From Kofleriaceae bacterium (GTDB lineage: Bacteria > Myxococcota_A > Polyangia > Haliangiales > Haliangiaceae): a stretch of 62,568 nt of DNA. The position numbers were made by a program, and so were the translations under genes. Below the pieces are notes generated by a model. That model searched no databases, was not told the DNA's origin, and worked only from the letters and a program-made list of their open reading frames with translations. The stretch is taken from the NCBI GenBank assembly GCA_024762925.1, contig JANTGM010000024.1:1-62568 (forward strand). The letters run 5' to 3'. This document shows, in pieces, positions 1 through 62,568 of this stretch (its first letter is position 1; every line of letters starts with the position of its first letter).

Positions 1-35
1 GCTGGGGCAAGCAAGGATCTGAGCAACGATGAGCC
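1..35. repeat. short dispersed repeat, copy at left edge
   Basis: Starts GCTGGGGCAAGC and continues with GAGCAACGATGAG. A related copy sits at 62538-62568 (GCTGGGGCAAGC, then GGAACAACGAAGA), and GAGCAACGAAGCGAG occurs near 31771. Significance is uncertain. Confidence 0.35.
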
Positions 36-171
36 GAAGGCGTTCAAAGGGCGAAAAGCCGAGCCAGGGCGTTCTATGCCTCTGGATCCCACACTAGCTG
101 CCTACACACTCGCCTGCGTTGTTTTTGGCAACAGGCAAGATTGCGTGGCTTTCGGTAAGCTCTCCAACCTG

Positions 172-990
172 ATGAAGGAAGTCATGGTCATTAGTGATGC
201 GACCGGCGAGACGGCGGAGCGCATGGTTCGAGCCGCCGTCTTGCAGTTTAGCGACTCGCCCGTCAACGTTCGTCTGTATTCCAGGGTCAGGCTCGAATCA
301 GAAGTGGAAGCCATTATCGAGCGCGCCGCTGAGCTTCACGCACTGCTCGTATTCACGGTCGTCAACCCCGAGGAGCGTCAACTCATTATGGGCCTCGTTG
401 AGAGACACAATGTCGAGTATGTCGACCTGATTGGCTCGCTCATGAACAAACTTGAGACGTTTCTCTCCAGTACAGCGGACGGAGTTCCAGGTCTGTTGCA
501 CGTGATCGGCGAGGACTACTTTCGACGAATTGAAGCGGTGGAGTTCGCCGTAAAGCACGACGATGGAGCAGAACCCAGAAATCTTCCTAAGGCCGATTTA
601 GTGCTCGTAGGAATTTCTCGTACTTCAAAGACTCCGTTGTCGACGTACTTGGCTCAGAAGGGCCTTAAGGTCGCCAACGTCCCCCTCGTGCTCGGTGTGG
701 ATCTGCCCGCAGAGATTGAGCAAGTGGACGACCGAAAAGTCTATGGCCTCATCATCCGTCCTGATGCTCTTGTGCGAATTCGCCAAGCGAGGCTCACGCA
801 CTTGGGCATGCCACAAGACACGAGCTATGGCACTCGCAACCACATTGAGGACGAGCTGGGATTTGCTCGCGAAGTCTTTCGCACGCATCCCAACTGGCCG
901 GTCATCGATGTCACCAACAAGGCAATCGAGGAAACCGCATCCGACATTCTTAGGCTCTACAAAGAGCGCCACAATTCCGACGCGCTCTAG
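172..990 (+). CDS. PEP synthetase / pyruvate,phosphate dikinase regulatory protein (DUF299)
   Basis: Bifunctional ADP-dependent kinase/Pi-dependent pyrophosphorylase family that switches PEP synthase or PPDK on and off by phosphorylating a threonine. The N-terminus carries the family signature VISDATGETAE, and a P-loop-like GISRTSKTP lies at about residues 147-155. Starting at this ATG gives 272 residues, the usual family size. The frame is open back to an ATG at 76, which has an AGGG 6 nt upstream but would add a 32-residue tail unlike the family. A TAAGCT hexamer 10 nt before the ATG at 172 also supports the shorter form. The target enzyme is not in the window. Confidence 0.9.
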   Translation: MKEVMVISDATGETAERMVRAAVLQFSDSPVNVRLYSRVRLESEVEAIIERAAELHALLVFTVVNPEERQLIMGLVERHNVEYVDLIGSLMNKLETFLSSTADGVPGLLHVIGEDYFRRIEAVEFAVKHDDGAEPRNLPKADLVLVGISRTSKTPLSTYLAQKGLKVANVPLVLGVDLPAEIEQVDDRKVYGLIIRPDALVRIRQARLTHLGMPQDTSYGTRNHIEDELGFAREVFRTHPNWPVIDVTNKAIEETASDILRLYKERHNSDAL

Positions 991-1197
991 CACCTGAGTG
1001 TCGATGTACCCAGTGTTGATGCACTCCTAGCCGCTCCAGGGCTCTGAAGCGCTCTGGTCCGATTCTGCTATGTGGGGATCGAGATTCGGCGGCACATATG
1101 TGAACTGACGTACGCACCCTTCGCGATGGGCACATCAATAATTCACGTGGTTTATCGGTATCCTATCTAGGAATCTGCCGTGGCCCAAAACCTGCGT

Positions 1198-1203
1198 TAC
1201 CGT
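1198..1203 (+). promoter_or_regulatory. putative -10 element, leaderless start of 1210 gene
   Basis: TACCGT lies 6 nt before the ATG at 1210. No clear -35 element is seen. The spacing would put transcription start at or next to the ATG. The same hexamer precedes the pseudokinase gene at 34403. Confidence 0.45.
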
Positions 1204-1209
1204 CGTCCC

Positions 1210-2262
1210 ATGCGCAATGCCGTTCTCCTATCGTTCCTTGGACTCGCCCTCGCGTCCACTGGTTGCCTCTCTACAAGCCACCGCATTGGGAAGGGCGAGC
1301 TGCTCAAGTTGAGTCGTACAGCTCCTGAACAGCGCGGCGAAAGGGTGCGTGTTGTCCAGGGCCTCGGAACAACGGAGGGCCCACCTAGGGCAGACCGGGT
1401 CAACAACAATACGGTTGTGGTTGTGCACTCGCCTATCTGGATTGACGGCCGGCCTCACCATCACGGGTACCATGGCGGCGGCAGTGCAACGAGCTCTACG
1501 AATACTGGGGGCGGAACGGTTGGCGGTGGCAGCAAGAGTTCGGGTGGTAGTTCGCTCGCCAAGAGCAAGAAGGACAGTGGCAAAGCTCTCATCATTCTAG
1601 CGGCGGCAGCTGCCGTTGGACTTGCTGCAACCGAGGGCGCTCGCTACGACGGTTGGGTCAAACTTCATCCGATGCACCCTGTGCATCTCTATGGCCGATA
1701 TGGTGAATACACGGTTCTTCCACTTGCGCAAATTGATGAGCAAACCGCGGCATGGGCCGATCACGCCTATGTTCGCTCAAATGAAGGTCCATTCATGAAG
1801 CTCGGTCGTGCACCACTCAACCGTAAGGGTTTTACCTACTCCGTGCTTCTAGGCGCTGGTGAAGTACCGCTTGCTGATGGCTTCGAAGCGGAGCCGGGAT
1901 TTAATGGCCACATCCAATTTGGCTACTTCTTTTCAAAGCAAGTAGGTCTCCAGTTCGACCTTGGTATGGCTTGGACAGAGGACGACGTTGCAAACACGAT
2001 CTACACCTCGCGCAACTCGCTTGAACTACAAGCCTTCCTTGCCAAAGCGGGCCCTGTCCATGGCGGCATCTTTGGACAGATTGGTGTAGCGAGTCGCTTC
2101 GACGATGGTATCCAGTTTGACGACACTTCCAGCATGCTTGGTGGTGGCGGCATCCTGCAGCTCGACCTCACAACGCGTCTTGCACTCACTGGCCGTGTTG
2201 GAGCCACCCGCAGCTTCGGCGAGGTTGCAAATGAGATAGGGGTAGGTCTCTCCATCTACTAA
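1210..2262 (+). CDS. outer-membrane beta-barrel-like lipoprotein, unknown function
   Basis: The 350-residue product starts with a short basic n-region and hydrophobic core ending STGC, a plausible lipobox with Cys19. A Gly/Ser/Thr-rich linker follows, then one hydrophobic helix (ALIILAAAAAVGLAA). The last 150 residues alternate polar and apolar residues and end in a short strand (GVGLSIY), as in small OmpA/opacity-type barrels. A GTG start at 1180 with AGGA 7 nt upstream is the alternative and would lengthen the n-region by 10 residues. ATG 1210 is preferred because it gives a cleaner signal peptide and has a -10-like hexamer 6 nt upstream. No specific function is recognised. Confidence 0.7.
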   Translation: MRNAVLLSFLGLALASTGCLSTSHRIGKGELLKLSRTAPEQRGERVRVVQGLGTTEGPPRADRVNNNTVVVVHSPIWIDGRPHHHGYHGGGSATSSTNTGGGTVGGGSKSSGGSSLAKSKKDSGKALIILAAAAAVGLAATEGARYDGWVKLHPMHPVHLYGRYGEYTVLPLAQIDEQTAAWADHAYVRSNEGPFMKLGRAPLNRKGFTYSVLLGAGEVPLADGFEAEPGFNGHIQFGYFFSKQVGLQFDLGMAWTEDDVANTIYTSRNSLELQAFLAKAGPVHGGIFGQIGVASRFDDGIQFDDTSSMLGGGGILQLDLTTRLALTGRVGATRSFGEVANEIGVGLSIY

Positions 2263-2331
2263 TTGCGCGACCCAGTGGGTACGCGGAGCTGGCGCCAAGG
2301 CACACGCTTTGTCGCCAGTTGTCGTTTTGGG

Positions 2332-3627
2332 CTAGGCGACAGCGAAAACGCCCGCAACAATGAGCGGCCACAGAGTGCCAAGCGCCAGAAAGAGAAAGGC
2401 TCCAGGCTTGCCTTCGCCATTCTCCAGTGTGACTGGACCATAACTGCTGCGGCTGCCATTGCTCTCGATTGTCGAAGCGCTGAACTTGCCGCGATACAAG
2501 ATGATCGCGCGCGCCCAAGCCATGACGGTTCCGGCGACCGGCATCACCAATACGAAGGGCAGCCAAAACCACGTCACAAAGAGCAACCAATCGAAGCCAT
2601 TTCCAGTGGCATGGTCGATGGGCTTGCTCACCCAATGCATACCAACAATCACCGCAATGAGTGCCATCGCGCCAAGTAGCCCTGTGACCATCACGCCAGA
2701 TCCAACCATGGCCCCGATTCCAAAGACGGGTTGCGCTGACCAAACCCATGCGAGACACAGAGCGAGCATTCCGACCGCGAGTTTGGAAACTCGCCATGCC
2801 GACTGCAAGATGTGAGAGCCCTGTTCGGCCTTCTCTTGGGCCAGTCGTGAGAGTTCTTCGTACTCTCGCTCTTTCCTGGCTCTGCGATGGGCTTCGATTT
2901 CCGCTTCGCGCTGCGCTGCCTGAGCTTCGCGTTCTCGCTCGTCGGCCAAGCACTCTTGGGCTTTTGACAAGCCTTCAAAGGCGATGAAGAATCGCTGGAC
3001 TGTCTTGACCGGGTGTAGCCGTCGCCAAAGAACATCTGGCAAATAGATCTCGGCCTGGCAAAAGTTGCAGGCGAGGATGCGCTTGCTTTGGGTGGTAACC
3101 TGCAACCCGCCAGCGCACTGGGGGCACGACATCGACACGGGGCGAATCGCTTCTGTGCTTGGTTGCAAAGCCGAAGCGCCCGCCTGCTCTTGTGCGAGGC
3201 CAGGATCCGTTGAGTAGATGCGTTTGACTGTTGGAACGAGCGCCACCAACCATGCTGGTGCCGGCGCTGTACTCGCTGGATCGCCACAGGCCACGCAGGC
3301 AAAATCTCGGGCGGGCCCCTCTTCGAGGTGGTCGACGGCGAACGCCGTATCGCACTTTTCGCACCTGGGAACGTCTAGGGAATATTCGTAGCGAACCTGA
3401 AATCCGTGATCGGAAACGGTGCCCCGACGCGGCTGGCACGGAACCATCTGGTCATGAGCATCATCGAATGCCTCTAGTACCGACTCCCACAGCGACTCAG
3501 GTATGGCGACGTCTTGTGAGCAAGAGGCGCAGCAGACCTCGGTTCCTGGCGTGCCAAGCGGCAGCGGCTGGCCACAGTGCGGACAGTCAGTGAGGAGTGT
3601 GAACCATCCATACCGTCTGTCCGTCAT
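2332..3627 (-). CDS. zinc-ribbon, coiled-coil, C-terminal membrane protein
   Basis: A 431-residue protein of unknown function. The first half has several CxxC pairs (C15/C18, C33/C36, then CEKC, CVAC, CPQC, CNFC), suggesting three zinc ribbons. A highly charged Glu/Arg/Ala coiled coil follows, and the last third has about five hydrophobic membrane segments. Its ATG overlaps the stop of the upstream FHA-sigma54 activator (ATGA), so the two are translationally coupled. The architecture suggests a membrane-anchored adaptor or sensor acting with that activator; this is inference from gene order only. Confidence 0.7.
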   Translation of the reverse strand: MTDRRYGWFTLLTDCPHCGQPLPLGTPGTEVCCASCSQDVAIPESLWESVLEAFDDAHDQMVPCQPRRGTVSDHGFQVRYEYSLDVPRCEKCDTAFAVDHLEEGPARDFACVACGDPASTAPAPAWLVALVPTVKRIYSTDPGLAQEQAGASALQPSTEAIRPVSMSCPQCAGGLQVTTQSKRILACNFCQAEIYLPDVLWRRLHPVKTVQRFFIAFEGLSKAQECLADEREREAQAAQREAEIEAHRRARKEREYEELSRLAQEKAEQGSHILQSAWRVSKLAVGMLALCLAWVWSAQPVFGIGAMVGSGVMVTGLLGAMALIAVIVGMHWVSKPIDHATGNGFDWLLFVTWFWLPFVLVMPVAGTVMAWARAIILYRGKFSASTIESNGSRSSYGPVTLENGEGKPGAFLFLALGTLWPLIVAGVFAVA

Positions 3628-5081
3628 CGCTGTGGTGCCAGACCGTGGCGCTTAAGGAGTTCGCGAAGGTGGTAGCGAGTTAGGCCAGCCTCTTGCGCAG
3701 ACCGCGTGATGTTGCCCTCGTTACGTTTCAGCAGCGCCCCGAGGTATGCGGTTTCAAATGCATCAACCACGGTTTGCTTGGCACCCTTGAAGGCGAGACC
3801 AGGCTTTAGAAGCGCTGGATCGAAACTCGTTGGTCCACCCGGCACTGGCACACCACTCATCTCGGCCGCTGCTGCATGCGCCGCATTGACGCCGGCCAGG
3901 GCCAGGTCGTGCTGCACCATGGGAGAGGGGCCACCGGGCCCAAAGGTTAGATCTTGGCGGGTAATCACGGGCCCGTCAGAAAGCGCCCCTGCCCGCTCTA
4001 CGACATTGCGCAGCTCGCGAACGTTTCCAGACCAGTTGTTGCTGAGCAAGGCAGCCATGGCGTCTTGCCCAAAGGAGAGGTTGGTGCCGCGCCGCGCGAT
4101 GACATCTTTGAGAAAGAGGTTGGCAATGGTTGGGATGTCCTCACGCCTGTCGCGAAGTGGTGGAAGCTCGCAATTGACGACGGAGAGGCGGAAGAAGAGG
4201 TCTTCGCGAAAGTTGCCGTTGTTGACCTCGGCTCGGAGATCGCGGTTCGTCGCAGCAAGCACACGAACGTCGACCTTGACCGTTCTATCGCCACCAACGC
4301 GCTTGATCTCTCGCTGCTCGAGAACGCGAAGCAGTTTGGGCTGCAAGCTGATGTCTAGCTCGCCAATCTCGTCGAGAAAGATGGTGCCGCCGTTCGCTTG
4401 TTCGAAGCAACCAACCTGCTGGCCCACAGCACCCGTAAAGGCGCCCTTCTCGTGACCAAAGAGCGTTGACTCGATGAGTTCGCGAGGAATGGATCCGCAG
4501 TCGAGCACCACAAAGGGTTTCTTCTTGCGAAGCGATGCGTTGTGAATGCCGCGAGCAATGAGCTCTTTGCCAGTTCCCGTTTCACCCGTGATTAGACATG
4601 TGAGATCCGAGGGAGAAATCTTCTCTAGGTTAGCGAAGATCTCGCGCATCACAGGTGAGCCGCCAACAACTTTGTCAAAACGATCTTGCTTGGAGAGTGC
4701 AATCTCCACGATATCGGTGGTGGGCTGAAACATCACCGTCGTTTGACCAGCGCGGAATTTCACGCCGGGCAACAGGTACACCTCGCGAATGCGGAGGTCG
4801 TTTACGAAGGTCCCGTTGCGCGAGTTGAGATCGCGAAGTCGATAGCCATCGTCACGAACAGCGATCTCAAAGTGCGTTCCCGAAATCGATTTGTCGGCGA
4901 TCATCAAGTCGTTGATGATGCTTCGACCACCCGTACAACGAGACTTGGAAATCTCGACCTCTTTGCCCTTGTCGGGCCCATCCACCACCACCAACTTGGC
5001 TTTGCGAAGCCTGCGAACCGTGGCTCGCTCGCCCTCGAATACCGTGGTTAGCCCTGAAGATTCGCTGCCTTCATCTTGCAC
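3624..5081 (-). CDS. FHA-domain sigma54-dependent transcriptional activator
   Basis: A 485-residue enhancer-binding protein. An N-terminal FHA domain (about residues 45-110, with GGRS, SGTHF and NSRNGTF) would bind phosphothreonine peptides. The AAA+ domain has Walker A GETGTGKE (166-173), the sigma54 contact loop GAFTGA (213-218) and Walker B FLDEIGE (235-241). A Fis-type helix-turn-helix ends the protein (about 456-481). There is no receiver domain, so input is probably a Ser/Thr kinase. The GTG start is fixed by a -35/-10 promoter ending 7 nt upstream. It overlaps the downstream zinc-ribbon gene. Confidence 0.95.
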   Translation of the reverse strand: MQDEGSESSGLTTVFEGERATVRRLRKAKLVVVDGPDKGKEVEISKSRCTGGRSIINDLMIADKSISGTHFEIAVRDDGYRLRDLNSRNGTFVNDLRIREVYLLPGVKFRAGQTTVMFQPTTDIVEIALSKQDRFDKVVGGSPVMREIFANLEKISPSDLTCLITGETGTGKELIARGIHNASLRKKKPFVVLDCGSIPRELIESTLFGHEKGAFTGAVGQQVGCFEQANGGTIFLDEIGELDISLQPKLLRVLEQREIKRVGGDRTVKVDVRVLAATNRDLRAEVNNGNFREDLFFRLSVVNCELPPLRDRREDIPTIANLFLKDVIARRGTNLSFGQDAMAALLSNNWSGNVRELRNVVERAGALSDGPVITRQDLTFGPGGPSPMVQHDLALAGVNAAHAAAAEMSGVPVPGGPTSFDPALLKPGLAFKGAKQTVVDAFETAYLGALLKRNEGNITRSAQEAGLTRYHLRELLKRHGLAPQR

Positions 5082-5088
5082 GTTGCAA

Positions 5089-5118
5089 AGCCTATCTTGG
5101 GCGCTTTGAGCCGGTCAA
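5089..5118 (-). promoter_or_regulatory. sigma70-type promoter, leaderless start of FHA-sigma54 gene
   Basis: On the reverse strand TTGACC (5118-5113), an 18-nt spacer and TAGGCT (5094-5089) are followed by 7 nt and then the GTG at 5081. No ribosome-binding site is possible in that space, so the transcript should start at or just before the start codon. Confidence 0.6.
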
Positions 5119-5202
5119 CTTGCGGCGGGTCGGCAAAGTTGCCAATACTGGTCGCTTGCGGCTGCGCAGAGCGGTGTTTGGCTCATCACGCCAAAGTCCG
5201 CA

Positions 5203-5928
5203 CTAGTTTAAGTAGGTTGGACCTTTGCCCTTTGGATCGTCTTTGTCGGTTACAACTTTGAGGTGAGCGCGAATTCGCTTTTGTTTGCGTTTGAGGAGCC
5301 AGATCTTTGGCGTCCACTTGCCATTGGTTAGTAGCCAAGCGGTTAGCATTGCAGACACATTTGCGGCGCCTTCGCCCCAGCTTTGCCCAATGATGACAAA
5401 GAGCAGCATGAAGCCTGAGATGCCGATTGTGAGCTGGCGACCGGTAATGGGCAGGACGCCGAAGAACTGCACTTGCTCGTTGGCGAAGAGGGTGCCGTAA
5501 GCGACGATCGAGGCATAGATGAGCGGATCGAGCCCCGTAATTGGAGACGAGTTGTGCATGGATGGGATGAGCACGATTGCCAGTGTTCCCACCACAACAC
5601 CAATGACTGAAGTGTATGCGGCAAATTTGAGAAACCGCTTGAGGCCCCACCAACGCTCCAAGGCTGGCACAAACATCCACAACATAAACCCTTGGAAGAT
5701 GAGAGCAACGAACTCCACCTCGAGGAATGGCGAGGTCACAAGCTGCCAGATCTTGAAATCCAACCAGATGCTCTGCCCTGTGGCCGCAACCACCTTGGCA
5801 ATCTCGAACCGCATCTCGTCCTTCGACATGAGGAAAAAGAGCGATAGGCCAACACTCGCCACCAGGAGGTAGAGACATCCTTTGGTTATCGAAGTTTGGC
5901 CGAGGCCTCTGCGAGGTGCGCTTGCCAT
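5203..5928 (-). CDS. rhomboid-like membrane protein lacking catalytic Ser/His
   Basis: About 241 residues with six hydrophobic segments laid out like a bacterial rhomboid: an early helix, a WQLVTSPFLE segment, and two helices where rhomboids carry GxSG and the catalytic His. Here the GxSG position reads TGLDPL and the last helix reads ANVSAML, so neither catalytic residue is present. The basic tail is soluble. The frame is open to an ATG at 6021, but an upstream terminator runs across that extension and TACAGT lies 9 nt before the ATG at 5928, so the shorter form is preferred. A non-proteolytic, iRhom- or derlin-like role is inferred; another multipass family is possible. Confidence 0.6.
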   Translation of the reverse strand: MASAPRRGLGQTSITKGCLYLLVASVGLSLFFLMSKDEMRFEIAKVVAATGQSIWLDFKIWQLVTSPFLEVEFVALIFQGFMLWMFVPALERWWGLKRFLKFAAYTSVIGVVVGTLAIVLIPSMHNSSPITGLDPLIYASIVAYGTLFANEQVQFFGVLPITGRQLTIGISGFMLLFVIIGQSWGEGAANVSAMLTAWLLTNGKWTPKIWLLKRKQKRIRAHLKVVTDKDDPKGKGPTYLN

Positions 5929-5937
5929 GAAGTTGTG

Positions 5938-5943
5938 ACTGTA
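5938..5943 (-). promoter_or_regulatory. putative -10 element before rhomboid-like gene
   Basis: TACAGT on the reverse strand, 9 nt before the ATG at 5928. No convincing -35 element is seen. It lies downstream of the preceding gene's terminator, consistent with independent transcription. Confidence 0.4.
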
Positions 5944-5997
5944 GAACCGGTCGCGGCAGGCTGCAACTGAAGCCTTACACCAGCAATAGATTGCCCG

Positions 5998-6037
5998 AAA
6001 AACAGAGCCCCGCCAGGCCAAAGAGACCGAGCGGGGC
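5998..6037 (-). terminator. rho-independent terminator of the 6071-6754 lipoprotein gene
   Basis: Read on the reverse strand, GCCCCGC pairs with GCGGGGC (forward 6031-6037 and 6007-6013). An inner GGUC/GGCC helix extends the stem, and five U residues follow shortly after (forward A-run 5998-6002). Confidence 0.7.
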
Positions 6038-6070
6038 GATTATGAGGGTAATCAGCGGTAGGACGGCGAC

Positions 6071-6754
6071 TTAGAAGGTGAAGTCGAAGTTGCCGAGGTC
6101 GACCAACTCATTTCCGAAGGTGATGGACTCTTCGCGAGCCACAGAGCTTCCGAGCGCTGCATCATTCTCGTCAAGTACATCAACCACGATGGTGTAGGTG
6201 TCGATTGGGTATTTCGCGGAAACGCCAGTGCCATCTTCGCAGTTGAAGACATCAACAAGAGCTTCGGAGGTGCTTGCAGAGGTAGCAACGATGTCAACGC
6301 CACCCGAGAAGACGTCTGCACAAGTGAGAGCTGCGCCTCCGCCATCAAGAAGGCTCCAAGTGAGCCCAAAGTAGCCATCGTTTATTGGGAATGCTGGAAC
6401 GTTGATTGGAAGCAAGTCACCATCGCGAGTAAGGGATCCTTGAACTGCGTTGGACTGAGCGAAGAGCGAGTTGCCATCAGCACTCGTGATCTCGACCCAG
6501 ACATCGTAGAGGCCCAATGGAAGTCCCGCGGTGACACCTGCTCCATCGGAGCAATTGTAGATGTCGGTGAAACGTTCCTGTGTGGTGACGTCGAGGGAGA
6601 TGATTTCGGCGGCAGCACCATCAGGGCACGCACCATCTGTTGACCATGCAACATCGAAGGAGCCGACTTCGTCTCCGTTATCGGTAGTAATAATGCAACC
6701 CGTTGCTTGGAACAGGCCGCCGATCATAAGTGCAGATAGAGCTAATTTATTCAT
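6071..6754 (-). CDS. lipoprotein with two related domains, unknown function
   Basis: A 227-residue predicted lipoprotein: signal peptide ending QATGC, then a short acidic stretch. Two similar segments follow, each with a Trp-starting strand (FDVAWS, FGLTWS), a CxD/CPD site, and a cysteine followed by a DG-G turn (YNCSDGAG, FNCEDGTG), suggesting two disulfide-stabilised beta-sandwich units from internal duplication. The ATG at 6754 is chosen because GGGGAG lies just upstream, one of the few strong Shine-Dalgarno sequences in the window. A terminator follows the gene. Function is unknown. Confidence 0.7.
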   Translation of the reverse strand: MNKLALSALMIGGLFQATGCIITTDNGDEVGSFDVAWSTDGACPDGAAAEIISLDVTTQERFTDIYNCSDGAGVTAGLPLGLYDVWVEITSADGNSLFAQSNAVQGSLTRDGDLLPINVPAFPINDGYFGLTWSLLDGGGAALTCADVFSGGVDIVATSASTSEALVDVFNCEDGTGVSAKYPIDTYTIVVDVLDENDAALGSSVAREESITFGNELVDLGNFDFTF

Positions 6755-6974
6755 GATGTTTTCTCCCCAGACATTAGAGGCAGACCTCATAGTGAAGTCG
6801 CCAGGTCTATTCGTGTTGTCGGCAGCCAGGTTTGCGTGGCAACCAGAGCGAAGTATCTCGATACATTCACAAGCTCGCAACTTCGCGGCGAGCGATTGTC
6901 CTGTTTGGACAGCGGTAAGGGGACGGACAGCTCTGAGCATGGCCCATTTCCCAGCTCATTTGCGAGGACTTGTG

Positions 6975-7466
6975 TCACTCTCTGACGCACGTACATTCGA
7001 TACCGCAGAAATCGGGGTGATCTGTGACGACGATCAAGAGCGACTCCAGACTCACAACTTCCCCATCCCGGACGGTTCTGACAATTTCGGACGGTGTTTG
7101 ATATGTACCCGCTCGCGCCGGTTGGCCATCGGCGCAGATTGGCTCGGCAAAGAAGGCGGTTCGTCCAGGCTCGATTTCGAAGAGGGTGACGCCGGTTTGG
7201 TCCTGGCAGGGGAAGTCGCGAAAGTTCCCCGGCCGACAGCCAGTCACACCCGAGTCCACCGCGTTCCAGCACAGGCGCACCTTGTCGACCTTGGCATCCG
7301 CGCAGCTGTCCACCGGATCTCCACTGAAGGTCCGAAGGGACCATGTGAACTCGGTCGCACCGCCGTCGATTGCTACGCATTGAAAACCAAAGACCTGAAT
7401 TCCTAAGAGAAATAGAACTCGAACAAGAAGTGTTGAGTGGACGGGCTTTGGGGCTCGGGTATTCAT
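6975..7466 (-). CDS. small Cys-rich lipoprotein, unknown function
   Basis: The ATG at 7466 gives 163 residues with a signal peptide and a possible lipobox ending GFQC. The mature part has many cysteines in CADAK, CWNAV, CRPG, CQDQ, CADG and GIECTC contexts, typical of secreted disulfide-bonded proteins. No family is recognised. It lies upstream of another lipoprotein on the same strand and is divergent from tolQ. The frame is open to 7595, but that extension would place 43 residues before the signal peptide. No ribosome-binding site is visible. Confidence 0.55.
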   Translation of the reverse strand: MNTRAPKPVHSTLLVRVLFLLGIQVFGFQCVAIDGGATEFTWSLRTFSGDPVDSCADAKVDKVRLCWNAVDSGVTGCRPGNFRDFPCQDQTGVTLFEIEPGRTAFFAEPICADGQPARAGTYQTPSEIVRTVRDGEVVSLESLLIVVTDHPDFCGIECTCVRE

Positions 7467-7589
7467 GAAAAGACGACCAAAGGCAAAAGCGAGGTTTACC
7501 GTATTTCCCACAAGTGTTCTTGCTGGGACAGCTCGCATTGTTGCGCAACTTGCTAGGCAATGATTGCTGTTACTTGCTAAACACTGAAT

Positions 7590-8294
7590 ATGCAAGAACT
7601 CCTCCTGGGAGCCACAGGAAGCGCGAATTCGATGAGCACCTGGTCGCTAGTCTCGGGTGCCTCTGGGGCCGTGATCGCGATCATGGTGATCCTCGCGCTC
7701 ATGTCCGTTTTCTGTTGGTACATCATCGGATTCAAGTACCTCTACCTTCGCCGAGCTGCGCGAGAGAGCGAGCTCTTTGGCGATTCGTTTTGGCGCTCCA
7801 AAGACATCGAGCAGATCTACAAGAACGCCCAGGCTCTGAAGCACAGTCCGGTATCAGCGATGTTTCTCGCTGGCTACACGGAGCTTGCAAAACTGGGCGC
7901 GGACGATCCTGGGGCGCGCGATCGCGAAGCAGATCTTGAGAATGTGCAACGTGCGCTTCGCAAAGCACAAACAGGTGAGACGACTAAGCTCGAAAGCATG
8001 ATTCCCTTCCTTGCGACGACAGGTTCCGCAGCGCCATTTATCGGCCTTCTGGGCACGGTTTGGGGCATCTTACTCGTCTTCCAACAAATCAATCCCGACG
8101 AGGCGGTCAAGCTTGGACAGATCGCACCGCAGATTGGTGAGGCCCTGGTTGCGACTGCTGTTGGCCTCTTGGCCGCAATTCCCGCCGTCATGGCCTACAA
8201 CTACTTTACCCGCAGAATCACTGTGCAAATCTCCGATATGGAGAACTTTGAGCACGACTACCTCAACATCATCCGCCGTCACTTCCTGAACTAG
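7590..8294 (+). CDS. tolQ: TolQ/ExbB-type proton channel protein
   Basis: A 234-residue inner-membrane stator subunit that, with TolR, uses proton motive force to drive TolA during outer-membrane constriction. It has three membrane segments: one near residues 24-50, one with [15 protein letters not shown], and one with [18 protein letters not shown], the conserved MotA/TolQ/ExbB core. It is separated by 1 nt from tolR. A second in-frame ATG at 7632 is an alternative start; neither has a good Shine-Dalgarno sequence. Operon order identifies it as TolQ rather than ExbB. Confidence 0.93.
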
Positions 8295-8295
8295 C

Positions 8296-8784
8296 ATGGG
8301 AATGTCGGGCGGAAATAAGGGCAGTCTCAATAGCGAGATCAACGTTACACCGATGGTGGACGTGATGCTCGTGCTGCTGGTGATCTTCATGATTACCGCG
8401 ACGACGATGGCAAATAGCGCAGTGGATTTGGACCTGCCTGAGACCAATGCTCCGACTCAAGACGATCCGGCAGGGCGCCTCACGCTCAGCATCTCAAAGT
8501 CCAGCCAGCTCTTCTTGGGGACAACCTCTGTGAGCTGGGTTGAGCTGGAAGAGAAGCTCCGGGCCAATGAACGCGTCAAGAAAGAGAAAGAACTCTACAT
8601 CGAGGCCGACAAGGACCTCCCCTATGCAGTGGTAGTCACAGCAATGGCAGCGGCGCAAAATGCTGGGGTTGTGAAGCTGCAAATGCGCACCGACCCTGCC
8701 GCAAACCTCGATTATGGCGCCTTGGACGAAGCTGCGGCGGCGGGCGGAGAACCTGGCGCAGCTGGAAAACCCGCTCAGAATTAG
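8296..8784 (+). CDS. tolR: TolR/ExbD-type stator protein
   Basis: A 162-residue protein with one N-terminal membrane helix beginning [14 protein letters not shown]. Asp22 is the conserved proton-carrying residue of TolR/ExbD. The periplasmic domain follows. The C-terminal 25 residues are Ala/Gly-rich and longer than usual. It sits 1 nt after tolQ and 3 nt before tolA, so all three are probably cotranscribed. Confidence 0.92.
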
Positions 8785-8787
8785 TAG

Positions 8788-9510
8788 ATGCGGGACACTC
8801 CCTCCATAGTCTCAGGCCTAGCATTCACGGTGCTGCTGCATCTTTTTGTTGTGGGCTTGGCGAGCACAACAACCGACGGATTTGGCTGTGGCGGTGGCGA
8901 TGCCTCGGGTTCGACGAGCTTTGAGCAGGCGGAAACCATCGAGGCCTCACTTGCCTTCAAAGAAGTGAAGCCCAAGAGCAAGCAACCGCAAAAAAAGAAG
9001 AAGAAAAAGTTTCGCCCCAACAAACAGGACGGTGCCTCGAAAGAAGAGAAGCTCGACCCCAAAAAGAAGCCCAAGAAAGAAACGGTTCCCGTCGATGTGG
9101 ATGAGATCGACATCAATTCGATCCTCGACAAAAACCGCAAGCAGGACGAAGATCTCAGCGATACTGGGAGTGATGAGACTCCGGTTGAAGGCTCGCCCAA
9201 TGGCTCGGAATGGGGTACTGAGAAGGATGCCCGTGGCGACCCCTATGTTGGCGAACTTAAAGGGAGAGTGTACAGCGTATGGAAGGTTCCAGCCCTTGAG
9301 ACAGGCACGGGAAAAGCCACAGGTTGCGTGCGATTGGACAAAGAAGGTGTGATTGTCGACCGCGAACTAAAAAAGCGTTCAAAGAATACCAACCTCGACC
9401 GCTCCGTCGAAGTTGCACTTAAGAATGCGCCAGCCATGGACAAGCCCGTTCCTGACGCGCTGGTGAATCTCCTAACGGTAAAGGGCATATGCTTCAACTT
9501 CGCACTCTAA
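8788..9510 (+). CDS. tolA: TolA-like energy-transducing protein
   Basis: A 240-residue protein with an N-terminal membrane helix (about residues 8-25), a long Lys/Glu/Pro-rich periplasmic linker including a run of six lysines, and a C-terminal globular domain of about 90 residues with the TonB/TolA-like VYSVWKVP and GCVRLDKEG strands. It is shorter than E. coli TolA, as is common outside the gammaproteobacteria. Its end overlaps the start of tolB by 22 nt. The role is to bridge the inner membrane to TolB and the outer membrane. Confidence 0.85.
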
Positions 9511-10823
9511 CTCTTGTCACACTTTTTGGATTGGCATCGCTGCTCGCTGGCGATTCCGCGATTGCCCACGCCGATGATGACTTTGTTATCGATGTTGGAC
9601 AGCCACAACGGTCGCGCTATCCACTCGCACTTCCGATGCCCGCCTCAGGCGATGGTGCCTCGGCCAGAGAAGTTCTGAAGGTCGCTTCCTTCGATCTGGA
9701 CATTGCTGGTTGGTTCAAGGTGATGGACAAGAAGGGCTTTTTGGCCAACCTCTCCCGCGAGGGCATGGGCATTGAGGTCGACGCTTGGAAGAACGCCGGT
9801 GCTTTTGGCGTCGTGAAATTTCGCACTCGCGTAACAGGCTCGCGCATCGCCATCGACTTCAAACTCTTCGAAGTCGAGAAAGGTGAGAACCCGGTCCTTG
9901 AGCGCACATACCAGGGCGACAAGAAAGACATTCGCAAGCTCACCCACCTGTGGTGCAACGATGTCGTGAAGCACTTCACAGGCGAGGACGGCTTTTTTGG
10001 CAGCAAGATCGCCTTTGTCACCAAGGGCGGCCGCAAGGGTCGTCGTGGCAACAAGAAGATCATGGCAATGGATTTTGATGGTGCCGGTGTCCACAGCATG
10101 AGCCGCAATAGCTCCATCAACATTCTTCCGTCGTGGTCTCCCAGCGGCGGCAAGCTCGCCTACACCTCGTATATGCGCGACAACCCCGACCTCTATGTGG
10201 TCTCGGCTGGTGGTGGGCGTCCCAAGCGCATCAGCAAAGCACGTGGCATGAACACGGGTGCAAGCTGGTCGCCCGACGGCAGCAAGCTCGCAATCACGCT
10301 TTCGAAAGATGGCAATCCCGAGATCTACATCATTAGCGCGAGCACGGGGAAGACCATCAAGCGCCTCACTCGCAATCGCCACATTGACACTTCGCCCTCT
10401 TGGTCGCCTGATGGCAAAGAGATTGCGTTTGTAAGTGACAGGGAAGGTGGCCCGCAGATCTTTGTTATGAAGGCAAATGGCTCGGGACAGCGACGTGTAT
10501 CGATGAATGGCTCGTACAACACGACGCCAACCTGGTCGCCTGCAAAGGGCCAGCGTGTCATTGCCTATACAACTCGCGACGGAAAAGCATTCGACATTGT
10601 CACACTTGACCTTAACACCAATAAGATGGTGCGCATCACACAGAATGAAGGCAGCAACGAAGAGCCGAGTTTTGCACCGAATGGCCGTGTTCTAGCCTTC
10701 TCTTCGGCACGCAGAGGTGGGGCTGGCATCTACATCGCGAACGCCGACGGTAGCGGCAACGCAAAGCGCGTCTACAAGGGTTCGGTTACCAGCATCGACT
10801 GGGGCCCGGCTCCGAAGAACTAG
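9489..10823 (+). CDS. tolB: Tol-Pal system beta-propeller protein TolB
   Basis: A 444-residue periplasmic protein: signal peptide, an N-terminal alpha/beta domain (about residues 28-165), then a beta-propeller built from repeated PD40 blades ([51 protein letters not shown]). It starts inside tolA, implying translational coupling. Pal, which normally follows tolB, is absent from this locus. Confidence 0.95.
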
Positions 10824-10849
10824 TAGTTTAATCCCGTAGAAACGCGTCT

Positions 10850-11758
10850 GTGGCCAAATACGCAAGCATTGATATCGGCAGCAACACGCTGCTGCTCTTA
10901 ATCACCGACAATGCGAGTGGCAAGCTCACGCCCATCGTCGATGAGTGCGACTTTGGCCGCTTGGGTCAAGGCTTGGCGCATTCGAAGAATCTGCATCCCG
11001 ATGCGATCGAGCGCAGCTTGGACGTTGTGCGTCGCTATCGGAGGCTCATGGATGCGCACGAGCTCGCGGGCGTTGCGTGCGTAGGAACCCAAGCGCTTCG
11101 AGAAGCGGAAAACCGCGACGCGTTCATCGCTCCAGCAGAAGAAATCCTAGGGTGTCCAATCGAGATCATCGCCGGCGAGCGAGAGGCAGAGCTTGTCGCG
11201 ACAGCAGTGATTACTGACTTCCCAAAGCTGTGCCAGGGCGAGTTGCTCTGTGTTGACGTTGGCGGGGCAAGCACCGAGTTCATTCGAATCCGTGCGGGCG
11301 AGCGGGTCTCGGTCGTGAGCCTGCCCATCGGTGCGGTTCGTCTCAGTGAGGCCTTCCTCACGAGCGATCCACCAACCGAGGCTGAAGCTAAGAACTTGTA
11401 TGAAGCGATCTCCGCGCAGCTTGCGACGTTGGAGCTGCCGGCAGAGGCGCAACTCGTGGGCAGCGCAGGAACCGCAACGAGCATCGCGAGCATTGCGCTC
11501 GCCCTCGAACAGTACGATCCCGAGCGTATCCATGGACACGAGATGGGCCGTCGCGAAGTTGAGACCGTGGCCGCGAATCTGCTCACGAGCACCGTCGCTG
11601 ACAAGCGGCAACTCACGGGCCTAGCCCCAAAGCGCGCGGACGTCATCGCGGGCGGTGTCGCCATCTATGATCAGGTTATGCAAGTGCTCAATGCGACCAC
11701 CCTGGTCATCAGCGACCGGGGCGTTCGCTGGGGCTTGGCCTACGAATTGGCAAGATAG
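10850..11758 (+). CDS. Ppx/GppA family phosphatase, single-domain form
   Basis: Exopolyphosphatase/pppGpp phosphohydrolase family of the ASKHA fold. The phosphate loops are clear: IDIGSNTLLLLI at the N-terminus and VDVGGASTEF near the middle. At 302 residues it is the short form without the C-terminal HD-like domain of E. coli Ppx. The GTG start lies 26 nt after tolB. It could hydrolyse polyphosphate or pppGpp; sequence alone does not decide. Confidence 0.9.
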   Translation: MAKYASIDIGSNTLLLLITDNASGKLTPIVDECDFGRLGQGLAHSKNLHPDAIERSLDVVRRYRRLMDAHELAGVACVGTQALREAENRDAFIAPAEEILGCPIEIIAGEREAELVATAVITDFPKLCQGELLCVDVGGASTEFIRIRAGERVSVVSLPIGAVRLSEAFLTSDPPTEAEAKNLYEAISAQLATLELPAEAQLVGSAGTATSIASIALALEQYDPERIHGHEMGRREVETVAANLLTSTVADKRQLTGLAPKRADVIAGGVAIYDQVMQVLNATTLVISDRGVRWGLAYELAR

Positions 11759-11781
11759 AGGACCACCCAGGGCGTTCTCGC

Positions 11782-11787
11782 TACACT
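11782..11787 (+). promoter_or_regulatory. putative -10 element, leaderless start of GT39-like gene
   Basis: TACACT lies 6 nt before the ATG at 11794; the same hexamer precedes the kinase gene at 28563. No clear -35 element. Confidence 0.45.
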
Positions 11788-11793
11788 GCGCTC

Positions 11794-13623
11794 ATGTCGT
11801 CAACCGCCAACGAGCGCGTGCCAGCATATCTGCTGATCCTGCTCGGACTTGTCGTGCTCTTTGCCTTTGCACAGGTGGGTGAGCACTACTACCAGGACTT
11901 CTTGCTCGACCTAGGTCAGCACCACCAACCAGCACCACTCTTCCTCGCTTTTGTTTCCCTGTGGATGGTGCTCGGCCTCGCAGCCGCAGCTTGTCTCACC
12001 GCGGGAATCACATCGCTAATCGCGCAACGCGACGGTGAGCGAACAGGCTGGCTCGAACGTGGGCGCGATGTGCCATGGATGCTCGTAGGAACAATTCTGG
12101 CGTTCGTGGTTCCCGCACTCATTCGCTTTGCCGTTCTAGAAGGTGCACCGCTCACGGATGACGAGACCTGCTATCGCTTTAGCGCGGAGCTGCTCGCGAA
12201 CTTTCAGCTCACCACAGAGTCCCCGCCCCACAAGCTCTTCTTCGATCATGTTTTCATGATCAACGACGGCCGCATGTACAGCCAGTATTTTCTCGGTTGG
12301 CCAGCACTCATGGCACCTGGCATTTGGCTTGGCATCGAGGGCTACATGAATGCGCTCTACTGCGCCCTTACGCTGCCTCCGCTGTACTGGATTGCCAAGC
12401 GCGTGTCGGGAGTCGTGGCAGCACGTCTCGCACTCTTGATCTTCATCACCTCGCCGATGCTGATGATTGGCGCAGCGACGATGATGTCCCACACAAGTTG
12501 CCTCTTTGCGCTCACGTGGATGGTTTGGATGGCACTGCGAAGCCAAGACGAGGATCGCCGCTGGTGGCACACGAGCTTGATGGCCGTCTTCTTTTGCATC
12601 GCTTTCTTCAATCGACCGCTCACCGCTGTCGCGATTGGCACGCCGCTACTTGTGCTCTGGCTTCGGACCGCTTGGCAAAGCGAAACGCGCAACCACCAGC
12701 TTTTCGCGTTCCTCGTTCCCTCTGCCGTTTTTGGCGCGCTCTTTCTTCTCGTCAATCAGATTCAAAATGGCAGCCCGCTACGCATTTCCTATGCTGCCGC
12801 CATGGACTACGCCCGAGCCAATCAATGGCGCTTCACGCACTGGAGCGAAGAGTCGCGAATGAGCGTTGGCTTCCTCGATGCCGAGCTGTATTCCCGCGGA
12901 CTCGCCGAGAACGGGCTGGCGCTCTTTCGGCTCAATGCGTCTTCGTTTGGTTGGCCAGCGTCCCTGCTCTTTCTGCCATTGGCATGGCGCCACAAAGAAG
13001 CCCAGCCCTTCTGGTGGATGCTCCTGCTCTTTGTGCTTCTGCACCTAACGGTGGCAACCGCAGGCATCGATAGTTTTGGGCCGGTTCACTATTTTGAACT
13101 CGCGTTGCCGCTCATTGTTCTCACGACAATAGGCGCGCTTCGGGTTTCGCGATTCTTGGCAACCATGCCACCCGCACTGGCTCGTTTTCAGCGAGCACCG
13201 ATCACTGCCGTCTGCGTGATGATACTACTTTCTCTGATCGGCTTCACGCCACGTAGAATCGGTGCGGTCGGAGACATGGCGGAGCGAACCAATGCTGCTC
13301 TGCGCGCCCCCGAACAAGCACAGCTCTCCAATGCCATCGTCTTTGTGCATCTAGGACTCAATCGATGCCACCGTGGAGTGACCCGTGGTTTCGTTTTCCA
13401 GCGGCCCAACAACGATATCCACCACGAAAACTCCGTTCTCTGGGCCAATCACCTCTCGGTGGCCAAAGACAAGCTGCTCATGGAAGCCTATCCCGATCGG
13501 GCCGGGTATATTCTTTGGTGGCAGGGCAAAGAGTGCAAACCACTCTTTATTCCCCTTGGCGAAATCGTCGATGGCCAGATCGAGCCAGGCGTTCCCAAAG
13601 ACTTTGACCTCTCAGACGCTTAG
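11794..13623 (+). CDS. polytopic membrane glycosyltransferase, GT39/ArnT-like
   Basis: A 609-residue integral membrane protein with about 11-13 hydrophobic segments and a soluble C-terminal part. The first extracytoplasmic loop has the acidic motif TDDE (residues 121-124), typical of PMT/ArnT-type GT-C enzymes that transfer a sugar from a polyprenyl-phosphate donor. It is followed 2 nt later by a DPM1-like GT2, the usual maker of such donors. The acceptor is unknown. It starts the envelope-glycan-like gene set. Confidence 0.8.
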   Translation: MSSTANERVPAYLLILLGLVVLFAFAQVGEHYYQDFLLDLGQHHQPAPLFLAFVSLWMVLGLAAAACLTAGITSLIAQRDGERTGWLERGRDVPWMLVGTILAFVVPALIRFAVLEGAPLTDDETCYRFSAELLANFQLTTESPPHKLFFDHVFMINDGRMYSQYFLGWPALMAPGIWLGIEGYMNALYCALTLPPLYWIAKRVSGVVAARLALLIFITSPMLMIGAATMMSHTSCLFALTWMVWMALRSQDEDRRWWHTSLMAVFFCIAFFNRPLTAVAIGTPLLVLWLRTAWQSETRNHQLFAFLVPSAVFGALFLLVNQIQNGSPLRISYAAAMDYARANQWRFTHWSEESRMSVGFLDAELYSRGLAENGLALFRLNASSFGWPASLLFLPLAWRHKEAQPFWWMLLLFVLLHLTVATAGIDSFGPVHYFELALPLIVLTTIGALRVSRFLATMPPALARFQRAPITAVCVMILLSLIGFTPRRIGAVGDMAERTNAALRAPEQAQLSNAIVFVHLGLNRCHRGVTRGFVFQRPNNDIHHENSVLWANHLSVAKDKLLMEAYPDRAGYILWWQGKECKPLFIPLGEIVDGQIEPGVPKDFDLSDA

Positions 13624-13625
13624 CC

Positions 13626-14393
13626 ATGACAACTCCGCAAGAACAACTCTACGTACTCATTCCGTGCCTAAACGAAGAGGCCACCATTGCTGGCGCTGTC
13701 CAAGAAGTGCTTGACCACGCGCCGAAGCTTCCTATGCCCGTGCACGTCATCATGATCGACGATGGCTCTCGCGACAAGACTCGAGAGATCATGGAGAGCA
13801 TTGCCAGCAAGCATGAGAACTGCGACGTTGTCGTCAACAAGAAGAACATTGGCCTTGGCCGCTCAGTCACAAATGCGTATCAGCACATTCCAAATGGAGC
13901 TTGGGTGACAGTTTTCCCGGGTGATCGCGAACTCATCTTCGGGGCCTCTGTCGACAACTTCATGGAGATGCGGGAAGGCCACGATGTGATTCTTGGCTAT
14001 CTACAAAATACGGTTGTGCGAACGTTCTCCAGGCGCCTTGCCTCCTATGCCTTCTCAAAAGTCACAGCGACGCTCTACGGCTTTCCGTGGCGCTACCTAA
14101 ACGGTCTAAAAATGTACAAGGTGGAAGTCTTTCGCGGCATCGAAGTTATCTCTGGCGGCCATGCGTTCATGGCAGAGCTCATCGCCAAGGCGCAGCTTCG
14201 TCGTCCTGACTTGCGTATCGGCCAAGCGGCATTCGTTTCTCGCGGTCGCAAAGCGGGTGAGTCACGCGCCTTCACTGGCAAGTCGGTAACTCGTGCGGTT
14301 CGCGAGGTATACAACGGCTCTCGATCGGTCGCGGAGTTTCGCGAAGATGTCGTTCGCAATCCGCCACCCTTGCGCGGGGATGACGAGTCGTGA
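13626..14393 (+). CDS. GT2 family glycosyltransferase (polyprenyl-phosphate mannosyltransferase type)
   Basis: A 255-residue GT-A fold transferase beginning YVLIPCLNEEATI, with MIDDGSRD (Asp45-Asp46) for nucleotide binding and FPGDREL in the position of the metal-binding motif. No membrane segments are obvious. Family members charge undecaprenyl or dolichyl phosphate with a hexose, which fits the preceding GT-C enzyme. Its stop overlaps the GTG of the sulfotransferase gene. Confidence 0.88.
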   Translation: MTTPQEQLYVLIPCLNEEATIAGAVQEVLDHAPKLPMPVHVIMIDDGSRDKTREIMESIASKHENCDVVVNKKNIGLGRSVTNAYQHIPNGAWVTVFPGDRELIFGASVDNFMEMREGHDVILGYLQNTVVRTFSRRLASYAFSKVTATLYGFPWRYLNGLKMYKVEVFRGIEVISGGHAFMAELIAKAQLRRPDLRIGQAAFVSRGRKAGESRAFTGKSVTRAVREVYNGSRSVAEFREDVVRNPPPLRGDDES

Positions 14394-15358
14394 AACAGGA
14401 TGGCAAACGCACGGCGGCGTATGCCAAGAACCCCGACTACGAAGGTGTGGTTGCGAAGGTCAATGAGCAGCTTGCAGCGCTGCCACAGTCCACAACGACC
14501 GCAATTGAACACCCAATCGTCTTCATTACCGGATTGCCGCGCAGTGGCACGACCCTGCTCTATCAAGCGCTGGCTGCCACCGGGGCCTTTGGCTATCCAA
14601 GCAACTTCATGGCGAGGTTTTTCGCGAGACCCGCAATCGGAGCGCAGATTCAGCGATTGGCAGAGGCATGGCTTGTGCGCGGCCCGATGTCGTTTGAGTC
14701 CTCGGCTGGCAACACCAAGGCCTGGTACGAGCCACACGAATTCGGCTATTTCTGGGAGAGGCACTTTCCGTTCTCAGAACATCACCAACCGGGGGCGAGC
14801 GTTCTTGCCGCGCTTGATACCAGCGCGCTAACCCAAGACTTCGCCGAGCTGCAAGACGATGTGGATGGGCCGCTGCTCTTTAAGAACTTGATCCTCGGAT
14901 ACGTAAACAGCTTTCTTGCGACGACGTATCCGACGAGCCGATTCGTTCACATGGAGCGGCCGATGTTCCACGTTGCACAATCGTTGATTCATTTGCGGCG
15001 AGAGTTTTATGGTTCCGACGACGTCTGGCTGTCCGCGACACCGAGCACAGCAGATCGCTTGCTACAAGCTTCTGCCGCGAAACAAGTCGCGCATCAGATC
15101 GCGACGCTGCAGGCCGCGCTCGATGATACGAGGAGCCAAGTTGGGCCCAACAGGTGGCATACGCTCTCCTACGAAGAATTCTGTCGTTCTCCCCGTGAGT
15201 CGACTCGGGCGATTCTCGCGTTTAGCGGAGTGGATCCCTCCGAAGAGGCGCTCAAGGCACTGCCACACTCCTTCACCCACCGAGAAGCCGTTGCCCTAGC
15301 TGCAGACGAGCAGCTTCAGTTGCGCGAGGCCTTCCGTCAGGAAGGTCTCGATTTGTGA
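14390..15358 (+). CDS. sulfotransferase family protein
   Basis: A 322-residue PAPS-dependent sulfotransferase-like protein. The 5'-phosphosulfate loop is GLPRSGTT (residues 48-55), and a later RFVHMERP...HVAQSL segment resembles the 3'-phosphate binding region. The GTG start overlaps the previous stop codon (GTGA), implying coupled translation with the GT2. It may sulfate the glycan or lipid made by its neighbours; the acceptor is not predictable. Confidence 0.85.
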   Translation: MKQDGKRTAAYAKNPDYEGVVAKVNEQLAALPQSTTTAIEHPIVFITGLPRSGTTLLYQALAATGAFGYPSNFMARFFARPAIGAQIQRLAEAWLVRGPMSFESSAGNTKAWYEPHEFGYFWERHFPFSEHHQPGASVLAALDTSALTQDFAELQDDVDGPLLFKNLILGYVNSFLATTYPTSRFVHMERPMFHVAQSLIHLRREFYGSDDVWLSATPSTADRLLQASAAKQVAHQIATLQAALDDTRSQVGPNRWHTLSYEEFCRSPRESTRAILAFSGVDPSEEALKALPHSFTHREAVALAADEQLQLREAFRQEGLDL

Positions 15359-15412
15359 TCACACTGTGACTGCCTCCCTGTCACCGCACCCCATCACCAC
15401 GCGCGCAAGGCT

Positions 15413-16099
15413 CTAGGGAGCGTGCACTTCGAGCAAGAGGTTGGATGGCAAGCCGAGAAACTTGTGCGTGTGTATCTTGAAAGCACGCCCGCGAGGCACC
15501 AACTTGGCCAGGGCGCTTTCATCCAATAGGTTGAGATTCTCTTCTCGCGAGAAAAAGTCAAAGCCCATCGTTTGGTAGAGCCGACGGTACATTCGCGTGG
15601 GCAAGTAGTGCAGAAACGGAACCAACGTGTGTAGCTCAACCGGATACCAGCGGTTTGGCGTTGTCACAAATGCACTCTTGGCAACGCGTAGGGTGTCTGC
15701 AAGAAACCGTCGCTGGTTACCTCGACTGCCGACATGCTCGATGACAGCGCTGCAAAACGCGATGTCAAACTCTCCATCTTCGAAGGGCAATGCCGCGTCG
15801 CGCTGCACCTGGCAATAGGTTGCGGTCGGAAAGAACCGTTCGTAGTGCTCGGCAGACTCAAGCCCACAGCCAACGACCGATTCAAGATATGGATAACGCG
15901 ATTCCAAAAAGTACTGATGCGCCTCGCTCAAGTTTGCGTTGACGCCGATGTTGATGATGCGGAGAGTCTTCCGTGGCGGAAAGAGCTGCTCAAATCGCTC
16001 ATAGAGCGCCTGCTGTTGGGTCGCCAACACTTGACGCCACACCGACATCGGCAGTGCCTTCTTGTAATACTGGTCGCTGCGGTGCTCGCTATCGCCCAT
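15413..16099 (-). CDS. class I SAM-dependent methyltransferase
   Basis: A 228-residue protein with a Rossmann-type methyltransferase core: a diverged motif I (INIGVNANL), then FEDGEFDIAFCSAVIEHV, the hallmark of the Methyltransf_11 family. The SAM glycine loop is unusual (GVNAN). It converges with the sulfotransferase gene, 54 bp apart, and is divergent from a second methyltransferase. TAGACT lies 7 nt before the ATG. The substrate is unknown; a sugar or lipid of the local glycan pathway is possible. Confidence 0.85.
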   Translation of the reverse strand: MGDSEHRSDQYYKKALPMSVWRQVLATQQQALYERFEQLFPPRKTLRIINIGVNANLSEAHQYFLESRYPYLESVVGCGLESAEHYERFFPTATYCQVQRDAALPFEDGEFDIAFCSAVIEHVGSRGNQRRFLADTLRVAKSAFVTTPNRWYPVELHTLVPFLHYLPTRMYRRLYQTMGFDFFSREENLNLLDESALAKLVPRGRAFKIHTHKFLGLPSNLLLEVHAP

Positions 16100-16106
16100 G
16101 CCTGGC

Positions 16107-16112
16107 AGTCTA
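16107..16112 (-). promoter_or_regulatory. putative -10 element, leaderless start of 16099 gene
   Basis: TAGACT on the reverse strand, 7 nt before the ATG at 16099. Confidence 0.45.
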
Positions 16113-16175
16113 GCAATGCCTGGTTCCGATAGCGCTGCTCTGGCAAAGGAAGTAGTACTCGAGGTGCAGCCGCGA

Positions 16176-16181
16176 TACGCT
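16176..16181 (+). promoter_or_regulatory. putative -10 element, leaderless start of 16189 gene
   Basis: TACGCT, 7 nt before the ATG at 16189. It is divergent from the -10 element at 16107-16112, so both methyltransferase genes share an intergenic space of 89 bp. Confidence 0.4.
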
Positions 16182-16188
16182 TGACTTC

Positions 16189-16899
16189 ATGGCAGACCAA
16201 CCCGTCGGCAGCTTCTTCGACAAGAATGCCGCGAGCTATCACGAGCGCAAAGCGGGAATGCAATTCCATCACTCGGTGATCGCCCAGCGCATCGAAGCAC
16301 AGCTCTCTGGCGACGTGCTCAGCATTGGCGGACTCTGGAATGAGCGCGGCGAGATGGGGCACCTCCGCTCACTCACGGTCGTCGACCTCTCGCTAGAAAT
16401 GCTTCGGGCCTACGAGAAGGACGGAGTTCGCACGATGCAGGCTGATGCGACCAACTTGCCGTTTGACGATGACTCCTTTGACCACCTTGTCTTTCCGCTC
16501 ATCCTGCACCACATCGCCGGGTCAAGCGCGGGCGAGGCCCAAGCTGGTGTGCATGCCGCTTTGCGAGAGGCTCATCGTGTTCTCAAGCCGGGTGGCACGG
16601 TGTGGATTAGCGAGTTCTGTGTGGCCTCGGCTCTCTACCTCGCGGAACTTGCCGCTGTGCCCGCAACACGCCAACTGCTCGGCCTAATCAAGACGCCGCT
16701 GGTGGTGATGCACAGCAAGGAGTTCTTCGCAGAAGCGCTCCACGAGCGCGGCTTTTCATCGCCTGCAATTGAACAGATCAAGGCGCACGACGCCAGTCCA
16801 CTCGATCTCATTACGCCCGTCATTGGGGTTTCGATACTGAAACTGCCGCGTTTTCTCTATCCAATACACCCAACGCTGTTTCACGCCACCGCGACCTAG
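16189..16899 (+). CDS. class I SAM-dependent methyltransferase (UbiE/Methyltransf_11 type)
   Basis: A 236-residue protein with FFDKNAASYHERK at the start, a diverged SAM loop (LSIGGLWNERG) and the clear motif LPFDDDSFDHLVFPLILHH, followed by REAHRVLKPGGTVWISE. These features define the methyltransferase core. The C-terminal third is hydrophobic. The WbqC-family gene follows after 5 bp, so the two are likely cotranscribed. The substrate is unknown. Confidence 0.88.
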   Translation: MADQPVGSFFDKNAASYHERKAGMQFHHSVIAQRIEAQLSGDVLSIGGLWNERGEMGHLRSLTVVDLSLEMLRAYEKDGVRTMQADATNLPFDDDSFDHLVFPLILHHIAGSSAGEAQAGVHAALREAHRVLKPGGTVWISEFCVASALYLAELAAVPATRQLLGLIKTPLVVMHSKEFFAEALHERGFSSPAIEQIKAHDASPLDLITPVIGVSILKLPRFLYPIHPTLFHATAT

Positions 16900-16904
16900 G
16901 CTCT

Positions 16905-17621
16905 GTGCGCGTCGCAATCACACAACCGAACTTCCTGCCATGGTTGGGCTACTTCGATTTGCTCGACCAGGTTGATGTGTGGATCTCCTTGGACAACGTA
17001 CAGCGAAGCAAACAGAGTTTTTCTGCTCGCAATCGGGTCAAGCTCAAGAGTGGTGCCTCAAAGTGGCTGAGTGTTCCTCTGCAGAAGTGCGCTCTGGAAA
17101 CCACGCTCGCACAGCAACCTCTCGCTGCTGGCGACTGGCCTACACGCTTCTTGCAGACCATTCGGGACAACTACCGAGAGGCGCCATACCTAGAGCACGC
17201 AAGCACGCTCCTTGAAACACTCTTCGTTCCGCGAGAAGAAGAGGGCTCGCTATCACGATACAACGAGCGCATCATCCAAACCATCTCGCGACAGCTGGGC
17301 GTGTCCTACGAATTTCACCGAGCCTCAGAGCTCGTCGAAGAACTGACAGGCACACCGCAGGAGAAGGTGTTTCGCTTGCTAGAGACGGTTCCGGCCACAG
17401 CGTTCTTGAATTTCCAGCGCGGTGTGGAGATGGGCCTCTACAATGCGAGCGAGTTTTCGGCGCGAAAAATCACGCTGCTCAAGCACGACTACCAACACCC
17501 GGAATACGGCCAACTGGGCCGCGACTTTGTGCCATACCTGAGTGTGCTCGACCTTCTGCTCAATGAAGGGCCGCAGGCACTAGCGATCATTCGCTCCGGC
17601 TCAAAGTGGGTTGCGCCGTAG
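16905..17621 (+). CDS. WbqC-like family protein
   Basis: A 238-residue protein starting VAITQPNFLPWLGYFDLLDQVDVW, the signature of the WbqC family found in O-antigen and other sugar-nucleotide pathways. NVQRSKQSFSARNRVK and WLSVPL are further conserved blocks. Members are thought to act in modified-sugar or amino-sugar biosynthesis; the reaction is not settled. The GTG start is 5 bp after the methyltransferase stop. Confidence 0.9.
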   Translation: MRVAITQPNFLPWLGYFDLLDQVDVWISLDNVQRSKQSFSARNRVKLKSGASKWLSVPLQKCALETTLAQQPLAAGDWPTRFLQTIRDNYREAPYLEHASTLLETLFVPREEEGSLSRYNERIIQTISRQLGVSYEFHRASELVEELTGTPQEKVFRLLETVPATAFLNFQRGVEMGLYNASEFSARKITLLKHDYQHPEYGQLGRDFVPYLSVLDLLLNEGPQALAIIRSGSKWVAP

Positions 17622-17783
17622 CGCGGTGTGCTAACAACAACCAAGCCCTGAGGTAGGCAGCTGCGCTGCGTTGCAATGCCCAGCTGCGCATGTGGGTCCA
17701 TGGCCGCACCCTGCACCCCCAAACTGCGCTCTCGTTTGCACCCATACTGTTAGTATGAGGAACACATGAATGGCCACCGCGGA

Positions 17784-17797
17784 ATGGTCATGACCAT
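17784..17797. promoter_or_regulatory. 14-bp perfect palindrome upstream of MYXO-CTERM gene
   Basis: ATGGTCATGACCAT is a perfect inverted repeat 19 nt before the ATG at 17817, just ahead of the Shine-Dalgarno sequence GAAGGGA. It could be an operator or a chance palindrome; a few 14-bp palindromes are expected by chance in a sequence this long. Confidence 0.25.
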
Positions 17798-17816
17798 GAG
17801 ACACTGAAGGGACCAC

Positions 17817-19772
17817 ATGCGAACTTTTATGTATCTTCTCTTGGGCGCAGCAGCCTTGCTGAGCCTCTCTTCGAGCGCTACTGCGCAGAACAGAAACTTC
17901 GACGCTGGCAGCCTGATCGTTCCAACGGATAGCGCCTATCAAAGCGAGGGAATCTATCAAGCCTATGGTCTCTTGTATCAACTGCTTGATCATGACGTAA
18001 CCGTGTATTGGGTTATCGACGACGAGAAAACCTGGCACCACGCCGACTGCGACACAGCGGGAGATGAGTGCAGCTGGGACTGTGCGGAAGAGGGGTCGGG
18101 CGTCAAATGCCCCTACCCGACAGCGAGTCCAGACTTTTTCGTAGGCGCAGATGTTGTGTGGTCCGATACCGGCGTTGTTGCCGGGACCTCAATCTCCAAC
18201 CACGGCTACAGAGGTGGCCCCTTCGTTATCGACTCCGCCGATCGTGTTGCTGCCCTTGACATCATCAACGCGTGGAATGATCAAGCATTGTGGGGCGCAA
18301 ACCCATGGGCCGACCGCTCAGAGTTTTCCGTAGTCACGGTTCACGAGGCCCGTGAAGTGTTTCAAGGCTACGTTAGCAAGAAACTCATTGCGGCCCCCAG
18401 CATCGCCGTCTTTGCCGATGGCAATGAAAAGATCGCCAATGAGTACCTCAGGGACGCTGGCATACCGCAGTCCAATGGCAACGAGTTTCCCGACGGTGAT
18501 TGCGATGTGGGCACCTGCGGTCCTAACACCGATAACCCGGATATGCTGACCGTGCCGAGTGTCGCGGGTGACATGGGAACCTGTGACTCTCCAAACTCTG
18601 ATCACAGCAATGGCGCCCTCTTCACCGCAAACGGCGAGCCTGCCTTCTGTCAGATCATGTCGATGCACTGGGGTGTAAACGATCGTGAGTTGGTCGAGTG
18701 CAACGGAGGTGCTTGCCCCGACACGCCCGAAGAGTGCGCCGGTGAGCCCATCACGTATCATGGTCACGAAGTTGTTGCTGAGGTGCGCGCCTTCCTCGCC
18801 TACCCCACGCACTTCTTTGCCGAGTGCCAGGCAGTCAATGCCTACGAGAACACGGTTCCCAATCCCGACTGGCCCTACCTCGATGATGAAGGGCGCATCG
18901 GCCACTTTCTAACAACCACCGGTAATCCACCCGCATGCCCCTGCAATCCCGGTCCGGACGAGGGCTCGTTTGAATGTGTCGAAGATGGTTGTGGCCCGGG
19001 CCAAGACTGTTGTTTGCCCAGCGACGTCAAGGAGCGTGGTGCGGGCTTCATGATTGCCGACCAGCCCAACCCATTCAAGATGCTTCGCCCCGACGTTGCC
19101 TATGCACAGTTCGACGGCGCGTTTGAGCGAACCGGTGGCAGCGAGCCCGCCTACAACTTGAGCACGTATTTGGGCACCACCTACAAGAACGATCGAGACG
19201 TCACCTTCATTACTGCCGACAACGGGCCTGGCGTCGCTGATGTGTGGATGACGGGGTACGTCGATGGTGAGTGCGATGTGAACGACACCAACGATGATGT
19301 TGGCGGCACCACCACGGCCGAGTGTGGTGGCAAAGTGAGTTACCTTGGTGGCCACAGCTACACCGGCAAGAATGGACGACGTCTCTTTCTAAATGCGCTC
19401 TTCGAGGCGGATTGCGTGACCAATGCAAATTGGCCAAACGATGATGGAGGGGGCGAGGACTCGGATGGCGATGGTATCTCAGACCCAAACGACCCCTTTC
19501 CCAATGACCCGGATCAGTGTGGCGACTCTGACAACGATGGCTGCGACGATTGCTCCAGCGGCACCTTCTCGCCGAGCAACGATGGCGAGGATAACGATGG
19601 AGATGGAATCTGCGACGCAGCCGGTGGCAATGAGGCCGACGGTGACGGCGAGTCGAGTGGATGTGGTTGCCAGAGCTCTGGTCGCAACGGACCAGGACTC
19701 ATCTTTGTCTTTGCTATTGCGATAGGGGCACTCATGCGTCGCCGCCGTAGACGACATACAGAGACTCTTTAG
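17817..19772 (+). CDS. secreted protein with TSP3 repeats and MYXO-CTERM-like anchor
   Basis: A 651-residue surface protein: signal peptide ending about SATAQ, a large Cys-rich ectodomain of unknown fold, then Asp-rich calcium-binding type 3 repeats (DSDGDGISDPNDPF, DSDNDGCDDC, DNDGDGICD) in the last 110 residues. The C-terminus is a tripartite sorting signal: GCGC motif, hydrophobic helix, RRRRRR cluster. This matches MYXO-CTERM, thought to mediate lipid attachment and surface display in Myxococcota. GAAGGGA is a good ribosome-binding site. No catalytic motif is recognised in the ectodomain. Confidence 0.85.
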   Translation: MRTFMYLLLGAAALLSLSSSATAQNRNFDAGSLIVPTDSAYQSEGIYQAYGLLYQLLDHDVTVYWVIDDEKTWHHADCDTAGDECSWDCAEEGSGVKCPYPTASPDFFVGADVVWSDTGVVAGTSISNHGYRGGPFVIDSADRVAALDIINAWNDQALWGANPWADRSEFSVVTVHEAREVFQGYVSKKLIAAPSIAVFADGNEKIANEYLRDAGIPQSNGNEFPDGDCDVGTCGPNTDNPDMLTVPSVAGDMGTCDSPNSDHSNGALFTANGEPAFCQIMSMHWGVNDRELVECNGGACPDTPEECAGEPITYHGHEVVAEVRAFLAYPTHFFAECQAVNAYENTVPNPDWPYLDDEGRIGHFLTTTGNPPACPCNPGPDEGSFECVEDGCGPGQDCCLPSDVKERGAGFMIADQPNPFKMLRPDVAYAQFDGAFERTGGSEPAYNLSTYLGTTYKNDRDVTFITADNGPGVADVWMTGYVDGECDVNDTNDDVGGTTTAECGGKVSYLGGHSYTGKNGRRLFLNALFEADCVTNANWPNDDGGGEDSDGDGISDPNDPFPNDPDQCGDSDNDGCDDCSSGTFSPSNDGEDNDGDGICDAAGGNEADGDGESSGCGCQSSGRNGPGLIFVFAIAIGALMRRRRRRHTETL

Positions 19773-19783
19773 CGCACCCTCGG

Positions 19784-20983
19784 CTAGAGGCAATCATAAA
19801 TCGCAGCAGCCAGGGCGCGTGCCCTCGGTGAGCGAATATGGTGGGCCATCTTGTTAGGGATGTAGGAAATTGCGAGTTCTTCTGTTGGGTCGCACCAGCC
19901 GAGTGCACCACCAGCGCCGGGGTGCCCAAAGCTCTCGCGATTGGGAGAGAACATCATGTCGGCCTCTTTCACAAAGCCCTGGGTCCACCCTTGGGGCTTT
20001 CGAAGAACTCGGTCCATCTTGGTCCAGCTTTGCGTCTCGCGCAACGGCTCAAGTGCTTTGGCACTCACAAGCGTGTGCCCATCGATGGTGCCGCCGCTCG
20101 CTAGCGCCGCATAGACCCGAGCGAGTCCGCGCGCATTTGTCACGCCGTTCCCCCAGGGTAGCTCCATGGCTCGAACTCGTGATGTGTTGAAGTTGCCAAT
20201 GCCCTTGGGCCCAAGCTCTTTGGGATTCGCGAAGGCTTTGGCGGCCTCTTTGCCAAAGACCACCTGCCGGTACACGCGACCTTCGGTGCCGCGATGAAAA
20301 AGCATCTTGGGAACGATCTTAAAAAAGAACTCGGTGAGCCCGGCTGGGTGTGAAGGCGAAACACGATTCTCTTCCGACGCTGGCAACCCTAAGTAGACAT
20401 CGGCCCCAAGCGGCTCGGCGACTTCGCGACTAAGAAATGTTCCTATAGTCTCCCCTGCGAGTCTTCGAAAGAGTTCCGCCGCGTAGATGCCGTACGTAAC
20501 CCCGTGGTAGCCCTGATCGGTATCGGGCTCCCAATACGGCACCTGCTCAGCGGCAATGCGGGCGACTTTTTCCGGCCGGTTTGCGAAATCGTCGAGATTG
20601 ATTGGCTCATCGATGGCGACAAGGCCAGAGCGGTGATTGAGCAGCGTGCGAATCGTGATGGCCTCTTTGCCCTTGGCGGCAAACTCAGGCCAGTACTTCG
20701 CGACCGGCTCGTCGTAGTCAAACGTGCCGCGGTCGGCGAGCATCAGAAAGCACAGAGCAACCATGCCCTTCGTCGTTGAGAACATGGTGCACATGGTGTC
20801 TCGCTCCCAAGCTTGCGTGCGCGCCTTGTCGACGTAGCCCCCCCAGAGATCGATGACCTTCTCACCACGATGCCAGACGCACAAGCTCGCTCCAAGCTCC
20901 TGCTTGGTCTCAAAACTCGTTTCAAAAACGCGACGCACTTCTTCAAATGCTGTCGAACATTCCCCTTGGGTACGGCCGTTCAC
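19784..20983 (-). CDS. serine hydrolase, beta-lactamase class C / EstB-like
   Basis: A 399-residue ABC1-type beta-lactamase-related protein. The nucleophile motif SxxK reads STTK (residues 69-72) within MFSTTKGMVALCFLMLADRG, and YHGVTYG supplies the second-motif Tyr as in esterase-type members. There is no signal peptide, so it is more likely a cytoplasmic esterase or transesterase than a resistance enzyme. GTG start, 9 bp after the PilZ-like gene on the same strand; the gene converges with the MYXO-CTERM gene. Confidence 0.9.
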   Translation of the reverse strand: MNGRTQGECSTAFEEVRRVFETSFETKQELGASLCVWHRGEKVIDLWGGYVDKARTQAWERDTMCTMFSTTKGMVALCFLMLADRGTFDYDEPVAKYWPEFAAKGKEAITIRTLLNHRSGLVAIDEPINLDDFANRPEKVARIAAEQVPYWEPDTDQGYHGVTYGIYAAELFRRLAGETIGTFLSREVAEPLGADVYLGLPASEENRVSPSHPAGLTEFFFKIVPKMLFHRGTEGRVYRQVVFGKEAAKAFANPKELGPKGIGNFNTSRVRAMELPWGNGVTNARGLARVYAALASGGTIDGHTLVSAKALEPLRETQSWTKMDRVLRKPQGWTQGFVKEADMMFSPNRESFGHPGAGGALGWCDPTEELAISYIPNKMAHHIRSPRARALAAAIYDCL

Positions 20984-20992
20984 CGCATGACG

Positions 20993-21322
20993 CTAACAGG
21001 CAACGAGCGCAGGTGTGGACATAAACGACCCAACCACTTCTGGAGTTAAGGTATCTAGCTTAAGGCCAATTCCTTCGGAGGCGATTTCGCGACACCAACC
21101 GACAGTTGCAACGGTTGCTCCCAATTCAAAACGCAGGTCTCCCGAACAAAAGAGGATCAAGACACGGCCGTCTTCGCAAAGACCATGTTCTGACGACTTG
21201 GTCTTTATGAAGAGCCCTGTTGGGCAGAGTTCACAAACCGTTGCCTCAAGCTTGTGATGATGCGCATCGATTACTCGAAGCGTCCAGCCAGCGATCGTGT
21301 ACAAGCCTTTGTCGTCTATCAT
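20993..21322 (-). CDS. PilZ-like domain protein
   Basis: About 109 residues. The pattern TVCELCPTGLFIKTKS, then GATVATVGW, then EGIGLKLDTL follows the strand order of PilZ domains, with ELCPTGLFI in place of DxSxxG and GIGLKL for the closing GxGV-F strand. The N-terminal RxxxR cyclic-di-GMP motif is not seen, so it may not bind the nucleotide. The ATG at 21322 is chosen because AAGGA lies upstream; the frame is open to 21403. It is likely cotranscribed with the serine hydrolase. Confidence 0.5.
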   Translation of the reverse strand: MIDDKGLYTIAGWTLRVIDAHHHKLEATVCELCPTGLFIKTKSSEHGLCEDGRVLILFCSGDLRFELGATVATVGWCREIASEGIGLKLDTLTPEVVGSFMSTPALVAC

Positions 21323-21433
21323 TCGATTCGTCCTTATCGGCACAGGGCACACCTGCATTCCAGGGTCGAATCGGACGCTCTCGAGAGAACTTGAGCAGGG
21401 CACAGATTGTGTCGTACCTGCTGGGTCAGTTCT

Positions 21434-22357
21434 CTACGGCTTTGGATTGGCCTGAAACCACTCCCAGTTCAGGTCGTCAAAATTGCTGCGCAGAACCGGG
21501 ATGTGACCGCCACCTTCGACGACCCAAAGCTCTACGTTGCCGCCAGCGGGACAGCCATCTTGCTGCTCAATTCGCGTCTCATCGCCGTCGACCGTGTTGT
21601 CCAGATCAACGCGAGTAGGGCTTGTGGTGCGATCACTCGCGCAACCATTGGCGATTGCCCACTGGTCCACCGACGCCTCTGTGCTTGGGTAGCGGCATTC
21701 TGCGCTGAGGCACAACATGCCGCCTTCGTAAAGAATCGTGGCATCAGCATCGCCTTGGATCTGCAGAATGTTGACGGGTTCGCTTGGGCTGCAGTCAGCT
21801 GGATCGAGATGCATCGCACCTGCGAGGCTCACGATGCTCGCGATGACATCGGCATGATCACACGCCATCCGGTATGCCATGAAGCCACCATTTGAGTGCC
21901 CCCAAAGATGCACGCGCTTCGGATCGACCTCGTAGACGCGGCTCACTTCGTTGATGAGACCGAGAATGTAGCTGGCGTCGTCCACACCGCTCGGTTCGAA
22001 ATCGCAGCAGGCCGCGGTGGCATTCCAGTATTGATTGCCCATTGGATCGGTGAGCCCATCGGGCGCCATGACCAAGACGTTTTGATCGTTCACAAGCTCG
22101 CCAAGTCGACTGTAGGCGTATTGCAGCAGCCCTGTTGCGCCATAGCCGTGCAAAACGACAATGAGCGGCAGAGCTTCAGAGCCATCATAGCCGTCGGGCA
22201 CCCGCAACTCGACGGGGCGCTCGCCTCCAAAGACTGTCTGGAGCGGAGCGGAGGCATCAATGGGACCAGCATCACCGGCGGCTTTGGAGTCGCCGCCACA
22301 ACTCGCTGCAAGTTGCAGGAGGAGGGCAGAGGCAAGAAGAGCGACAGGTTTGCGCAT
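21434..22357 (-). CDS. PHB depolymerase/feruloyl esterase-like lipoprotein (LpqC type)
   Basis: A 307-residue alpha/beta hydrolase. A signal peptide ends LAASC, a lipobox, and a short Asp/Ala linker follows. The core has LIVVLHGYGATG for the oxyanion hole, GHSNGGFMAYRMACDH with the nucleophile Ser, and a late GGGH with the probable catalytic His. This is the esterase/depolymerase family acting on polyesters or feruloyl esters. Start supported by TAGAGT 6 nt upstream. The substrate is not predictable. Confidence 0.88.
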   Translation of the reverse strand: MRKPVALLASALLLQLAASCGGDSKAAGDAGPIDASAPLQTVFGGERPVELRVPDGYDGSEALPLIVVLHGYGATGLLQYAYSRLGELVNDQNVLVMAPDGLTDPMGNQYWNATAACCDFEPSGVDDASYILGLINEVSRVYEVDPKRVHLWGHSNGGFMAYRMACDHADVIASIVSLAGAMHLDPADCSPSEPVNILQIQGDADATILYEGGMLCLSAECRYPSTEASVDQWAIANGCASDRTTSPTRVDLDNTVDGDETRIEQQDGCPAGGNVELWVVEGGGHIPVLRSNFDDLNWEWFQANPKP

Positions 22358-22363
22358 GCTGAG

Positions 22364-22393
22364 ACTCTACGTCGATGCGATGAGCTGAGTCGA
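22364..22393 (-). promoter_or_regulatory. sigma70-type promoter, leaderless start of 22357 gene
   Basis: Reverse strand: TCGACT (22393-22388), 18-nt spacer, TAGAGT (22369-22364), then 6 nt to the ATG. Confidence 0.5.
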
Positions 22394-22871
22394 GTGCGCA
22401 AATTCCCCCAAAGTGTTTGTTGCTGCCTTAGCGAACGATGCGAAGGGCTTGACGAAGAGATAGCGCAACATGAATTGCGTCTCTCGGGCGCCATTGTGGC
22501 TACTTCCTCGAAACGCTTGGGGAACTCGGCGTTGCTGATTTCCCCTTTGATGCGCTTGGCTAGCGATTTTCCCTAAGAACTTGTCGCACGGGATACCTCG
22601 CCCTTGTTGCTCAAAAAGCGCATCGTCGTCTTGCAATTACGACAAGGGTTTGGGGCTGAGCACGTCGTTTTGCACGGCGAAGCCAATCATGGAACGCAGA
22701 GCCTGCCACTGAAAATCCAGCAGACCGCAGAGGCTTATCGCACCAGTCGGTCGCCTTGATCCCACTACCTTTGAGCATGGGCAAGCTGGCTTCGTTTGCT
22801 CCAGACCAAGCCTCGACAAAACCTGAATCCTCCTCAGACCGTCTGACAGATCAGAACCGTGCAAGGCTAAG
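22394..22871. other. gap without a credible gene; possible decayed coding DNA
   Basis: About 480 bp between two reverse-strand genes. Reverse-strand frames contain coding-like scraps (for example GKSLAKRIKGEISNAEF and ALRSMIGFAVQND) broken by stops and frame changes, which could be an eroded integrase-like or other gene. No start, ribosome-binding site, terminator or repeat boundary supports an intact gene. Confidence 0.3.
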
Positions 22872-23531
22872 CTAGGTGCCAGAGTCTGCCTTCAGCAGTG
22901 ACTTCACAGCAGCCTCATACTCGCTCTCCTCAAACACGCCCTTTTTCACTAAGAGCCGAACCAGAGCACCCACCCGCACAAGCACTTCGGCCTCGTCAGA
23001 GATCCGGTGAAACGGCTTGGTTGTTGGACGTACCTCTGCCTTCTTTGGCGGCGTTTGAACGATTTCTGACCGTTTCATCACCTCTGTGACAAAGTGTTTG
23101 TAGGCGCTCTCGATCATCTCCTCCACCGCGGAGAGAGTCACGAGAGCAGGCTCCACAGTACAACCGCTAATGTGCTCGAGTTCCGCAATGCTCACCGCAT
23201 CGGTTGGATCGGCCATGGCAACACGCAAGAGCCGCGGGCCAGCGCCATACACCCCAATCGAGATGGCTAGGGCCCGAAGACGACGGCTGTCGTGGAGAGA
23301 AATCTCTCGCAATGCATCTGAGTCAAAGTCGACTTTGGCCGGATCGAGCACAGCCACTCGCACGTGCTTCTTGAGCGCAGCCACCAGGGCCACCTCATCG
23401 ACCGCATAGTCTCTGACAACCGGTACAACAAGCGGAATTCGCGCAGAATCAGCGGCGTCAGCAGCTTTCGCGACATCCTCGGAGCTTAGGAGGTCCTCGG
23501 CAATTACAATTTCCGCCAGTGAATCGGGCAT
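22872..23531 (-). CDS. MshEN / type II secretion GspE N-terminal-domain protein
   Basis: About 219 residues. The first 150 resemble the stand-alone GspE/PilB N-terminal (MshEN) domain, with AEIVIAEDLLSSEDVAKA and a later VAMADPTDAVSIAELEHISG block; such domains can bind cyclic-di-GMP. There is no ATPase domain. The C-terminal 60 residues are basic then helical (VLVRVGALVRLLVKKGVFEE), a pattern shared with other myxobacterial regulators. The ATG at 23531 is the best start; the frame is open to 23669. It is divergent from korA. Confidence 0.7.
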   Translation of the reverse strand: MPDSLAEIVIAEDLLSSEDVAKAADAADSARIPLVVPVVRDYAVDEVALVAALKKHVRVAVLDPAKVDFDSDALREISLHDSRRLRALAISIGVYGAGPRLLRVAMADPTDAVSIAELEHISGCTVEPALVTLSAVEEMIESAYKHFVTEVMKRSEIVQTPPKKAEVRPTTKPFHRISDEAEVLVRVGALVRLLVKKGVFEESEYEAAVKSLLKADSGT

Positions 23532-23688
23532 GGGCCAGGGTGCGCGAGCTTGGGCTGATGGGCGCCCTCCAACGTTGTATATACCGGCCAAGAAAGCCAC
23601 GCAAGAATCGCGCAAGGATCTAGATCTTCTGGTCCGCTGCGCTATTGTCCCGCCCACACGGCACATCATCTAGAGAAGTACGAAGACC

Positions 23689-25575
23689 ATGGAATCAAGC
23701 ACAACAGGTACAAGCACAAAGGGCGGCTCGGGCAGCCCAATCCCAACTCCTCCTGGACATCAAGAAGTCGAAGAAGTTGTTGTTCGTTTTGCTGGCGACT
23801 CAGGTGACGGAATGCAACTCACCGGTACCGAGTTCACCAAAGCCGCTGCGCTCGCTGGCAATGACATCTCGACATTTCCCGACTTCCCCGCTGAGATTCG
23901 CGCACCTGCAGGCAGTATCGCTGGTGTCTCAGGATTCCAGTTGCACTTCAGCTCTACGGATATCCACACACCGGGTGATGCACCAAACGTTCTCGTAGCA
24001 ATGAACCCAGCTGCCCTCAAAGCCAACATCGACGACCTCGTGGTTGGTGGAACGTGCATCATCAATACCGGTACCTTTACCAAACCCAACTTGGCAAAGG
24101 CGGGGTACGAGAGCAATCCCCTCGAGGAGGAGGCTCTTCAGAAAAAGTATGAGGTTCACCCCATAGACATCAACAAGATGGTCAACGCCGCTCTCGAAGA
24201 GACCGAGCTTACGTCGAAGGAGAAAGGCCGCTGCAAGAACTTCTTTGCTCTGGGACTTATGTGCTGGCGCTATGAACGAGATGTAGAGCCACAACTTGCA
24301 AACATTCGCGCGAAGTTCAAAAAGAAACCGCACCTCGGCGAGGCAAACGTCCTGGCCTTCAAAGCGGGCTTCAACTACGGCCTAACTGCCGAAGTCTTCC
24401 AAACCACCTATGAGGTCAAGCCTGCAGCCTTTGAACCAGGTTTGTACCGCAACATCACAGGAAACGAAGCGATCGCACTCGGCATCGTCGCCGCAGGCCA
24501 GCTCGCTGATTGCCCCGTGCTTTTCAGCGGCTATCCAATCACGCCAGCTTCGACCATTTTTCACTACCTCTCGAACTACAAGAACTATGGCGTCACCACC
24601 TTTCAAGCGGAAGATGAGATCGCTGGTGCAGGTGCAGCAATCGGCGCTTCGTACGGCGGTGCAATTGGTGTCACCGCATCTTCGGGCCCGGGCATCGCTC
24701 TCAAAGGCGAAGCCATTGGCCTCGCTGCCATGATCGAAGTCCCGCTCGTTGTGCTCAGCATTCAGCGCGGTGGACCTTCGACCGGCCTACCAACCAAGAC
24801 CGAGCAGAGCGATCTTTATCAGTCGCTCTACGGTCGAAACGGTGAGTGTCCAATCCCCATCATCGCCGCAAAGACCCCTGCCGATGCGTTTTACTGCGCC
24901 ATTGAGGCGACTCGCATCGCTACCAAGTACATGACGCCGGTAATCCTTCTGAGCGATGGTTACATCGCCAATGGTGCCGAGCCATGGAAGCTGCCACAGG
25001 TTGAAGACCTAACGCCGTTCCCTGTTACTCACCTCAAAGACGCCAATGGCTGGATGCCCTACAAGCGCGACGAAGAGACGCTGGCCCGCGCATGGGTCGC
25101 CCCAGGAACCAAGGGCATGGAGCACCGAGTTGGTGGTCTTGAGAAAGACTTCCTTACCGGCAACGTCAGCTACGACGCCGACAACCACCAGAAGATGTGT
25201 CAGGTTCGCGAAGACAAAGTTCGCGGGGTTGCCAACGACTATGGCGACATGGACATCGAGGGCGAAGAGTCCGGCGATGTATTGATCGTTGGCTGGGGTG
25301 GAACGCATGGTGCGCTTCGCCAGGCCGCTGGTGTTCTTCGCGGACAGGGCAAAAACATAAGCCATGTGCAAATCCGCCACGTCTGGCCTCTCAATCCCAA
25401 GCTTGGTGAGCTGATGAAGAACTTCAAGAAGGTTATCGTCTGTGAGCTAAACATGGGACAACTTCGAACCATAATCCGATCCGAATTTCTCGTAGACGTC
25501 GAGGGCTACAACAAGATGCAAGGTAAGCCCTTCACCGTCGCCGAGATTTGTAACGCTGTAAGCGAGCTAGTGTAG
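23689..25575 (+). CDS. korA: 2-oxoacid:acceptor oxidoreductase alpha subunit (gamma-alpha fusion)
   Basis: A 628-residue subunit joining the gamma domain (about residues 27-200, starting VVVRFAGDSGDGMQLTG) to the alpha pyrimidine-binding domain (GNEAIALGIVAAGQLADC...YPITPAS). This is the layout of 2-oxoglutarate:ferredoxin oxidoreductase KorA. With KorB it oxidatively decarboxylates 2-oxoglutarate to succinyl-CoA, reducing ferredoxin. TATTGT about 40 nt upstream may be the -10 element. The beta subunit follows after 2 bp. Confidence 0.93.
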   Translation: MESSTTGTSTKGGSGSPIPTPPGHQEVEEVVVRFAGDSGDGMQLTGTEFTKAAALAGNDISTFPDFPAEIRAPAGSIAGVSGFQLHFSSTDIHTPGDAPNVLVAMNPAALKANIDDLVVGGTCIINTGTFTKPNLAKAGYESNPLEEEALQKKYEVHPIDINKMVNAALEETELTSKEKGRCKNFFALGLMCWRYERDVEPQLANIRAKFKKKPHLGEANVLAFKAGFNYGLTAEVFQTTYEVKPAAFEPGLYRNITGNEAIALGIVAAGQLADCPVLFSGYPITPASTIFHYLSNYKNYGVTTFQAEDEIAGAGAAIGASYGGAIGVTASSGPGIALKGEAIGLAAMIEVPLVVLSIQRGGPSTGLPTKTEQSDLYQSLYGRNGECPIPIIAAKTPADAFYCAIEATRIATKYMTPVILLSDGYIANGAEPWKLPQVEDLTPFPVTHLKDANGWMPYKRDEETLARAWVAPGTKGMEHRVGGLEKDFLTGNVSYDADNHQKMCQVREDKVRGVANDYGDMDIEGEESGDVLIVGWGGTHGALRQAAGVLRGQGKNISHVQIRHVWPLNPKLGELMKNFKKVIVCELNMGQLRTIIRSEFLVDVEGYNKMQGKPFTVAEICNAVSELV

Positions 25576-25577
25576 TC

Positions 25578-26606
25578 ATGACTGAAAAACTGAAACGCAA
25601 AGACTTTGTAAGTGATCAAGAAGTTCGCTGGTGCCCTGGCTGCGGCGACTACGCCATTTTGGCGGCCGTTCAAAAGTGCCTCGCCGACACCGGATCGAAG
25701 CCGGAAAACACGGTCTTCGTCTCCGGCATTGGTTGTTCGAGTCGCTTCCCCTACTACGTCAAGACGTACGGCTTTCACTCAATTCACGGCCGAGCTCCTT
25801 CCATTGCAACCGGCCTCAAGCTCACAAATCCCGACCTCGAAGTCTGGGTCATCACAGGCGATGGCGATGCTCTGAGCATTGGTGGTAACCACCTTCTTCA
25901 CGCGCTGCGCCGCAATGTGAACCTCAACATCATCTTGTTCAACAACAAGATCTATGGGCTCACAAAAGGCCAGTACTCGCCTACATCGAACGAAGGCACC
26001 AAGTCGCCAACGACACCTTTTGGAAGCGTTGACTACCCAATCAATCCCGTGTCGTTTGCGCTGGGTTCTGGAGCGACCTTTGTTGCTCGTGCCATCGACG
26101 TAGATGCTAAGAGCCTAGGTCCCATCCTGGCTGCGGCAAAGGCACACAAGGGTGCTTCACTCATCGAAGTTGTTCAGAACTGTCCAATCTTCAACGACAA
26201 CGTCTGGGATGCAGTGACCAATCGCAAGACTGCTACAACAAACCAGCTCCGCCTTGAAGATGGCAAGCCACTGCTCTTTGACAACGGCAACAAGGGCATT
26301 CGACTCACCGACGATCTCACTCCAGAAATTGTGGAAGTGGGTGAAGGCAAGGTTGCTGAGTCTGAGCTCATCGTGCACAAGGAAAATGGCAGCGCGGCAT
26401 ACCACGCTCTGCTCGCCAGCATGGCTGCCCCAGAATTTCCCCAACCTCTGGGAGTCATCAAACAAGTCGAGAGACCCAGCTATGATGAACTTGCGCTCGC
26501 ACAAGTTGATCAAGTTCTCAAAGAGCGTGGCAAGGGTGACCTAAATGCCCTTCTCAACTCGGGCATGACCTGGACCGTTGGCCCCGACGGACGCCCAGAG
26601 CAGTAG
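25578..26606 (+). CDS. korB: 2-oxoacid:ferredoxin oxidoreductase beta subunit
   Basis: A 342-residue TPP-binding subunit. Cys19 and Cys22 (WCPGCGDY), the Cys in SGIGCSSR and one in QNCPIFND are the four ligands of its 4Fe-4S cluster. The TPP/Mg site is GDGDALSIGGNH followed by FNNKIYGLTKGQ. No ferredoxin gene or CoA-ligating subunit is nearby, so the two-subunit form is expected. A strong terminator follows. Confidence 0.95.
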   Translation: MTEKLKRKDFVSDQEVRWCPGCGDYAILAAVQKCLADTGSKPENTVFVSGIGCSSRFPYYVKTYGFHSIHGRAPSIATGLKLTNPDLEVWVITGDGDALSIGGNHLLHALRRNVNLNIILFNNKIYGLTKGQYSPTSNEGTKSPTTPFGSVDYPINPVSFALGSGATFVARAIDVDAKSLGPILAAAKAHKGASLIEVVQNCPIFNDNVWDAVTNRKTATTNQLRLEDGKPLLFDNGNKGIRLTDDLTPEIVEVGEGKVAESELIVHKENGSAAYHALLASMAAPEFPQPLGVIKQVERPSYDELALAQVDQVLKERGKGDLNALLNSGMTWTVGPDGRPEQ

Positions 26607-26638
26607 CTGAGACTCCCACTTCTCCCAGCAAGAGACAC

Positions 26639-26684
26639 AAAGCCCTCGTAGAGACCACATGTTAGTGGCCTCACGAGGGCTTTT
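26639..26684 (+). terminator. rho-independent terminator after korAB
   Basis: An 11-bp outer stem (AAAGCCCTCGT with ACGAGGGCTTT) encloses a second helix (GAGACCAC/GTGGCCTC, one mismatch, one bulged A) and a 6-nt loop, ending in four T residues. It is the clearest terminator in the window. Confidence 0.85.
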
Positions 26685-26687
26685 CGT

Positions 26688-26693
26688 TAGTAT
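26688..26693 (+). promoter_or_regulatory. putative -10 element, leaderless start of 26700 gene
   Basis: TAGTAT, 6 nt before the ATG at 26700 and only 4 nt after the korAB terminator. Confidence 0.5.
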
Positions 26694-26699
26694 TCGGCC

Positions 26700-28163
26700 A
26701 TGTTCAAGCGCAGCCTGCTCGTCCCTGGCCTTCTCGCTATGGCCCTCGCCGGAACCTCCGCATCCAGTTGTGTGGTTGGAGCCCCTCCTGGATTTAGCGA
26801 TGGTGATCAGTGGTCCGTTCCCCTAGTAGCTCCGCTTGAGAACGATCTCTTGCTCGTGCCTGTCTCGATCAATGGCAAAGGACCGTTCCTCTTCATGCTG
26901 GATCCGGACTCGCCCGAATCATCGGTTGAGTCCAGCTTGCAGGCAAGCCTCGATCTCTTTGCATCACGTGCTGGAGCGCAACGAGCGGCAGAAGATGACC
27001 ACCTCGACCGAATCATCATCGCCCAAGTTGTGAAGATGACCCTTGGCGATTTGAGCATTCGCAACATGCGTGTGCGAGTGCACGACGACGGAACCTACTG
27101 GTCAGGAAATCGGCGTGTTCGGGGCATCCTCGGTCGCGACGTCATCTCCGACTCGCTGATCTATAGGATCGATCGCGACAAAGGCATGCTGTACATCGGC
27201 ACGCAAGGCCACCTAAAGCACGCCGAGGATGCCAAGAAGATTAGCTTCACGCAGAGCTACAACAAGCACCGCCGATACCTGGCGAAAGTGCAGCTCAATC
27301 GCAAGCACAAGCTAACCATGCACCTTGACTTGGGCGCGCGCACTTCGATGCTGTGGCCAAAGCTCATCAAGAAATTCAAGATGCCAAGCGTTCCTGTGCA
27401 GGCAGAGCTTGTTGACGAGTATGGCTTCCGACGCACGGCCAACAATGGCACCATTGCTGGCATCGTCACCGCGAACGATGTTGAGACAACTGCGCTGCTC
27501 ATGCTTCCCTATGCCGACAAGCGCGTCGACAAGGATGATATGGATGGCCTTCTTGGGCTCAACTTCTGGAACAAGTTCATTGTGACAGTCAACTGGCATC
27601 AGAAGAAGTTTTGGCTGGAAGACCGCAACTCCGATCTCACCGCAGATGCCGCCGAGCGTGTGGGACGATGGGGAGATCAACTCGATGCCTGTGCGACGCT
27701 CGCGTGCCTGCGACCCACTCTTGAGGGCCGCCCCGAGCCCGCGCCAGAGCCCGCGCCAGAACCAGCGGAACCTGCCGAACCTGCAGCGAACGAAGACGGC
27801 AAGCCCGCCGCAGATGTGTCGGCGAGTACAGAGCCGGCAGCCCCTGCCAAGCCCGCGCCAATGCCTTCTGCCCCTGTCAAGCCAACGGCACCTGTGCAGC
27901 TGAGCCTGGTAATCGAACGCGACGCTCCGGGAACTGACTTTGCCTACGATGCTGTTGTGGCCGCCGTGGATTCTGAGGGTGCGTTGCTTGACCTACCCAT
28001 CTTCCTGGCGAGTTTCCCTGCGGGCGTGAGCTCACTAAGGCTCGATGGCTTAGGGCCAGAATATACAGCATCGGCCAAGTTCGTCGTGCTTGATATGAAC
28101 CCGGTGGGCACTCGAGGCTGCGAGGGCAATCAGTGCATTTACCCAATGCGAAACCCACAGTAG
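26700..28163 (+). CDS. retropepsin-like lipoprotein with degenerate active-site motifs
   Basis: A 487-residue exported protein with a signal peptide ending ASSC. Residues of about 45-310 show a two-half aspartic-protease-like pattern (VSINGKGPFLFMLDPDS, MHLDLGARTSMLW, DGLLGLNFWNKFIVTVNW). The catalytic D(T/S)G triplets read DPD and DLG. A Pro/Glu/Ala repeat linker (PEPAPEPAPEPAEPAEPA) joins to a C-terminal beta-rich domain of about 95 residues ending with a CEGNQC loop. It may bind rather than cut peptides. Starts right after the korAB terminator; -10-like TAGTAT 6 nt upstream. Confidence 0.65.
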   Translation: MFKRSLLVPGLLAMALAGTSASSCVVGAPPGFSDGDQWSVPLVAPLENDLLLVPVSINGKGPFLFMLDPDSPESSVESSLQASLDLFASRAGAQRAAEDDHLDRIIIAQVVKMTLGDLSIRNMRVRVHDDGTYWSGNRRVRGILGRDVISDSLIYRIDRDKGMLYIGTQGHLKHAEDAKKISFTQSYNKHRRYLAKVQLNRKHKLTMHLDLGARTSMLWPKLIKKFKMPSVPVQAELVDEYGFRRTANNGTIAGIVTANDVETTALLMLPYADKRVDKDDMDGLLGLNFWNKFIVTVNWHQKKFWLEDRNSDLTADAAERVGRWGDQLDACATLACLRPTLEGRPEPAPEPAPEPAEPAEPAANEDGKPAADVSASTEPAAPAKPAPMPSAPVKPTAPVQLSLVIERDAPGTDFAYDAVVAAVDSEGALLDLPIFLASFPAGVSSLRLDGLGPEYTASAKFVVLDMNPVGTRGCEGNQCIYPMRNPQ

Positions 28164-28219
28164 CACCCCATCACTCCTGCTATAGTTGGCAAGTTCCATC
28201 CAGCTCGGGAAAAGACACC

Positions 28220-28498
28220 TTGCGACTCATCGCCACAAGCTTCGTACTCTTCACACTGCTCGCTCTTGGGTGCAGCGACTCCACAAGCAAGCAGTGCAAT
28301 GTGGTTTGCCAACGAGAAACCGATTGTGCAGAGGAGCAAGGCAATAAGGGCGAGCCTTATCCATACGACTTTGATGAGTGTGTCGCGGCATGTGTGAATC
28401 TTGAAGCCGACAAGAGCAGCGTCAAGCGCGTCGAGACGCACATGCAATGTGCGGAAAGAGCCAGCGACTGTGAAGCACTCATGAACTGCCGAATCTAG
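28220..28498 (+). CDS. small Cys-rich lipoprotein with TTG start
   Basis: The 92-residue product begins at TTG: LRLIATSFVLF, then lipobox LALGC. The mature part has eight further cysteines (CNVVCQRETDC, DECVAACV, CAERASDCEALMNC), probably disulfide-bonded. GGGAAAAG lies about 8 nt upstream. The frame is open to an ATG at 28133, but that start overlaps the preceding gene and would place 29 polar residues before the signal peptide. TATAGT at about 28181 may be its -10 element. Function unknown. Confidence 0.6.
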   Translation: MRLIATSFVLFTLLALGCSDSTSKQCNVVCQRETDCAEEQGNKGEPYPYDFDECVAACVNLEADKSSVKRVETHMQCAERASDCEALMNCRI

Positions 28499-28548
28499 CG
28501 GTCTTACGCCAGGTTTGGCGCGAACGCGATTCCACGCTGCTCCTTTGT

Positions 28549-28554
28549 TACACT
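28549..28554 (+). promoter_or_regulatory. putative -10 element, leaderless start of kinase gene
   Basis: TACACT, 8 nt before the ATG at 28563; identical hexamer to that before 11794. Confidence 0.45.
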
Positions 28555-28562
28555 GAGCCTCT

Positions 28563-30170
28563 ATGGCCCCGAGCCCGCAAGGCGCACCCATCGATCGTTA
28601 TGTCGTTCTCGAGTATCTCGCAGAAGGCGGCATGGGTGCGATCTATCTCGGCAAAAAGATGGGCGCAGGCGGCTTCGAAAAGCAAGTCGTGCTCAAGCAG
28701 CTCTTGCCTGAGTTTACTCGGCAACCCGAGTTCATCGACCTCTTTCTCCGCGAGGCAAGACTGTCGGCGACCCTCGATCACGCCAACATCATCCACACGA
28801 TCGACCTTGTTACTGCCGGTGAGGAGCACTTCATCGTCATGGAATACCTCGATGGCGCAGACCTAAGAAGTATTCTTAAGCGTTCGAAGCACCGCGGAAG
28901 AAAGCTCTCCCCTGCGGCAGGTATCTACGTGGCCCGGGAGCTGCTCTCCGCTCTGGCATACGCCCACAACAAACACGGCTCCGATGGCAAGCACCTGCGG
29001 CTCATCCACCGAGACATCTCGCCATCCAACATTCTCATCTCGCGAAACGGAGAAGTGAAGCTCACCGACTTTGGCATCGCAAAGGCCGCGACACACAACT
29101 CCGTGTTTTACCGAGTCAAGGGCAAAGTCGGATACATGTCACCCGAGCAGGCCCGCTCCGAAACGCTCGACGCTCGCTCCGACTTGTACTCAATGGCGAT
29201 CTGCCTCTTTGAGATGATCACCGGCGAGAGACTGTTGGTCACAGCGGGCCTCACCACCTCCGCCGACGAGCTTTATTCAAGGCCGGTGCCCCTGGTCTCA
29301 AAGAAGGTGCCCGGACTACCTGCGGAGCTTGACAAGGTGATGCTGCGGGCGCTCTCTGTCGACCCACAACACCGCTATCAAACTGCTGCGGAGTTTCAAG
29401 AGGCCCTGCTGCGCTGTGCCCATCGCCACGGGCTGATGATGAGCGCGCCAGAACTCGCAACCCACTTGCGAATGGTCTGTGGCGATCACAACACATGGCG
29501 GGACGAGTTTGACGAATCCCAAATTGGCAACGGCACCGAACTCTATGACAACGAAGAGGGCACACAACAAATCAACTACGCCGAAGAGGAGAACTATGAC
29601 TTTGACGAAGTTCTCTCGGTTGATGGTGGCGACTTTGTCAGTGCAGCTGGGCAACGCCGTGGTCGCGCAAAAACCTCACTGACTTTGCTCGGCGATCTGC
29701 AGGGTGTCGAACTCACCTCGATGGCAGCGCTTGGCGATTCCTCTGGCGAGGGAGCAGAGCCACTGGTCGATCTGGACAGCTTTGGTTCAAGTCAGCCTTC
29801 ACCGCAAAGAGCACCACGGAAATCGAAAGCGCCACCGGTACTTGGGTCGCAGCCCATGCCACCGCGCAATGTTGTGGCAACGGCAAACGCCGACGAATAC
29901 ACCGGCGTCGTGATCGTGCAGGGATCGGGACGTTCCGATAGCCTGACAGGAGAAGTTGTCAGCGGAAGCGCAAAGGCGCCTGCAACAAAGCGTGCCAAGA
30001 GCGAATGGCATGAACCTGTGCAGGAGGGCAAGTCCGGGCATCCATGGCTCATGCTGACCCTGATCGTGCTCCTTGGCGTTGGCACAGCAGCCGCCGTTGG
30101 TCTCACAGGCAGCAAAATCGACACAAGCGAGCCAAGTGGCAGCGAAGCAGAAGCTGCAAGCAAACAATAG
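28563..30170 (+). CDS. Hanks-type Ser/Thr protein kinase with C-terminal membrane helix
   Basis: A 535-residue kinase. The N-terminal domain (about 13-290) has EGGMGAIYLG, the ATP-anchoring Lys45 (VVLKQL), HRDISPSN (Asp151, Asn156), DFG (169-171) and GYMSPEQ, so it should be active. A 190-residue acidic, low-complexity linker leads to one membrane helix near the C-terminus and a short tail. Neighbouring FHA proteins are plausible phosphothreonine readers of this kinase. The following FHA-sigma54 gene starts 113 bp downstream on the same strand. Confidence 0.95.
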   Translation: MAPSPQGAPIDRYVVLEYLAEGGMGAIYLGKKMGAGGFEKQVVLKQLLPEFTRQPEFIDLFLREARLSATLDHANIIHTIDLVTAGEEHFIVMEYLDGADLRSILKRSKHRGRKLSPAAGIYVARELLSALAYAHNKHGSDGKHLRLIHRDISPSNILISRNGEVKLTDFGIAKAATHNSVFYRVKGKVGYMSPEQARSETLDARSDLYSMAICLFEMITGERLLVTAGLTTSADELYSRPVPLVSKKVPGLPAELDKVMLRALSVDPQHRYQTAAEFQEALLRCAHRHGLMMSAPELATHLRMVCGDHNTWRDEFDESQIGNGTELYDNEEGTQQINYAEEENYDFDEVLSVDGGDFVSAAGQRRGRAKTSLTLLGDLQGVELTSMAALGDSSGEGAEPLVDLDSFGSSQPSPQRAPRKSKAPPVLGSQPMPPRNVVATANADEYTGVVIVQGSGRSDSLTGEVVSGSAKAPATKRAKSEWHEPVQEGKSGHPWLMLTLIVLLGVGTAAAVGLTGSKIDTSEPSGSEAEAASKQ

Positions 30171-30282
30171 CGCTGAGATCTACTCATGCCGCGGCGCGAC
30201 ATTACCATCCTGATCTGGCAAGAGATGCGCGGTTGGCTGGTTCTGCCGCCCATCTGCGTAGTACGATGCGGCCAAGCTCTGT

Positions 30283-31635
30283 ATGTCTCGCGGTGATAAG
30301 ACTCAACTTCTCGACGACCTGCCTGCCTTCTCGCGGCAAGCACAGGGCGGTGCGTTCTTAGCGATCGCCGGTCCTGACCGAGGCGACTCCGCTTCCATCC
30401 GCGAGGGGCAGGAAGTGTACTTTGGGTCATCGCCCGACTGTCAGATGCGTCTCACTGACAAGACAGTATCGAGGCGGCACCTCAAGGCAGTCCTACAAAA
30501 CAACAAAGCGATCTTGATTGATCAGGGCTCGACCAACGGCACGTTTATCCACGGTTCGCGCTTCAAGGAAATCTCCATTGGCCACGGTGCAGAATTCAAG
30601 CTCGGCCGGACGGTCATCAAGTACCTGCCCGAAGAAGAGATTGTAGAGCCCGAGCCATCGCCCGATCAGAACTTCGGCCAGCTCATCGGTGGTGATACCA
30701 AAGTCCGACAGCTCTTCAAGTTGATGAGCGACATCGCTCCAACCCAGGCCACCTGCCTTATTGAAGGTGAGACGGGCACAGGCAAAGAGCTCATCGCCGA
30801 AGAGCTTCACAACCACTCTGACCGCAAGAACGGCCCATTTGTCGTGTTCGATTGTGGGTCGGTACCTCGCGAACTCATCGAAAGCGCGCTCTTTGGTCAC
30901 ATGAAGGGCTCATTCACCGGTGCAGTGAGCGACCGAAAAGGCGCATTTGCCGAGGCTCATGGCGGCACCATTTTCCTCGACGAGATTGGCGAGATGGCAA
31001 TTGACCTACAGCCGTCGCTCTTGCGGGTTCTCGACAAGCGCGCGATTCGCCGAGTCGGTTCCAATACCTATGAGAACATCGACGTTCGGGTGGTTGCAGC
31101 GACGAACCGAGACCTACGTGCAGAAGTTCAGGAGAAGAACTTTCGCGAGGATCTCTACTATCGACTTGCTGTCATCCGGCTCTCTGTGCCGCCGTTGCGC
31201 GAGCGTGGCAACGACATTCCCGTGCTTGTAAACCACTTCATGGCGCGCTTTGCTCCCAGTAGCACGCCGGGTCAAAGCCGTCTTCGCGTCACGCCCGAGG
31301 ACATGCAAACACTTCAGCGCCATGGCTGGCCGGGCAACGTACGCGAGCTTCGCAACGCTGTTGAGCGTGCTTGTCTTCTTGCCAACGGCGACTACCTGAG
31401 CCTTGACGATGCTCTCTTGCAGAGCGGCGACGCAGGTCCTGCGATGGGCGTTCGAACCGACCTTCCCTTCAAAGAAGCCAAAGGCCAGCTCGTCGAAATG
31501 TTTGAGCGTGAGTACATCGAAGACCTGATGACACGTCACTCAATGAACCTCTCAGCAGCGGCACGAGAAGCACAGATTGATCGGAAGCACTTGCGCGAGC
31601 TGATTCGCAAGTACGACCTCGACCCGCGTAAGTAG
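30283..31635 (+). CDS. FHA-domain sigma54-dependent transcriptional activator
   Basis: A 450-residue enhancer-binding protein paralogous to the one at 3624-5081. FHA domain (about 45-105: FGSS, SRRHL, STNGTF), AAA+ domain with Walker A GETGTGKE (162-169), contact loop GSFTGA (199-204, a variant of GAFTGA), Walker B FLDEIGE (221-227), and a C-terminal Fis-type helix-turn-helix (SAAAREAQIDRKHLREL). No receiver domain. Being just downstream of an active kinase on the same strand, it is the obvious candidate reader of that kinase's signal. Confidence 0.95.
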   Translation: MSRGDKTQLLDDLPAFSRQAQGGAFLAIAGPDRGDSASIREGQEVYFGSSPDCQMRLTDKTVSRRHLKAVLQNNKAILIDQGSTNGTFIHGSRFKEISIGHGAEFKLGRTVIKYLPEEEIVEPEPSPDQNFGQLIGGDTKVRQLFKLMSDIAPTQATCLIEGETGTGKELIAEELHNHSDRKNGPFVVFDCGSVPRELIESALFGHMKGSFTGAVSDRKGAFAEAHGGTIFLDEIGEMAIDLQPSLLRVLDKRAIRRVGSNTYENIDVRVVAATNRDLRAEVQEKNFREDLYYRLAVIRLSVPPLRERGNDIPVLVNHFMARFAPSSTPGQSRLRVTPEDMQTLQRHGWPGNVRELRNAVERACLLANGDYLSLDDALLQSGDAGPAMGVRTDLPFKEAKGQLVEMFEREYIEDLMTRHSMNLSAAAREAQIDRKHLRELIRKYDLDPRK

Positions 31636-31800
31636 GTCGTTCACGAAGTGACCTCGACGAACTCGTCAGAGGTTTCGCGAAGCGAGCAAACCCCGAGGGG
31701 TCAATATGCTTGTGCCCGCCTCGTCAAAACGTTGCTCTAGCGCCAAGCCTGCAGCCTGCGCAAATTCTTGAGCAACGAAGCGAGCTTGTTCTCAGGCAAG

Positions 31801-31860
31801 GCGCGAATGACGACCTTACTGGGATAAGGGGCGCGAATGACGGCCTCGCCAGGGCAAGGA
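31801..31860. repeat. two tandem 30-bp imperfect repeats
   Basis: GCGCGAATGACG begins at 31801 and again at 31831, with matching GRCCT...GGGNNAAGG remainders. The reverse strand reads GTCATTCGCGCC, similar in style to dispersed GTCATTC-type repeats of other bacteria. Confidence 0.6.
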
Positions 31861-31898
31861 ACTGAGCCACGAAGAGCGCTGGCCATGCCAGCGCGTCA

Positions 31899-31920
31899 GG
31901 ACCCGACACAGGTGTCGGAT
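31899..31920. repeat. palindromic repeat copy 1
   Basis: A 22-bp element with a perfect 7-bp inverted repeat, CCGACAC-AG-GTGTCGG. The identical 22 bp recur at 31951-31972, 52 bp later. Confidence 0.75.
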
Positions 31921-31950
31921 TCAAAACTCTTGCTCGCGCTCAACCATTCT

Positions 31951-31972
31951 GGACCCGACACAGGTGTCGGAT
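31951..31972. repeat. palindromic repeat copy 2
   Basis: Identical to 31899-31920. Could be a REP-like element, a paired operator or a hairpin at the junction of two convergent genes. Confidence 0.75.
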
Positions 31973-31983
31973 CAATCGCTCTG

Positions 31984-32229
31984 CTATGGAGTCGCTGAAG
32001 CATCAATGCCGGCATCTGGTAAGCCGCCAACAACTTCTGACGCTGGCGCAGGAGTTGGTGCAACCGCAGCCGGCCGCTTGACCCGCCTCACACGCCGCAT
32101 CTGCGTATCCAAATATGGTTTGGTGCGTTGTGAGTGCGTATAGAAAACAATGCCAACACTGATGATCGACATCGTTACCATCGTGCCGAAGATGATGAGT
32201 GGAGCTTTGGTGGGTTTACCGTCGGGCAC
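31984..32229 (-). CDS. small single-pass membrane protein, unknown function
   Basis: An 81-residue product with one N-terminal membrane helix (LIIFGTMVTMSIISVGIVFY), a basic juxtamembrane stretch (RRVRRVKR) and a Pro/Ala-rich tail. GTG start. It lies 90 bp downstream of the FHA-DUF4388 gene on the same strand and may be cotranscribed. Low-complexity composition makes it less certain than its neighbours. Confidence 0.5.
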   Translation of the reverse strand: MPDGKPTKAPLIIFGTMVTMSIISVGIVFYTHSQRTKPYLDTQMRRVRRVKRPAAVAPTPAPASEVVGGLPDAGIDASATP

Positions 32230-32319
32230 AGCAGACTGCCTGTGTTAGAACCATGTGCCAAACTGTGGGCACTGCAACGCGAATACGTCGCCTTCATCTA
32301 GTGTTCTACACCAGAAGCA

Positions 32320-33252
32320 TTACGGAACAACAACAAACTCGCGCTTCATGAGCTCGAGTAGGTTTTTTGCTGCAGCCAAATCGCTGCCCCAGTAGTTGTC
32401 CAGAATTGCTTGTAGCTGACCGTGGTCGAGAACAAGTTGGAAGATGTCGAGTTCGTCCTTGCTGAGGTCGCGAAGCTTTCCCGCAACAGGTGTTGGCACA
32501 GCCAAGGCCGAGTGCGGTGCCGGAAGCTGCCGCTGCAAATGGCGGAATTCGTCGATCTGCCTCACACCTTCCATGAGCAGGCCTTCAACCGACTCTTGGA
32601 TTTCTTCCATGACGTTCATCTCGCCACCAGGCTCAAGTTCAAACTGCCCGGTCTCCCAGGAGAGCATGCGGTAAATGGCCTTTTGCGGGCTTACGTTAAA
32701 GTCGTCGTTGATTGCCGCAAAGTAAATGGCACCGTTGCGAAGATAGATGCGTCCAACACCCACAACACCGCTAATGCTGAGCACGCCGCTCTTGCGAGAC
32801 GTTGAAAGCAACTGCAGCAAATCGGGAAGCGGAATCTCTTCAATGACACCCGACATCGGGCGACCGCCACCACTGTTTTGGCGATTGGCGCCAGCCTCCA
32901 GACGACGTCGTGCTTCAGCCTCGCTCTGATGTGCATTCGCCGCAGGATCTACAGCGACCATCTTTATGATCGAAGTGCCAACCAAGATGCGATCACCTTC
33001 GCGAATTGGAGAAGTACTAATCTTCTCGCCATTCACAAACGTTCCGTTTGTTGAACCCATGTCCGAGATGGTTACCTCGGTGGCAGTGGTTGCGATCTTT
33101 GCATGGCGCCGCGATACCATGTCCTCAACCAAGACCATGTCCAGGTCACTAGAGCGCCCGATGATGATTTCCCTGTCTTTGCGAAGGGGAAACTCACCAC
33201 CCTGATACTTTCCGGAGATAAACCGGAGAGCGAATTGGGGCCTGTCAGACAT
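32320..33252 (-). CDS. FHA and DUF4388 domain protein
   Basis: A 310-residue cytoplasmic protein. The FHA domain (about 10-100) has IIGRSSDLDM, SRRHAKI and GSTNGTFVNGE. The middle has the DUF4388 pattern IEEIPLPDLLQLLSTSRKSG...GRIYLRNGAIYFA, and the C-terminal 60 residues are helical. Domains of this kind are common in Myxococcota next to kinases and chemosensory genes. TTGACC with GATACT at a 15-nt spacing lies just upstream of the ATG. It is likely a phosphothreonine-dependent adaptor for nearby kinases. Confidence 0.88.
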   Translation of the reverse strand: MSDRPQFALRFISGKYQGGEFPLRKDREIIIGRSSDLDMVLVEDMVSRRHAKIATTATEVTISDMGSTNGTFVNGEKISTSPIREGDRILVGTSIIKMVAVDPAANAHQSEAEARRRLEAGANRQNSGGGRPMSGVIEEIPLPDLLQLLSTSRKSGVLSISGVVGVGRIYLRNGAIYFAAINDDFNVSPQKAIYRMLSWETGQFELEPGGEMNVMEEIQESVEGLLMEGVRQIDEFRHLQRQLPAPHSALAVPTPVAGKLRDLSKDELDIFQLVLDHGQLQAILDNYWGSDLAAAKNLLELMKREFVVVP

Positions 33253-33324
33253 GTTTTGCTTAGTATCCTCGGCAGCTTACGCGGTCAAAAAAAATGATAC
33301 GTTGGCTACTTGGCCGGTGGCAAG

Positions 33325-34194
33325 CTAAGGCCCGAAATTTTCCTCGGGATCCTTAGCATCAGCCGCGTCTTTCGCCAGATCTGAGCCCGGTTCTTCTTTG
33401 ACATCGGGGCTCTTGAGGATGTTCCGCACATGGCGATAGACCTCGGCACTAATTACCAGACTCGAATGGCCCAGATTCACGCTGTGGGCCTCGCTCCCAC
33501 GGAGGCGCGTGCTTGACGGTGGGCAAACCCAATCGCGCGCAGCGGAGAGAGAATGTACCTCCACATCGCCAGGAATTGGTCCCTGATGCAGTTCGTCGAG
33601 AAAGCGGCTTCGCGGAAGTAGCTGCCAAGTTGATGCTGAGTAGATTCCTACCGTGGCGATTCCGGCGAGGGCAACCCAGGTTCCATGGACCGGTGATCCC
33701 AGCAGAATGAAGCGCTTGACCTTCTTGTGGGCTCCAAGTTTCTTGATCATGTAGAGGCCAATAAGGCCGCCCATCGAGTGCCCAATAATATCGATCTCCT
33801 CCACGCCAGTTTCGGCCAAGAGGGCATCGATCTTGCGCTGGATGCGAAATGCGGACGTTCTGATGTCTTTTAGGTTGATGAGCCCGAGGTTGAATGAGAG
33901 CACACAAAAGCCATCTTCCTCGAGGCGCCGCTCAAGAGGATACATCGAGCCACGGGTTCCCATAAAGCCGTGGATGAGCACGACGGGACGGACGTCTTTA
34001 CCGAGCTGCTGAACAGCGGACGTTCGCTCCCGGCGATTGCCTCGGGCTAGGTGCAGAAGGTACTTAAGACCATCAGCGCCACCAGCTATGTCCTGCCCCA
34101 CAGCACTACGTCGCCCAAGCCACCGGTTTGGCGCTCCAACGAGCCATCGACCAAACCAGCCGTGCCACGTTTCGGGATCATCATGTTCGGACAT
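33325..34194 (-). CDS. alpha/beta hydrolase, lipase-like
   Basis: About 289 residues. VVLIHGFMGTRGSMYPLERRL gives the oxyanion-hole strand and IIGHSMGGLIGLYMIKKLG the nucleophile elbow (GHSMG) of triacylglycerol lipase/PGAP1-like hydrolases. A late GHSSLVIS may supply the catalytic His. No signal peptide. Two in-frame ATGs (34215, 34194) are possible and neither has a ribosome-binding site. The gene is divergent from the pseudokinase. Confidence 0.85.
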   Translation of the reverse strand: MSEHDDPETWHGWFGRWLVGAPNRWLGRRSAVGQDIAGGADGLKYLLHLARGNRRERTSAVQQLGKDVRPVVLIHGFMGTRGSMYPLERRLEEDGFCVLSFNLGLINLKDIRTSAFRIQRKIDALLAETGVEEIDIIGHSMGGLIGLYMIKKLGAHKKVKRFILLGSPVHGTWVALAGIATVGIYSASTWQLLPRSRFLDELHQGPIPGDVEVHSLSAARDWVCPPSSTRLRGSEAHSVNLGHSSLVISAEVYRHVRNILKSPDVKEEPGSDLAKDAADAKDPEENFGP

Positions 34195-34365
34195 TCGGTA
34201 CTGCTTTTGCTGCATGAGAAGGACGACAAACGCATCTCAATGGAGCGCTCTGCTAATAATTCGGGATCCTGCCCCCGTGGGCAAGTGTTTGCGCACTTCG
34301 CTGGCCTGAACCTACATGCGGCCTCAAGATGTGATGATTCAATCAATCGTAGCCCTTCGAATTCA

Positions 34366-34394
34366 TTGACTGAAATCAGCGGGACCGCTACCGT
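34366..34394 (+). promoter_or_regulatory. sigma70-type promoter, leaderless start of pseudokinase gene
   Basis: TTGACT (34366-34371), 17-nt spacer, TACCGT (34389-34394), then 8 nt to the GTG at 34403. It is the best-formed of the leaderless-type promoters. Confidence 0.65.
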
Positions 34395-34402
34395 TATATG
34401 TT

Positions 34403-37108
34403 GTGAACACCCCGGGTACTGGCCCCTCATTGCAGAGGCTCGGCAGGTATCACCTGTCCGAGTGCCTGGGCGGTGGTCCAACAGGCGAGGTGTTTCGGGC
34501 CAAGGTCTATGGCGTCGCTGGAATGGACCGAGAGTTTGCCGTCAAACGCTTTCACTCAAGCCTTGTCGCCGATCCACGAGTAGCGGCGGCACTGGCAGTG
34601 GCAGCGCGAATGTATGGAGCCTTGGAGCATCCGCGCATCGCACGTCTTCATGAGTTCGGTGAGGCGGGAGGCCACACCTTCACAGCGACCGAGTACGTCC
34701 CGGGTCTGGACCTCGCGCAGCTCATTGACCAAGGCAAGCTTAGCTTGGGAGCTGCCGCGCGACTCGTGGTTCAAATTGGCAGAGCGGTTGGCTATGCCCA
34801 TGGGCGTGGCCTCTCTCATCTTGGGCTTTCGCCAACCAACGTGGTTTGCAGCAACCGTGGCGAAATCAAAGTCACCGACTTTGGGGTGCTGCCTCCGCGA
34901 CTCCCCTCCGATCCGGCACAAGACGAGTCGTTGCGACAACGACTGTGCTACTTGGCTCCCGAGCAGCTTGAGGGCGTAAGAACATCTCCGGCCACAGATG
35001 TCTACCAGCTGGGAACCTTGGCCTATGAACTGATGCTTGGGCGAAGACCATACCAAGGCCGCGACAACGTGGACCTCGCGCAGCAGATGTTGGGCATGCC
35101 CATTCCCGAAACCGACCTGCCAAAACCCTACGATAAACTCTTACGAAGGGCCCTCGCACGTTCTCCCTTCGAGCGTTTCCCCGATGCCGGCGCGATGGCC
35201 GATGCCCTCGAGGCCGCTCTCCGTTCTTCCCCTACTCCAGGAACTGCAGCCGAAGCAGGGGAGGCGGTATCGAGCCGTCTGGAGATGCTGCGAGAGCAAC
35301 GAGAAGGGCAAGCGTCTGGGGTGCTGAGCTTTCCAGTGCCAGCCCCACCAAAGGCTCCTAAAGAAGAAGTCTTAGCGCAGGTTGCCTCGCCACCACCAGC
35401 CCCAAGCAGCAGGGCGCCCCTGGCTCACACCATGCTGGGCACGGTGCCAGCCATTCCTGGACGGCCTCCATCTGCCGCAGAGACTGTGCCATACCTCGAC
35501 GACCTCGAAGCTGACGATGGCGGCTTTCAAAGTGACGAAGCACCCACTCTTGGCGGACTGAGCAGCGATCAAGCCCCAACTGTCGTTCGCCCCGACTTGG
35601 TTGAAGACAACTTGAGCGCCGATATGGAACTCGGCCCAGCTGGAACGGATCCCTCAGTTGCTCCCCGAGATTTACTCGGAGGGGTTGCTTCGGCCTACAC
35701 AACGCCGGACGAGGCTCCAACGCGCATCCAAGCGAAACCACGTGCCGAGACACAGGACAAGGAAACCGTCGTCGGCGATGAGGTTGCGGGCGGTGATGAT
35801 GTCTTCTCTCTTTCCGTCGAACATGGAAGCCGTGGTCCACGCCGTTTGGAATCTACTCTTGGCGAGCTTGGCGAGCTTGAGCCATCGGGCATCTACGAAG
35901 CACCACCCGGCTCAGCCCCGGCCAAGAGCTTTGCTGCCACGGGTCCCTCTGTGCCGGTGATTCCAGCCATTCCGCCGATTCCCGCTATGCCCGCGGCGTC
36001 ATCCACGCCAGCAATTCCACCCGTTCCAGATATGCCGGCTATGTCCGCGGCGTCATCCACGCCAGCAATTCCACCCGTTCCAGATATGCCGGCTATGTCC
36101 GCGGCGTCATCCACGCCGATCCCACCGGTCCCGGATATGCCATCGGTGCCAGAGACGATCGTCGGGCCAGACTTCTCGGTCGAGGATGACCCGTATTCCT
36201 TCACAAACGATCAATCAGAACTTATCTCAATTCCAGAAGGAGCTCCGGAGTCGGTTCCGATTCCGCCGCTACCCTCTGTTGACTCTGGTATTGGCAGCCG
36301 TGGTCATCGCATGCCCGCAGAGCTCTTGCCTGCAGCGACCACACAGGATGTTACCAGTTCGGGCAAATCGATGCTGCTGCCGGCGATTCTTGGTGGTGCG
36401 GCGTTGGCCGTTGGTGGCTTCTTTGGCTACCGGCACCTCACAGCTAAGGACGACTCTGGTGAAACCACCGCCAAGGTTGTCGCTCGCGATGCCGGCATAG
36501 TGATTCCGGCGGCCGACCCACAACCTGAGCCGCTCGATATGGATGCGGCTCTCACGGTGGCAACGCGCCTATCTGATGCAGGTGTGGCGGTCGTAGAAGC
36601 TACAACACGAGACGCGGCAGAAGGTGTTGTCTCGGTCGATGCAGCGAGCGTTGTCACCGAACCCAGCATTCCCCCCCCAGCCCCTGGCGGGCGCCTGCGA
36701 ATCCAGACCGTCCCACCAGGCGCGAAGGTGTATCTCGATGGAACCATGGTCGGAACAACTCCAGTGGACCTTGACGCCTCAACCGACCAGCACCGACTCG
36801 CACTCTTGCTCGCAGGGCATGACCTCTACACCGGCGAGATCAAGGGAACGGGACAACTCAACATTGAGCTCGCCGAAGTGACTCCGCCCGGTGGTCCAGC
36901 TGGCATCAAAGTGCGTTGCAGACACAAAAACCGCTACTACGTCTATGTGGACAATGACCCAGTGGGCCAGCTCTGCCCTTCCGAAAGGATCGGCGTCTCA
37001 AAGGGGTCTCATGTCGTCGAGATCTACGATCCACTCACGGACTCTCGCAAGGCCTTCAGTGTTGACGTTTTGGACACAAGACTGAGCGTGCGAATCAAAG
37101 TCGACTAA
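34403..37108 (+). CDS. membrane pseudokinase with PEGA domain
   Basis: A 901-residue protein. The kinase fold (about 14-275) keeps the ATP-anchoring Lys48 (FAVKRF) and DFG (159-161), but the catalytic HRD is HLG (139-141), and the glycine loop is GGGPTGEV. Loss of the catalytic Asp predicts a pseudokinase. A 370-residue Pro-rich acidic linker follows with three PPVPDMP repeats, then one membrane helix (AILGGAALAVGGFFGY) and an extracytoplasmic PEGA domain (RLRIQTVPPGAKVYLDG), ending in a beta-rich tail with two Cys. It probably relays or scaffolds signals. Confidence 0.9.
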   Translation: MNTPGTGPSLQRLGRYHLSECLGGGPTGEVFRAKVYGVAGMDREFAVKRFHSSLVADPRVAAALAVAARMYGALEHPRIARLHEFGEAGGHTFTATEYVPGLDLAQLIDQGKLSLGAAARLVVQIGRAVGYAHGRGLSHLGLSPTNVVCSNRGEIKVTDFGVLPPRLPSDPAQDESLRQRLCYLAPEQLEGVRTSPATDVYQLGTLAYELMLGRRPYQGRDNVDLAQQMLGMPIPETDLPKPYDKLLRRALARSPFERFPDAGAMADALEAALRSSPTPGTAAEAGEAVSSRLEMLREQREGQASGVLSFPVPAPPKAPKEEVLAQVASPPPAPSSRAPLAHTMLGTVPAIPGRPPSAAETVPYLDDLEADDGGFQSDEAPTLGGLSSDQAPTVVRPDLVEDNLSADMELGPAGTDPSVAPRDLLGGVASAYTTPDEAPTRIQAKPRAETQDKETVVGDEVAGGDDVFSLSVEHGSRGPRRLESTLGELGELEPSGIYEAPPGSAPAKSFAATGPSVPVIPAIPPIPAMPAASSTPAIPPVPDMPAMSAASSTPAIPPVPDMPAMSAASSTPIPPVPDMPSVPETIVGPDFSVEDDPYSFTNDQSELISIPEGAPESVPIPPLPSVDSGIGSRGHRMPAELLPAATTQDVTSSGKSMLLPAILGGAALAVGGFFGYRHLTAKDDSGETTAKVVARDAGIVIPAADPQPEPLDMDAALTVATRLSDAGVAVVEATTRDAAEGVVSVDAASVVTEPSIPPPAPGGRLRIQTVPPGAKVYLDGTMVGTTPVDLDASTDQHRLALLLAGHDLYTGEIKGTGQLNIELAEVTPPGGPAGIKVRCRHKNRYYVYVDNDPVGQLCPSERIGVSKGSHVVEIYDPLTDSRKAFSVDVLDTRLSVRIKVD
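35993..36117 (+). repeat. 54-bp in-frame tandem repeat in pseudokinase linker
   Basis: Two full 54-bp units (35993-36046, 36047-36100) are identical or nearly so, followed by a partial third. Each encodes 18 residues including AIPPVPDMPAM. Near-identity at the DNA level suggests recent slippage or unequal recombination. Confidence 0.85.
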
Positions 37109-37185
37109 TTCATCAGAGTTGGATCGAAGAACGAAGCGTCTAGCAAAAACCGGCTAGCTCTTGCCTTCGTCACACCGATGCTGCG

Positions 37186-38051
37186 CTAGATTTCGAGTGT
37201 CATGCCTTCAAAGGCACCGACAACTTCGATTTGCCCAGCACCCCTGCGCTCGAGCTCCTGGGCACACTTGCGAACGTTCTCATCAACCATGTCATCGCTG
37301 TGGTCTTGGTCGTAGTGAAAGAGAACCAGTTTGCCAACCTCAGCACGAATCGCTACGGCAGCGGCATCAACGTAGCTTGAGAGCCCTCGATGACGCCTCT
37401 CCTCTTGCTCCTCGGGCGTGTAAGTGGAGTCGTGAACCAGCACGTCGGCACCTCGGTAGAACTCGACGATCGCATCCGGCGCCCCCTCCGCGGGATATCC
37501 CGCATCCGATGCGTAGATCAGAGTTTTTCCATCTTCCTTGATCTGAAACGAGAGAGCGGAGGTCTCACCGTGAGGCAACTCCATACTGCAAATCTCAAGG
37601 TTGGATACCCGAAAGCACTGTCGCTCGCGAACACCCTCGAACTTGATCGTCGCCCCCAAGTTCTTAAGGGTGTAGATCGGCGAGAACTGCGGATTCATTT
37701 GGCCTTCGAGCACAGCTTCCACCCGATCGGAGGTCCGGGCATTGCCATAGATGTTGAGCGTATTGCCTGGAATGAAGACTGGGGCGAAGAAAGGAAACCC
37801 TTGAATGTGGTCCCAGTGTCCGTGGGAGAGCAAGACCGTTGCCTTGCCCTTGCCACCGCCAAAGTCGTCCTCGATGGGCAGCGCGTTTTGCAAGACCGCA
37901 GTGCCAAGAGGGACAACACCTGTCCCCATGTCGATGACACACAAATGGCCCTTGCTGTCGATGATGGACAGACAGGGAGTATTGCCGCCGTAGCGATTGG
38001 TGCTCGGCCCTGGCGCCGGAATCGAACCTCGCACTCCCCAGACGTCGAGCC

Positions 38052-38055
<4 letters not shown>
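37186..38055 (-). CDS. MBL-fold metallo-hydrolase (PhnP / cAMP-phosphodiesterase-like)
   Basis: A 289-residue metallo-beta-lactamase-fold protein. It starts with the subgroup signature GVRGSIPAPG...NRYGGNT and has the zinc ligands SHGHWDH, a later His (PHGE), Asp (YASDAGYP) and a final His (LFHYDQDH). Members cleave phosphodiesters such as cyclic nucleotides or RNA-derived cyclic phosphates. Its ATG overlaps the stop of the upstream paralogue (ATGA), so they are coupled. Confidence 0.9.
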
Positions 38056-38984
<929 letters not shown>

Positions 38985-39064
38985 GCGCGATTTGTGAGGC
39001 TATCATGCTGAAATACCAAGATCCAATGCCAGCGTGGAGAGTGATAATGAGAGAGATTCAACCC

Positions 39065-40042
39065 CTATGGCCCAAATGCGACCGCCAAGCGACCACGCCC
39101 TTGGCGTCGTTGGTGGATGAAGAGTAACGACTTGGTTCCATCGAGCAATGGTGCCGGGCCTCCGGCACCAGCTGGTCCCGCTTCCAGAATCGGCTCACCA
39201 TCGAGAAACGCAGCCCACTCCTGCAAATCGAAGCTGCCCTGATAGCCAATGGAAGAAATCCGGTCGCCATCGCTTGTGGTGCCTTCGCCAGCGTAGAACA
39301 AGCCAAAGTGCTCACGCCCCGCAGAGCTAACCTGTCTTCGCAAGGCTGGTCCACGGATGCCAACAGAGTCAAAGGCGTTGGCTGTGCCGATTCTTGCCCT
39401 TACGAGCGACCGGGCCTCTCCAAACGCTGTAGCCCCCACACCCTCGCGAAGCAAGACCTCTTCGCCAGCTGGGTCGACATAGACCATGAGCCATGTCTCC
39501 TCGCCCACGATGACATCGGGATCTCGGGCCGCGCTAACCAGCGGATTTGCGGGATCTTTCTGAAAGCTCAGTCCACCGTCGCTGGAGCGAGCAAGACCAA
39601 CGCTCGGGTTCTCGTCGCTTCCTTGGTAGTATAGGAATAGTTCTGATCCCTCAACAACGAGCGTTGGAGACCGAACAACCCCTTCTTCCCAATCAAGGCT
39701 GGCCTCGAGCACAAGCTCAGGTGGTTCGGCAGGTAGCGCATCCAATGACTCCAGTCGTACGCGCCATATCTCGCTGCCCTCGCTGTCCTTGCGCGTATAG
39801 AATATTTCGTAGCGCCCGTCATCAAGCAAGCGCCCAGTAGGATCGGTTAGGCTCACGACTGGCTGAGCCAGAATGTAGGGTTCATCGGCCGGCGTCTCGA
39901 AGTCTGGTGGTGCAAATTCGTACGGGCCCGCCCCACTCTGCGGCAAACTATCGTCGCCTCCTCCGGATTCGGCAAAAGGCCCCAAACCACAGGCCTGCAG
40001 CGACAGGGCGACCAGCGCAAGAGTTATTCTTAAATGCATCAT
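39065..40042 (-). CDS. lipoprotein with glycosidase-like beta-propeller features
   Basis: About 325 residues. The signal peptide ends SLQAC, a lipobox. The rest has repeats typical of five-bladed GH32/GH43/sialidase-like folds: YEIFYTRKDSEGSEIW, ELFLYYQGSDENPSVGLARSSDGGLSF, WLMVYVDP, FGLFYAGEGTTSDGDRISSIGY. Active-site carboxylates cannot be assigned. The ATG at 40042 lies 2 bp after the upstream FadL-like gene, so it ends a four-gene operon. It may be a surface sugar-binding or glycosidase protein, or a non-enzymatic propeller. Confidence 0.65.
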   Translation of the reverse strand: MMHLRITLALVALSLQACGLGPFAESGGGDDSLPQSGAGPYEFAPPDFETPADEPYILAQPVVSLTDPTGRLLDDGRYEIFYTRKDSEGSEIWRVRLESLDALPAEPPELVLEASLDWEEGVVRSPTLVVEGSELFLYYQGSDENPSVGLARSSDGGLSFQKDPANPLVSAARDPDVIVGEETWLMVYVDPAGEEVLLREGVGATAFGEARSLVRARIGTANAFDSVGIRGPALRRQVSSAGREHFGLFYAGEGTTSDGDRISSIGYQGSFDLQEWAAFLDGEPILEAGPAGAGGPAPLLDGTKSLLFIHQRRQGRGRLAVAFGP

Positions 40043-40044
40043 CG

Positions 40045-41373
40045 CTAAAATCGCATCCGATTTGTCACACCAACCTGCCAAACCCAACCTTCGGAATGAT
40101 AGTCCCCAACCGGGTCAACGGGGGAAATCTTTTGATGATCGCGCCGAGCAAGTCTGGTTGCCGCAAGGCTCAGGTCCAGTGAGAGAGGCTCCAGGAGAAT
40201 TTCGGTCCAATCGTGCAGACTTAGGCCTAGCCCCATAGAAGCGGTGTGTTTGTCGTTGTCTACGAAGTTTGTGACGCCCACCTGCTCGGGGGCTGGTGAT
40301 GGCTCATAGGCATAGCCTGCTCGGCTGTGCAGCGTGACTTGTCTGCGCTCCAGTGTCTTCCACTCCACGCCAACTCGCGGAATCAAAATGTCGTGGAAGT
40401 TGGCAGGCGCCAAGCTCGCAGCTTCTGGTGGAGTAAGAAATTCGTTGAACTGCCCTAGTTCCAGAGCGCTTTCCAACTTGGCAGCGGGATTGGAAAAGCG
40501 CGACCATCGGTGCAGACTCAAGTCCGCCACTACCACCAGAGTTTTTCGCAGCCATGCCTCCGCTCCGAGGGAAATCTCGGCGGGTTGAAAGTGTGAGAGT
40601 GAGATGGAGCGAAGGTTAACCGATGCGTCCGCGACGATTGGCTCGCGCATCGCAGCTCCGATGTCTCCTTCAATGTTGATGCTCAGGTCGGTAACTGGCT
40701 GGACCTCGCCTCGGTAGGCTGCACCCAAGCGAAGCCATGGTGTTGCCTGATAACCAACGCCAGCAATGGGATACGCCCGTGTTGTGATGTCGACGTCCAT
40801 GTCGAGCACGAGTTCCGAGTCGTTCGCATCGGGAAAGCCCACGCGACCGGTGAGCGTCACCACACCGGAGGTCGCGGTAAGATAGCCAAGCCCTCCGCCG
40901 ATGCTGAGCTTGTTGCTAATGGCAAAGCCGAAGTTCACGGCGAGAAAAAGTCGCTGCGGGCGATTGTCGTACAACGCGAATCGCGGCTGAGTTTGGCTGA
41001 GCGAACGAATTCGCATGAGGTGTTGATCTGGAAGGTAGACAGAGACTCCAGCACCAAGCCGAACACCTGCGACCTCCCCGGGCACGGCTACCGAAAGCTG
41101 GGTGCCTCGGGCAACATCAACACCGAGGTCCTTGTCGTTGAGCCGCAAATCTGGACGAGCTGCGCGATAGCTTAAATCTACCTCTAGAGTGGGAAGTGAG
41201 GCCAGAAGCGCAGGATTGTAGAAGTTGGCGCTACTGTCTCGGGCTCCGGCGGTATGCGCGCCACCCATGGAAGCTGCACGTGCTCCGGCACCAAACATCG
41301 TTAGCGGGTTTGCGAGACCAGGACGAGCGCATGCCGCAGTGATGGCGAGCGCCAGCAGTGCCTGGAATCTCAT
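40045..41373 (-). CDS. FadL/OmpP1-like outer-membrane transporter
   Basis: About 442 residues. A signal peptide ends GLANP, and the mature start PLTMFGAGARAASMGGAHTAGA...SSANFYNPALLASL is the classical FadL/TodX N-terminus (hatch region). The remaining 380 residues alternate as a 14-stranded barrel and end with Phe (NRMRF), as outer-membrane proteins do. Such porins import hydrophobic compounds. Its ATG overlaps the stop of a paralogue upstream. Confidence 0.88.
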   Translation of the reverse strand: MRFQALLALAITAACARPGLANPLTMFGAGARAASMGGAHTAGARDSSANFYNPALLASLPTLEVDLSYRAARPDLRLNDKDLGVDVARGTQLSVAVPGEVAGVRLGAGVSVYLPDQHLMRIRSLSQTQPRFALYDNRPQRLFLAVNFGFAISNKLSIGGGLGYLTATSGVVTLTGRVGFPDANDSELVLDMDVDITTRAYPIAGVGYQATPWLRLGAAYRGEVQPVTDLSINIEGDIGAAMREPIVADASVNLRSISLSHFQPAEISLGAEAWLRKTLVVVADLSLHRWSRFSNPAAKLESALELGQFNEFLTPPEAASLAPANFHDILIPRVGVEWKTLERRQVTLHSRAGYAYEPSPAPEQVGVTNFVDNDKHTASMGLGLSLHDWTEILLEPLSLDLSLAATRLARRDHQKISPVDPVGDYHSEGWVWQVGVTNRMRF

Positions 41374-42638
41374 AGCTTGACTCCTAGTGTGAAGCCACCT
41401 ATCAGAATTCTTCCATCTCCATGCACTGCAGGAGCACGAATGTCTGCTGGGTCTTCGAAGAGGCTTGCATCTTTGTGGTGTGTGCGCCCCACCAACTCGT
41501 GATTCTGCGCCCAAACATCAAAACGAAAAGGGAACTCGGTTTCGGGCCAAGCCAAGCCAAATCCCAAAGCCATTAGGTGTCGATGGTTGTCGAGCAGACT
41601 CTGCGGACCCGTCATCTCTGGTGCAGGCGAGTACAAAAATGCGTAGCCCGAGCGCAGGGACAACTCTGCGCGCCCAAACTCGTGAACCCACTCGGCTCCA
41701 AGTCGCGGCACTACAGTGTCATGAAACCCTGGCGCGGGCAGCATCATACCGTCTGGCAGGGGATTCTTGTTGGGCCGCAAGTACTGGCTCCAGCGTTTGT
41801 ACTCAAGTTGCGCCGAGATCTTGAGCTCCGAGTTGGCTTGGTAGGTGGCTTCGGCTGCCAGCATCGCTGGATCGTATTGCGGCGTGCCGACGATCTGCAG
41901 CAGCGGCAACGAGAGCGGAAGACTCGCGCTCAAGTCGTTGGTAATGGCGATGTCGTAGCCAGCGGTTGAGGAGCCTCGAGTGCTAACACCAAAGCCCCAA
42001 GCAGAATCGGCCCTTGCATATCGAGCTCCGACAACGGGCGCATAGTCACTGCGAAGTGATTGCTCCGATCGAGTGCGAAAGCGTCCCGCTCCATCGACGT
42101 CAACGTGGATCAATCCTTCGAGCGTTGCGAGCGCCAAGACCCCCACTCCAAGCCCCCAAGAATCACCGAGTGCATAGCCTAGAGCGACCTGAATTCCGAC
42201 AATCTCTGAGCGCGAGTCGAGCAGCGCAAACGTCGGCTCACCAAGCTTGGGTGCTCGCGCCCTTGCCACGGCCTTCCTCGGAACCATGATGCCAAGGGCC
42301 AACGTCATTCGCTCCCGAAGCGCACCTCCCAATCGCAAAGGCACCACCAGGCCAAAGGTGGTGGACACGGTGTTTTCGCCCGGGCTCTGACTGCCATCGA
42401 TCTCGAGATCGAGGTTGCCGTACGAAGCACCACCTGTGAGCAGCTTGTGGCGCACACGCCCGAGGCCTGCGGGATTTAGGTAGACACAATCGAAGTTGGC
42501 GCAACTCCCAACGCCCGAGCCCGCCATCGCTGCGGAGCGCCCGCCAAATCCGTAAAGCTCGAGAGGCGATCCTTCACTCTCGCGAGGCGTCGCCAAGAGC
42601 GACATCGTTGCCACACAAAATGCCAGAGCCCTCCACAC
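41370..42638 (-). CDS. FadL-like outer-membrane protein, paralogue
   Basis: A 422-residue barrel protein: signal peptide, then ELYGFGGRSAAMAGSGVGSC...CVYLNPAGLGRV, the FadL-type N-terminal pattern with two cysteines inserted. It shares blocks with its downstream paralogue, including FHDTVVPRLGAEW versus FHDILIPRVGVEW. GTG start, 22 bp after the Cys-rich lipoprotein gene, and ATGA overlap with the next gene. The pair could act on different hydrophobic substrates or as partners. Confidence 0.85.
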   Translation of the reverse strand: MWRALAFCVATMSLLATPRESEGSPLELYGFGGRSAAMAGSGVGSCANFDCVYLNPAGLGRVRHKLLTGGASYGNLDLEIDGSQSPGENTVSTTFGLVVPLRLGGALRERMTLALGIMVPRKAVARARAPKLGEPTFALLDSRSEIVGIQVALGYALGDSWGLGVGVLALATLEGLIHVDVDGAGRFRTRSEQSLRSDYAPVVGARYARADSAWGFGVSTRGSSTAGYDIAITNDLSASLPLSLPLLQIVGTPQYDPAMLAAEATYQANSELKISAQLEYKRWSQYLRPNKNPLPDGMMLPAPGFHDTVVPRLGAEWVHEFGRAELSLRSGYAFLYSPAPEMTGPQSLLDNHRHLMALGFGLAWPETEFPFRFDVWAQNHELVGRTHHKDASLFEDPADIRAPAVHGDGRILIGGFTLGVKL

Positions 42639-42660
42639 GGGCGCAGCGTACAGGAAGCTA

Positions 42661-43146
42661 CTACGGGCTGGCTGCGCAGAAGCTCTTCAGATTGCTGCCA
42701 GTCGCCTCGCCAGCCTCGGGAACTGGTTCGCCACCATGCTCTTTCATGAGATCAGCGTCGCGACACTCGTAGGCATCCCGACAGTCGCCGTTGCCTTCAC
42801 AGGTCTTCATGCAAAATCGCACTTCTGCGTTTCGGGGAGCACAGGTCCCACTGAAGGTGCAGACCTCATCGCCAGTGCAGTTATTCTCCGTGCGATCTTC
42901 GGTTTCCACGTCACACACACGGTTGGAATCGGTCGCAGGAAAGAAGCGCACACAGACCGCCTCCTCAGGACACGTGCCAACGTCGCAGCCAATGACCGTG
43001 CAGTACCCCCCGGGGCTATTGGTGTCGCAAATGCGGGTTCCATCGTTTGAACAATCGGTGCCGATGGAGCACGAGTCGCCAATTTCATTGCCACAGGCAA
43101 CGGCCGATAGGGCAAGACAGGCGAGCAGTGTGACACGTACGAACAT
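42661..43146 (-). CDS. Cys-rich lipoprotein, first gene of the FadL-like operon
   Basis: A 161-residue lipoprotein with lipobox SAVAC. The mature part has about 16 cysteines with EGF- or dickkopf-like spacing (CSIGTDCSNDGTRIC, CTVIGCDVGTC, CMKTCEGNGDCRDAYEC). Such proteins are common in Myxococcota; function unknown. TAGTAT lies 9 nt before the ATG. Downstream genes are 22 bp away and then overlap, so it is probably cotranscribed with the two porins. Confidence 0.75.
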   Translation of the reverse strand: MFVRVTLLACLALSAVACGNEIGDSCSIGTDCSNDGTRICDTNSPGGYCTVIGCDVGTCPEEAVCVRFFPATDSNRVCDVETEDRTENNCTGDEVCTFSGTCAPRNAEVRFCMKTCEGNGDCRDAYECRDADLMKEHGGEPVPEAGEATGSNLKSFCAASP

Positions 43147-43155
43147 GGGAGGCGG

Positions 43156-43161
43156 ATACTA
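43156..43161 (-). promoter_or_regulatory. putative -10 element of the FadL-like operon
   Basis: TAGTAT on the reverse strand, 9 nt before the ATG at 43146; same hexamer as before 26700. Confidence 0.45.
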
Positions 43162-43254
43162 CCCTGCAGCGGCCGGGCTTGCATCTTCAGACTCAGCTGG
43201 GGGCCAAGGAGTTGTCCCAAGCTTAGGAAAGTTGGTTCTACGCCATGGTTTCAA

Positions 43255-43260
43255 TAGGAT
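43255..43260 (+). promoter_or_regulatory. putative -10 element, leaderless start of dtd
   Basis: TAGGAT, 6 nt before the GTG at 43267. It faces the divergent -10 element at 43156-43161. Confidence 0.5.
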
Positions 43261-43266
43261 AAGCCT

Positions 43267-43719
43267 GTGCGCGGGGTCATTCAACGAGTCACAGAAGCAA
43301 GCGTCACCGTGGGTGGTGAGTTGGTTGGAAGCATTGGGCCTGGACTCATGGTGCTCATTGCCGCGGGTGAGGGCGACACTGAGAAAGATGCCGACGTTCT
43401 GGCCAGCAAGATCGCCAACCTGCGAATCTTCTCGGATTCGGAAGGCAAGATGAATCTCTCGGTGCTCGACACTGGCGGCGAGGTGCTTGGCATCAGCCAA
43501 TTCACACTATTTGGCGACGCGCGCAAGGGTCGGCGCCCCTCGTTCGTTGGAGCTATGGAACCTGTGCAGGCCAACGAACTTTACGAGTGTGTGATCAAAG
43601 GATTGCGAGCGGCCGGTGTCACCAAGGTCGCGACGGGTCGGTTTCGCGCCGAGATGAAAGTCGCTCTCGTCAACGATGGCCCCGTCACATTGCTAGTCGA
43701 CACCCATAAGAACTTTTAG
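43267..43719 (+). CDS. dtd: D-aminoacyl-tRNA deacylase
   Basis: A 150-residue Dtd. It hydrolyses D-aminoacyl-tRNAs (and Gly-tRNAAla) to keep D-residues out of proteins. It begins with [17 protein letters not shown], and both active-site signatures are present: SQFTL near residue 78 and NDGPVT near 138. Length and motifs are canonical. GTG start with a -10-like hexamer 6 nt upstream. The ABC permease gene follows after 15 bp. Confidence 0.96.
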
Positions 43720-43734
43720 GAGACAGCAGAACTC

Positions 43735-44676
43735 GTGTTTGACAGCTCGTTCATACTTCGGCGCCTGGGTTCCAGTGCGATCGCGGTTGCGGGTGTCTCT
43801 GTCTTGGTCTTCCTCTTGCTGCACCTGATTCCAGGCGATCCAATCGATCAACTGGCCGGCGGTGAAGCGACTCCTGAGCAGCGTGAAGAGCTCGAAGCGT
43901 GCATGCACTTGAACGAGCCTCTGGGCACGCAATTCACGATCTTTCTCGGCACGATCGCGGATGGAAGCTTGGGCAGACAATGCCCAAATCCCGAGAGTAA
44001 GCCCACGGTGATGGAACGTATCATCGAGAAGCTCCCCTACACGATTGAACTCGCGATTGGCGGCATGGTGGTTGCCCTGCTCTTCGCCTTGCCATTGGGA
44101 ATCATCGCGGCTGTCAAGCGCGGCACGTGGATTGATGCGGCGGCGGCGGTCGTCTCGCTTTCCGGGCTCTCGATGCACACCGCCTTCATGGGGCCCTTGG
44201 CCTTGGTGATCTTTTTTGATCAACTCAGTTGGTTGCCGGGCCCTGCGGAAGCGGATGCGCCCTTTGCTTTAGTGCTGCCTTCGATCGTAATTGGCACGCA
44301 CCTGATGGCGATGTTGGCACGCATGACCCGCTCGTCGCTCGTTGAGGTTCTCGGCAACGACTACATTCGAACCGCTCGTGCGAAGGGCCTTGGACAGCGA
44401 GTGGTCTTGCTCAAACACGCCCTGCGCAACGCGCTCTTGCCCGTGATCACGGTCGCCGGCTTGCAATTCGGCTCGCTCTTGGGCGGAGCCATCATCACGG
44501 AGAAAATCTTCGAGCGCCCTGGTCTAGGAACTCTTCTGCTTGAAGGCATCAGCGAGAGAAACTACCCAGTTGTGCAGGGCACCGTTCTTGTCATCGCCAT
44601 CTCCTATGTCATCGTCAACACCCTCGTCGACCTAAGCTACGGCTTCATCGACCCACGCATCCGAAAGAACGCATGA
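43735..44676 (+). CDS. peptide/nickel-type ABC transporter permease (DppB family)
   Basis: A 313-residue inner-membrane permease with six hydrophobic segments. [28 protein letters not shown] is the DppB/OppB N-terminal signature, and [33 protein letters not shown] is the EAA loop that contacts the ATPase. GTG start. It overlaps the second permease by 4 bp. No ATPase or substrate-binding protein gene is adjacent. Confidence 0.92.
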
Positions 44677-45497
44677 GCGCAGGCGAACGAAAACTCTCGC
44701 CAAGCGCGTGGATTGGCATCGCGCTGATGTCGACCTTTCTTTTCCTTGCGCTCTTTGGCCCCTTGCTCGCGCCGTACTCGGTTGTGCACCAAGATCTTGA
44801 TGCACGCTTTCTTGGACCCTCTTGGAAGCACTGGCTTGGTACCGATCAACACGGAATCGACACGCTCTCACAAGTGCTACACGGCACGCGCATTGCTGCG
44901 ATGATCAGTGCAAGCGTGGTCTCGCTCTGTGCGGTAACGGGCACCCTACTCGGTGTTGTTGCGGGCTACTACCGCGGAGTTGTCGACGAAGTCGTCATGC
45001 GCATTGTCGATATCCTCTTGGCCTTTCCCGGTATTCTTCTGAACATCGCGATCGTGGCCTTGGTGGCTCGTCCAGGAATCGGAACCATGATCATCGCGCT
45101 CTGTGTAAACGGCTGGGTACGCTATGCGCGACTAGCCCGAGGACAGGTCTTGGCGATGCGAGAACTCGAATATGTCTCGGCAGCTCGTGCAATTGGCGCA
45201 AGACCAAGCACTGTGATGTTCAAGCACATCTTGCCCAACATGCTCTCCCCCATCGTCGTCATGATGAGTCTGAGCTTTGGCGGAGTCATTGCTGTCGAGG
45301 CATCCCTCTCATTTCTCGGCCTCGGCCCACAACTCGACTACAGCTGGGGCTCGCTGCTCGACCAAGGCACGACGTTCTCTTGGGTCACGCCACGACTCGC
45401 TCTCGTTCCTGGCATTGCCATCATGCTTGTGGTTCTGGGCTCCAACTTGCTCGGCGACGGCCTGCGCGACTATTATGATCCCAAGGGTAGACGCTGA
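44673..45497 (+). CDS. peptide/nickel-type ABC transporter permease (DppC family)
   Basis: A 274-residue permease partner of the preceding gene. The N-terminal [12 protein letters not shown] and [21 protein letters not shown] blocks are typical of DppC/OppC, and the EAA loop reads [26 protein letters not shown]. Start overlaps the DppB stop (ATGA); its own stop overlaps the next ATG by one base. The transported substrate is unknown. Confidence 0.92.
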
Positions 45498-45808
45498 TGT
45501 TTCGAATTCGGGTGTGTGAAGAAGAGGATGTCGTTGAGGGAGAGCTTAAGAGTTTTTCGGTTGATGGCGTAGACGTTCCGATTCTTGTTACTCGGGTTGA
45601 TGGGGAGCTTATTGCCGGCACCAGCATGTGCCCACATGAAGATGTTTCACTTGTAGGGGGATGTATTCGAAACGGCGAGATTGTGTGCAGGGCTCACGGC
45701 TATGCCTTTGATTTGCATACGGGCGCCTGCTCTCATGACCCAACCCTTTCATGGCGCGTGTATAAGATCACCCTCGCTTCGGGCCAGGTCTACGTGGATT
45801 TAGCCTAA
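45497..45808 (+). CDS. Rieske-type [2Fe-2S] ferredoxin
   Basis: A 103-residue soluble Rieske protein. The cluster ligands are CPH (about residues 43-45) and CRAH (about 62-65), separated by the usual 16 residues, with [11 protein letters not shown] closing the fold. It resembles small Rieske proteins that serve dioxygenases or nitrite reductases. Its ATG shares a base with the stop of the permease gene, which is an unexpected partner; no oxygenase gene is nearby. Confidence 0.92.
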
Positions 45809-45834
45809 AACACCACTAGTCTGGGTTTTCGGGC

Positions 45835-45840
45835 TATCCT
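45835..45840 (+). promoter_or_regulatory. putative -10 element, leaderless start of 45848 gene
   Basis: TATCCT, 7 nt before the ATG at 45848; same hexamer and spacing as before the pullulanase gene. Confidence 0.5.
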
Positions 45841-45847
45841 GGGCTCG

Positions 45848-47116
45848 ATGTTCAAGCGCCTCAGTCTAGCCATGCTGCTCACAGCCGGGTGTACCTTTGA
45901 TAGCAGCAATCAGCTTAGCGGTGATGGTGGCGGCGGCGTATCCGATGGCCAACCTGGCATTGATGCTAGCGAGATAGACGCAGCCACAATTGATGCTGCG
46001 ATTGTTGATGCTGCGATTGTCGATGCAACCCCAGTGGATGCAGCGCCAGACGCAAATGTAGATGGCGCACCCGATGCAACTCCCTGTGTTGGAGATGTGA
46101 TGGGCTTCGATCTTCTGAACATGGACCGCTGCGACCCAAGTGATCCGATCACCGACTTGATTCTCACCGAAGGCGGCAACTACGTCTTCGATGGTGACAA
46201 CACAACACTCACAGATCCCAACAGCGTTGTGATCCCACTCATTGTGGACGTTGTTCCACAAGTTGGCGGCGAGGACCTTCTAATCATCACCATTACGAAC
46301 TTTGAAATTGCTGCAGGAACGCGTCTACGCCTTCTTGGCGCAAGACCCGTCGTGATCATTTCGACCAGCGACATGAGTATCTCAGGTCGACTCCAGGCGA
46401 CTCGATTTGGTGGAACAACCGGGGCCGGCGGAAACACCGATGTGAACTGCAGCACTGGGGCTGGCACCGATGGTGCCATTCAAACCGATATCAATGGTAG
46501 AACTGCCGGCAGTGGCGGTGGTGGTGGTGGATTTGGAACCGCTGGTGGGTTCGGTGCTCGTGTTGTCACATCGGGTGACGTGAACTCTCCCGGTGGAACG
46601 CTTGCCGCAGTTCAAACCCTTGAGCCCCTTCGAGGTGGCTGCCCAGGCGGAAGAGGTGGTGGAGACGGCGGCGCGGGTGGTGACGGTGGTGGAGCAATTC
46701 ACCTAGCTGCTGCAGGCACCATTACCATCTCGGGTCTCGTTTCTGTGAGCGGCGCTGGTGGACGCGGCGTCAACGGAATCAACAGCGGCGGCGGTGGTGG
46801 CGGCAGTGGCGGTGCCGTTCTGATTCAAGCTGGCACTCTCGTTAACAATGGCATCATCACCACCAATGGTGGAGCTGGCGGCGAAGGCTCAAGTGGAATC
46901 ACGGCAACAACAAACGGCGAGAATGGCTCAATCAACACCAACAATGCGGCTAATGGAGGCTCAGGAGCATCCAATGGTGGCAACGGCGGCGATGGCGCAA
47001 CCATCAACGACGATGCAGGTGATGGTACCGAAGGCAATGCCAGTATTGCCTTTGCGCGCGGCAGCGGTGGCGGCGGCGCTGGCATCGGAATTGTTCGCAT
47101 TGAAACGGTAAACTAG
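45848..47116 (+). CDS. Gly-rich surface lipoprotein with Asp-Ala repeats
   Basis: A 422-residue lipoprotein (lipobox LTAGC). After the Cys comes an Asp-Ala repeat tether (IDAATIDAAIVDAAIVDATP), then a domain of about 120 residues with DVMGFDLLNMDRC. The final 230 residues are very rich in Gly, Ser and Asn (SGGGGGGFGTAGGFGA, GGRGGGDGGAGGDGGG), as in myxobacterial cell-surface proteins with beta-solenoid-like Gly-rich regions. Role unknown; adhesion or matrix is a guess. The aminopeptidase gene follows after 9 bp. Confidence 0.75.
   Translation: MFKRLSLAMLLTAGCTFDSSNQLSGDGGGGVSDGQPGIDASEIDAATIDAAIVDAAIVDATPVDAAPDANVDGAPDATPCVGDVMGFDLLNMDRCDPSDPITDLILTEGGNYVFDGDNTTLTDPNSVVIPLIVDVVPQVGGEDLLIITITNFEIAAGTRLRLLGARPVVIISTSDMSISGRLQATRFGGTTGAGGNTDVNCSTGAGTDGAIQTDINGRTAGSGGGGGGFGTAGGFGARVVTSGDVNSPGGTLAAVQTLEPLRGGCPGGRGGGDGGAGGDGGGAIHLAAAGTITISGLVSVSGAGGRGVNGINSGGGGGGSGGAVLIQAGTLVNNGIITTNGGAGGEGSSGITATTNGENGSINTNNAANGGSGASNGGNGGDGATINDDAGDGTEGNASIAFARGSGGGGAGIGIVRIETVN
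45960..46079 (+). repeat. short in-frame repeats coding the Asp-Ala tether
   Basis: Degenerate 15-bp units encoding (I/V)DAA(T/I) recur about seven times; the units around 45990-46020 are nearly identical at DNA level. Confidence 0.6.
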
Positions 47117-47125
47117 TAGGTAGCT

Positions 47126-49729
47126 GTGCAAACTGCACTGCGTATCGGCGTAGCCATTGTGCTCGCTTCGTGTGGTGGTGTGGCGTCCCACCAAACCCGC
47201 ACACAGGTTTCCGATCGTGAAGAAGCTGCCATCGATCCCAACCTTGCTCCAGAGGGTCGCCTTGGCCAGGCCTCCACCCCAAGCGCCTATCGCCTGCGGC
47301 TCTCTCTCGACGCAAGCTCGGGCAATTTCCTCGGTGAGACCACCATCGACATCACTGTGCACCAACCAGTCCACACGCTGTGGCTTCACAGCAAGGAACT
47401 GCAAATCTCTAGCGCACAACTCGAGCAAAACGGTGCGTTCTATGACCTCAAAAGCACCACGACGGAAGTAGACACAGAACTTCTCGGACTCGCTTCCAAT
47501 CACGAGTTCGCTGTGGGTCCGGCCCAACTGCACCTGCGCTGGCGTGGCAACCTCGGCTCCATTCAAGGTCTGTTTCGCCAATCGGAAGAAGGTGTTGGTT
47601 ATATCTACAGCGACTTCGAAGCCACCGACGCTCGGGCGGCCTTCCCCTGCTACGACGATCCGCGGTTCAAGACGCCTTGGACCATTTCCATCGAGGTTCC
47701 CAAAGAGCATCGCGCATTCTCGAACGCCCCCGAGACTCGGCGAACCCGCCTAGACAACGGCAACGACCTTGTTCGCTTCGCACCAACCCGTGCACTTCCA
47801 TCATACCTAGTTGCTGTGGCTGCAGGCCCCTTTGAGAGCATTTCCGGAACCGCATCCAACACCCCACTGCGAATCATCGCACCGAAAGGCCAGGCCGAGG
47901 CTGGGCGTTTTGTCCTCGAGAGCACCGGCACGATGTTGCGCTACTTAGAAGAATACCTAGGCATGCCCATGCCCTTTCCCAAGTTGGACTTCATTGCAGT
48001 TCCGCGATTTGGCGGGGCCATGGAAAACCCTGGCCTCATCACCTTTAGTTCTTCCATCCTCCTCGTCGGAGATGACGCAAGCGAGCAAGCCAAGCGTCGC
48101 GCTCTTGGGGTCGCGGCACATGAGCTTGCGCACCTGTGGTTCGGCGACTTCATCACCCCCGACTACTGGAACGACCTCTGGCTAAACGAAGCCTTTGCCA
48201 CCTGGCTCTCAGACAAAACCGTGGCACACGCACAACCCAATCGAGCAACCGAGGTTCTCGACATCGCCGACAAGACAACAGCCTATGGCATTGACCATGG
48301 ACTCGGAGGGCGACGTGTCCGTGAGCCCATCCAAAACAGAGAGGACATTCGAGCAGCGTTTGACAAAATTACGTATCGCAAAGGTGGAGCCCTTCTCACC
48401 ATGCTCGAAGGTTGGCTCGGTCCAAAGCGGATGCAGCAAGCAGTTCGGGGCTATCTGCAAGCGGGTTCCGGTGGCACGGTTGTAGCGGAGACACTCGTGA
48501 GAAGCATGACAAAGGCCACTGGGGAACCAGGACTCGCTCCATTTTTTCAATCGTTCCTCTCGCAGACCGGCATTCCTCAGGTTCACGCGAGTGTCCAGTG
48601 CAACGACAAGCCGCAGGTGACGCTCCGCCAAAGTCGCTACCTGCCACTCGAAGTTCGCCCCGAGCAGCGCGCGAACGATCGATCGCGCGCTTGGTATCTT
48701 CCCGTGTGTTTTCGCGTTGCAACATCGAGTGGTTCGACGCGCCAGTGTGCAATTCTCGATGCGCCCGAAGTTGTGGTGCCGCTGTCGTCATGTCCAGCCT
48801 GGCTGCAGCCAAATGATGGCGACACTGGCTACTATCACTACCTTTTGTCCACCAAGGCGTTTTCGGCGTTGCCACTCAAAACGCTATCGCCTAGAGAAAC
48901 GCTTGGGTTTGCCCATAGCGTTGCAGCCGCGCTTCATGCCGGTCAGCTTGATGTCACCGAGGCATTGCAACTCCTAAAGCCTCTTCGACTTGCGACATCA
49001 GAGCACGTGCACCAAGTTGTCTTTGACACGCTCTACATGTTGTCGCGGAGCGTTGTCTCAGATGTTGAGCGTCCCGCATTCGCCGCAATGATCCGGGACT
49101 GGTATGGGCCGCTTGCGCAGCGTATCGGAGTTGCACCAGCCACGCCGGAAGCTCCGTGGATTGCAACTACGCGCCCTGCTCTCTTGCTGCTGCTTGCCGA
49201 CCTGGGGCAATCCCAACCCGTCATCGCAGCGGTCAATGCCCAAGTAACCACATGGCTTGACACCCCATCCGATGTTGAATTTGCTTTGCTCGACAGCTGG
49301 CTGCGAGTGGCGGCTCTTCATGGCAAGGAACCGCTCGTTGAGCGCTATCGACGAGCCACACGAAAGACCAAAGAGAGCGTACACCGAGTCCTACTATTTG
49401 GTGCCCTCCACGGCGTGCGCGACCCGCATGCGCTTGCCGCGGTACTGCGGCGAGGTCCACGCCCTCCAACGGTTTGGGGGATTCTCTCTGACGCAATCCT
49501 AGATCCGGCGCTGCGATCCGCAGTTCTTGGGGAGCTTGACGCCTCTGACATGAGCGACGAAGAAGCGTCAGAACTCTTCTCATCACTCTGCTCCGAAGAG
49601 GCGATCACTGACGTTCGACGCTTCTTTGGAGACGCCATGCGAGCGAAGACCGTGCTCACGCCAATCCGCGGATGCATGGCATTCGCCAAAGAGCAGCACA
49701 AGAGTGCCAAAACTGCTTTCAAGAACTGA
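47126..49729 (+). CDS. M1 family zinc aminopeptidase, lipoprotein
   Basis: An 867-residue peptidase. Signal peptide with lipobox VLASC places it in the envelope. The N-terminal beta domain is followed by the exopeptidase motif GGAMEN and the zinc site HELAH (332-336) with the third ligand in NEAFATW. The C-terminal half is a helical ERAP1-like domain. Length and motifs fit an active aminopeptidase that trims peptides outside the cytoplasm. GTG start, 9 bp after the Gly-rich lipoprotein gene, so probably cotranscribed. Confidence 0.93.
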   Translation: MQTALRIGVAIVLASCGGVASHQTRTQVSDREEAAIDPNLAPEGRLGQASTPSAYRLRLSLDASSGNFLGETTIDITVHQPVHTLWLHSKELQISSAQLEQNGAFYDLKSTTTEVDTELLGLASNHEFAVGPAQLHLRWRGNLGSIQGLFRQSEEGVGYIYSDFEATDARAAFPCYDDPRFKTPWTISIEVPKEHRAFSNAPETRRTRLDNGNDLVRFAPTRALPSYLVAVAAGPFESISGTASNTPLRIIAPKGQAEAGRFVLESTGTMLRYLEEYLGMPMPFPKLDFIAVPRFGGAMENPGLITFSSSILLVGDDASEQAKRRALGVAAHELAHLWFGDFITPDYWNDLWLNEAFATWLSDKTVAHAQPNRATEVLDIADKTTAYGIDHGLGGRRVREPIQNREDIRAAFDKITYRKGGALLTMLEGWLGPKRMQQAVRGYLQAGSGGTVVAETLVRSMTKATGEPGLAPFFQSFLSQTGIPQVHASVQCNDKPQVTLRQSRYLPLEVRPEQRANDRSRAWYLPVCFRVATSSGSTRQCAILDAPEVVVPLSSCPAWLQPNDGDTGYYHYLLSTKAFSALPLKTLSPRETLGFAHSVAAALHAGQLDVTEALQLLKPLRLATSEHVHQVVFDTLYMLSRSVVSDVERPAFAAMIRDWYGPLAQRIGVAPATPEAPWIATTRPALLLLLADLGQSQPVIAAVNAQVTTWLDTPSDVEFALLDSWLRVAALHGKEPLVERYRRATRKTKESVHRVLLFGALHGVRDPHALAAVLRRGPRPPTVWGILSDAILDPALRSAVLGELDASDMSDEEASELFSSLCSEEAITDVRRFFGDAMRAKTVLTPIRGCMAFAKEQHKSAKTAFKN

Positions 49730-49992
49730 AAGCGGTACAACTCGAGAACTCCCTTTCAGGGCTCGATTGGGTCAAATCTCCAACTCAAACAGCGCTGGCA
49801 CTGAGAGGCACTGAGCTCACCGCTCGTGTTGACTCCAACCACGTCTTCAATATCTCGGCGAAGCGCCCACAGAACCTCTGCACGGAGTTCCTCAGGAAGG
49901 CACTTCTCTTTGCTTCCTGCGAACTCACGTCTGTGCTGTTCCCATCAGCCTCTTGAATTTGCTCTGCATGTTGCCAGGGCTCAAACTGCTTT
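49730..49992. other. gap between convergent genes, possible gene remnant
   Basis: About 260 bp. On the reverse strand one frame reads a 60-residue coding-like stretch (including EVLWALRRDIEDVVGVN) ending in a stop near 49759, but it has no upstream start codon. No terminator is recognised. Confidence 0.3.
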
Positions 49993-50640
49993 CTACAAGG
50001 TGATGAAATAATTGCGCGTGAGCCAGTACTCGTGGCCTTTCGCCTTAAACTGGGCCACCTTCTCGATCACGTCCTGCTCACTCACAAGCTCGACTTTGGC
50101 CCCATTGTAGTGCGTCCGAACCTCTTTGTCGGGAATCGAGAATGGCGGCCCATCCATCTTGCTTTGATCATACTCGAAGACGTTCTGCAGCAGAACAGCA
50201 CCAGATACGACAAGCGTCCTCAGGTGCTGTGCGTAGGTTCCACGAACTTCCTCGGGAAGTGCGACCAACGCTGCCCGATCCCAAATCCGATCAAAGAGAC
50301 CGAAATGTTCTGAGGTGACCGCAAAGAAATCTCCAATGACAATCTGGAGGTTGTCGGCCGAGACCACGCGCAAGCCATTCACTTCGCGTTCAGTGGCAGT
50401 GAGCTGTTGTTCGGCGAAGAACTCCTCCACCGCCTGAGGCACAAGTTCAACACCAACCACTTCGTGGCCGCGCTCTGCAAGCCAAGCCAAGTCGACAGTC
50501 TTGCCGCAAAGCGGTACCAGGATGCGGTGTGATCCTCCTGCGAGAAAGCGCTCTTCGTTTGCAACGAGGTCGGTGTTGACGTTGCTCTGGTGAAACCCAA
50601 TACGTCCTTCGCGCCAACTATCATGCCATCTGCCTGCCAT
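49993..50640 (-). CDS. tpm: thiopurine S-methyltransferase family protein
   Basis: About 215 residues, the usual TPMT size. WHDSWREGRIGFHQSNVN at the start and RILVPLCGKTVDLAWLAERGHEVVGVE for SAM binding are diagnostic. Family members methylate thiols, thiopurines, selenium or tellurium oxyanions. The ATG at 50640 is chosen because TATGCT lies 7 nt upstream and the family start matches; an in-frame ATG at 50652 falls inside that hexamer. Confidence 0.93.
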   Translation of the reverse strand: MAGRWHDSWREGRIGFHQSNVNTDLVANEERFLAGGSHRILVPLCGKTVDLAWLAERGHEVVGVELVPQAVEEFFAEQQLTATEREVNGLRVVSADNLQIVIGDFFAVTSEHFGLFDRIWDRAALVALPEEVRGTYAQHLRTLVVSGAVLLQNVFEYDQSKMDGPPFSIPDKEVRTHYNGAKVELVSEQDVIEKVAQFKAKGHEYWLTRNYFITL

Positions 50641-50647
50641 TGGTCGC

Positions 50648-50653
50648 AGCATA
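50648..50653 (-). promoter_or_regulatory. putative -10 element, leaderless start of tpm
   Basis: TATGCT on the reverse strand, 7 nt before the ATG at 50640. Confidence 0.45.
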
Positions 50654-50678
50654 GCCGACGACGTTCGATGGCGCTCGC

Positions 50679-52649
50679 CTACCGATGAAGGATCGTGACC
50701 GCCGTACCCTCTGCGACAACCGTAGCCGAAACGATTCGATCTCCGCCTGCGCTCGGATCGGATTTCTCCATGGCAACCTTCCACTCCCCCGCAGGCAGAT
50801 CAAACGTGGCGTTGATGCCGCTATTGTAGATCACGATAATCTCGCTCCAGCTATCGCCCACGGGCTCGCCAAAAATTCGATGCACAACCATACTCTCACC
50901 GATGCGTTCAGTGGTCACGTTGTCGGCAATGTCTTGCCACGAGGTCATTCGAAGGGCTGGGTGCGCTTTTCGCAGTTCGATCACATCCTTGTAATACGCA
51001 AGAACGTCCCCGTTCTCAGCTTTCCAGCTCCACTCATAGCGATTCACTTCGTCGGACGACTTGTAGCTATTGTGATCGCCATTCTTGTCACGCATAAGTT
51101 CAACGCCGCCGTGCAAGAAGGGAATCCCTTGACTCGTAAGAACAATTCCGTTTGCAAACATCTGAATACGCCGCAGATACGCCGAACCACTGTCGATTTC
51201 GGCATTCTCGGCCCAGCGAAGAATCTTGTCCCGGAGCGTTAGGTTGTCGTGAGCCGATACGTAGTTGATGCTCTGCTCTGGATCCAGAGCAAACATCGGG
51301 TCCCACAGGTCGATCGTCTCATTGGCATTGTTCTCATAGCGCAGTCCCCCGCGACTACCGACCTCGATGCGCCAAGTATCCGGGCTCTCGTTGAATGCAA
51401 AGCAGTCTCCAGGATGGCAAGCTCCATTGTCGTTTTGCCCCTTGATTGCCTCGCGAAACTTAGCATTGAAGACTCCCATGCGAGAATCGCGAATTCGCCC
51501 GACGGTTCCCATGCGAAGCCTGGAAGCTTCGAGTGGGTCGGTGGCATTTCCGTTCCATGGCTCCCCATAGAGCAAGAGTGTGCGGTCGGGAAACGTTGCG
51601 TTTAGGTACGTTGCCCACTCACCAACCTCGTCGTAGCCAAAGACACCAAGCAGGTCGAAGCGAAAGCCATCGATATTGTACTCACGAACCCAATACTCGA
51701 GGGAGTCACGAATCATGCGCGAGACCATTGGCACGTTGGCGTCAATGGCGTTTCCTGTCCCCGAAAGGTCGAGCTCGGTGTAGTAGCTTTCAGAGATATC
51801 CCTAAACATCGACTTCGAGTGAGTATGGTTGTAGACGACATCCATGACGACCCGCAGACCCGCCTTATGAAACTCGTCCACCATGCGCTTAAACTCCAGA
51901 GCGCGGTTCTCGTAGTCGTACGGCGTAAGGGAATAGCGTTCTTCGGGAACGGAGTAGTTGCGCGGGTCGTAGCCCCAGTTGTAGCAGTTGACGTCTTCAA
52001 GATCGGGGCATGAGTGAAAATCGTAGACCGGCATGAGCTGTATATGAGTGACACCCAACTCCTTTAGGTGATCGATTCCTGTGGTGAGCCCATCGCGCGT
52101 TGTTCCTGTTTCGACCATGCCCAGGAACTTGCCGCGATGCGCTTGAGAGACACCTGAGTCCTCGGCAATGCTGAAGTCGCGAACATGCACCTCGTAGATG
52201 ATGGCATCTTCACGATGTTGCAGGACCGGTCGTTCTGCCCAGCCCGCTGGCAAGCCTGTTTGCGACATATCCATGACCACACAATCGTTGCTGTTTGGTA
52301 CAGCCATCTTCGCGTAGGGGTCGCGTACGGGCACATCATTGACTTCGAAGTGATACGTCGCAAGATGGTGATCGCCAGGAATGACCACCTCATAGAAATC
52401 GTCGTACCCCTGATCGCCTTCAACAAGAGACATTTCATAGCGCTGTCCCTCGAGGGAGACTGCGACATCAGTGTGATCGGGTGACCAGAGTGCGAACGTC
52501 GTCGACTCTGGGGTATGTGTCGCACCCAACGAGACTTTCCGAGGCTCAGAATCGCAAGCCTTGCCTTCGCAATCCATCTGCTGCGTCTCGCCACCACAAG
52601 CAATGGCGAGAGACAGAATGGCGATGGCTGGTGCGAAGGAGCGACTCAC
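50679..52649 (-). CDS. pulA: pullulanase-type GH13 alpha-glucan debranching enzyme, lipoprotein
   Basis: A 656-residue enzyme. GTG start; signal peptide with lipobox LAIAC puts it on the cell surface or periplasm. An N-terminal CBM48-like domain (SLGATHTPESTTFALWSP) precedes the GH13 barrel: VVMDVVYNHTHS, GFRFDLLG (nucleophile Asp), LLYGEPWNG (acid/base Glu) and VSAHDNLTL. It cleaves alpha-1,6 branches of pullulan, glycogen or limit dextrins. A LacI-type palindrome lies about 260 bp upstream. The frame is open to 52742, but TATCCT 7 nt before the GTG and the signal peptide favour this start. Confidence 0.92.
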   Translation of the reverse strand: MSRSFAPAIAILSLAIACGGETQQMDCEGKACDSEPRKVSLGATHTPESTTFALWSPDHTDVAVSLEGQRYEMSLVEGDQGYDDFYEVVIPGDHHLATYHFEVNDVPVRDPYAKMAVPNSNDCVVMDMSQTGLPAGWAERPVLQHREDAIIYEVHVRDFSIAEDSGVSQAHRGKFLGMVETGTTRDGLTTGIDHLKELGVTHIQLMPVYDFHSCPDLEDVNCYNWGYDPRNYSVPEERYSLTPYDYENRALEFKRMVDEFHKAGLRVVMDVVYNHTHSKSMFRDISESYYTELDLSGTGNAIDANVPMVSRMIRDSLEYWVREYNIDGFRFDLLGVFGYDEVGEWATYLNATFPDRTLLLYGEPWNGNATDPLEASRLRMGTVGRIRDSRMGVFNAKFREAIKGQNDNGACHPGDCFAFNESPDTWRIEVGSRGGLRYENNANETIDLWDPMFALDPEQSINYVSAHDNLTLRDKILRWAENAEIDSGSAYLRRIQMFANGIVLTSQGIPFLHGGVELMRDKNGDHNSYKSSDEVNRYEWSWKAENGDVLAYYKDVIELRKAHPALRMTSWQDIADNVTTERIGESMVVHRIFGEPVGDSWSEIIVIYNSGINATFDLPAGEWKVAMEKSDPSAGGDRIVSATVVAEGTAVTILHR

Positions 52650-52656
52650 GAGTGCG

Positions 52657-52662
52657 AGGATA
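52657..52662 (-). promoter_or_regulatory. putative -10 element, leaderless start of pulA
   Basis: TATCCT on the reverse strand, 7 nt before the GTG at 52649; same hexamer and spacing as before 45848. Confidence 0.5.
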
Positions 52663-52910
52663 GGCCGCTGTTTGAGGTTTTCGCAGAGGAATCCCGCACA
52701 GCGGGTGTTGTGATTTTCAACGCGGCGCTCCAAGTGCCACACAACCTAGCGTTCTCGAGACCTTTGCCTCCCTCATTCCTTCTCAGTCACGAGCTCATGC
52801 CTCGGCATTCGCTATCACCGTTGCATTGCGCCAATCTCGTCTTTTCACCTCTTCGGACTTGAGCCCCTGGTAGTCTCTTTGGACTCGAATCAAACCGTTG
52901 CCGTTCCTAC

Positions 52911-52924
52911 TTGAAGCGCTTCAA
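52911..52924. promoter_or_regulatory. LacI-family-like operator palindrome upstream of pulA
   Basis: TTGAAGCGCTTCAA is a perfect 14-bp palindrome with a central CG, matching the general form of LacI/GalR-family operators. It lies in the gap between the lipase stop and the pulA start. No LacI-type gene is in the window. Confidence 0.35.
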
Positions 52925-52936
52925 AGCTCTGGGATG

Positions 52937-54268
52937 CTACTGGCAGCGATTGTATGGCGAACCGGCTGGATGCTTCTCGAGTACCCCGCGAAGTCGACGG
53001 TAGTATCCTGAGATTGCCTTGTCCTTGGAGTCCCACCCCGTCATGCTGTGATCGGATGCTTGGCCGATGCCACCCGCGCCCGTGTAGCCTGGCTCTTTGT
53101 CGGGAAACTCCAGGGTGCCCTCGCCGAGATGAGCAAGCGTTCCCACATGCTTGTACTCGAGAAAGCCCGGGATGTGAGTGACTGCATCATCCCCATTGCG
53201 AAACCGTACAACGCGGGTCTTGTTGTTGGTGGCCTCCTCTGTGAAGCGATCGTGAAATGCATTGTTGCCGACTCGTGGCGAACCGAAGGTGTAAACACCC
53301 CGCAAGTCGAGCTTCCGATCCAAACGATTTAGACGAAAAATATCGGCCGCCAAGAGAGTCGCAAGCGCTCCGCCCAAGCTGTGTCCCGTGATCCAGATTT
53401 TGACGTCAGTGCCCTCGTACTCCTTCAGTTTTTCGTGGAGGACTTTTGAGATGGAGTTGAAGGCAGAGTGAAACCCCGAGTGCACCGAACCCCATTTGGA
53501 CCAGCCTTCGCCCTCAAGCTTGGTTCTCCAGGCTTTCCCGTCGGTGACAATATCGTGCCACTTCGTTTCGGTGCCACGAAACGAGATAATTACGATGGGG
53601 AGCGTCTTGTGGCGCGCAAAGAGCACCTGGGTGCTGCCTTGAGCGAATGCCGTCCCCTCTAGCAAGAACTCTCCGCCTGAGAAGAACTCCAAGTAGTTAC
53701 CTGCATGGGCTGTGTGAATGAGGTAGTTCTCGAAGCTAGGTGCGGGATATGTCGATCCATCAAATCCGCTCTCAGAAAACCACCAACGCGCGCATTCCCC
53801 CCATGGCTCCGTCACATCTTCCTCGGCAAATCGAGAAAGGAACTCGACCATCGCCGCTTTGCCCTTACCATGTGCGGCCTCGAGATCCTTTCTATGCTTC
53901 TTCTCGAAACCACGCATCACCCGTAGGTCCACCGAGCACTCGGCCCAATCAAAGCCATTTCCATCGGGGTTTTCAAACCCGTGTTCATTGAGCGAGTTCG
54001 CAAGGTAGTGCATGTGCGAGTACTCGTTCGCAGAGAAGTAGGCAAGCCAAGCAGCGTTCGTGAGGTTGACCACCGCGTCATCCGGGGGCGAATGACAGAA
54101 ATTGAATTCTGCCGAGCCGCTAGGCGACCGGGAAATTGGTACCTGCAGGACGTTGTCATCGGCAAACGTCTCGGAGCGCGAGGCCATCGTCTTTCGCTCA
54201 GGTGGGCCACAAGCGGGAAGCACGACAAACGCTGAGATAAGGGCAGAGACGAGCAGGGATGAGCGCAT
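52937..54268 (-). CDS. class 3 lipase, lipoprotein
   Basis: About 443 residues with a signal peptide and lipobox LPAC. The Lipase_3 core has PIVIISFRGTE, then the nucleophile elbow ITGHSLGGALATLLAADIF, the probable Asp in YTFGSPRVGNNAF followed by GDDAVTHIP, and a late His (ASDHSMTG). It would hydrolyse acylglycerols at the cell surface. Two starts are close: ATG 54268 with GATATT 7 nt upstream, and TTG 54277 with AAGGA 7 nt upstream; the protein differs by only three residues. Confidence 0.9.
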   Translation of the reverse strand: MRSSLLVSALISAFVVLPACGPPERKTMASRSETFADDNVLQVPISRSPSGSAEFNFCHSPPDDAVVNLTNAAWLAYFSANEYSHMHYLANSLNEHGFENPDGNGFDWAECSVDLRVMRGFEKKHRKDLEAAHGKGKAAMVEFLSRFAEEDVTEPWGECARWWFSESGFDGSTYPAPSFENYLIHTAHAGNYLEFFSGGEFLLEGTAFAQGSTQVLFARHKTLPIVIISFRGTETKWHDIVTDGKAWRTKLEGEGWSKWGSVHSGFHSAFNSISKVLHEKLKEYEGTDVKIWITGHSLGGALATLLAADIFRLNRLDRKLDLRGVYTFGSPRVGNNAFHDRFTEEATNNKTRVVRFRNGDDAVTHIPGFLEYKHVGTLAHLGEGTLEFPDKEPGYTGAGGIGQASDHSMTGWDSKDKAISGYYRRLRGVLEKHPAGSPYNRCQ

Positions 54269-54415
54269 GGCAGGCAATATCCCATCCTTTTGAGGGCACT
54301 ACCAACACGTGCTTCCAGTAGAGCGTATCTCACAACCTCTTTGGTCGTCTGAGTCCCGATCTGCGGCGCATCTCGGCGTCGCGAAACCTTGCCGTAGAGC
54401 CAGTGCACAACGAAG

Positions 54416-54448
54416 AAAGCCCGCTCACTCATTCGAGTGGCGGGCTTT
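54416..54448 (-). terminator. rho-independent terminator of the M16 peptidase gene
   Basis: AAAGCCCGC (54416-54424) pairs with GCGGGCTTT (54440-54448), with an inner CACTC/GAGTG helix and 4-nt loop. On the reverse strand the stem is followed by a T-rich stretch, 19 bp after the stop codon. Confidence 0.75.
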
Positions 54449-54466
54449 GCGAGACTAAAAAACGTA

Positions 54467-57235
54467 CTACTTCAGAGTCGGGTCGATGATGCGCACATTG
54501 TCGAGACCAGCTTCCGCGAAGGCCGCGTCAAGCGTCGCCCGGTCTGCCATGTTGACGATGATCTCCTTATTGGGATCGAGCTCAACAGCCATAAGCGCCT
54601 TCACTTGTCGTGGCATAACAGAAGCAACGCCACGAGCGAGCTTGTCGTAATAGTCTGGATCCAAGTTGTACCGAGCTATGGCCGAGAGACGCCCAACCAG
54701 TGTGTAGGACTCGGTAGATTGAGCGAGAAGCGTCTTGAGCACCTTGTGGCGGGCTGTGACAAAGTCGCGATTGAAATCGACACCGTCACGTAGCTCCTGC
54801 AGCTTGGCTCGCATGAACTTCAAGCTCTCACCAGCACGAGGTGCGTCAACCGTGCCACTCACCTGGTAGTAGGTTGGTCCAACGCTATTTCGACGACCGG
54901 CGCGAACACCGTAACTCGAACCAAGCTCGGTTCGGACTGCTGCCATACGCAACGTCATCATTTCAGTGAGAACCATACGAGCTGCCTGCTGCCCATCGAT
55001 GCCGCCCGGTGCGGGGAAGATGATTGAGACACGCATCTGCGGCATACCCTCTTTGCCGACGACACCAATGTACTCAGGACCAGTGCGCTCAGGGGTTGCA
55101 AGCGTTGCAGCTTCGTCCTTGGATCCACCGCTCCAATGCCCAAAAGAATCGCCGATGATCTTGCGGGCCTTCTCAACATCGAAGTTGCCAGCAATGATGA
55201 GTGTCGCGTTCTTGGCTGAGTAGTGCTTGCGCCCAAAGCTGTGTGCTGCGTCCATACCGATCTTGCTTAGAGTCTTTGGAGTCGCCGAGCCTTTGGTGGT
55301 GTATGGGTGGTCAGCTCCATATACTGCCTTCGCGATCTCCATCGAGTAGGTGTAGTCACGTTGGTAGCTTGGGCGCTTAAATCGGTCTTTGAGGCTCTTT
55401 TGATACTCTTCAATTCCAGCTTGGCTGATGCGTCCAGCCTTGATGATGCGCTCAAGTCCATTGACCACTTCGCGCAGATAGATGTTCATGCCGCGAGCGG
55501 TAAACGTTGTGTGGTCCATGCCACCTCGGCCTCCCACGGAAACTCCAGATGCTTGCATCGCTTCTGAGTCCATTGGCAGGCTGAGCGAGGCGGCAACGTT
55601 CGCAAGGCCCGACTTGGAAACAGGCTCATTCACGCTGCCAGTGTTGAAGATAAGGTTTGCGTGGACAATTGGAAGACCTTGGTAGGGCAGCAATACGACC
55701 TTCATGCCATTGCCGAGCGTGTAGCGCTCTGCCTTGACCAAGATGGAGTCGGAGTGCGGCATTGGCAGTGGAGTATTGGCGGTCGCGGGATCGATTGTCG
55801 GATCAGACTTTTTCTCATGGCTCTTGCCCGAGAACTTGAGCCCCGCTCGCTTGTCACCAGAATTTCCTGAGGTACTTGCCTTGGCGATGAAGACGAGAGC
55901 TTTGTCCTTTGCGAGGGTCTTCTTAACGAAGCTCTTGAACTTGCCCGCATCGAGTTTGTCGATGCTGTCGAGGTGCTTGTAGAAGTAATTGTCTTCGCCC
56001 TCAAAGCTCACGCGCTTGTCGAACTGAACTGCGTCCGAAACAAATTCTGCCCGGGCGCTAATGGGTTCCATGCTCGAAACGAAACTCTGTTTGCGCAGCG
56101 AACGCTGGCGCTCCTGCTGCTTGAAGTTGCCGGTCTCGAAGTAGCGGTGGGTACTGGCTGCGGCCTTCCACACAAAATCGAGGCACTCATCAACACTCTT
56201 GCCCTTGCGAATCTCGAAGCTCGCAATCATGACAGGAGCCAAGTAGCCACCGAGTTCGGATACCCTGGCGAGGTCGCAGACGCCGTACTCATCGCCCATG
56301 CTGCCCGCCTGTGAGGCGAGGGCAACTTGCATGAATGCAGCGTTGTCGTGTTCCGGGGTGTAGTGCGGAGGCATCGCCCAAAGCACGTTCACAACCGTGC
56401 GTTCGAGATCAAACTCTTTGGTGATGGTGTGCTTCTTGATGGAGATTGGCGTTACCTCGCGGCGTGGCGCAGGGTTGCCGGGCGGAATGTGACCGAAGAA
56501 CTTGTTTGTGAGTTTGCCGATTTCGTCCTGGTTCACGTTCCCGGTAACAACAATCGTTGCGCGCGATGGCACGTAGTAGTCCGACATAAATTTGCAGACA
56601 TCATCCATTGTGATGTTGGAGAGCTGCTCATCGTTGCCACCAACCATCTCGTGGTACGGGTGACCTTCGGGATACGCCGCGCGCAATGTCTCGTAGAGCA
56701 TTTGCCCATCGGGCGTTCCCATGCGCTGCCGAATCTCGTTGCGAACAACTTCGCGCTCACGCTCAAATTGCTCTTCGGGAATCAGTTTGCAACCAGCCTC
56801 AAGACGAAGTGCTTCAATCTGAAGAAGCGTTTTGACGTCCTCTTTCGGTGCCTGCAAAAAGTAGTGGGTCTTGTCCCAAATCGTGTACGCGTTAAAGAAC
56901 GTCGCAATCTGTGGGAGGATTTCGAACGTCGGTGGGCGACTCTCGATGGGCGTGCCTTCTTTGCCAAAGCGATGCTGAAACATCATGTGCTCGACCAAGT
57001 GAGCGAGTCCCGCCTTGCCCTTGGGGTCTTCGTTGGCGCCAACTTCATAGCGAACGTCAACCTGTGCAAGCGGGGTCGTTTCATCGGGAATGACAACGAG
57101 ACGAAGGCCGTTGGGGAGCGAGGCCTTGAGCACCGGTGTGTGCACAGCAAATTGTGGATTGGCACCGGGACCGCAAGCTGTAAATGCCAGCCCGGTCACG
57201 AGGAGTGCCGCGAAAAGAGGCGTAGAGCGCTTCAT
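54467..57235 (-). CDS. M16 family zinc metallopeptidase, two-repeat fused form, lipoprotein
   Basis: A 922-residue protein with lipobox FTAC. The N-terminal half has the inverted zinc motif HLVEH (GLAHLVEHMMFQH) and the downstream Glu in VVRNEIRQRMG, so it is catalytic. The C-terminal half repeats the fold (SGLANVAASLSLPM at the equivalent site) but lacks HxxEH, as expected for the non-catalytic partner. Fusion of both halves parallels pitrilysin-type enzymes. It likely degrades peptides in the periplasm or outside. A terminator follows. Confidence 0.93.
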   Translation of the reverse strand: MKRSTPLFAALLVTGLAFTACGPGANPQFAVHTPVLKASLPNGLRLVVIPDETTPLAQVDVRYEVGANEDPKGKAGLAHLVEHMMFQHRFGKEGTPIESRPPTFEILPQIATFFNAYTIWDKTHYFLQAPKEDVKTLLQIEALRLEAGCKLIPEEQFEREREVVRNEIRQRMGTPDGQMLYETLRAAYPEGHPYHEMVGGNDEQLSNITMDDVCKFMSDYYVPSRATIVVTGNVNQDEIGKLTNKFFGHIPPGNPAPRREVTPISIKKHTITKEFDLERTVVNVLWAMPPHYTPEHDNAAFMQVALASQAGSMGDEYGVCDLARVSELGGYLAPVMIASFEIRKGKSVDECLDFVWKAAASTHRYFETGNFKQQERQRSLRKQSFVSSMEPISARAEFVSDAVQFDKRVSFEGEDNYFYKHLDSIDKLDAGKFKSFVKKTLAKDKALVFIAKASTSGNSGDKRAGLKFSGKSHEKKSDPTIDPATANTPLPMPHSDSILVKAERYTLGNGMKVVLLPYQGLPIVHANLIFNTGSVNEPVSKSGLANVAASLSLPMDSEAMQASGVSVGGRGGMDHTTFTARGMNIYLREVVNGLERIIKAGRISQAGIEEYQKSLKDRFKRPSYQRDYTYSMEIAKAVYGADHPYTTKGSATPKTLSKIGMDAAHSFGRKHYSAKNATLIIAGNFDVEKARKIIGDSFGHWSGGSKDEAATLATPERTGPEYIGVVGKEGMPQMRVSIIFPAPGGIDGQQAARMVLTEMMTLRMAAVRTELGSSYGVRAGRRNSVGPTYYQVSGTVDAPRAGESLKFMRAKLQELRDGVDFNRDFVTARHKVLKTLLAQSTESYTLVGRLSAIARYNLDPDYYDKLARGVASVMPRQVKALMAVELDPNKEIIVNMADRATLDAAFAEAGLDNVRIIDPTLK

Positions 57236-57400
57236 CCAGCGATTGTGGACAAGATCGACGGTAATGCAAGGACGTGTTGCCTACCTTGACTGACAGTGGC
57301 CCCAAGTCGTGTCATTTTAATTGTCATTTTCAACACATGAACCTAGGTCACCCAAACTGCCGCACCCGCGAAGATCAGACCGGGATGGTTAATTCTCGCC

Positions 57401-58099
57401 GTGTCCAGCAGCGAAGAGACGAACCCGACCACAGACTCCTCAGCCGATGATGGTGTATTTGGCAATATCTTCATCGGCATCGCCGGCATGATTGGCGCCG
57501 GCAAATCCACCCTCGCAACAGCGCTGGGTGAGCACCTCGGCATCGACGCGTACTACGAGCCGGTTGCCGACAATGACTACCTCGAGGACTTCTACACCGA
57601 CACCAAGCGTTACTCCTTTGCGATGCAGGTCTACCTGCTCAATCGACGCTTCCAACAGCACCAGGAGATCATCTGGAAGGGCAAGTCGGCCGTACAAGAC
57701 CGAACCATCTACGAGGACTCGATTTTTGCGCGCATGCTCGCAGAAACGGGACTGATGGACGCGCGCGACTACCGAACCTACCAGCAGCTCTTTCGACACA
57801 TGAGTAACTTCATGTGCAAACCCAGCGTCATTGTTTACCTGGATGTCTCGCCGACAACCTCGATGGAGCGCATCAAGATGCGGAGTCGTGGTGTTGAGGC
57901 GGATATCCAGCTCTCGTATCTTGAAGCGTTGCACGAAGGCTACGAGCGGTTTGTCAAGGACATCTCCCGAGTCATCCCTGTGATTCGAATTGACTACGAG
58001 CGGTTTGCAACCGCTGATGAGATGGCTGAGGTCATAAAGCGCGAGTACCTCGATGCGAACTTCATGCGCGAAGCGGCTCGATTTGATCCCACGCGCTAA
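57401..58099 (+). CDS. deoxynucleoside kinase (dAK/dGK/dCK family)
   Basis: A 232-residue salvage kinase. P-loop GMIGAGKSTLA (about residues 30-40), substrate-binding YYEPV and the DRT signature (QDRTIYED), and the lid Arg-rich segment IKMRSRGVEADI are all present. It phosphorylates deoxynucleosides using ATP. The GTG start leaves a 22-residue acidic N-terminal extension that is not part of the core. The gene lies in a 165-bp AT-rich gap divergent from the M16 gene. Confidence 0.92.
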   Translation: MSSSEETNPTTDSSADDGVFGNIFIGIAGMIGAGKSTLATALGEHLGIDAYYEPVADNDYLEDFYTDTKRYSFAMQVYLLNRRFQQHQEIIWKGKSAVQDRTIYEDSIFARMLAETGLMDARDYRTYQQLFRHMSNFMCKPSVIVYLDVSPTTSMERIKMRSRGVEADIQLSYLEALHEGYERFVKDISRVIPVIRIDYERFATADEMAEVIKREYLDANFMREAARFDPTR

Positions 58100-58156
58100 C
58101 AAGCAGCGATCGCCTGACGATCTCTGGCCGCCATGCACACTTTGCTAGCTGCAGTG

Positions 58157-58185
58157 TAGACATCGTCGATGGCCGTGCTTAGCCT
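58157..58185 (+). promoter_or_regulatory. sigma70-like promoter, leaderless start of SDR gene
   Basis: TAGACA (58157-58162), 17-nt spacer, TAGCCT (58180-58185), then 6 nt to the ATG at 58192. Confidence 0.5.
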
Positions 58186-58191
58186 GGCGGC

Positions 58192-58959
58192 ATGCAACTC
58201 TCCGACATGAAGATCATCATTACCGGTGCCGGCGGCGGCATGGGCGCACACTTTGCTACTCGCGTTGTCGAAGCCGGTGGACAAGCCTCCGTCTGCGATC
58301 TTGGTGAGGAGGGTCTCAAGGCTCTCGCAGATGCTTGTGCGAGCCTACCGGGCAAACTTCACCACCAAGTTTGTGACGTCTCGAACGAGGAGGCCATTGG
58401 CAAATTCGTCGACTGGTCCTTTGAGCAAATGGGCGGCCTCAATGGGCTTGTAAACAACGCAGGCCTCCTTCGCGACGGCCTTCTCGTCAAGAAAGATCGC
58501 AACACAGGCGAGATCATCAAGATGAGCAGAGAGCAGTGGCAGCTCGTCATTGACGTTAATCTGACGGGCGCAACCTTGATGGTTCGCGATGTGGTCGCAA
58601 AAATGGCAGGTGAGGGGCAATCCCCTGGCGTCGTAATCAACATGTCATCCCTTGCGCGTTATGGCAACCGTGGTCAGAGTAACTATGTGGCTGCCAAAGC
58701 GGCTCTTGCTGCAAATACCGTCACCTGGGCCCGAGAGTTCGGCAAATTTGGCATTCGTGTTGGCGCCATTGCACCGGGTATGATTGAAACTCCTATGACT
58801 CGCGGTATGAACGAGAAAGCTCGCAATGCCCTGGTTGCTGCAGTGCCCGTCGGCCGCGTGGGCGAACCAGAGGACATCTGGAAAGCTGTGCAGTTCATCA
58901 TTGAATGCGACTACTTCACCGGCCGCACAATTGATGTGGACGGTGGGCTTACGATGTAG
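58192..58959 (+). CDS. short-chain dehydrogenase/reductase, 3-hydroxyacyl-CoA dehydrogenase-like
   Basis: A 255-residue SDR with the cofactor loop TGAGGGMG (residues 12-19), NNAG, catalytic Ser in NMSSLARYG and YVAAK (Tyr/Lys). The closing VDGGLTM and the overall block pattern resemble type II 3-hydroxyacyl-CoA dehydrogenases and FabG-like enzymes. An Asp near the end of the second strand (CDLG) suggests NAD(H). The next gene overlaps its stop by one base. Confidence 0.9.
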   Translation: MQLSDMKIIITGAGGGMGAHFATRVVEAGGQASVCDLGEEGLKALADACASLPGKLHHQVCDVSNEEAIGKFVDWSFEQMGGLNGLVNNAGLLRDGLLVKKDRNTGEIIKMSREQWQLVIDVNLTGATLMVRDVVAKMAGEGQSPGVVINMSSLARYGNRGQSNYVAAKAALAANTVTWAREFGKFGIRVGAIAPGMIETPMTRGMNEKARNALVAAVPVGRVGEPEDIWKAVQFIIECDYFTGRTIDVDGGLTM

Positions 58960-59801
58960 TGGACGGCGTAACCAAAGGCCACGAGCTCCAAGTCCTTCCC
59001 AAGGAGCTCCGTGTTGAAAAGCGGGTTAGCAATGCCGTTCGCGCCGGCGCGATTGCTTGGCTGCCAATCATCATCCTGGCACCGGTAGCCCTCATGGTTG
59101 AGGTGGTGCCGGCTGCCATCGGAATTCTTCTGATCACCGGGTTGACGATGCGCGAGTTGCGTCGGGCCCGCTCCGATCTCTTGCCACACCTCGAACTCGC
59201 GGACAGTGGAGACATCGAGGAAGCCACACATCGAGTGGCAATGATGGCAAAGCGCGAGCGCAACTGGCGGCGCAAAGCGTTTCTCATTGGTGTGCTTTCC
59301 AATCTAGAGTTGCGAGCGGGCAACCGAGAAAACGCCGAAGCCATGGCTCGAGAGGCGGTCCGCCACAGACAACACCGACAGCCTGTGCTGGAGCGCTCGC
59401 TGCGTGCGAACCTTGCGATGATTCTTGCCCTCGGGGGCGAGACAGACGAGGCGATGGAGCTGCTGCCGCAAAAGCCAACCCCCGACCCTGTCACCGACAC
59501 CCCGCGCATGGTGGTTTGGGCGCGAAACGGACGTTGGGAAGAACTCGTAGCCTACAAGTACCATCGGCTCCCGCAAATGCAGGGCATGCGCCACTCAAAC
59601 CGTGTGATGGCACTCTGCAAGGCAATGGCGCTGGCTCACACGGGAAGCGGCGCACTAAAACTGCAACGGTACCTGGACGAAGCCAAGCCACGACTTGAGG
59701 ATGAGTTTAACTACCTGTCCTGCGACTGGCCTGAGCTTGCGCAGTTCATTGAGAGCCACCCAGACCTGCGCCATCGTCGATCGATTCTCGAGCGAGCATA
59801 A
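58959..59801 (+). CDS. membrane protein with TPR-like helical domain, unknown function
   Basis: A 280-residue protein. Two adjacent membrane segments lie near residues 27-65 (IAWLPIIILAPVALMVEVV, AAIGILLITGLT). The rest is helical with TPR-like pairs (NLELRAGNRENAEAMAREAV, RANLAMILALGGETDEAMELL). GTG start overlaps the SDR stop, implying cotranslation. Function is unknown; a scaffold at the inner membrane is possible. Confidence 0.7.
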   Translation: MDGVTKGHELQVLPKELRVEKRVSNAVRAGAIAWLPIIILAPVALMVEVVPAAIGILLITGLTMRELRRARSDLLPHLELADSGDIEEATHRVAMMAKRERNWRRKAFLIGVLSNLELRAGNRENAEAMAREAVRHRQHRQPVLERSLRANLAMILALGGETDEAMELLPQKPTPDPVTDTPRMVVWARNGRWEELVAYKYHRLPQMQGMRHSNRVMALCKAMALAHTGSGALKLQRYLDEAKPRLEDEFNYLSCDWPELAQFIESHPDLRHRRSILERA

Positions 59802-59824
59802 GCATCGGCTTCGGTTCACAGACG

Positions 59825-61513
59825 CTAGGGCCCCATTTCAATGCGGTACACCGAGCAATGCGATGTCACAAGTGCTTGAGCGCCACGACTCATGAGCCTC
59901 ATGTCTCCGCTCAGAGTCGCGTCATCAAGTCTCTGAAGCTTCCTAGAACCCATCTTTCGCGAAAAGAGTTCTAGCTCCTCATTCTCGTTGAGACAGAGAC
60001 AGACGCCACTGTCCAAGACCGCCAAATTTCCAGTAGCAACTTCTACATCCTCGATGATTCGGCAATCATAGTCTGTGAAGTGCTCATTGAAACGGAATAC
60101 CAAACGGTCCATCTGCCCCTCTCGGTTCACGGTTGCGACCAATACATTCCTCTCAAACGATGCATCCACTAGCGTCGCTCCGAAGAACTCTGAAATCGCA
60201 ACCTGGTAACTAAACCCCGCCTTTGGCAGCAAGCTCACATAGGTCGCACCAAGAAGATTCTGGACGACAAAACCCGGCCACAGTTGGGTTGCATTCGCTA
60301 CAACGTTCACCGCGACCGAGAGAGATATGCTCAGGGCTCCGCTCGCTCCACCCAGTTGAACTTCGCTAATCTTTGTGCCGTGGTGAACGTAGAGCCGCCC
60401 CTGGTAGGGAACCGCTGCCTGCGTGACCAAGGGCAGTCTACAGAGCTGGCTAGTCTCGAGGTCAAGCAACTGGAGTTCATCTGACGTTCGTGAAACGGCC
60501 AATGGTTGATTCTGCGGCCCAAAGACAATGCCCGCGAAATTGGCCGGCGTGCTGGCCAGCTTCTGTTGATGGTTCCAGATACCGTCCTTCGCAGCGGTCA
60601 ACATGTGCGGCCCCGACGCATAGGTCGCTCGAATCTCAGACTCTCGTGACTCGACCGGATGGTAGAGAATCGATGCGCCATTTCGAATCGGCGTGACGAC
60701 CAGTGGCGCCAATGCGCGGGCTGTGGCGCTCGCAGGTGGCGAACCGCGAAAACCCTCTTCGAAAACCCGACGGAACCACTCTCGATATCCAGCGGGAATA
60801 CTCGGGAGTGCGTATGTCGTCTTTGGAACCCGCACGTCTGAGTTGAAAACGGAGAGATTGGCACGCATGCGCGCATCAAGCCCTTTGCAAGTGGGGTGTT
60901 TTCCCTTGTAGGGATGGATTCCAATGAACATTTGAAAGGCGATGATCGCGAACGAGAACCAATCGCTGTTGGGCGAGAAGCGGTGTGCCTGCTGGTGTCG
61001 ATCTCGGATGGAATCCATGATTGCCGTCGCTGGATAGCTGGGAGTTTGATACGAATCCACATCGACAAAGAACACATCTTTGAAGTCACGTGACACGAGG
61101 AAATTGAGTTCGTTGCCATCGACGAGCAGAGCGCCAGCAGTATGCACCGACGCTATGCCTTCGCGTAGCTGCTGCACCAAGTGGAGAATCTGCGAGACGC
61201 CGATGCCGTGCCGAGTTCGAAACGCCCTTGAGAAGAGCTGGCATAAGACAAAAGCGTCCTGCACATGCCGCATTGTGTAGCCAACGGGAGCCCCTCGCTT
61301 GGTCATACTCAGAGTGCTCTCGGGGCCAACGATCCGAGCGTCTCTTATGGCCGCGAGCTCAGATATTTTCTGCTCCGGAATCATGTGACTCGGATCGGTG
61401 TAGAGCTTGTAGGCAACTCCGCCTTGAGCATATACCGAGGCCTGCCCGCCCTGGCCCACAAAGCTCTTCTTCGGGAGGTTAATGGAGGTTTGATTATCGA
61501 TCCACACTCTCAT
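59825..61513 (-). CDS. atypical protein kinase with C-terminal beta-rich domain
   Basis: A 562-residue protein. The kinase-like half (about 1-290) has a glycine loop GQGGQASVY (20-28), Lys36 (VAYKLY), a catalytic-loop equivalent LVDGNELNFL that keeps Asp132 and Asn137, and DVD (151-153) for DFG, so activity is plausible. SDWFSFAIIAFQMFIGIHPYKG follows. The C-terminal 270 residues look like propeller-type beta blades. Its ATG overlaps the stop of the PP2C gene (ATGA). It resembles kinases paired with PP2C phosphatases in ter-like stress systems. Confidence 0.75.
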   Translation of the reverse strand: MRVWIDNQTSINLPKKSFVGQGGQASVYAQGGVAYKLYTDPSHMIPEQKISELAAIRDARIVGPESTLSMTKRGAPVGYTMRHVQDAFVLCQLFSRAFRTRHGIGVSQILHLVQQLREGIASVHTAGALLVDGNELNFLVSRDFKDVFFVDVDSYQTPSYPATAIMDSIRDRHQQAHRFSPNSDWFSFAIIAFQMFIGIHPYKGKHPTCKGLDARMRANLSVFNSDVRVPKTTYALPSIPAGYREWFRRVFEEGFRGSPPASATARALAPLVVTPIRNGASILYHPVESRESEIRATYASGPHMLTAAKDGIWNHQQKLASTPANFAGIVFGPQNQPLAVSRTSDELQLLDLETSQLCRLPLVTQAAVPYQGRLYVHHGTKISEVQLGGASGALSISLSVAVNVVANATQLWPGFVVQNLLGATYVSLLPKAGFSYQVAISEFFGATLVDASFERNVLVATVNREGQMDRLVFRFNEHFTDYDCRIIEDVEVATGNLAVLDSGVCLCLNENEELELFSRKMGSRKLQRLDDATLSGDMRLMSRGAQALVTSHCSVYRIEMGP

Positions 61514-62304
61514 GACATGCCCTTTCGGAGCGTGAGTCCTGCCACTGCGAGATCGTCCTGATGCACCCACTGACGGGTTCTGCAGGTTCTTCCGAGAAAC
61601 CGCTTGCAGCGCCGTTGCACAAAGGACCCACGGGTAGTCTTCATGGCACAAAGCTCTGCAATAGCAGCATGCACATGTGCTCCGGGCCCCTCGAACGAAG
61701 ACGCCCCGTCAGACAGGAGTAAGAGAAACTCGTACTCTCCGACATCAAGCACGATTTGCGTTGTAAAGTCCGCTGCAAGCAACTGCTCGCGCTCCTCGCA
61801 CACAACACCATCAATACACCGCGTGATGCGCCGAACTCCGTAGCCCGCATCAAAATAGGCCTGCATGCGCCTCTCGTCGAGTAGGTAGCTCAAGTACGCG
61901 GGTGCTCCGCTGTCGGAAAACTCCCAGCTGACCAGTGCACCGTCATTGCGTCGGGCCGCAACGAATCCATCTCCGGCCACGCTGACGTGCAAGCATGAAT
62001 CGTCGACAACAAATGCCGAAAGCAGTGTCGCGTCTAGGCAGAAGGGCTGGCCTCCAAACAGGGACACCGCTGCCGCTGCGCGACGAGCAATCCACAGTGG
62101 ATCGAAGTCTTGCTCGAAAATCCGCAGCCGACGCTCGGCGGCATGCACTAAGAGGCGCGCGCCAAGGTCGGTGTCTTCCGACCCAGAACACCCATCGCTA
62201 ACGAGGGCATAGCCGGTGACTCGCCCTCGCGCCACCCCCGTCCTTGCATAGTCCTGGCAAACCTTGTGGCTGGCGCCAATCGCATAGAAGTGGTCACTGT
62301 CCAT
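61510..62304 (-). CDS. PP2C-type protein phosphatase
   Basis: A 264-residue PPM-family phosphatase. Metal-binding residues are in QDYA (Asp18), SDGCSGSEDTD (Asp37), LLLLSDGASSFEG and HQDDLAVAGL, the usual motifs 1, 2, 8 and 11. The ATG at 62304 has AAGGA 9 nt upstream; the frame is open to 62562 but that extension contains a large palindrome and is not protein-like. It is translationally coupled to the atypical kinase, its likely opponent. Confidence 0.82.
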   Translation of the reverse strand: MDSDHFYAIGASHKVCQDYARTGVARGRVTGYALVSDGCSGSEDTDLGARLLVHAAERRLRIFEQDFDPLWIARRAAAAVSLFGGQPFCLDATLLSAFVVDDSCLHVSVAGDGFVAARRNDGALVSWEFSDSGAPAYLSYLLDERRMQAYFDAGYGVRRITRCIDGVVCEEREQLLAADFTTQIVLDVGEYEFLLLLSDGASSFEGPGAHVHAAIAELCAMKTTRGSFVQRRCKRFLGRTCRTRQWVHQDDLAVAGLTLRKGMS

Positions 62305-62452
62305 GACTCTGGTCCTTTCTCTGTTGACTCCGTCGGGGTTGCCAAGCGCGCTGCCGTTGCGTTTCCGCGGGTACTCTTCGGTGAAGTTCGTCAGCGCGCC
62401 TTTGGGGTTGCAGCTTGTGAGCTCTGCGCTGTGGCACGAGTGTGCGATCCCG

Positions 62453-62498
62453 TCGCGATCACGAATCAATGTCCATGGATATTGATTCGTGATCGCGA
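62453..62498. promoter_or_regulatory. 46-bp near-perfect palindrome
   Basis: Two arms of about 22 bp, each beginning CGCGATCACGAATCAAT, meet at TCCATGGA with a single internal mismatch pair. The dyad is centred 171 nt before the phosphatase ATG. It may be a large operator, a hairpin in the leader, or a recombination site. There is no T-tract, so a terminator is unlikely. Confidence 0.7.
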
Positions 62499-62537
62499 AG
62501 TCAGCTCGTTTGCTGGCGAGGCGGGAAGAGGGAGTTT

Positions 62538-62568
62538 GCTGGGGCAAGCGACCGAGGAACAACGAAGA
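62538..62568. repeat. short dispersed repeat, copy at right edge
   Basis: Shares its first 12 bp exactly with position 1-12 and continues with a similar purine-rich stretch. The copy may extend beyond the window. Confidence 0.35.

Follow-up and report, generated by a model that had tools for sequence, protein, structure and literature searches.

A phosphatase gene and a kinase gene overlap at the right-hand end of a 62,568-nucleotide stretch of Kofleriaceae DNA (the window), and the locus raises the question of which larger system, if any, this pair belongs to. These two genes form the 3′ end of a module of five, which encode a NAPRT (PncB-like), a nicotinamidase-like PncA, a vWA protein, a PP2C phosphatase, and a kinase with a propeller. 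The module recurs almost unchanged in dozens of giant phages as well as in scattered bacteria, which points to protein phosphorylation as a control on NAD recycling in giant phages and some bacteria. It is probably a vWA-PP2C-kinase phospho-switch that is attached to Preiss-Handler NAD+ salvage and has been exchanged between huge phages and bacteria.

The phosphatase and the kinase of the window

The PP2C-family phosphatase is encoded at 61510-62304 on the minus strand (264 aa, ATG start) and the kinase at 59825-61513 on the same strand (562 aa). The stop codon of PP2C and the start codon of the kinase share the ATGA overlap described in the first-pass annotation, at 61510-61513 (minus strand). 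PF13672 (PP2C_2) matches the phosphatase above the Pfam cut-off with an E-value of 4.9e-9. D37, G38, D112, D199, D250, and D251 are invariant in 36 relatives, and the metal ligands are intact.

The kinase is barely visible to single-sequence Pfam (E 0.03). Searches of Pfam, NCBIfam, and the PDB with the single sequence gave weak kinase matches and dUTPase matches; the latter fall on the propeller strands and were discarded as chance. An AlphaFold model built from a 39-member alignment of the full-length family (A1) has a mean pLDDT of about 90 (AF2 pLDDT 90.3), and its residues 1-267 have a protein-kinase fold, with Z of about 19 to PknB, STK17B, and BRAF. The kinase domain proper (residues 1-263; 60725-61513, minus strand; PDB fold match Z 19) contains K36, E52, D132, N134, N137, D151, and D184. 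All of these except D184, together with G22/G23, show little or no variation among 39 relatives, and they include the Lys36, Asp132, Asn137, and Asp151 already recognised from the letters.

The kinase had been called atypical for its LVDGNELN loop and its DVD motif. Both are present, but they are not odd within their class, as E. coli YegI has the same motif type. Across the 39 relatives the catalytic loop reads VDxNExN, and the motif that binds metal is DxD or DxN. The family profile matches YegI at 57.7 bits, and YegI has VVGDVNQNSF and IDSDSFQ at the equivalent places. A D-x-N-x-x-N loop and a DxD thus replace HRD and DFG on a kinase fold, which is the mark of the YegI class. Given the conservation in the 39 relatives and the YegI alignment, these motifs are class features and not signs of a dead kinase. 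The dead-kinase reading was dropped because the family retains K, E, D, N, and D and because activity has been reported for YegI. The conserved K36, E52, D132, N137, and D151 of the window kinase are predicted to form an active-kinase set.

The tail comprises a predicted seven-bladed beta-propeller at residues 282-560 (59834-60670, minus strand). Residues 276-562 folded alone give a pLDDT of 94.8, a pTM of 0.90, and 28 strands, and the model aligns best with seven-bladed propellers, namely virginiamycin B lyase (Z 16.2, rmsd 3.6, 253 residues) and G-beta (Z 15.7). Beyond its kinase domain the window kinase lacks CxxC pairs, and its tail is predicted to fold as a propeller, not as a zinc ribbon. 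The profile HMM search and structure prediction proposed in the first-pass annotation thus yield a YegI-class kinase domain and bear out the propeller-like C-terminal half suspected there.

A probable interrupted operon in the window genus

The window is a whole contig (C24), and its right edge is the contig end, which lies inside a dispersed repeat. The end of this repeat at 62472-62568 (40 copies scored in the genome) places the contig break between the PP2C gene and the missing upstream genes. The sister species, the closest relative with the genes and a member of the same genus, has NAPRT, PncA-like, vWA, and PP2C genes and the kinase start on one contig (C850, L042), which either overlap or are spaced by about 20 bp. 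The rest of its kinase opens another contig (C909, L041). In the window genome, NAPRT-PncA-vWA occur at the end of contig C143, which is also cut in a dispersed repeat, and the vWA protein encoded there is 70% identical to that of the sister species. The last 97 bp of C143 are another abundant repeat piece of the same class, and both pieces, the C24-end and the C143-end types, lie side by side on contig C210. Most simply, the operon of the window genome would run on through a repeat that separates vWA from PP2C and at which the assembly broke, so that C143 and C24 would join at this point.

The suspicion that a larger system starts at the window edge is supported by the five-gene order in the sister species. 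The vWA protein expected to complete a triad with the phosphatase and the kinase is found in the sister species, on C143, and in phage and bacterial loci. The first-pass annotation had weighed its proposal against the outcome of housekeeping genes upstream and no conserved neighbourhood across related genomes. Housekeeping genes do occur on the left, but a conserved neighbourhood is present, contrary to that outcome.

A prophage or a contaminating phage contig was considered and rejected. The SDR, dNK, M16 peptidase, lipase, and amylase genes on the left flank in the window, the RecD2 and GlpX genes flanking the C143 copy, the even GC, and the 70%-identical vWA protein of the sister species argue for an ordinary chromosome.

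The repeat belongs to an interspersed element of ~185 bp that occurs at 40 or more places, many of them at contig ends (window 62453-62568; C143 13732-13828; C210 6672-7047). Its termini resemble inverted repeats (TAGTGCGCGATYCATG), and the window copy has a 46-bp near-perfect palindrome at its inner end (62453-62498). An Rfam search of the repeat gave no match. The element looks like a MITE or a REP-type sequence that fragments the assembly of the window genome.

Occurrence in huge phages and scattered bacteria

With the kinase as query, a tblastn search of a phage collection hit three records (462-595 kb), of which two match over the full length, and PncA and vWA genes lie on the same strand in all three. 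A scan of viral contigs (IMG/VR) with PncA as the query found 52 loci, in which the presence of PncA is given by construction and that of the other three genes is not. After duplicates and weak matches were dropped, 43 viral loci remained, of which 40 have a full-length kinase (>500 aa). The exact order PncA-vWA-PP2C-kinase on one strand is found in 35 of these 40, with a median span of 5.4 kb and often with small genes between the module genes. Within about 10 kb of the 43 loci there are genes for NUDIX/NrtR-like proteins (15/43), NAPRT (14), NadE (9 + 4), and NadD-like proteins (5 + 3), as well as Macro, NADAR, and PRPP synthetase genes. In a 618-kb phage contig (L171, 16456-18601), an NrtR-like regulator and then an ADP-ribosylglycohydrolase are encoded beside the phage NAD module.

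Eighteen module-bearing phage records of 189-618 kb were searched whole. They contain a large terminase subunit (12/18), NAD synthase (NadE, 17/18), an NAPRT-like enzyme (17/18), and a NadD-superfamily nucleotidyltransferase (14/18). Among control huge-phage records that lack the kinase, NadE occurs in three of six, two of them apparently one genome. NAD genes are thus common in huge phages anyway and only seem enriched with the module, and the difference in NadE (17/18 vs 3/6, with a small control) is only suggestive.

Full-length bacterial kinases with 40% identity occur in a Blastocatellia (L040) and in an Actinomycetota MAG, in both cases behind PncA-vWA. PP2C is present in the Actinomycetota locus and missing in the Blastocatellia locus. 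In 377 genomes of the window's phylum, a profile search found 12 further kinases that match beyond the kinase domain and are scattered over the tree. PncA-vWA lie directly upstream of the kinase in 10/10 of those 12 loci whose contigs reach far enough. PP2C is found in only 3/12. Its absence from most of the survey loci and from the Blastocatellia locus indicates that the phosphatase is not always local. An NrtR-like Nudix gene lies directly downstream in five of the 12 loci (read by eye), the NrtR/Nudix regulator PF21906 adjoins the module in the Blastocatellia locus and in the 618-kb phage contig, and no NrtR gene adjoins the copy of the window genus.

Upstream of the Blastocatellia copy, at 6056-8089 of L040, are genes for NrtR (Nudix + winged helix), FRG-domain, and Macro-domain proteins, which form one run of NAD/ADP-ribose-handling genes with PncA-vWA-kinase. 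An 801-kb Variovorax plasmid (NZ_LR594667; L120, 7070-16777) has PP2C-kinase-pncB, after which AlkB, NADAR, and NAD+ synthase genes come within 7 kb. From its annotated neighbours, this megaplasmid locus looks like a larger NAD island.

A distant group in the window's class comprises 27 loci with the order kinase-PncA-vWA; PP2C, where recognised, lies upstream. These loci (L043-L060, L083-L094) belong to genomes that share the family and class of the window genome, and their PncA proteins keep the catalytic triad. The kinases carry other tails, and in two of those read a zinc-ribbon-like Cys-pair stretch precedes a beta-rich tail.

The window genus groups with huge-phage sequences (100/89) in the PncA tree, where bacterial copies fall at three points among the phage ones. 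The kinase tree unites 12 bacterial kinases in a single clade (99/92), nested in a phage-rich one, and sets the Blastocatellia kinase apart. Both trees were rooted with the distant group, differ in detail, and depend on the rooting, but both require exchange between phages and bacteria.

The gene arrangement bears on the view that a general phospho-signalling triad hitch-hikes with the NAD genes and regulates something else. The variable gene distances in the phages, and the unrelated small genes that intervene in many of them, are consistent with this. In contrast, order and strand are kept across the phages and several bacterial lineages, and the differently ordered distant group (27 loci, kinase-PncA-vWA) keeps the link to PncA. 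Hitch-hiking is therefore most improbable.

Proposed NAD+ salvage and its putative phosphorylation switch

The PncA-like proteins are 265-275 aa long. The Asp-Lys-Cys triad and the Asp/His metal ligands are found in 47/47 proteins of the near group, and the top matches of the family profile in the PDB are nicotinamidases (yeast Pnc1, E 3e-16). The score on NF008623 is 33 bits against a cut-off of 174. The family is thus diverged and appears to be a nicotinamidase subfamily, with a putative substrate assigned by profile and residues. The phosphoribosyltransferase is matched by PF04095 (NAPRTase family) above the cut-off and lies below the NCBIfam equivalog cut-offs. The proteins it matches best are phosphoribosyltransferases for nicotinate rather than nicotinamide, in agreement with a nicotinamidase as its partner.

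The PncA-like enzyme could instead hydrolyse another amide or a signal related to immunity or ADP-ribose, which would make the module a counter-signalling or conflict device with the NAD enzymes as mere neighbours. The divergence of the family below the NCBIfam cut-off, a length that exceeds that of typical PncA, and the Macro, NADAR, ADP-ribosylglycohydrolase, and FRG genes near some loci are in line with this proposal. However, the protein has the triad and metal ligands of a nicotinamidase, the top PDB profile matches are nicotinamidases, NAPRT lies directly upstream in the window genus, and NadE and NAPRT each occur in 17/18 phage records. A substrate of this other kind is unlikely.

In the preferred reading of a phospho-switch on NAD+ salvage, PncA and NAPRT would bring nicotinamide into the Preiss-Handler route in two initial steps, to nicotinate and then to NaMN. 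NAD+ would be completed by NadD- and NadE-like enzymes, which most of these phages encode themselves and which the bacterial host presumably supplies in the bacteria. The kinase and PP2C would act as the phosphorylation switch, the vWA protein as the likely adaptor and phospho-acceptor that ties it to the salvage enzyme, in keeping with its intact MIDAS and strongly conserved Ser-rich tail, and the propeller as a docking or sensing platform. In phages such a switch may gate NAD+ resynthesis during infection or after an NAD+-depleting host defence. In bacteria it may tune salvage, together with NrtR where this is present. A more specific version, in which the kinase-phosphatase-vWA circuit of huge phages senses NAD+ loss and turns on their own nicotinamide-to-NAD+ pathway against NAD+-depleting immunity, and bacteria acquired the circuit from phages, is conceivable and rather doubtful.

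NAD+ salvage by phages is itself known. NAD+ resynthesis genes of the NadV/NadM/NadR kind are described in PMC9503650 (KVP40 has the NadV/NadM type), and phage 5-SewaE has four nicotinamide-to-NAD+ genes (PMC10747093). The module shares phage-encoded NAD+ resynthesis with these sets but takes the route of a nicotinamidase and a nicotinate phosphoribosyltransferase. The attachment of a Ser/Thr kinase, a phosphatase, and a vWA adaptor to NAD salvage is not mentioned in PMC9503650 or PMC10747093, and no description of the combination was found in the open-access literature searched. The module resembles NrtR-controlled NAD operons in the NrtR/Nudix genes that adjoin several copies, and it adds putative post-translational (phosphorylation) machinery. 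Dozens of huge phages are thereby named for the study of phosphorylation control over NAD+ during infection.

The TerY-P triad consists of a vWA protein, a PP2C, and a Ser/Thr kinase with a C-terminal accessory domain, a zinc ribbon (PMC11090510). The first-pass annotation had placed the pair near tellurite-type and conflict-related systems of this kind. A defence or tellurite-type TerY-P triad would have the same three kinds of protein, antiphage activity is described for TerY-P-like triads whose kinase has an OB-fold (PMC11090510), and the zinc-ribbon-like stretch of the two distant-group kinases may bridge TerY-P and the window type. The module differs in that its kinase tail is a propeller and neither a zinc ribbon nor an OB-fold, and in that it is tied to NAD salvage, whereas TerY-P is tied to ter or restriction genes. 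No ter or restriction genes were noticed by eye in the ORF lists of the loci read. Of the vWA, TerD, and effector genes that the first-pass annotation proposed to look for beyond the right edge, the vWA gene was found; TerD or effector genes were not noticed by eye in the ORF lists of the bacterial loci. PADLOC gave no match for four of the five proteins (the window PP2C and the sister-species vWA, PncA, and NAPRT), and the kinase matched only weakly, through its kinase domain. Moreover, the phages themselves carry the module and the bacterial flanks are housekeeping. The tellurite or conflict-type assignment is thus not upheld, as the constant partner is a nicotinamidase-like enzyme, accompanied by NAPRT, NrtR, NadD, and NadE. 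The vWA-PP2C-kinase set is related to TerY-P triads and is not itself one, and a defence or tellurite function is very unlikely.

E. coli YegL-PphC-YegI is likewise a vWA-PP2C-kinase set, in which YegI shares the VDxNxxN and DxD motifs. YegI autophosphorylates and is dephosphorylated by PphC, according to the passage of PMC13232886 that cites Rajagopalan et al. The PP2C profile match of PphC is weak (19.8 bits). Unlike the module, the E. coli locus has no NAD genes within the 7-kb stretch around it. The C-terminus of YegI is of another kind, and the propeller profile has no match to it. YegL and the vWA protein of the module are not recognisably close in sequence. Triads of the YegL-PphC-YegI and TerY-P kinds are poorly understood, and here they gain a concrete and assayable metabolic partner.

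The MIDAS of the vWA protein (DxSxS...T...D) is intact, as D, S, T, and D are invariant in 45 relatives and the middle S is S or T. The protein has a strongly conserved C-terminal tail of roughly F[VI]SxS[IV]SxxSQ.LGTGGPS..L.F, and its Ser/Thr content is 30% in the last 30 residues and 15% elsewhere. This tail is the best candidate phospho-acceptor and provides a predicted cluster of phosphorylation sites. A similar Ser-rich C-terminal stretch is found in E. coli YegL (FSWLSSSLRSVSRS). The Ser-rich tail (for example L082, 13600-13674) mostly ends in LxF and is kept in phage and bacterial copies, and it is faint in YegL.
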